This document shows, piece after piece, positions 1-30,675 of a stretch of 30,675 nt of DNA (positions are counted from its first letter, which is position 1; every line of letters starts with the position of its first letter). The notes beneath the pieces were generated by a model. It worked only from the letters and a program-made list of their open reading frames with translations, was not told the origin of the DNA and did no database searches. The position numbers and the translations under genes are program-made. The stretch comes from a virus, in IMG/VR virus record IMGVR_UViG_3300035118_000065, positions 1 through 30,675 of that record; one strand, given 5' to 3'.

Positions 1-310
1 TTATAGTATTTTTGTACCAATCTTTCGAGGATGCACGCATCTTGCGCAACAAATTGTCCCGTCGAGGGATATATAACTAGCGTAGGATGTGTGCAGCTGC
101 TGCCGCGAATGATGCTCCACTCTTGTGATGCGTACACTGCCGAACAGAACACCTCAGCTCACGCGCCGCCGATGCGCCACCTACCTCCTCAGCACATATG
201 CGTCACCCCAGACTAACCCACCTCGACGCAGACACGCCAGATTGTGACAGAATGCACGCATCACCGATCGCCGATGAGGGCGCGCCCAAAAGCGCGCCCG
301 GAGTGGATCA
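1..310. other. left-end non-coding region
   Basis: I see no convincing gene here: the short open frames lack Shine-Dalgarno sites and have no recognisable composition. The stretch contains an 11-bp direct repeat (ATGCACGCATC at 31-41 and 252-262) and ends in the GC-rich hairpin at 278-299 that follows the leftward endonuclease gene. It lies next to the packaging genes, where a cos or pac site might be expected, but nothing in it proves that. Confidence 0.4.
278..299 (-). terminator. GC-rich hairpin downstream of endonuclease VII-like gene
   Basis: Perfect inverted repeat GGGCGCGC - CCAAAA - GCGCGCCC, with an 8-bp stem and 6-nt loop. It lies 11 bases past the end of the leftward gene at 311. 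No U-tract follows on either strand, so it is a likely but not canonical intrinsic terminator. Confidence 0.5.
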
Positions 311-886
311 CTAGGAAGCCTCAGCTTTGTGATGATTCTTGAGGTAGGCGATAGCAGTGCGTAGGATGATGGGATTATCGCGAAACATGCCAAGTCCTAT
401 ATTGCAATCATTGCAGAGTAGTCCGCGAGTTGTATTTGTCGTATGGTCATGATCCACGAAAAGCAGAGGCATGTGACGCGGCGCTCGTCCTCTCAGGTCA
501 TTATCGGCAACCATTGCGCGGCCCTCACTGCCGCAGATCGCGCAGACGCCTTCTTGAGCAGCATACAGCGCATCGTATTGCTCCTGTGTGACGCCATAGG
601 TTCGCAGCACATGTTGCGTGCGCGCTATCTTCTTTTTGCAGGATCGGCATTCATCCGTCAAACCATCAACGCGCCTCGTGTCTTTATGGAAGTCGTCGAG
701 TGGTTTGGTCTCGCCACAGACGCGGCATTGTTTCGTGCCAGTGGTCTCGCGCTCACGACGTACGCAGTCCACGCACATGATCGGGGCAAACCCATGCGCT
801 CCGTCTCGACTGAACTCGCGATACGGCTTCTCCACGCCACATCGCGGACATTCAATCAGCACACCCTTCCATTGTCCTTGTGCCAT
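311..886 (-). CDS. recombination endonuclease VII-like protein
   Basis: A 191-residue protein of the T4 endonuclease VII type, a family that resolves branched DNA before packaging. The C-terminal half shows the family core: a CxxC pair (C115, C118), the VDHDHTT segment (residues 144-150), a second CxxC pair (C158, C161), then GLGMFRDNP. The Cys pairs would bind zinc, and the D/H segment would form the metal site. The N-terminus adds further CxxC pairs (C13/C16, C38/C41, C54/C57, C80/C83), suggesting two small zinc modules not present in T4 gp49. An AAGGGG Shine-Dalgarno lies 7 bases before the ATG. It is transcribed away from the terminase genes. Phages often place such HNH/endo VII nucleases next to terminase, consistent with a role in preparing DNA for packaging (inference). 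The family call is firm; the exact substrate is not. Confidence 0.88.
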   Translation of the reverse strand: MAQGQWKGVLIECPRCGVEKPYREFSRDGAHGFAPIMCVDCVRRERETTGTKQCRVCGETKPLDDFHKDTRRVDGLTDECRSCKKKIARTQHVLRTYGVTQEQYDALYAAQEGVCAICGSEGRAMVADNDLRGRAPRHMPLLFVDHDHTTNTTRGLLCNDCNIGLGMFRDNPIILRTAIAYLKNHHKAEAS

Positions 887-931
887 CTATTACCCCTTGC
901 TTCTTGACTTCCACGTGAAAGTGTGCCACTT

Positions 932-951
932 CAACTAACTGGTTTTAGTTG
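932..951. promoter_or_regulatory. inverted repeat of CTAA-N6-TTAG type
   Basis: CAACTAA (932-938) and TTAGTTG (945-951) form a 7-bp inverted repeat around six bases, inside the divergent region between the endonuclease VII-like gene and the late genes. The 14-base core at 935-948 matches the palindromes at 29709-29722 and 29955-29968, so it may be an operator for a shared phage regulator. No binding protein is identified. Confidence 0.45.
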
Positions 952-993
952 GTCTTTTGGATAATTCTTTTTTGACCTATCGCTTTCTACTAT

Positions 994-1075
994 GATTGAC
1001 CAAAAGTACCCCGCTGCTTTGATCACTTTGTTGACGCCAACAAGATGCTCGACCCCGATTGACCGAAAGTACCCC
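994..1075. repeat. 19-bp direct repeat pair with 63-bp period
   Basis: GATTGACC(A/G)AAAGTACCCC occurs at 994-1012 and 1057-1075 with one mismatch. Both copies lie upstream of the first late gene, and another TTGACC is at 972-977. The spacing is about six helical turns, as for paired protein-binding sites. The motif also resembles the multiple terminal repeats of some IS21-type elements, but no transposase is nearby. A longer reading frame starting at 992 runs through the repeats and would encode repeated IDxKYP. I treat that part as non-coding. Confidence 0.6.
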
Positions 1076-1093
1076 ACCAGTTTTGAGGCAACG

Positions 1094-1294
1094 ATGAGAG
1101 ACAAGCCACCATTCTGCTGGTGCCACGATGACCAGATCCCCGACGATGCAGCCGACGCAGTGCCACAGGACGGCGAAACGTACGTGTCCAGTTGGGATGA
1201 AATCCTCTACGAGATGACCAACGGCGAGATGGGCACACCGCCGCCGCAGACGCTCCGCCGCTATGAACCACCAGCCCCACGCAAGAAGCGCTAG
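1094..1294 (+). CDS. hypothetical small protein, first gene of late operon
   Basis: A 66-residue acidic protein with a basic C-terminal end (PAPRKKR). I do not recognise it. I chose the ATG at 1094 because GAGG lies 6 bases upstream; the longer frame from 992 would translate the upstream direct repeats. It contains a CWC motif near the N-terminus (residues 8-10) and ends two bases before the terminase-like gene at 1297. That spacing suggests translational coupling and a role linked to packaging or DNA ends, but nothing shows a function. Confidence 0.55.
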   Translation: MRDKPPFCWCHDDQIPDDAADAVPQDGETYVSSWDEILYEMTNGEMGTPPPQTLRRYEPPAPRKKR

Positions 1295-1296
1295 CC

Positions 1297-1746
1297 ATGC
1301 CACGCCAGAAGAGTAGCAAGAAGTCCGATAAAGCCTCCTCACACGGGAATCCGGTTCCCCTTGATATGCAAGCCGCACCGCGCGCCGCTCAGGCGCTGCG
1401 ACTGCGGCGTCTTGGCTTTACCTACGCGCAGATCGCCGAGCAATGCGGCTACAAAGATGAGAGCGGCGCGCGCAAGGTCATCAAGAACGCGACCAAACGC
1501 ATCGTGAACGAGGAGGCGCGCGAGCTGGTGAGCTGGCAACTCGACGCACTCGATGAAGCGCTCCAGGTCGTGCGCTCACGTATCCGCAAGAACGACGAGC
1601 ATAGCCTCTGGGCGGTTGACAGGCTCGCGCCACTGTTGAAGCGGCAAGCGGAACTGATGGGACTCGACGTGAAGAACGATGGCGCAGGCGCGGGCTTGGC
1701 GCTCGTCAGCGTGCCGATAGCCGCCGATGTGCTGGAGGCGATATGA
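1297..1746 (+). CDS. terS: putative terminase small subunit (HTH)
   Basis: A 149-residue protein, basic at the N-terminus. A helix-turn-helix at about residues 38-65 includes LGFTYAQIAEQCGY and then VIKNATKR. Helical segments rich in charged residues follow (about 70-125), as expected for oligomerisation. Small terminase subunits bind the packaging initiation site through an HTH and form a ring that hands DNA to the large subunit. Size, HTH and position directly upstream of the large subunit support the call. There is no strong Shine-Dalgarno; translation probably couples to the upstream stop at 1294. Its stop overlaps the methyltransferase start (ATGA at 1743-1746). A generic phage HTH regulator is the alternative. 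Confidence 0.72.
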   Translation: MPRQKSSKKSDKASSHGNPVPLDMQAAPRAAQALRLRRLGFTYAQIAEQCGYKDESGARKVIKNATKRIVNEEARELVSWQLDALDEALQVVRSRIRKNDEHSLWAVDRLAPLLKRQAELMGLDVKNDGAGAGLALVSVPIAADVLEAI

Positions 1747-2327
1747 CGGACAAATATAGCGTCATCCTCGCCGATCCCCCATGGAACCACTACAACGCCA
1801 ACAACTACTGGAAGGCAGGCGACACGCGGCGCAAGCCGCGCTGGGCGCATTACGAGACCTTGAGTTATCGCGATATTTGCAAGCTCCCAATCGGTGACTT
1901 GGCTGCCACTAATGCCGCGCTCTTCATGTGGACGTGTACGCCGATCCTGCCAAAGACGTTGAGTGTGCTTGATGCTTGGGGCTTTCGCTATGCTACGGTC
2001 GGATTCACATGGGTGAAGCTTAACCGAGACGGCACGCCCTTTGCCGGACTTGGAGCGTACACGCACCAGAACATTGAGTTGTGCGTCATCGGTATTCGTG
2101 GGAAGATGAAGCCGCGAGACCTTCACGTGCGACAGGTGATGATGGCACCGCGCCGTGAACACAGTCGCAAACCTGACCAGCAGTATGGCCGCATCATGCG
2201 CCTCTTCGACGGCCCCTATCTCGAACTCTTTGCCCGCCAGCAGTGGCCTGGTTGGGACGTATGGGGCAACCAGACCAACCTCTTCCCCGCGCAACCATTC
2301 CTCTTCGATGAAGGGATGGCCGCATGA
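1743..2327 (+). CDS. MT-A70 family adenine N6-methyltransferase
   Basis: A 194-residue protein with the MT-A70 signature. The catalytic DPPW is at residues 11-14, straight after the strand VILA, and a later segment with NIELCVIGIRGK matches the conserved C-terminal half. Members transfer a methyl group from S-adenosylmethionine to the N6 of adenine in DNA or RNA. The HSRKP-containing segment and the FARQQWPGWDVWGN end are also typical of the family, so the gene looks intact. It sits between the two terminase genes, with ATGA overlaps on both sides (1743-1746 and 2324-2327). It should therefore be made with the packaging proteins. It may methylate phage DNA before packaging, against host restriction or to mark pac/cos (inference). 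No cognate restriction enzyme is nearby, so it behaves as an orphan methylase. Confidence 0.9.
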   Translation: MTDKYSVILADPPWNHYNANNYWKAGDTRRKPRWAHYETLSYRDICKLPIGDLAATNAALFMWTCTPILPKTLSVLDAWGFRYATVGFTWVKLNRDGTPFAGLGAYTHQNIELCVIGIRGKMKPRDLHVRQVMMAPRREHSRKPDQQYGRIMRLFDGPYLELFARQQWPGWDVWGNQTNLFPAQPFLFDEGMAA

Positions 2328-4765
2328 GCACCGCCATCGCTACATCTGCACCATCACCACAGCCACCACGGCTCGCCTATGATCCACGCGGCGGCGCACG
2401 TTCGCTGCTGTTCTGCCACGATAGAGAGTGCTTGGTTGAAGGGCCTGCGAACTGTGTTGCTGGTGAGACGCGGTTCTATGACCCGTCAACTGGTGAGCAC
2501 ACACCGATCGCGGAGTTGGTACGGCGGCAGCATGCACCGATCGTACAGACGCTTTGGGGACCGGTGCAGGCAGGTGTGCCATTTCGCAAAGGTGTTGCGC
2601 CACTCTATCGCGTGACATTGGCCTCTGGCCGTTCCTTCCTTGGAACGGCGGGGCATAAGGTGCTTACGACTGAGGGCTGGCGGCGCGTTGACGCTTGTGT
2701 CGCTGGATTACAGCTGCTCGTATCCGCTCCCTGCCCTCCGCCGATATCCGCTTCGGCTTCCCTGTCAACGTCTCAGCGAGATGATGCCCATTCGAGCCAA
2801 ACACCTCCAGATTGTCGAGGTGATTATTCGCCTTATCCCCATCAATGTGATGGACAACCTCAGACGGCAGCAGCAGACGCCCCAGTTTCTGCTCCATCAC
2901 CAGACGATGCTCGCGCACATAACCATGGCGATCGCAGTGTGGATGGTCTGTCTGGAGTCGGAGGATATATCCGTCCTTATCCGTCATTCGCCCACCTCGC
3001 CAGTTGGATGCATTCTGGCCGACCTGCTGAAATGGTGTACGTTCCAGATCGTAATCACGCAGGAACTTGGCGACGTGCCGACGATTCGCGCCCAAACGGC
3101 GCGCCATCTCCGAGACTGAGATTCCCTCTTTCGCCCATTGGCGCAGATCGTCCTGGCGGCGATAGCACACGCCCACCGTTGAACGTGACAATTTCAATCC
3201 GGCATTCTTCACTACGCGATGCACTCGATCGAGCGTTAGGCCCAACTCATCAGCCGTCATCCGGGTACTCTTCGTCCGCTGATACGATGCGAGAATCGCT
3301 TGCCGCTGCTCTGGCGTCAGATGCGTATAACGTTTCACGGCTCACCTCACTTTCTACTTATAAATACGATTCTAGGGCACAGTGGGACACGGTATTAGCC
3401 ATAGAGTACCAGCGGACCGATGAGTATTTTGACCTGCATGTGCCTGGCGCGGAGCACTATCTAGCTGAGGGCATTTATCATCACAACACCGGCAAATCGT
3501 TTGCTGGCCTGTGGAAGATGCACCTGGCCGCGCTCAAATACCCCGGCATGCACGGCCTGCTCTTGCGCAAGACGCTGGTGTCGCTGAAAGCCTCCACGCT
3601 GCGCACCTATAGCGAGCGCATCCTGGGGCTGAATAGCCCGGTGAAGTATCGCCCGTCGGTCGGTGATGAACCCGCGCACTACGTCTACCCCAACGGCAGC
3701 AAGCTCTACGTCGGCGGCATGAATGAGCCCGACAAGATCATGAGCACCGAGTATGACCTGGCAATGTGGGATGAGGCAAGCGACGGCGCAGTGGATGACT
3801 GGGAGAAGATCCAGACTCGCCTTGGACGCTGGGGCAAGATGCCCTATACGCAGGCAATCGCCTGCGTGAATCCGCAGAATCCGATGCACTGGCTGAATCA
3901 ACGCGCTAACCCCGACAGTGAGACTTTTGATCCGGCGCAGTACCGCATGCATCGGATCAAGAGCCGACACGAAGACAACCCCAGCGTGACCGCAGAGTAT
4001 CTGCATATGCTCTCACAACTCACCGGGGTACGTCGTGCACGGCTCTACCTGGGGATATGGGCTGCCGCCGAAGGCGCCGTGTACGAAGACGCCTGGAATG
4101 CGTCGCTCAACCTCCAGGACAGAAGCGTGATCTGCCAGCGTCCACGAGATTTGTATGGGGATTGCGGCATTGATCACACGTGGCCACGGTATCTCGCCAT
4201 TGACTTCGGCTATACGGAGCGACACCCGTTTGTGTGTCGCTGGTATGCCGAGGACGGCGAGGGCGCCTTGTGGATGTACCGCGAAATCTATATGACCAAC
4301 CGGTTGGTCGAAGATCACGCGGCCGATATCCGCAAGTATTCGCGGTGGGGCACCAGTCCACACGGTGATCCCCTGCCGCGCGCCGTGATCTGTGACCACG
4401 ACGCCGAGGGCCGCGCAACCCTTGAGCGTCACCTGGGGCTGCGGACGACCGCCGCCGACAAGCGCGTCTTGGAGGGCATCCAGGTGGTGTCCTCACGGAT
4501 GCGCCCGGCTGGTGACGGTCGTCCTCGGCTCTACTACCTCCGCGACGCCCTGGTGGAGCGTGACCGCGTGCTGGTGGACGCCAAACGCCCCACCTGTGGC
4601 GCGGAGGAGGTCGAGTCCTACATCTGGAAGATCGGCGGCGCCATTCACCGCGCTCACGATGAGGTCGAGAAGGACAACGATCACGCGATGGACTGCGACC
4701 GCTACCTCTGCATGTACCGCGATATGCGTGCCCAGGCCGCCAAGATGGGCGCGAGACTCTTCTAG
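2324..4765 (+). CDS. terL: terminase large subunit precursor with intein
   Basis: An 813-residue precursor of the DNA-packaging motor ATPase/nuclease. Removing the intein (C44 to N388) leaves 468 residues, normal for a large terminase. The rejoined sequence reads EGPAN-TGKS, a Walker A loop split exactly between Asn and Thr. Walker B is LAMWDEA (D483, E484). The RNase H-like nuclease shows acidic residues at D627 (IDFGYT), D691/D693 (ICDHDAEG) and D786/D790 (DHAMDCDRY), the usual order. The ATPase pumps DNA into the prohead and the nuclease cuts genome units. The start is the ATG overlapping the methyltransferase stop (ATGA). The portal gene follows 10 bases after the stop. Without splicing the P-loop is broken, so the intein must be active for packaging. 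Function is near certain. Confidence 0.95.
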   Translation: MSTAIATSAPSPQPPRLAYDPRGGARSLLFCHDRECLVEGPANCVAGETRFYDPSTGEHTPIAELVRRQHAPIVQTLWGPVQAGVPFRKGVAPLYRVTLASGRSFLGTAGHKVLTTEGWRRVDACVAGLQLLVSAPCPPPISASASLSTSQRDDAHSSQTPPDCRGDYSPYPHQCDGQPQTAAADAPVSAPSPDDARAHNHGDRSVDGLSGVGGYIRPYPSFAHLASWMHSGRPAEMVYVPDRNHAGTWRRADDSRPNGAPSPRLRFPLSPIGADRPGGDSTRPPLNVTISIRHSSLRDALDRALGPTHQPSSGYSSSADTMRESLAAALASDAYNVSRLTSLSTYKYDSRAQWDTVLAIEYQRTDEYFDLHVPGAEHYLAEGIYHHNTGKSFAGLWKMHLAALKYPGMHGLLLRKTLVSLKASTLRTYSERILGLNSPVKYRPSVGDEPAHYVYPNGSKLYVGGMNEPDKIMSTEYDLAMWDEASDGAVDDWEKIQTRLGRWGKMPYTQAIACVNPQNPMHWLNQRANPDSETFDPAQYRMHRIKSRHEDNPSVTAEYLHMLSQLTGVRRARLYLGIWAAAEGAVYEDAWNASLNLQDRSVICQRPRDLYGDCGIDHTWPRYLAIDFGYTERHPFVCRWYAEDGEGALWMYREIYMTNRLVEDHAADIRKYSRWGTSPHGDPLPRAVICDHDAEGRATLERHLGLRTTAADKRVLEGIQVVSSRMRPAGDGRPRLYYLRDALVERDRVLVDAKRPTCGAEEVESYIWKIGGAIHRAHDEVEKDNDHAMDCDRYLCMYRDMRAQAAKMGARLF
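2453..3487 (+). other. intein inserted in terminase Walker A motif
   Basis: In-frame protein-splicing element of 345 residues. Block A begins with Cys (CVAGETRFYD) directly after EGPAN. Block B is GTAGHKVLTTEGW, with the TxxH pattern. Block F/G is YFDLHVPGAEHYLAEGIYHHN, ending in His-Asn, and the +1 extein residue is Thr of TGKS. All residues needed for splicing are visible. The N-terminal splicing half spans about residues 44-137 and the C-terminal half about 345-388. The middle contains no LAGLIDADG or sense-strand HNH endonuclease. It is a Ser/Pro/Asp/Arg-rich stretch that is the antisense of the HNH gene at 2664-3338. This is effectively a mini-intein whose linker has been replaced by an opposite-strand gene. 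Confidence 0.95.
2664..3338 (-). CDS. HNH homing endonuclease, antisense inside the intein
   Basis: A 224-residue protein entirely within the intein but on the opposite strand. Two helix-turn-helix-like segments (about 8-50 and 65-97) precede an HNH_3-type nuclease. That domain has GYILRL at 123-128, HGYVREHRLVMEQKLGR at 138-154, VVHHIDGDK at 161-169, then NNHLDNLEVF to residue 180. H163/H164, N172 and H173 with N176 fit the metal and catalytic positions. Such enzymes nick or cut an empty allele and spread their carrier by repair. The start is GTG at 3338, with GAGGTGA a few bases upstream on this strand. The TAA stop (2664-2666) overlaps codons of intein block B. It should cut terminase genes lacking the intein (inference). 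The protein family is clear; expression is unproven. Confidence 0.9.
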   Translation of the reverse strand: MKRYTHLTPEQRQAILASYQRTKSTRMTADELGLTLDRVHRVVKNAGLKLSRSTVGVCYRRQDDLRQWAKEGISVSEMARRLGANRRHVAKFLRDYDLERTPFQQVGQNASNWRGGRMTDKDGYILRLQTDHPHCDRHGYVREHRLVMEQKLGRLLLPSEVVHHIDGDKANNHLDNLEVFGSNGHHLAETLTGKPKRISAEGRERIRAAVIQRHKRQRAASPQS

Positions 4766-4774
4766 GAGACATCC

Positions 4775-6463
4775 ATGGCTGCATTGAACTACGCCAACAC
4801 GCCCGGCAACGGCATGGGTGTCTCTGGCCCTGCCCTCGCCAAAGCCACGCCGCGCCAGATGCCGCGTGCCCTCGACAACGACGGCGATAGCCCGACCACC
4901 GCCGAACTGCGCGCCGCCTGGAATGCCTACCAGGGCATCATGGATGAGGGCAACCGCGGGCCGCTCGAAGTTCAGGCAGGCGTCCCCAACCTCAACATCC
5001 TCTCCAATCGCATCAAGCCGATTGTCAACACCGGCGTGGACTTCCTCTTTGGCCCGATGTTCTCGTTCTCAGTGGAGGAGGACGACGGCGCGAATAAAAC
5101 CGCCAATGAAGCGGCGCAGGAGCTGCTCGATGCCGTCTGGGGCGACGACGATCTACGCATGACGCTGCTGGCCAAAGCCGCCATCAATGGCGGCGTCTAC
5201 GGTCACGTCTTCATGAAGGTGGTGCCACCCAAGCGCGGCACACCCTCCGCGAAGAATCCGCCGCGGCTGGTGCTGCTCAACCCCGAGCACATCACCGTCG
5301 AGACCGACCCCGACGACGCTGATCTGGTGATGCGCTTCTGCATCGAGTACGCCTGCATTGACCCACAGACGCGCGCGCCCATGCGCAAGCGGCAGGAGAT
5401 CTGCCGCGTCGATCCTGATGGCGACGACGACAGCACCGCAACGACGATGGACAAGGATACCACCTGGACCATCCAGGACTTCGAGGCATCCGGCCAACTC
5501 GGCAACAACTGGGTGCCCGTTGTCGTTCAGGGCACGGATGCGCCGCGCCCATGGCCCTATGCATTGCCGCCCATCATCGACTGGCAGAACTACCCCAACC
5601 CCAACGCGCACTGGGGCCAGCGTGACGTGACGGATAGCCTTGTCGCGCTCAACAAGCAGCTGCGGCTGGTCGAGAGCAACATCAATAAGGTCGGCTTCCT
5701 GCAAGGCCACCCCATCCTTTACAGCGACGGGCCAAGCACGCAGGGCATCCGCCCGACGCCCGGGCAGATCATCGACCTGGAGGTCCAGGGCGCGAAGATC
5801 GAGGCGGTCAACGCCAGCGGCAACTTACAGCAGTTGATGGACTTCGCCGATGCGGTGCGCGGCGATATGGACGAAGAGAGCGGCATGCCCGGCGTCGCGC
5901 TCGGCCGCATGAAGGATCTGCCGCGCGGCCAAATCTCGGGCATCACGATGCGGCTGCTCTACGCCACGCCGCTGGCACGCAACGAGCACAAGCGGCGGCT
6001 CTACGGTCAGGGCATCCGTCAGGTATGTCAGACCATCCTCGCCGTCTGTGGCATGCCTCTGGACGCCGTGAAGGCGCTGGGGATCAAACTCAACTGGCAA
6101 GACCCGCTGCCCAACGATGACTTCGCGGAGGCGCAGGCGTGGCAACTCAAGACCAGTACACTGGGCTACAGCCAAACGACGGCCATCGAGGAGACTGGCG
6201 GCAATCCCGAGTTGGAGGCTGAGCGCAAACAGGACGAGCAGCAACAGCAGATGACGGCATTTAGCCAGGGGAAGGGCACGCCGCCGATGGATATGAACGC
6301 GCTCGCCGCCTCCGCGCAGATGACCGGGCCAGATGAGTCGGCAACAACGGCACAGGCTGGGCAGCAGCAGCAACCTGCCCAGCCGCAAGGCAACATGGCC
6401 GCACTGAATAGCCCGAAGGCGCGTATGGCGCGCGCCACGATGAAGCAGATGGCGAACAGATAG
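4775..6463 (+). CDS. portal protein
   Basis: A 562-residue protein of the SPP1 gp6-like portal type. A dodecamer of it forms the DNA gate at the head vertex, docks the terminase motor and later the tail connector. The N-terminal third has NILSNRIKPIVNTGVDFLFG (residues 71-90), a common portal opening. The middle carries the wing and stem with DVTDSLVALNKQLRLVESN. The C-terminus is a Gln/Ala-rich, probably disordered tail (about 480-545), as in many portals. AGGAGA lies 6 bases before the ATG. It stands between the large terminase and the Mu F-like head protein, the standard order for this type of phage. Length is somewhat above the usual 450-520 because of the low-complexity tail. Confidence 0.9.
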   Translation: MAALNYANTPGNGMGVSGPALAKATPRQMPRALDNDGDSPTTAELRAAWNAYQGIMDEGNRGPLEVQAGVPNLNILSNRIKPIVNTGVDFLFGPMFSFSVEEDDGANKTANEAAQELLDAVWGDDDLRMTLLAKAAINGGVYGHVFMKVVPPKRGTPSAKNPPRLVLLNPEHITVETDPDDADLVMRFCIEYACIDPQTRAPMRKRQEICRVDPDGDDDSTATTMDKDTTWTIQDFEASGQLGNNWVPVVVQGTDAPRPWPYALPPIIDWQNYPNPNAHWGQRDVTDSLVALNKQLRLVESNINKVGFLQGHPILYSDGPSTQGIRPTPGQIIDLEVQGAKIEAVNASGNLQQLMDFADAVRGDMDEESGMPGVALGRMKDLPRGQISGITMRLLYATPLARNEHKRRLYGQGIRQVCQTILAVCGMPLDAVKALGIKLNWQDPLPNDDFAEAQAWQLKTSTLGYSQTTAIEETGGNPELEAERKQDEQQQQMTAFSQGKGTPPMDMNALAASAQMTGPDESATTAQAGQQQQPAQPQGNMAALNSPKARMARATMKQMANR

Positions 6464-6474
6464 GCTAATAGCAG

Positions 6475-9400
6475 ATGGCCGCACCAGCACCGACTGCCGC
6501 GTATAAGGATGCGCTGCTTGCGCTACAGGCGCAGCAGCGCGCCCGGCTGTCGGTGCTCGTCCAGCAGACCGAAGCGATGCTGCATAGCGACTGGCAGCGC
6601 GGCATGGGCGCGGCGGCCTCTCTCTACCGACCTGTCCTCGATGAGTACGCCAAGGCGCTCGCCGCGCTACGGATCGCCAACGATGACCCCGCCGCGCGGC
6701 TTTCGCTGGACTGGCTTACCAGCCAGAATAGCGCGCTCAAAAGCATCGAGCAGAGCGTGCGTGCCAGCGCGCTCACCTACGGCAACGAGTCCGTCAAGAC
6801 GGTCGAGGATGCACAGCTCAAAGCGATGAATGCGGGGTTACAGGATGCCGAGAACCTGACACAAGAGGCGCTCTTCCCTGCCTCACAGCTTGGTGTCAAT
6901 CCGGCCATGCTGTTCAACCGGCCCAACCCCGACGCCATCAGTCAGTTCGTCGGCAGAGCGGGCAACGGCCACCCGCTCGGCGATCTGTTCGCCAACTTCT
7001 CGCAGGAGGCGACCTCCGCGGCGCGACAGGCGATGCTGATGGGGCTGGCGACCGGCGCCAATCCGGTGAGTATGGCGCAGGGCATCTCGCAGGCGCTGGG
7101 CATCTCGCGCTCACGTGCCATCACCATCGCGCGCACGGAGGTGCTGGGCAGTTACCGCCAGGCGGCGCATGAAACCTACCGCGCCAACAGCGATGTATTG
7201 CAAGGGTGGATCTGGAGCGCTGGTGGTGCAAATCCATGTGCGATGTGCGCGGGCATGGATGGCACGTTGCACGATCTCAGCGAAGACTTGTCAGACCACC
7301 CGTGTGGCAAGTGCGCACCAATTCCTCAAACAAAATCGTGGGACGAGATCCTCGGCCCCTATGGCATCGACGCCAGCGGACTTGACGAGACCGACATCGG
7401 GCGTAGTTACACGTCGATAAGCGAGAAGTTCGATAGCTACTCCCCCGCCCGCCAGCGCGAGATCATTGGCACCCAGACCGGCTACGAGGCGTATAAGCGC
7501 GGCGAGCTGACCCTCAAGGATTTCATTGGCGTGCGCCCCGCCTCTGACGGCTTCCCCAGCAGCTACTACCAGAAGTCGCTGAAAGAGTTGCAGATTCCGA
7601 CGCGGCAGGCGACACGGTTGGTGCAGCCCTCGCCTGAGATCATGGAGAAGCTGCGGATGGGCACGCTGCGGTACACCGACCTCGGCAAGATCACGCCCGA
7701 TGAACTCATGCCCGCGTGGGCCAAACGCAATGATGCCTCGCGCATCGTCTACCAAATCCTGCGTAACGGTTTGCCCTACGACATGACCTCACACGAACGC
7801 GGGCTGCTCATCACCAACCTCGCCGAGATGCTGAAGACTGATTTGCCCATCAGCGAGCGCGCGGCGGTCGAGCGGCAGTTGCAGGCGTTGGGCGGCCAGG
7901 TGGAACGGCTGACGCTGAAGAGCACGAAGCTCGCCGAAGTGGATCAGGCAGCCATCCGTGAGACCGACGCCGCCATCAAGGCGGCGACCGGGCGCACTGG
8001 CGTACCCGATGTGTCACCAACCGCAGAATATATGAAACTCGTGCATGCCAATCAAAAGTCAGACGTTGCTTGGTTCGCCGACATGCATGGCATGAGCGTC
8101 AAAGAATACGAAGACGCGGTGGCGGCAAAGATCCAGGCGGCTGTAGATGCCGATGTCGTTTCAATACGTTATCCTCAATCGTCCCTTGAGAAGATTCTTG
8201 ATGATGGCTACTTCAAGACGGTTCACGCCTCGGGCCGTACTGAGGTGGGTTATATTGCGCAAGACCCCAGCCTTGAGCGCGTCCAGATGTACATTGGGAT
8301 GCGGGCGAAATACGAGGAAGAGGCCTTTGGGTATCCGCTTGATCTCGCGCCAGAACTTCGGCCTGTGTCCGGCTATATTGCACCACTGACAGAGGATGAT
8401 GCTGCTGCGCGGGGCTTCGGTGACGCACGTATTATCCTCAAAGACGATGTACGCGCGCGCTCGACAATGACAGTGAGCGATAGCCTACAGAATGACCATG
8501 TATTACCGCGTCCCATGAATGATGTTCACTATGATGTCGTGCCATTCGCGGCAGGGGAAGAGCGCGGATTCCCACGTGATATGTGGGCAAGCATGATAGA
8601 TCCATTGAGCAAAGGCGACCTCAGTGATACCCCCTTGGCATATATGGAGGCTCAGATACACGGCGGACTAAAGTCCTCCGACATCGCCGAGGTCATCTTC
8701 AATGACGGGCACATACCATCCGAGGCGCTACAGGCGAAGCTCGCTGACGCCGGTATTCCGTGGCGCATGGAGTCTGATGCCAAAGCAGTCGCAAACTCCA
8801 CTGCTGACGCCGTAGCCACTAAGACTGCGACTGCCACATCACGCGCAGCGACCCTCTCAGGCGCGCGGGCCGAGGTGCGGGAGGCTATTCCTGCAATGAC
8901 TGCCGAGCAACTCCTCAGCGAGTCAGCCCGCATGCAAGAACTGATACAGGGCGCGGAATCCGAGCGCGCGCCTGTTGAGCGGCTTGTAGAGCGCTTGGGA
9001 GACAACCCCGCTATCACTACGTTGGCGCATGAACTCGGCTTTACTGCGGTAGAAGATGGCCTATCGCCAGAGATGCAGGCGATAGAGCACCTACAACATC
9101 TCTGGAATAGTGTTGCAGACATTGGTGGTGAACCTGAATTGCAAGCGCTGCGTATGGCCATCAATGAGGAGTTTGGATTCAACGCGACCATCACCGGCGT
9201 CAGAAGTGATGTCATGGATGAGGCCAAGGCGCTCTATGAGAATGCTGGCGAAGGGTTGCGCGCATTGGCGCGCGCAACCTACGACGAGACGCAGCGATGG
9301 TTCAAGGATGAGGGGATTGACGGACTGACCATCTTCCGTGGGAGCGATAGTGCCGCAGCGCGCGCAGGCATAGCATATAACGGCGCCGTCAACGACACAA

Positions 9401-11478
9401 CACTGCCTGCGCGCGGCGTAAGTTCCTGGGCCGTTAGCCCTGAACCGGCCTATATGTCTGCGGCCCATAATAACGGCGCGTATTCCCTGCTAGCGATGGA
9501 CCGCATACCAGTCAGCGAGGTCTGGTCAACGGCCTATTCAGGCTTTGGCGTCGCTGATGAGTCCGAAGTCATTGTGATGGGCGATGCTCGGCAGGTGTCT
9601 GCGTTGACCTGGGTCAGCAAGGGCGCGGACGCGCAGGAGATTAGTTATCGGGAAGCCGTGCAGCGCTTGGCGGATTCCACCCTCACTAATACATCCAAAG
9701 CCGCCGATACGCTCTCAGGCGCACGAGCCGAAGTGCGGGATGCCCAGCGGGCGCTCCGTGCTGCCCAGGACGCCGTACGCGCCGACTACTCGCGCAACCC
9801 GCAGGGGCTGCTCTCTAGCGCGCTACAGAACGACGGGCGCGTGGTAAGCGCGCAGGCGCGGCTGGAGGCGGCGCACACCCGCATGCAGGATCTCCATGCC
9901 GCCACACGTGACACGCTCCATGCCCGCGAGCCACTGCAAGGCGAGGCGGCGCGACTCCAGACACAACGCGACGCCCTGGCCGCGCAGAGGGACGTGGCGC
10001 AAGCCAAACTTGACGCGCTCTCAACGCGCTGGGAGTCGCTGGTATGGCAGCAAACTGAGTTTGATCCGATAGATGACACTGAGGAGTACAACGCGCTGGA
10101 GGCGAAGATCCTCAAGGTGGAGAGCCAGCAAGGCGCGCAGATCGCCAAACTGTCGAAACTTGACCAGCAGGTTGCCGACATCGAGCGTCAGATGGCGCCA
10201 CCAACCACAGCACCGGGGATGCTGGCCAACCTCAAGCCCGAAGTACCCTATGGCGCGAAGCTGGAGCCGATTGCGGGTGGCATAAATACCTATAACCCCA
10301 TGCTCGGCGGCATCGGCGGCAAGGCGCGCGTGGAGGCGCTCACAGAGGCGTATGGAGAGAACCAGCTCGCCGCAGCACTGGATAACCTAACGATGCAGAA
10401 CGTGCGCCAGGCTGCGCGTGAATATGGGCTCTCGGCGGCAGGCAGCAAAGAGGATATCATCTCGCGCATCGTCTCGCACGTTACGGAGGGCCGCTACACC
10501 GGCTCGGCAGGACGTATTACACGCGAAGCTGAGAAGATCACTCCGCGCAGTAGCACACCACGCATCAAGCCATTGAACGCGACTGGCAAGATGACGTATG
10601 CCGAGTACAAAGCCGTGTACGAGAAGGCGTTGGCCGACTTTGCATATAACGTCGAGCACGGCGGGCAGACGTACGGCTCACGACTCGTGCAGCTCCGCGC
10701 CGAGCATCCGCAATTCAACGCGCGGTATCGCAAAGAACTGAAAGCACTAGGACAGACCGACACACTGGCGGCGCAGGAAGGCATGAGCGCGGCGCAGCGC
10801 GCCGCGCTGGATGATGCGCTCAACGCACGGATCGACCGTATCCCCGTTGATGCCAGCGTTGCCGATATCCAGGACTTCATCAAGACGCAACTGCCAAACA
10901 TCTCGGTGGTCGAGTTGATGTCGCTTGACCAGACCTCCGCGCGGCTTGTTGCCAATGCGGCGACCAATCTGATGCAGCAGTTGCCCAAGGTTGCTGACAA
11001 CATCTGGCGCATCGAAGCCGACACCCATTATGCCGCCGAATCGCTCGCCCTGGTTCCGCGCGATGGTCTCTCACTGGTGCTCAATACCGATCGCTGGGCT
11101 AACATAGCTGATATTGCCATGCGCGCGCCGCAGTATGCCTCAGACGGTTGGTGGGTGGCACAGACACCCGAGGAGATCATCGGCCACGAGATTGGGCATC
11201 TGTTCCAGCTCAACTATCACATCACGAATAATACCTGGGAAGGTATCATGGATCGCGTCGCTGCGACGGGTGCCAACCCACTGGTGAGCACCTATGCAGG
11301 CAACAAGATCGAGGAGAGCTTCGCCGAGACGTTTGCTCTGCTCGTCTATGGCGAGCCGACCGACGAGCAGTTGCCGATTCTGCGGGCGCTGGCCCAGCTC
11401 CTCAAAGACAATGACATCGACTACAATGACTTGCGCGTGGCAGTTGGCTCTGATTCACTTGACCTCGGCGCGTCGTAG
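6475..11478 (+). CDS. giant Mu F-like head protein with ART and metallopeptidase domains
   Basis: A 1667-residue protein. Residues about 150-290 match the Mu gpF-like minor head family: a helical segment, ARTEVLGSYRQA, then two CxxC pairs (C255/C258, C277/C280). Such proteins bind the portal inside the head and can be ejected with DNA. The rest is an extension. About 540-760 may be ART-like (R565, RPVSGY at 629-634, EAQIHGG from E725). About 900-1055 is a better ART match: FRG (R955), SSW (983-985) and ESE (E1029/E1031). A coiled coil spans about 1080-1250 and a SAP-like segment about 1305-1340. The end carries HEIGH (H1571, E1572, H1575) and ESFAE (E1614, E1618), typical of zinc metallopeptidases. 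It probably delivers enzymes into the host like T4 Alt (inference). Head-protein call firm, effector roles likely. Confidence 0.85.
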   Translation: MAAPAPTAAYKDALLALQAQQRARLSVLVQQTEAMLHSDWQRGMGAAASLYRPVLDEYAKALAALRIANDDPAARLSLDWLTSQNSALKSIEQSVRASALTYGNESVKTVEDAQLKAMNAGLQDAENLTQEALFPASQLGVNPAMLFNRPNPDAISQFVGRAGNGHPLGDLFANFSQEATSAARQAMLMGLATGANPVSMAQGISQALGISRSRAITIARTEVLGSYRQAAHETYRANSDVLQGWIWSAGGANPCAMCAGMDGTLHDLSEDLSDHPCGKCAPIPQTKSWDEILGPYGIDASGLDETDIGRSYTSISEKFDSYSPARQREIIGTQTGYEAYKRGELTLKDFIGVRPASDGFPSSYYQKSLKELQIPTRQATRLVQPSPEIMEKLRMGTLRYTDLGKITPDELMPAWAKRNDASRIVYQILRNGLPYDMTSHERGLLITNLAEMLKTDLPISERAAVERQLQALGGQVERLTLKSTKLAEVDQAAIRETDAAIKAATGRTGVPDVSPTAEYMKLVHANQKSDVAWFADMHGMSVKEYEDAVAAKIQAAVDADVVSIRYPQSSLEKILDDGYFKTVHASGRTEVGYIAQDPSLERVQMYIGMRAKYEEEAFGYPLDLAPELRPVSGYIAPLTEDDAAARGFGDARIILKDDVRARSTMTVSDSLQNDHVLPRPMNDVHYDVVPFAAGEERGFPRDMWASMIDPLSKGDLSDTPLAYMEAQIHGGLKSSDIAEVIFNDGHIPSEALQAKLADAGIPWRMESDAKAVANSTADAVATKTATATSRAATLSGARAEVREAIPAMTAEQLLSESARMQELIQGAESERAPVERLVERLGDNPAITTLAHELGFTAVEDGLSPEMQAIEHLQHLWNSVADIGGEPELQALRMAINEEFGFNATITGVRSDVMDEAKALYENAGEGLRALARATYDETQRWFKDEGIDGLTIFRGSDSAAARAGIAYNGAVNDTTLPARGVSSWAVSPEPAYMSAAHNNGAYSLLAMDRIPVSEVWSTAYSGFGVADESEVIVMGDARQVSALTWVSKGADAQEISYREAVQRLADSTLTNTSKAADTLSGARAEVRDAQRALRAAQDAVRADYSRNPQGLLSSALQNDGRVVSAQARLEAAHTRMQDLHAATRDTLHAREPLQGEAARLQTQRDALAAQRDVAQAKLDALSTRWESLVWQQTEFDPIDDTEEYNALEAKILKVESQQGAQIAKLSKLDQQVADIERQMAPPTTAPGMLANLKPEVPYGAKLEPIAGGINTYNPMLGGIGGKARVEALTEAYGENQLAAALDNLTMQNVRQAAREYGLSAAGSKEDIISRIVSHVTEGRYTGSAGRITREAEKITPRSSTPRIKPLNATGKMTYAEYKAVYEKALADFAYNVEHGGQTYGSRLVQLRAEHPQFNARYRKELKALGQTDTLAAQEGMSAAQRAALDDALNARIDRIPVDASVADIQDFIKTQLPNISVVELMSLDQTSARLVANAATNLMQQLPKVADNIWRIEADTHYAAESLALVPRDGLSLVLNTDRWANIADIAMRAPQYASDGWWVAQTPEEIIGHEIGHLFQLNYHITNNTWEGIMDRVAATGANPLVSTYAGNKIEESFAETFALLVYGEPTDEQLPILRALAQLLKDNDIDYNDLRVAVGSDSLDLGAS
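8851..9744 (+). repeat. 36-bp direct repeats flanking the ART segment
   Basis: The 36-base segments at 8851-8886 and 9709-9744 match at 30 positions and encode TLSGARAEVREA and TLSGARAEVRDA. They bracket residues 805-1078, which hold the better ADP-ribosyltransferase match. Such repeats could arise when a linker is duplicated as a domain cassette is gained or exchanged. Confidence 0.8.
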
Positions 11479-11504
11479 CGTCCACAGCAAGAGGAGTTCT
11501 GCAC

Positions 11505-11768
11505 ATGGATATTATCGCGCCACCCATTTGCGTGGGCTGTCAGCGCTTGCATAAAGCCGTCTACGGCAAGTGGGGGCTCTTCTGTGACGCCTTCCCTGAC
11601 GGTGAGGGCATCCCCGACTCCATCAAATCCTCACAGGTCGATCACCGGCAGCCCGTTGACGGCGACCACGGGTTACAGTTCCTCGCCAAGTCCGATGACG
11701 CCGCCGCCGATGCGGCGCGCATCATCACGCAGGCGCAGCAGGCGCAAGGAGCAAAGCCCAATGGCTGA
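11505..11768 (+). CDS. small conserved phage head-region protein
   Basis: An 87-residue protein with Cys residues near the N-terminus (CVGC at 9-12, C27). It carries the pattern CDAFPDGEGIPDSI followed by VDHRQPVDGDHGLQF. I recognise this C-F-GIP-DHR-P-GD-G pattern as a small protein widespread in phage head regions, function unknown. An AGGAG Shine-Dalgarno precedes the ATG. It overlaps the next gene by 8 bases, implying coupled translation. The Cys/His/Asp residues could bind a metal, but that is not established. Confidence 0.7.
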   Translation: MDIIAPPICVGCQRLHKAVYGKWGLFCDAFPDGEGIPDSIKSSQVDHRQPVDGDHGLQFLAKSDDAAADAARIITQAQQAQGAKPNG

Positions 11769-12084
11769 TTCTTCCCTCTCCTCTGCCCCCTGGGACGGCG
11801 ATGCCAGCCGCTTTACGCCGCAGCAGTGGCGCGACTCCTGCCTGGTCGATACCGGGGATGGCGCGCCTGACGCGAAGAGCCGCTATAAGCTGCCGGTCAA
11901 AGAGCCGGGTGGCGCGTACAACCGCGCCGCACTTGGCGCAGCAGCCGCCGCTCTCGCTGGCGCGCGTGGAGGCAGTATGAATATCCCCGCCTCGGCGAAG
12001 AAAGCGGCGGCCAAGAAGTTGCTATCGCTCTACAATCGTTTCAACCTCCCGATCCCTCCGTCCCTCAAATCGATGGCCTCCTAG
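11761..12084 (+). CDS. small conserved phage protein of the head-protease region
   Basis: A 107-residue protein. I chose the ATG at 11761, which overlaps the end of the previous gene; the frame stays open further upstream, but that part overlaps the preceding gene. It contains FTPQQWRDSCLVDTGDGAPD, then KSRYKLPVKEPGG, an Ala-rich helix, and a C-terminal segment KKAAAKKLLSLYNRF. This arrangement is common in actinophage-type head operons, alone or next to prohead protease and scaffold genes. Its biochemical role is unknown to me. No Ser/His protease motif is visible, so it is not a complete maturation protease. Confidence 0.72.
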   Translation: MADSSLSSAPWDGDASRFTPQQWRDSCLVDTGDGAPDAKSRYKLPVKEPGGAYNRAALGAAAAALAGARGGSMNIPASAKKAAAKKLLSLYNRFNLPIPPSLKSMAS

Positions 12085-12089
12085 CCATC
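12072..12089 (+). terminator. weak hairpin after the small head genes
   Basis: GATGGC (12072-12077) and GCCATC (12084-12089) pair around six bases that include the end of the upstream gene. GTTTGTC follows. The stem is short and there is no real U-tract, so at most it attenuates transcription just upstream of the internal promoter at 12139. Confidence 0.25.
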
Positions 12090-12138
12090 GTTTGTCATGG
12101 CCCTTGGCGGATGCCAGGTGCATTTGTCCAAGAGACAC

Positions 12139-12166
12139 TTGACAAACGCCGCCTAGTATGTATACT
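12139..12166 (+). promoter_or_regulatory. near-consensus sigma70-type promoter before scaffold/capsid genes
   Basis: TTGACA (12139-12144) is a perfect -35 hexamer. A 16-base spacer separates it from TATACT (12161-12166), one mismatch from the -10 consensus. Transcription would start at about 12173, only a few bases before the scaffold ATG at 12179. A message from this promoter would thus be leaderless or nearly so. The -35 overlaps an inverted repeat, TTTGTC (12123-12128) with GACAAA (12141-12146), a possible operator. Confidence 0.65.
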
Positions 12167-12178
12167 GGAGATGTAGCT

Positions 12179-12847
12179 ATGCCAACCAACGGAGACGGCA
12201 ACGGCCAGGTGCCACCCGCCTCATCCCCTGACAGTAACGGCCAGGTGCCGCCAGTGTCGCAAGCGTCATCCGCCGATGACGGCAACGCGAACGGCAGTGC
12301 GCCTGACTCCTCCCCCAAGACCGCCGAGCAATGGGAAGAGATCGCTCGTAAGGCCCGCAACGAAGCCGCCAAGAATCGGATCGACAGCAAGGAACTCGCT
12401 GAACTCCGGGCATTCAAGCAGCAGCAGGACGACGCCAAGCTCAGCGCCGATGAGAAGCGTGACAAGGAGTTGGCGAGCGCGCAAGAGCGCGCCGCCGCCG
12501 CCGAGGAACGCGCTCAACGTGTCGCCGTGCGGGCCGAGGCCAAAGTGGTCGCCACGTCGCTGGGCATCAAGCCCGAACTGGCGCTCAAGCTGCTCGACTA
12601 TGCCGCTATCGAGTTCAACGAGGACGGCGACCCGACCAACGTGGCCGAGTTGCTGGCGAAGGTCGTCGCGGAACTCTTGCCGGATCTGGCTCAGCAGCAG
12701 CAGCAGACATCGACGCCGCGACAGCCCCTAGCGCCAGCGATGAGCGCGACCAACCCGTCGCGCGGAAGTCAAAACAGCAACGGCTTTGCCAAAGGTGAGA
12801 TGCCACGCAATGTCATGGATAAGCGCCTTTGGGATCGCGGAAACTGA
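12179..12847 (+). CDS. capsid scaffolding protein
   Basis: A 222-residue, highly charged helical protein upstream of the major capsid gene. The N-terminus (about 1-45) is Pro/Ser/Gly/Asn-rich and likely disordered. Residues about 50-130 form a long Glu/Lys/Ala/Arg-rich helix (EEIARKARNEAAKN, then KELASAQERAAAAEERA). A compact C-terminal part follows, with a Gln run near residue 175. Scaffold proteins assemble the prohead shell and are then lost; this composition and position are typical of DUF4355/gp20-like scaffolds. I chose the ATG at 12179 (GGAG 10 bases before) over the in-frame ATG at 12158, which overlaps the promoter. The N-terminus holds two near-copies of the DNA phrase coding NGQVPP. 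Confidence 0.82.
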   Translation: MPTNGDGNGQVPPASSPDSNGQVPPVSQASSADDGNANGSAPDSSPKTAEQWEEIARKARNEAAKNRIDSKELAELRAFKQQQDDAKLSADEKRDKELASAQERAAAAEERAQRVAVRAEAKVVATSLGIKPELALKLLDYAAIEFNEDGDPTNVAELLAKVVAELLPDLAQQQQQTSTPRQPLAPAMSATNPSRGSQNSNGFAKGEMPRNVMDKRLWDRGN

Positions 12848-12911
12848 CTGTCTGGGGCGAGTTGATGCATTTCACCTCCCCAGGCTCCATTCGCTTTAGG
12901 AGGTGTACGGC

Positions 12912-13922
12912 ATGACCGTAACCGATGCCAACGCGCTTACGATGGCACAGTACGCAGTCCTCTCGAACAACCCTATGGTGCAGGCGGTGACGTTTAGCCT
13001 GCTCGACATGGGTACCGCTATGACGGATATCCCGTTCGTCAATAAGAAAACCCTCATCGCTAACGGCGTCCGCTGGGAGGGCAACCTGCCCACACCGAGC
13101 TGGGGCAGCATCAACTCGACGCCGGTCACGACCACTGGCACGCCGAAGCCGTACCAGGAGCAGGCGTATGTCATGCGCGGCGCCATCAAGGTCGACAAGG
13201 TGCTCGTCAACGACGTGAATGCCATCTCCGACCCGCGTGCCACACAGCTCGCCGCCTTCCTCAAGGGGTTCGCCTACGACTTCAACGACAAGTTCATCAA
13301 CAATGACCACGCCTCGGGTGATGCCAATTCCATTGTCGGCCTCAAGGCGCGCATCGATGGTGGACTCTCCTATGGTGTCTGGGGCAGCGCCAAGATCGAC
13401 GCGGGCGGTGTCGATCTCTCCAAGGCGACGATGACGGCGGCAACGGCCAACTCGTTCCTGGAGTTCCTGGAGCAGTTGCTCTGGACGGTGGACAGCCCCA
13501 ACGGCGATAATGTCACACTTTACATGAATGAGGTGATGGCGCGACGCTTCAATACCGCACTGCGCACCCTCGGCACCAGCGGCGGCTTCGCCATCGTCAA
13601 GGATCAGTTTGACCGCGACCAGAAAAAGTTTATGGGCGCGACCATCAAAGACATCGGCTATAAAGCCGACCAGGCGACACGCATCATCACCACCACGGAG
13701 ACGAACACGGGCGCGGCGGGCAGCAGCACCTTCACCAGCATCTACGCCGTCAATTACGGCGAGGATCACTTCCACGGCTGGCAATATGAGCCGGTGTACG
13801 CCAACGACCTCGGCCTCCTGAATGACGGCGTGACCTATTCAACGGTCGTGGACTGGGCGGGCGGTGTCATCAATGACAACATCCGCTCTGTCGCTCGGCT
13901 CTACGACATCAAGATCAGCTAG
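12912..13922 (+). CDS. major capsid protein (HK97 fold)
   Basis: A 336-residue protein that follows the scaffold, as expected for the main shell subunit. Features typical of HK97-fold capsids: an N-terminal helix, an extended arm (DIPFVNKKTLIANGVRW), a spine-type region around DFNDKFINNDHASGDANSIVGL, and a P-domain-like centre. The late segment LYMNEVMARRFNTALRTLG matches the capsid 'asset probe' pattern in many phage shells. The start is ATG at 12912, because AGGAGGT (12898-12904) is spaced correctly for it; the GTG at 12903 lies within the Shine-Dalgarno. There is no large pro-domain, consistent with the separate scaffold gene. It should be the most abundant protein encoded here. Confidence 0.87.
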   Translation: MTVTDANALTMAQYAVLSNNPMVQAVTFSLLDMGTAMTDIPFVNKKTLIANGVRWEGNLPTPSWGSINSTPVTTTGTPKPYQEQAYVMRGAIKVDKVLVNDVNAISDPRATQLAAFLKGFAYDFNDKFINNDHASGDANSIVGLKARIDGGLSYGVWGSAKIDAGGVDLSKATMTAATANSFLEFLEQLLWTVDSPNGDNVTLYMNEVMARRFNTALRTLGTSGGFAIVKDQFDRDQKKFMGATIKDIGYKADQATRIITTTETNTGAAGSSTFTSIYAVNYGEDHFHGWQYEPVYANDLGLLNDGVTYSTVVDWAGGVINDNIRSVARLYDIKIS

Positions 13923-13958
13923 CTCGGTTGCCGAGCAATCACCGAGGAACTTTCCTCG
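13922..13958 (+). promoter_or_regulatory. two tandem hairpins between capsid gene and next gene
   Basis: Hairpin 1: GCTCGG (13922-13927), loop TTG, CCGAGC (13931-13936). Hairpin 2: CGAGGAA (13943-13949), CT, TTCCTCG (13952-13958). The second stem ends directly before the AAGGAG Shine-Dalgarno of the next gene. They could stabilise the capsid message, attenuate read-through, or tune translation downstream. No U-tract follows. Confidence 0.6.
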
Positions 13959-13973
13959 AAGGAGAATGCAACT

Positions 13974-14381
13974 ATGGCAACCGATGCCAATCTCGTGTTA
14001 CAGGCCAGCGTCACCAAAACCGCGACGTTCAATGGCGCGTGGCTTAATCTGCCCGGTCTGATGGGTGGGCGCGCCGCCTTTGCCCATGTGATCTATAGCG
14101 CTGCCAGCAACGCCAGCGGCTCGAATACGGTGACGTTCTCGCTCGACATATCGCCCGACGGCGGGACAACGACCTACGCCGCCGCGTTTAGCGCCGCCGA
14201 TCAGGCGCTGACGCTCTCGACCACGGCGCAGGCGGGGGAAATCAGCATTCCCTTCGCGCTCCTCGACAAGACAATGATCGCCGGGGCGACGCCGAGCATC
14301 CGGCTCACGGCGACGGTAGCGGGCGCGGGAACGTCGCCGACCATCACCTATGCTGGCTATGTCGAGCTCGGCTTCAACTAG
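13974..14381 (+). CDS. putative capsid decoration or head-associated beta protein
   Basis: A 135-residue protein rich in Ala, Thr, Ser and Gly, with alternating beta-strand patterns (NTVTFSLDISPDGG and SIRLTATVAG). It begins directly after the major capsid gene, the usual place for a decoration (cement) or head-fibre protein. I recognise no specific family. AAGGAG lies 9 bases upstream of the ATG. The sandwich-like composition and position are the only basis for the call. A small accessory tail protein is possible. Confidence 0.5.
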   Translation: MATDANLVLQASVTKTATFNGAWLNLPGLMGGRAAFAHVIYSAASNASGSNTVTFSLDISPDGGTTTYAAAFSAADQALTLSTTAQAGEISIPFALLDKTMIAGATPSIRLTATVAGAGTSPTITYAGYVELGFN

Positions 14382-14412
14382 CCAGCGCGCCGGGAAAGGA
14401 GGGAGGTAGCGC

Positions 14413-15054
14413 ATGTCACGCAGCACGATGGCGAGCCTGATCGCTCGCGTCCGCTTGATGGTTGCCGAGTCCGGCACTGCCATTTTCAGCGACGACAACA
14501 TCCAGGATAAGCTCGACGAGTGCCGCTTTGATGTGCGCTACGCCCTCCTCGTGCCCAAGCCAACCTATAGCAACAGCCTGGGCATTCAGTACAACGATTA
14601 TTACTACATCCCGAGCGGTGAGCCCAGCGGCAAAGTGGTCGGGATGTGGGAGTCAGACGAGGTGCTGATCTGGGGCGACTTCACGACGCTGACGCCGACG
14701 AGCAGCGATGAACTGGTCGGCCACTGGACGTTTAGCAACCAGTTGCCGCCGGTGCTCATCGCGGGCAAACGGTACGACATCTACCGTGCCGCCGCCGATC
14801 TGCTCGACTACAAAATCGCCAGTCTCAGTGCAACGCAGTTTGACTTCACCGCCGACGGTCAATCGTTCCACCTCTCCCAGCAGCTCACGTTTCTGGAGAA
14901 GCGGGCGGCAGACTATCGGCGCAAGATGGAGGCGCGTGTTGGCGCCGTTGGTCGGGCTGATGCCCCCGGTGAACGCCCGCTTGGGGTTGCGCCCAACCAG
15001 GCCGAACTGGCCGGGCCGGTCTCGGCCAACGTGCCGTTCTTGACAGGGAATTAG
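14413..15054 (+). CDS. head-tail connector (adaptor) protein
   Basis: A 213-residue protein located where the adaptor that binds the portal is normally encoded. The N-terminal third is helical (LIARVRLMVAESGTAIFSDDNIQDKLDE), as in gp15/gp6-like connectors. A beta-rich middle (YNDYYYIPSG) and a helical end with RAAADLLDYKIASLS follow. The pattern of an end helix plus 'DNIQDKLDECR' resembles phage connector families that decide how many segments are filled. An AGGGAGG Shine-Dalgarno is present. The stop at 15054 is followed two bases later by the next ATG. The family match is moderate and rests partly on gene order. Confidence 0.65.
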   Translation: MSRSTMASLIARVRLMVAESGTAIFSDDNIQDKLDECRFDVRYALLVPKPTYSNSLGIQYNDYYYIPSGEPSGKVVGMWESDEVLIWGDFTTLTPTSSDELVGHWTFSNQLPPVLIAGKRYDIYRAAADLLDYKIASLSATQFDFTADGQSFHLSQQLTFLEKRAADYRRKMEARVGAVGRADAPGERPLGVAPNQAELAGPVSANVPFLTGN

Positions 15055-15057
15055 CCG

Positions 15058-15432
15058 ATGCCAGGGCTGCTCAACAGCGCACAACTCACCGCGCTGCGCA
15101 CCGTTGCCAGCAGCGCGCTCGATATCGCGGGCGTCGCGATCCAGCACAATACACCCATCTCCAATGGGGACGGGACGTATAGCGACAGCTGGAGTACGAC
15201 GGCGACGGTGGCGGCGAGCCAGGCGAAGCCGTCAGCGGGCATCATGGCGGCGTACAGCGACGTGATCGGCTCGGCGACCTCCTACGTCATCCGCGTGCCC
15301 TACGGCACGACCTATCACGCCAATGACCGCCTGGTGATGCCGTCGGGTGAGGTACTGCGCATCCAGGCCGACCTGTCCGATAGCAGTTATTCCACGGCCA
15401 TGCTGCTGCTGGCCGTACGAATACAGCCTTAG
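15058..15432 (+). CDS. head-closure (stopper) protein
   Basis: A 124-residue beta-rich protein in the position of the head-tail stopper (SPP1 gp16-like/HK97 gp7-like). N-terminal helices (LNSAQLTALRTVASSALD) precede strands with the typical 'YGTTYHANDRLVMPSGEVLRIQAD' arrangement, where DRLV...GEVLRI is a recurring stopper pattern. The protein would close the portal channel and provide the tail docking surface. The start is ATG at 15058, just after the previous stop, so translation is probably coupled. Length matches the family (100-130). Confidence 0.68.
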   Translation: MPGLLNSAQLTALRTVASSALDIAGVAIQHNTPISNGDGTYSDSWSTTATVAASQAKPSAGIMAAYSDVIGSATSYVIRVPYGTTYHANDRLVMPSGEVLRIQADLSDSSYSTAMLLLAVRIQP

Positions 15433-15440
15433 ATGCGTCG

Positions 15441-15457
15441 AGGCCGTTTCTCGGCCT
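15441..15457 (+). terminator. small hairpin between stopper and gp10-like genes
   Basis: AGGCCG (15441-15446), loop TTTCT, CGGCCT (15452-15457), followed by TCTC. The 6-bp stem could partly terminate or protect the message; it lacks a clear U-tract. Confidence 0.3.
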
Positions 15458-15494
15458 TCTCAGCGCGTTACAGGGCACATCTAGGAGGCCAACT

Positions 15495-15917
15495 ATGGCC
15501 GGTGAGTTGATTGTCGTCTACGACCTGCTGCCCGAGATTGCCGCCAAGATTGAGGAAGTGGCATCGAAGGTCGTACGCAAGACGGCGTTTGATATCCAGG
15601 CGGCGGCGCAGGCCAACGCGCCGGTCGATACGGGCTTCCTCAAAAACAGCATCTACGTAGTCACGCGGGACACGTCCACGTACGGCCAGGTGCAGTCGCC
15701 AGAAGCGGATCAGGCGCTACTCGAACAGGTGGACGCGCCGCACGAGAAGACGACGGCCATCGTGGCCGTCGCCGCCAACTACGGCGCCTACGTGGAATAT
15801 GGCACGGTGCATGGTCCGGCCCAGCCCTACCTGACACCCGCGGTAGAGAAGATAAAGCCCGAGTTTGAGAAGGCGCTGGACAAGATTCTGGCGGAGATGG
15901 AAGTCAGCGCAGTCTAG
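15495..15917 (+). CDS. HK97 gp10-like tail/neck protein
   Basis: A 140-residue protein of the HK97 gp10 family, which takes part in head-tail joining. Residues 30-55 hold the signature DIQAAAQANAPVDTGFLKNSI. The C-terminal half contains NYGAYVEYGTVHGPAQPYLTPAVE (about 94-117), again the family pattern 'YaxyvEfGT...PqPfl.pa'. The last part is a helix. AGGAGG lies 7 bases before the ATG. It falls correctly between the stopper and the tail terminator. Family assignment is secure; the precise contact within the neck is not known for this phage. Confidence 0.88.
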   Translation: MAGELIVVYDLLPEIAAKIEEVASKVVRKTAFDIQAAAQANAPVDTGFLKNSIYVVTRDTSTYGQVQSPEADQALLEQVDAPHEKTTAIVAVAANYGAYVEYGTVHGPAQPYLTPAVEKIKPEFEKALDKILAEMEVSAV

Positions 15918-15946
15918 CAGTCTAGTGGTTTTAGGAGTGATGTAGC

Positions 15947-16363
15947 ATGGCGGTTGACCCGGTGCAGAATGGCTACGCGCTGCTCTACAGCACGCTCCAC
16001 GCCGACAGCACCTTTATGGGGCTGGTGAGCGGCATCTATCGCTATGCCGCCGCCGCTGGGACTGTGCCGGACTTCTGCATCATCGCGCTGCAATCCGCCA
16101 CCGATACCAATAGCGGGACGGGCGTCCGGCTCCTCAACCGCGCGCTCTTCCAGGTGAAGATTAGCGGCCCGGTGGCCGACGCCGCCAATATCGCCGCCGC
16201 CTACGCCCGCGCTGACGCGCTCTTACAGCCCAGCGGCAACCCGCTGCGCAACACCGATAACACCCTCGCCTGCTTCCGTGAGCAGGCGCTTGACTACGGC
16301 GAAGTCCGTCAGGATGGCACCCTCTGGATGCATCATGGCGGTTTATATCGCGTGGAGGTATAG
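15947..16363 (+). CDS. tail terminator/completion protein
   Basis: A 138-residue protein in the slot of the tail terminator, which caps the tail tube and docks to the head. It has YALLYSTLHADSTFMGLVSGIY at the N-terminus and FQVKISGP followed by helix AAAYARADALLQP, a pattern like DUF3168/gpU-type proteins. AGGAG precedes the ATG. It ends five bases before the tail tube gene. The support is position plus a moderate pattern match. Confidence 0.65.
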   Translation: MAVDPVQNGYALLYSTLHADSTFMGLVSGIYRYAAAAGTVPDFCIIALQSATDTNSGTGVRLLNRALFQVKISGPVADAANIAAAYARADALLQPSGNPLRNTDNTLACFREQALDYGEVRQDGTLWMHHGGLYRVEV

Positions 16364-16368
16364 CCGCT

Positions 16369-17379
16369 ATGGCAGTACGGTCAACGATCAATCAAAAAAC
16401 GCAGTGGGGATTGGAAGTCACCCATGGCACTGCGGCTGCGTGCAACAAGGTGCTCGCGTCCTACATCTGGACGCTCGGCGAGAAGCCGACCACCAAGCAG
16501 TTTCGCGGCAGTGGCCGCCAGTACCCTGGCACCTCGGCGCTGCTGTGGAAGGAGGGCACCTTCAAGGCCAGCGGCCCCGGCGACTTTGGCGAGATCACGT
16601 TTCTGCTGGCGATGGCCCTGGGCGCGCCGGTGAGCGCGCTCTCTGGCCTGTCCACCACCGCCTATATCAATACCTGGACGCCGCCGCTGACCGGCTCCTA
16701 CGCCAGCACGGCGAAGAGCGCGACGTTGCAAATGGGCGAGACGACGGGCGAGCAATACACCTACAACGTGCTGACCGGCTGGGGCTACAAAATCAACCGC
16801 AAGCAGGAGATCACCTGGGATTTCGAGGGCATCAACCAGGGCTTCACGACCGGTGTGACACTGACCGCCAGCCCGACCGAGGTCGAGCAGATCCCGATGA
16901 CCGGCGCGCAGGCCAACGTCTACCTCGACAGCACCAGCGCGGGCGTCGGCACGACGCTCATCACCAGTGATCTGATGGAGGCCGAGTTCAAGGCCAGCGA
17001 CTATTTCGCCGGGTACTATCCCGTCAATAGGACCAACGGCAGCTTCTCCGACCTGATCGACAAAGAGAAGAAGCACGACTTTACGATGACATTGCAGGCC
17101 ACCACGGCCGCGCTCGGCTACATCACCACCTACAACAACACCGGCGCCAAAGCCTATTTCAAGGTGGATGCGCTCGGCCCGGTGATTGACGCGACGCACA
17201 GCATTGCTGCCGAGTTCTCGCACGAGTTTTGCGCCTTCATGACCGGCTACGAGCCCTTCGCTGACTCCGATGGCGTCTACGCCTACAAAACGATGTGGTG
17301 TCTCGCCGAGGATACCGCCTGGGGCACTGGCCAGGCGCAGATCATCGCCCTCACCAACCTGCTGAATGGACTTGCCTAA
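16369..17379 (+). CDS. major tail tube protein
   Basis: A 336-residue beta-rich protein at the position of the tail tube subunit, directly before the frameshifted chaperone pair. It starts MAVRSTINQKTQWG and has an Ala/Thr/Ser/Gly-rich body with many strand-turn patterns (YKINRKQEITWDFEGINQGF). This fits the larger tube proteins that have an extra domain. Hexameric rings of it stack along the tape measure. GGAGG lies about 10 bases before the ATG, inside the end of the upstream gene. The family signature is mild, so the call relies on order, size and composition. Confidence 0.78.
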   Translation: MAVRSTINQKTQWGLEVTHGTAAACNKVLASYIWTLGEKPTTKQFRGSGRQYPGTSALLWKEGTFKASGPGDFGEITFLLAMALGAPVSALSGLSTTAYINTWTPPLTGSYASTAKSATLQMGETTGEQYTYNVLTGWGYKINRKQEITWDFEGINQGFTTGVTLTASPTEVEQIPMTGAQANVYLDSTSAGVGTTLITSDLMEAEFKASDYFAGYYPVNRTNGSFSDLIDKEKKHDFTMTLQATTAALGYITTYNNTGAKAYFKVDALGPVIDATHSIAAEFSHEFCAFMTGYEPFADSDGVYAYKTMWCLAEDTAWGTGQAQIIALTNLLNGLA

Positions 17380-17380
17380 C

Positions 17381-17752
17381 ATGCCACTCAATCTCGCCAG
17401 CCTCACCGCCAATCACGCAGACCTCACCGTTGACTTTGGCGGCGGTGTGAGCCTGGATATCTCCTACTTCCCCGCCAGGATCACCTCGCAGATGCTGCTC
17501 GATGTCACCGCCATGCAGCAGATGCAGCAGGCCAACCCGACCCCCGAGCAGATGCAGGCGGCTATCGAGACGCCTGCACGCCTCCTGCTCTCGCTGCTCT
17601 CGTCCTGGGATCTGGTGGAGACCGACGCCGAGGGCGTGGACCAGCCGGTGCCACTGACACTGGAGCGGCTGCTTGGCCTCGGCCTCAGCACCGTTTGGGC
17701 GATCATCAACACCATCATCAGCGCGCAGGCCGACACGTCGGGAAAATCCTAG
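17381..17752 (+). CDS. tail assembly chaperone, short form (gpG-like)
   Basis: A 123-residue protein between tail tube and tape measure, the conserved place for the tail-assembly chaperone. It is helical in its second half (VTAMQQMQQANPTPEQMQ, then LERLLGLGLSTVWAI). The ATG at 17381 directly follows the tube gene stop and has no strong Shine-Dalgarno, suggesting coupling. It ends in GKS just after the slippery heptamer G GGA AAA (17740-17746). Most ribosomes should finish here, a minority shifting to make the longer form. Both forms coat the tape measure during tail assembly. Confidence 0.85.
   Translation: MPLNLASLTANHADLTVDFGGGVSLDISYFPARITSQMLLDVTAMQQMQQANPTPEQMQAAIETPARLLLSLLSSWDLVETDAEGVDQPVPLTLERLLGLGLSTVWAIINTIISAQADTSGKS
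17740..17746 (+). promoter_or_regulatory. -1 programmed frameshift slippery heptamer GGGAAAA
   Basis: In the reading frame of the upstream gene the sequence is tcG GGA AAA tcc tag, exactly the X XXY YYZ arrangement, nearly identical to the lambda G-T site (GGGAAAG). The zero-frame stop comes one codon later. The -1 frame is open to 18000. Confidence 0.88.
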
Positions 17753-18000
17753 GCGTCGATGGCCAATGGTACGATGAAATCGGAGCCATTCGACGCTATC
17801 TCGTGATGGAAGGCACCATGGGCAGGATGCTGGACTGGTATCCTGTCATTCGCGCGGCACGCTATCTCGGCGTGCCGCCCTGGGAACTTCTCGACCAGCC
17901 GATCTTCTGGCAGCACAAAGCGCTGGCGGCTGAGATCATTGACGAACAGGTTTCCAAGGAACTCGCCAAACGCGACGCTCCTGCCATCCCCAACTCCTAG
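17746..18000 (+). CDS. frameshift extension of tail assembly chaperone (gpGT-like)
   Basis: The 84 codons read after the -1 shift give a fusion of about 206 residues. The extension begins ILGVDGQWYDEIG, then a helical segment IRRYLVMEGTMGRMLDWYPVIRAARYLGVPPWELLD, ending before the tape measure gene. PPWELLD followed by a charged helix is a recurring pattern in the T part of chaperones. There is no good start codon or Shine-Dalgarno of its own near the junction, which supports expression by frameshift. The T domain normally binds the tape measure and tube subunits. Confidence 0.85.
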   Translation: MLGVDGQWYDEIGAIRRYLVMEGTMGRMLDWYPVIRAARYLGVPPWELLDQPIFWQHKALAAEIIDEQVSKELAKRDAPAIPNS

Positions 18001-18015
18001 CCTCCTCCACTTCCT
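18001..18015. repeat. polypyrimidine repeat, copy 1
   Basis: CCTCCTCCACTTCCT, identical to 25386-25400. It lies in the 60-base pyrimidine-rich gap before the tape measure gene. The meaning is unknown; it may be a spacer or a binding site. Confidence 0.6.
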
Positions 18016-18060
18016 CTACCGCTCCACTCCTCCTCTCCTCACTCCTCACGAGGTCACACT

Positions 18061-20193
18061 ATGGCAGGCGTACCAACCAACGTCGCGCAGTTGATGGCGG
18101 TGCTCAGCCTCAATACGCTCCCGTTCGAGGCCAACGCCGCGAAAGCGGCGGGCATGATGGCGCCGGGTGGCATGCTCGCCATGGGCATGGCAGGCCTCGG
18201 TGTCATCGCCGCAGGCACCGGCATCATCGCCACCAAGATGGCCGGCGATTTCCAGAAGGGCATTACCAGCCTGGCCACCGGCGCCGGTGAACTCCCAGCT
18301 AATCTCGGCAAGGCTGCTGCGGGCATCAAGCAAATCGCAATGGACACCGGCACTAGCCTCAGTCAACTCAACGCCGGTATGTACATGATTTCGAGCGGCG
18401 GCTTCACCGTCGCCAAAGGTGGCCTCGACATCCTGCGCGCCGCAGCGGAAGGCGCGAAAGTGGGCAATGCCGATCTGGGCGTGGTCGCTGATACCACTGA
18501 CACGATCCTGAAGAACTTTGGTGAGCACGGCGCACTCACCGCAAGCCAGGCCGTGAACGCGCTTATCACCACGGTCGCCAACGGCAAGACGCACCTCGAA
18601 GATTTGGGCAGCAGCCTTTCCGGCGTGCTGCCAGCGGGCGCGGCGGCTGGCCTGGGCCTCAAAGATGTCCTGGGCGCGATGGCGGAACTGACCAACGTCG
18701 GTATCCCTGCCGCTGAGGCGTCCACCTATCTGCGCCAGATGATCATCGCGCTCGAAGCGCCCTCGGCGGGCGCACAGAAGGCGCTGGACGGTATCGGCAT
18801 CAGCAGCGACTCACTGGCTAAGAAGATGAAAGAAGGGCTGCCGCAAGCCCTGCAATACATCGAGAACCAACTGGAGAACCACGGTATCAAGCCAGGGACG
18901 GCGCAATACGTCGCGTCGCTGCGTCAGATATCAGGCGGCACACGCCAGATGCAGGGCATGCTCAACCTGATGGGGCCGCACCTGGCGGACTTCTCCAAGA
19001 AGGTGGATCTGGTTGGCACCGCCGCCAGCACGACCGGCACGAAAATCACGGGATGGGATCTCGTTCAGAAGAACATGAACCAGCAGTTTGACCGCTTCAA
19101 ATCGACGCTGAGTGTGCTGATGGTTGACCTTGGCGAGAAACTGCTGCCGGTGGCAACGGCGCTGTTCAAGTTCCTCGCCGATGTGGCGCTGCCCGCCGTC
19201 AAGAATCTGGCGCAGTGGCTCGGCGACAAGCTCGGCGGGGCCGCCGCGGGCATCGCGCAGGGCTGGAAAGACCTCACGAGCAAGGGCGGACTCCTCTACG
19301 GTCTCATGCAACAATTGCCCACCATCCTGGCCGCCGTCCACCATTACTTTGATTTGCTGGGTCAGGTATGGCGCACGCAGATACAACCGACACTCATCCA
19401 GATACTGCCGACGCTCAAGGTGCTCGGCATCATCCTCGGTGTCGTGATCCTCGGCGTGCTCGCCTCCGTCGTGATTATGTTCCTGGCGGTTGCAGGCGTC
19501 ATCACCGGGGTGATCTTCGTCTTCTTGAAACTGGTGCAGGGCATCCAGTTCGTCGTCACGCACTTTGGCGACTTCCTCGGCGCGATTGGCAACTTTGTCG
19601 GCGGCGTCATTGGCTGGTTCGGCAATCTCCAGAAGGGTGTCGAGCAGAAGGCGCACGACCTGGCGGCAAACGCCGTCAAGAAGTTCATGGAGTTGCAGAG
19701 CAACCTGATGCAGTGGGGACGTGATACCGCCAGGAAGGTGATCGACACCCTCACCGGCTTGCCCGGCAGGTTCCTGCAACTCGGCAAGGACATCATCCAC
19801 GCGCTGGCCAACGGCATCAGCAACGCCGCGGGCGCGGTGGGGAACGCGCTCAAGAACGTTCCTGGCATCGGCGGTATGCTCGGCGGCATCAGTAAGATCA
19901 TCCCCAAGTTCGCCGCGCAAGGCGGCGTATTTGGCGATGGCGAGTGGGGCGTGGTCGGCGAGCGCGGGCCAGAATCGATCCAGATGCGCGGTGGGCGCGC
20001 CATCATCACGCCGCTCACCGGTGGCGGCATCGCCGCCTCACCTGCGGGCATGTTCCTGCCCGGCGGTGGCGCTGGCGGCACGATCACGATTGTCGTGCCT
20101 GTCAACGTGGACGGCCGCAAACTCACCGAGGTCACCGCGCGGCATCTGCCCCATATCGCCCGCACCATCACCGGCAATAGGAGGACCGCCTAG
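18061..20193 (+). CDS. tail tape measure protein
   Basis: A 710-residue protein, the longest in the tail block after the head effector. The N-terminal 250 residues match the TP901-type tape measure domain, including QKGITSLATGAGE, NLGKAAAGIKQIAMDTG and LGLKDVLGAMAELTNVGIPAAEASTYL. A very hydrophobic stretch at about 454-493 would cross membrane during DNA entry. The C-terminus has Gly/Ala repeats and GEWGVVGERGPE, seen in many tape measures. Using about 0.15 nm per residue, the tail would be near 105 nm. GAGGT precedes the ATG. It would set tail length and be ejected at infection. No peptidoglycan-hydrolase domain is apparent. Confidence 0.92.
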   Translation: MAGVPTNVAQLMAVLSLNTLPFEANAAKAAGMMAPGGMLAMGMAGLGVIAAGTGIIATKMAGDFQKGITSLATGAGELPANLGKAAAGIKQIAMDTGTSLSQLNAGMYMISSGGFTVAKGGLDILRAAAEGAKVGNADLGVVADTTDTILKNFGEHGALTASQAVNALITTVANGKTHLEDLGSSLSGVLPAGAAAGLGLKDVLGAMAELTNVGIPAAEASTYLRQMIIALEAPSAGAQKALDGIGISSDSLAKKMKEGLPQALQYIENQLENHGIKPGTAQYVASLRQISGGTRQMQGMLNLMGPHLADFSKKVDLVGTAASTTGTKITGWDLVQKNMNQQFDRFKSTLSVLMVDLGEKLLPVATALFKFLADVALPAVKNLAQWLGDKLGGAAAGIAQGWKDLTSKGGLLYGLMQQLPTILAAVHHYFDLLGQVWRTQIQPTLIQILPTLKVLGIILGVVILGVLASVVIMFLAVAGVITGVIFVFLKLVQGIQFVVTHFGDFLGAIGNFVGGVIGWFGNLQKGVEQKAHDLAANAVKKFMELQSNLMQWGRDTARKVIDTLTGLPGRFLQLGKDIIHALANGISNAAGAVGNALKNVPGIGGMLGGISKIIPKFAAQGGVFGDGEWGVVGERGPESIQMRGGRAIITPLTGGGIAASPAGMFLPGGGAGGTITIVVPVNVDGRKLTEVTARHLPHIARTITGNRRTA

Positions 20194-20195
20194 CC

Positions 20196-21935
20196 ATGCC
20201 CTACACACCCTTCCAGCGCACCAACTTCGGCACCTCGACCGTCGCCGGGGGCAGCGGCGGCAATGGCACGCCGCTCAACCCCAGCGACACCACGCTCCAT
20301 CTACCCACCGGCGACGGCGCGAAGTTCCCCGCCACCGCGCCGTTTATGCTCTGGCTCGGCACCACCGAGCTGGCCAAATGCACGCTGCGTAGCACCGATA
20401 ACTTGACGCTCCTGCGCGCTCAGGAGGGCACTACCGCAGGAACCTGGCCGGTCGGGACGACGGTGCAACTGGCCGAGACGGCGGCGACGCTTGCGCAGAT
20501 CGACAGCGCGCTCAAGAACGCGCTCACCGGCGTCTATAACGTGCGCGACTACGGCGCCGTGGGCGATGGCGTCACCGATGACCATAGCGCGTTTCAGAGC
20601 GCCGTCAACGCGGCCAACACCGCGGGCGGCGGCGTGGTCTACGCCCCGGCGGCGACCTACATCAATGGCACCAGCGCGATTACCTGGCACAACTACGTCG
20701 AACTGCGTGGCGATGGGCCGAATGTCACCATCATCAAAGCGGCCAATGGCCTCAACGACGACATCATCCGCACGCTCAACTTCAACAGTTTGACGGGCAC
20801 CAATAGCGGCGGCGTCTCCGGCGTCGGCGAGTTCACCATCAGCAACCTGACGCTGGACGGCAACAACGCCAACAATACCAGCGGCAGCGGCCTCAAAGTC
20901 TATGGCTATGGCTACCGCCTGCGTGACATGGTGGTCAAGAATACAGCGGGCGATGGCATCTACTCCGAGTGGGCGACCAATAGCGACCTCAGCCCGTTTA
21001 ACGATGACCTCATTGCCCACTTCCAGTCGGTGAAGGTCATCAACTGCAAAGGCCACGGTATCAACTGGGCCGGGCCGCACGACTCGCTCTTTGACGAGGT
21101 GGTCATCTACAACTCCGGCAACCAGGACAACCACGCCAACCTCTACGTGCAGAATAATGCCAACATGAACGGTGGCGGCCTCTCCATCTCGAACAGCCAC
21201 AGTAGCGGCAATAACGCCACGTGGGGGCTAAAAACCGAGGGCACCGTGTTTTGCGTCAACAATCAGTGGGAGGGGTCGCAGTCGGCGATGGTCCTCTTTA
21301 CGGGGAGCGATGCGACGCATAACTCACAGAACTCCATCATGAGCGGCGACACGATCTACAACGCGGGTGTGGTATCCGCGCCGGTGGGCATCGAGATCGG
21401 CACGGCGAGCATCTCGATCAACATGCTCAACATTCGCGCCACCATCACTAACTGCACCAGTAGCGCGATCAAGTTCACCAACGACGGCGGATTTAACCGC
21501 TTCGATATCGTCAGCTTCCAGTCCACCGGCACGACCGTCTCGGGCACGCAGAATATCAACACGCTGCTCAATATGCATAAGTTCGGAACCGGCACGCCGC
21601 AGACCCAGGCGGCGGCGCATTTCTTGGCCAGTGGCGGCGCGCCGACGCTGGGCGCGCTCCAGACCAACGTCGCAAGCCAAACCATCAGCGGGCGGGATAC
21701 ACGCGGCTCCGTCGCCATCACGACCGGCGCAACCGGGCCAGCGAGCGGCGCGGTCGTTGCCATTGTCAATTTCGCGGCCAGCTATGCATCCGCGCCGATT
21801 GTGGTGCTGAGCGCCGACTCTGGCCTCTTCGGATTCGCCAGCGTCACCGGCAGCGGCTTTAGCATCAAGAACGTTTTCGGCTCGGCGCTTTCCGTGAGCA
21901 CGACCTACACCATCAACTTCATCGTGATCGGCTAG
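20196..21935 (+). CDS. pectate-lyase-like beta-helix tailspike
   Basis: A 579-residue protein with a right-handed beta-helix of the pectate lyase 3 superfamily. After an N-terminal attachment domain (about 1-105), residues 114-140 show the classical opening YNVRDYGAVGDGVTDDHSAFQSAVNAA. Repeated strands with Asn/Gly/Thr ladders and a typical YAPAATY segment follow. The last 80 residues (RGSVAITTGATGPASG to the end) form a separate beta-rich domain that may trimerise or bind receptor. Such spikes bind and often cut host surface polysaccharide; substrate unknown, catalytic residues not assignable by eye. AGGAGG lies upstream. It precedes the hub gene, an unusual position. Confidence 0.85.
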   Translation: MPYTPFQRTNFGTSTVAGGSGGNGTPLNPSDTTLHLPTGDGAKFPATAPFMLWLGTTELAKCTLRSTDNLTLLRAQEGTTAGTWPVGTTVQLAETAATLAQIDSALKNALTGVYNVRDYGAVGDGVTDDHSAFQSAVNAANTAGGGVVYAPAATYINGTSAITWHNYVELRGDGPNVTIIKAANGLNDDIIRTLNFNSLTGTNSGGVSGVGEFTISNLTLDGNNANNTSGSGLKVYGYGYRLRDMVVKNTAGDGIYSEWATNSDLSPFNDDLIAHFQSVKVINCKGHGINWAGPHDSLFDEVVIYNSGNQDNHANLYVQNNANMNGGGLSISNSHSSGNNATWGLKTEGTVFCVNNQWEGSQSAMVLFTGSDATHNSQNSIMSGDTIYNAGVVSAPVGIEIGTASISINMLNIRATITNCTSSAIKFTNDGGFNRFDIVSFQSTGTTVSGTQNINTLLNMHKFGTGTPQTQAAAHFLASGGAPTLGALQTNVASQTISGRDTRGSVAITTGATGPASGAVVAIVNFAASYASAPIVVLSADSGLFGFASVTGSGFSIKNVFGSALSVSTTYTINFIVIG

Positions 21936-21964
21936 GCGAGGAGTAGCAGGAGGAGAACGCCGCA

Positions 21965-23527
21965 ATGCCTATTCTCGCCATTCCCTTCCCGCTGCCGGGC
22001 GGCATGGTTACGCCGCCAGTGGTGCCCGCCGCCGTGCCGACCTATCGCGCGCTCGTCGCCGGGAGCTATCAGGAGATCAAGCAGGGGACGGTCAGCATCG
22101 GCTCCGCCATCAATCAGCGTGGCACCGGTGGCCTCACCGTCAAATCGGACCTCGGCATCACCTGGCCGTATGGCACACAGGCGCTCGTCTTCGATGAGAC
22201 CGGCGCGCAAATCTATGGCGGCTACGTCGCCAACGACCATGCCTATCGGGACGCGGGCGCACGCCAGGGCGACCTGGGCTGGCTCAATCACGACCTGACG
22301 CTGATGGATAACAGTTACCGCGCCGATAAGCGTACGGTCTTCAAACAATACAACAACGTCACCGCCGGATTCATCGTCAACGATCTCTACGGCGCGTATC
22401 TCGCCGCTGAGGGCGTCACCATCCTGCCAGGGAGTATCGCCACCGGACCCACCATCATTCAGGCGATTTGGGGTGGCTCCAAAAGCGTGGGGGAGGCGCT
22501 GACCTGGCTCGCGCAGCAGAGCGGCTACTGGTGGACGATCGACACCGATGGCGTGCTCTGGTTCCAGCCCTACGGCGGCGTTGCGTCACCCTTCTCCATC
22601 GACGGTACGAATGCCGACAGCATGCAAAACCTGACGGTCGATGCGGGCAACGACCTGCTCGTCACCAAACAGTACGTGAAGGGCAGCGTGGGCCAGAAGG
22701 GCAGCACAGCTAGCCCGCTGGTCGAGACGTTCAAGGGCGATGGGGCCACACGTTCGTTCACCCTCTCCTATCCGCTCAACACGCTCATCAGCGCGACGCT
22801 GAATGCGCTCGATATCACCTCACTCTTTCAGGATAAGGGCAGCAGCGGCGGCGCGTATTACAAGCTCGTCGGTGACGCGGTGCTGGCGCAAGACCCCTCT
22901 CAAAGCGTGCTCACCAGCAGCGATAGCCTCGTCATCACCTACATTGGACAATACCCGGTCATTGCCGCCGCGCAGAAGTCCGCAGCCATCGCCACACAGG
23001 CGACGCGCGAGCGCGTCGGTACGGGGCTGGTCGAGAGTGTGCATAGTGATAGCAAGCTGCGCAGCCTCCCGGCGGCGTTCCAGGTGGCCAACAACCTCGT
23101 GACCTATAACGGCGTGGATCTGACGGTGCTCAACTTCTCGACGAAGCAGAAGGGCTTGCAGCCGGGGCAGTTGCTACCGGTGACACTGAGCGACTACGGC
23201 CTCGCCAATCTGCCGATGCTCATCATCGCGGTGAACGTCAGCGACCAGCAGGATGGCCTCACGATCTGGTGGCAGGTGACGGCGGTGGGCGCGCCGGGCG
23301 CCTCGGCGTGGGCGCTTCAGGCGGCGCAAGAGACGACGTTCTGGCAGCAGATCATGGCGCCATCGAGCGACCCCAGCGACTTGACGGACGCGCAAGATAC
23401 CGCGCTGGCGCTGCTCTCCACCAGCGTCGTCAGCCATACGCCAAGCGTGAGTATCACGACGACGAAGCTGCTGTGCTCCTTCCCCAGCAGTTCACTCTTC
23501 CCGCTCAGCAGCCTCTTCCCCTGCTGA
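21965..23527 (+). CDS. tail hub-like (baseplate) protein
   Basis: A 520-residue protein in the tail-tip region. The N-terminal third (TYRALVAGSYQEIKQGTVSIGSAINQRG) and then TAGFIVNDLYGAYLAAEGV and KSVGEALTWLAQQSGYWWTIDTDGVLWFQPYGG follow the general plan of gp27/Tal-like hub proteins. Those proteins form the ring closing the tail tube. A second part (GDGATRSFTLSYPLN) is like a small beta domain. The C-terminus ends in a Ser/Leu/Phe/Pro-rich repeat. AGGAGG precedes the ATG. No lysozyme or peptidase motif is evident. The hub call is moderate; no separate distal tail (Dit) gene is found. Confidence 0.65.
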   Translation: MPILAIPFPLPGGMVTPPVVPAAVPTYRALVAGSYQEIKQGTVSIGSAINQRGTGGLTVKSDLGITWPYGTQALVFDETGAQIYGGYVANDHAYRDAGARQGDLGWLNHDLTLMDNSYRADKRTVFKQYNNVTAGFIVNDLYGAYLAAEGVTILPGSIATGPTIIQAIWGGSKSVGEALTWLAQQSGYWWTIDTDGVLWFQPYGGVASPFSIDGTNADSMQNLTVDAGNDLLVTKQYVKGSVGQKGSTASPLVETFKGDGATRSFTLSYPLNTLISATLNALDITSLFQDKGSSGGAYYKLVGDAVLAQDPSQSVLTSSDSLVITYIGQYPVIAAAQKSAAIATQATRERVGTGLVESVHSDSKLRSLPAAFQVANNLVTYNGVDLTVLNFSTKQKGLQPGQLLPVTLSDYGLANLPMLIIAVNVSDQQDGLTIWWQVTAVGAPGASAWALQAAQETTFWQQIMAPSSDPSDLTDAQDTALALLSTSVVSHTPSVSITTTKLLCSFPSSSLFPLSSLFPC

Positions 23528-23558
23528 TCTCCTGCCCATCTCCTGCTAGGAGTTCGCT

Positions 23559-24170
23559 ATGACCTCGTATGCTCTCTGGACGACCAACGGCCTCAATCTG
23601 GCGGCGACGGCTGTGCAGACAGCGGGCGCGAACGCCGCCGTTACCTATGTGGCGCTCTCGACCGGCTGTGGCACGCTCGCCAGTTCACTCACCATTGGCA
23701 CGGTCTACACGTCACTGAGTCTGACAGGGACGCTTCCGGCGAATCTGGCGAGCGGGCAGACCCTCATCTTGACCGATGGCGTGAATAGTCAGCAGGTCGT
23801 GACCAGCGCCAGCGTCAGCGTGGGCGCAAGCAGCATCCCGGTCGTGGGTTTCGCCGCCAGCGCGAGCTTCGCCGCCAGTGTGACCGGCATCGCGCCCTTG
23901 CCGCAGGCCAGCGATGTCGCGCTCTACAACGAGAGCGTGCGTGTGGCCATCCTCGCCAGTGGCGCGGGCGCGGGCGCGGGTGAGTCCTCGATCAGTGGCT
24001 ACTGCGACGGCACGCAGCCCAGCAACGTCTATGTGCTGGTTGGCTACTTTGGCGGGGCAAGCGCGACGAGCAGCACCGGCACGGGCACGCTGATGATCGA
24101 GGATATTCAGTTCTGGAACCACACCATCAACACCGACAGCAATATGTATCAGGCGGATGCGACGATCTAG
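23559..24170 (+). CDS. hypothetical minor tail protein
   Basis: A 203-residue protein, strongly Ala/Ser/Thr/Gly-rich with repeated beta-type strands (SVSVGASSIPVVGFAASASFAASV), ending with an acidic-aromatic tail. I do not recognise a family. It lies between the hub-like protein and a fibre-like protein and has TAGGAG before the ATG. It therefore likely belongs to the tail tip, perhaps linking the receptor-binding parts. Composition is like the neighbours, so there is no sign of recent transfer. Confidence 0.55.
   Translation: MTSYALWTTNGLNLAATAVQTAGANAAVTYVALSTGCGTLASSLTIGTVYTSLSLTGTLPANLASGQTLILTDGVNSQQVVTSASVSVGASSIPVVGFAASASFAASVTGIAPLPQASDVALYNESVRVAILASGAGAGAGESSISGYCDGTQPSNVYVLVGYFGGASATSSTGTGTLMIEDIQFWNHTINTDSNMYQADATI

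Positions 24171-30675: not shown

Follow-up and report, generated by a model that had tools for sequence, protein, structure and literature searches.

An HNH endonuclease gene antisense to a phage terminase intein and its relatives: a likely two-strand homing element

Inteins that carry a nuclease are normally produced as one fused protein together with it. In the window, i.e., the whole 30,675-base virus record IMGVR_UViG_3300035118_000065 analysed here, an intein in the gene for the terminase large subunit lies opposite an HNH gene on the other strand, which raises the question of whether the two strands encode complementary parts of a single mobile element. The original prediction had read the arrangement as a free-standing HNH gene that invaded a mini-intein in antisense orientation, giving a two-gene homing element. 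The features of the locus are as follows (positions are those of the window).

2324 to 4765, plus strand: terminase large subunit ORF with in-frame intein, 813 aa (phrog_2, 1.4e-30; Terminase_3, 2.5e-8)
2324 to 2452 and 3488 to 4765, plus strand: N-extein and C-extein, parts of the same ORF
2453 to 3487, plus strand: intein, 345 aa, running from Cys1 to Asn345 and splitting the Walker A motif into GPAN and TGKS, with the +1 Thr at 3488
2453 to 2725, plus strand: N-terminal half of the Hint domain, residues 1 to 91 (pLDDT 95 to 98; matches DnaB/RecA mini-inteins)
2654 to 2656, plus strand: block B His68, within the N-terminal Hint half
2726 to 3379, plus strand: open sense frame across the nuclease gene and its edges, predicted to encode an unstructured linker (pLDDT mostly 38 to 62; no family match)
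3380 to 3487, plus strand: C-terminal half of the Hint domain, residues 310 to 345, ending HHN (pLDDT 92 to 98; intein_Cterm match)
2664 to 3338, minus strand: predicted HNH endonuclease gene, 224 aa, GTG start (HNH_3 and phrog_10730 matches; model pLDDT 90)
2778 to 2912, minus strand: HNH catalytic region, residues 143 to 187 (EHRLV...EVVHHIDG...NN..DNL...SN.HHL; best VIA match I-HmuI)
3042 to 3170, minus strand: second HTH segment, residues 57 to 99 (HTH_29, HTH_23; helices in the model)
3189 to 3332, minus strand: first HTH segment, residues 3 to 50 (HTH_38, Sigma70_r4)
3342 to 3348, minus strand: ribosome-binding site GAGGTGA of the HNH gene, 3 nt upstream of the GTG
2664 to 2725, both strands: dual-coding stretch, Hint block B on the plus strand and the C-terminal HNH tail on the minus strand (from the coordinates of both features)

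Profile searches of both strands, which had been proposed as a check, placed Hint-type splicing profiles on the plus strand and HNH_3 on the minus strand. Within the single open plus-strand ORF, the matches to intein_Nterm, intein_Cterm, and Intein_splicing are confined to the two intein ends (approximately residues 44 to 128 and 369 to 389), and those to terminase large subunits begin past residue 387; as had been anticipated for the middle of the intein, no sense-strand endonuclease or other recognisable domain was found between the ends by profile search of this ORF. The limits of the intein were fixed by the uninterrupted GPANTGKS in the intein-free allele L009, whose terminase is 77% identical. 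The insertion is in frame at a conserved motif (Walker A), intein-free alleles are present in L009 and in E. coli, and the two-half Hint fold is accompanied by the conserved residues C1, H68 of block B, and the terminal His-Asn (H344 and N345), followed by a +1 residue of the Cys/Ser/Thr type; splicing is predicted from these residues and the fold. The intein departs from canonical endonuclease-containing inteins, in which the nuclease is fused in frame, since its sense middle is unstructured in the model and matches no endonuclease. Directly upstream, an MT-A70 adenine methylase gene (1743 to 2327, plus strand, 5.8e-26) overlaps the start of the terminase gene by 4 bases at its 3′ end. Elsewhere in the window, a very long ORF of 1667 aa (6475 to 11478, plus strand) matches head morphogenesis proteins in its N-terminal part and only a family of unknown function in the rest, and a member of the recombination endonuclease VII family (311 to 886, minus strand; PF02945, 1.8e-20), encoded opposite to the late genes, is possibly a free-standing homing endonuclease.

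The complete 224-residue minus-strand ORF with its GTG start and GAGGTGA ribosome-binding site was confirmed, as was its assignment to an HNH_3-type enzyme with two HTH-like segments. Specifically, Pfam matches were obtained for HNH_3 (2.6e-9, residues 144 to 180), HTH_38 (7.6e-7, residues 3 to 33), and HTH_29 (6.6e-6, residues 70 to 100), and the PHROG match was to the HNH family phrog_10730 (1.5e-30); failure of a profile search to recover the HNH motif would have counted against the original prediction. H164, N176, and H186 of the catalytic region are invariant in 41 relatives. The gene lies wholly inside the intein, its 3′ end overlapping Hint block B. By virtue of an HNH catalytic motif combined with DNA-binding domains, and of its place in a mobile element that sits at the presumed target and has spread independently of the host gene (see below), it conforms in these respects to the HNH homing endonucleases. 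Its product is presumably active as such, and we infer that it derives from a free-standing gene. Ribosome-binding sites are enriched before the HNH starts of the family (37 of 70, compared with 18 ± 3.8 expected). A scan for promoters and terminators around the HNH gene of the window revealed two promoter-like sites versus 0.9 ± 1.1 expected, and no convincing promoter.

AlphaFold2 was used to model both products. The HNH protein, predicted with 41 aligned sequences, reached a pLDDT of 90 and comprises the HTH parts and an HNH core. The best structural match of the core obtained with VIA was I-HmuI (PDB 1u3e; Z 6.8, 78 residues, rmsd 3.7), a modest similarity that is not decisive alone; Foldseek alone gave no significant match for the HNH model, and a PDB sequence search with the HNH profile returned HTH-type matches only. 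The sense intein, predicted with 34 aligned sequences, features a confident Hint fold formed by residues 1 to 91 and 310 to 346 (pLDDT 92 to 98), and these ends resemble the DnaB and RecA mini-inteins. Residues 100 to 305, the complement of the HNH gene, mostly have pLDDT values of about 45, and the model thus suggests that sense translation across the nuclease gene probably yields an unstructured linker, placed in the loop where inteins usually have insertions.

Related terminase inteins were searched for the same antisense gene by two routes. Among annotated phages, HNH relatives pointed to Pectobacterium phage Ymer and Pseudoalteromonas phage PHS3, whose terminase ORFs are likewise open, have intein ends at the same P-loop, and contain the HNH gene in antisense orientation; a profile built from the three HNH proteins was then searched against IMG/VR and genomes. 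In this HNH-first survey, 89 of 163 HNH-matching ORFs were antisense inside an ORF with intein halves, corresponding to 84 loci, which form 69 clusters when the HNH proteins are grouped at 90% identity. A Hint-first survey started from the splicing domain alone and required neither an HNH gene nor an open opposite ORF; it used two narrow Hint-N alignments, a 22-sequence Hint-N alignment being too diverse. Here, antisense HNH genes were present in 109 of 123 loci, and a broken sense frame was encountered near the contig end of one contig only (L117/L262). The pooled set of 138 distinct inteins contains 125 with a full antisense HNH gene, 7 with a partial one, 5 with none, and 1 with an in-frame HNH. 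The antisense gene that the original prediction had suggested looking for is therefore carried, in full or in part, by 132 of the 138, mostly at terminase P-loops. In these 132, the insertion site is before (S/T)GK(S/T) in 110, in a variant P-loop in 10, after GK in 5, and elsewhere or unresolved in 7. Terminase_3 or Terminase_6N was matched by most of the host proteins checked; a DEAD/ResIII helicase is the host in one case, and some hosts have no family match. Family members include cultured Pectobacterium phages, phage PHS3, and an E. coli prophage; a search of plasmids with the intein gave no match. Antisense-HNH inteins are thus a widespread family and not a one-off.

Three relatives differ in context. 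The element of L139 (1358 to 4294, minus strand) occupies the P-loop of the DEAD/ResIII helicase instead of a terminase. L111 (278 to 4042, minus strand) is a 1255-aa terminase-like ORF that has the element and, further on, a weak LAGLIDADG match, perhaps a second intein. L203 (2002 to 6222, plus strand), a bacterial ORF, has an intein that is related to this family but canonical, with its HNH in frame.

Selection was analysed by codon phase and dN/dS within groups of relatives. For Hint-N and Hint-C, it is the sense frame that is conserved (dN/dS 0 to 0.4). Along the HNH stretch, the antisense frame gave values of 0.07 to 0.25, while the sense frame is apparently free there (1.25 to 2.2, sense dN/dS in overlapping frames being indicative only). 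In the HNH frame of the window, position 3 changes about twice as often as position 2 in comparison with the nearest relatives. Constraint therefore switches strand along the element, from the sense strand at the ends to the antisense strand in the middle. In the overlap of HNH tail and Hint-N, the PHS3 and Pectobacterium groups show slow change at each of the three codon positions; in several relatives, the same DNA truly encodes both the nuclease tail and the splicing domain. An antisense frame that is broken by stops or under no purifying selection had been named as the outcome that would speak against the original prediction; instead, the HNH gene is partial in 7 of the 132 inteins and its frame is constrained as described.

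Several observations bear on mobility. HNH similarity follows Hint similarity with a rank correlation of 0.70, part of which could stem from the sequence overlap of the two, compared with 0.26 and 0.28 against terminase similarity. Moreover, 333 pairs share HNH proteins at ≥42% (at least 42%) without detectable terminase similarity; the HNH gene and the splicing domain move together between unrelated terminases. Among the complete E. coli genomes, this HNH gene occurs in 1 of 5,426 (MEI003), whereas a close terminase occurs in 774, mostly 93 to 94% identical to that of MEI003, and direct reading of two alleles, one from a genome and one from a phage, showed both to be empty precisely between GFG and SGKT. 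The MEI003 prophage terminase (L244, 1631 to 4036, minus strand) also has a 29-aa tandem duplication that is absent from the empty alleles. L239 has one in-frame stop (3241 to 3243) in its HNH gene, apparently a decaying nuclease gene, and an open sense intein frame; L297, L338, L354, and L367 have lost HNH coding by deletion and likewise retain an open sense frame. Naturally shortened inteins of about 177 to 232 aa, which lack all or part of the HNH gene but keep an intact sense frame, are found in L297, L338, L352/L353, L354, L364, and L367. Decay of the nuclease gene in an open sense frame, together with the empty sites, fits a homing cycle.

Such stops and deletions in several members could also mean that the element is a homing relic that has kept splicing, with most of its nucleases, that of the window among them, no longer active. 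The HNH frame is, however, under purifying selection in most groups, and the catalytic residues are intact in the window and in all 41 aligned relatives, which makes a relic unlikely. We also considered that the antisense HNH protein is a phage packaging nuclease working with the terminase, a role suggested for HK97 gp74-like HNH proteins, and lies in the intein by chance. The location of the element in terminase genes favours this reading, as does the finding that HNH proteins encoded near terminases aid packaging (PMC11855218). On the other hand, close relatives lack the HNH gene or have lost it with the terminase frame intact, which argues against a terminase that needs the HNH protein; in addition, the phylogenetic signal of the HNH protein tracks the splicing domain and not the terminase, and one copy resides in a helicase. 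Taken together, a packaging function has a rather small probability.

The frames themselves provide a further line of evidence. In each of the 69 clusters, the HNH gene occupies one and the same antisense frame, suggesting a single origin. In a stop test, HNH codons were resampled synonymously and sense-frame stops counted. For the window, a mean of 4.4 stops was expected, and zero stops occurred in 0.3% of the trials; for the 69 clusters, about 7 stops per HNH gene were expected and none was seen, a statistic that is conditioned, because an open opposite ORF was a selection criterion of the HNH-first survey. The corresponding sense frame is open in none of 64 free-standing HNH relatives. A chance antisense ORF was ruled out by the codon-phase and stop tests. 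Sense read-through would not be required at all if the locus were an intron or a fractured gene containing a split intein, and split-intein phage genes with an endonuclease gene between the halves are reportedly known from Dassa et al. in 2009. In the window, host gene and intein do not form two ORFs but one that is open throughout, and among the relatives both Hint halves share a single open ORF except in cases at contig edges; as the openness of the sense frame is also far from chance, and C1, the block B His, the terminal His-Asn, and the +1 Ser/Thr/Cys are conserved, a fractured gene or an intron is very improbable. A non-functional shadow of sense coding, kept open by base composition or codon bias, might be suspected from the long antisense ORFs common in this GC-rich window, but with the HNH and HTH profile matches, the invariant catalytic residues, the confident fold, and an antisense frame that is constrained where the sense frame is not, it is already refuted at the level of selection and has practically no chance of being correct.

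An old two-strand homing element, i.e., a mobile intein with its splicing and nuclease functions on opposite strands, is thus very likely. The plus strand would be translated as one terminase-intein precursor; after joint folding of the two Hint halves, the intein would be removed along with its unstructured middle and the P-loop of the terminase re-formed. The minus strand would act as a separate homing endonuclease gene with its own start, the product of which may act, by nicking or cutting, on P-loop codons that lack the intein in a co-infecting phage or a resident prophage, and repair of this cut would copy the whole element. The two-gene reading of the original prediction, with intein and HNH on opposite strands, is supported by the conservation in relatives, the strand-switched selection, the co-transfer, and the empty sites. 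Its suggestion of an antisense invasion of a mini-intein holds as far as the two-strand element is concerned but not as a local event: since the lineage is old and widespread and has one fixed antisense frame, the HNH gene probably settled in a mini-intein once, long ago, and the element would then have spread as a unit between unrelated terminases, with HNH decay or deletion leaving the sense frame open and giving rise to shorter inteins. There is about an even chance that the opposite-strand encoding itself is kept by selection in an old, distinct class of mobile inteins, the nuclease being made alone (for example, before late terminase expression) and both strands being under simultaneous protein-level selection where the HNH tail overlaps Hint block B; early, independent expression as the reason for the antisense placement is a conjecture.

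Two activities sharing one piece of DNA on opposite strands in more than 100 phage and prophage loci look like a common, overlooked design of homing elements. They also provide a rare, well-replicated case of natural overlapping genes on opposite strands and a clean test of the mutual constraint between two reading frames. In practical terms, essential phage genes are misannotated where such inteins occur: the E. coli MEI003 terminase is a RefSeq pseudogene with a missing N terminus, yet its 801-aa frame is open, the record of PHS3 contains a truncated terminase, and the terminases of the Pectobacterium phages are annotated as "hypothetical."

Among known systems, the fractured phage genes reportedly described by Dassa et al. 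resemble the present element in having a separate endonuclease gene in a phage intein, but there the intein and the host gene are split in two. I-HmuI shares the structure of the HNH core, as judged by VIA, but is intron-encoded on the sense strand and has other DNA-binding parts. The terminase P-loop inteins of mycobacteriophages, likewise inserted in the Walker A motif, are splicing-competent, endonuclease-active, and mobile according to the sections of the report considered here, which describe no opposite-strand endonuclease (PMC5050341). In the dCTP deaminase of cyanophage CL131, an intein whose excision was shown also combines splicing with an HNH_3 nuclease in a phage gene, but the nuclease is fused in the sense frame (PMC6293099). 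A literature search of partial coverage (a 2025 preprint on non-canonical intein architecture, for example, lies outside it) found no intein with an antisense endonuclease. The ShiLan domain, a hidden HNH in phage methylase genes, comes close in that its HNH, distantly similar in sequence to that of the intein family, is encoded in an alternative frame of an insertion through which the host frame remains open, with a patchy distribution suggesting homing (PMC11855218). However, the ShiLan HNH is on the same strand and no splicing domain was found, so that the insertion stays in the host protein; in the window, the insertion has a Hint domain, and a same-strand hidden HNH was ruled out, as the HNH strand is the opposite one. 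In nuclear group I introns, homing endonuclease genes also run opposite to the spliced element, and one of them, I-DsqI of intron L2066, is expressed and cuts the empty site (PMC9548176); in contrast to the intein, the carrier is a self-splicing RNA in eukaryotic rDNA with no protein frame to be kept open, and the nuclease is of the His-Cys type. The same-strand HNH of ShiLan and the antisense endonucleases in group I introns are thus the closest precedents for the intein described here.
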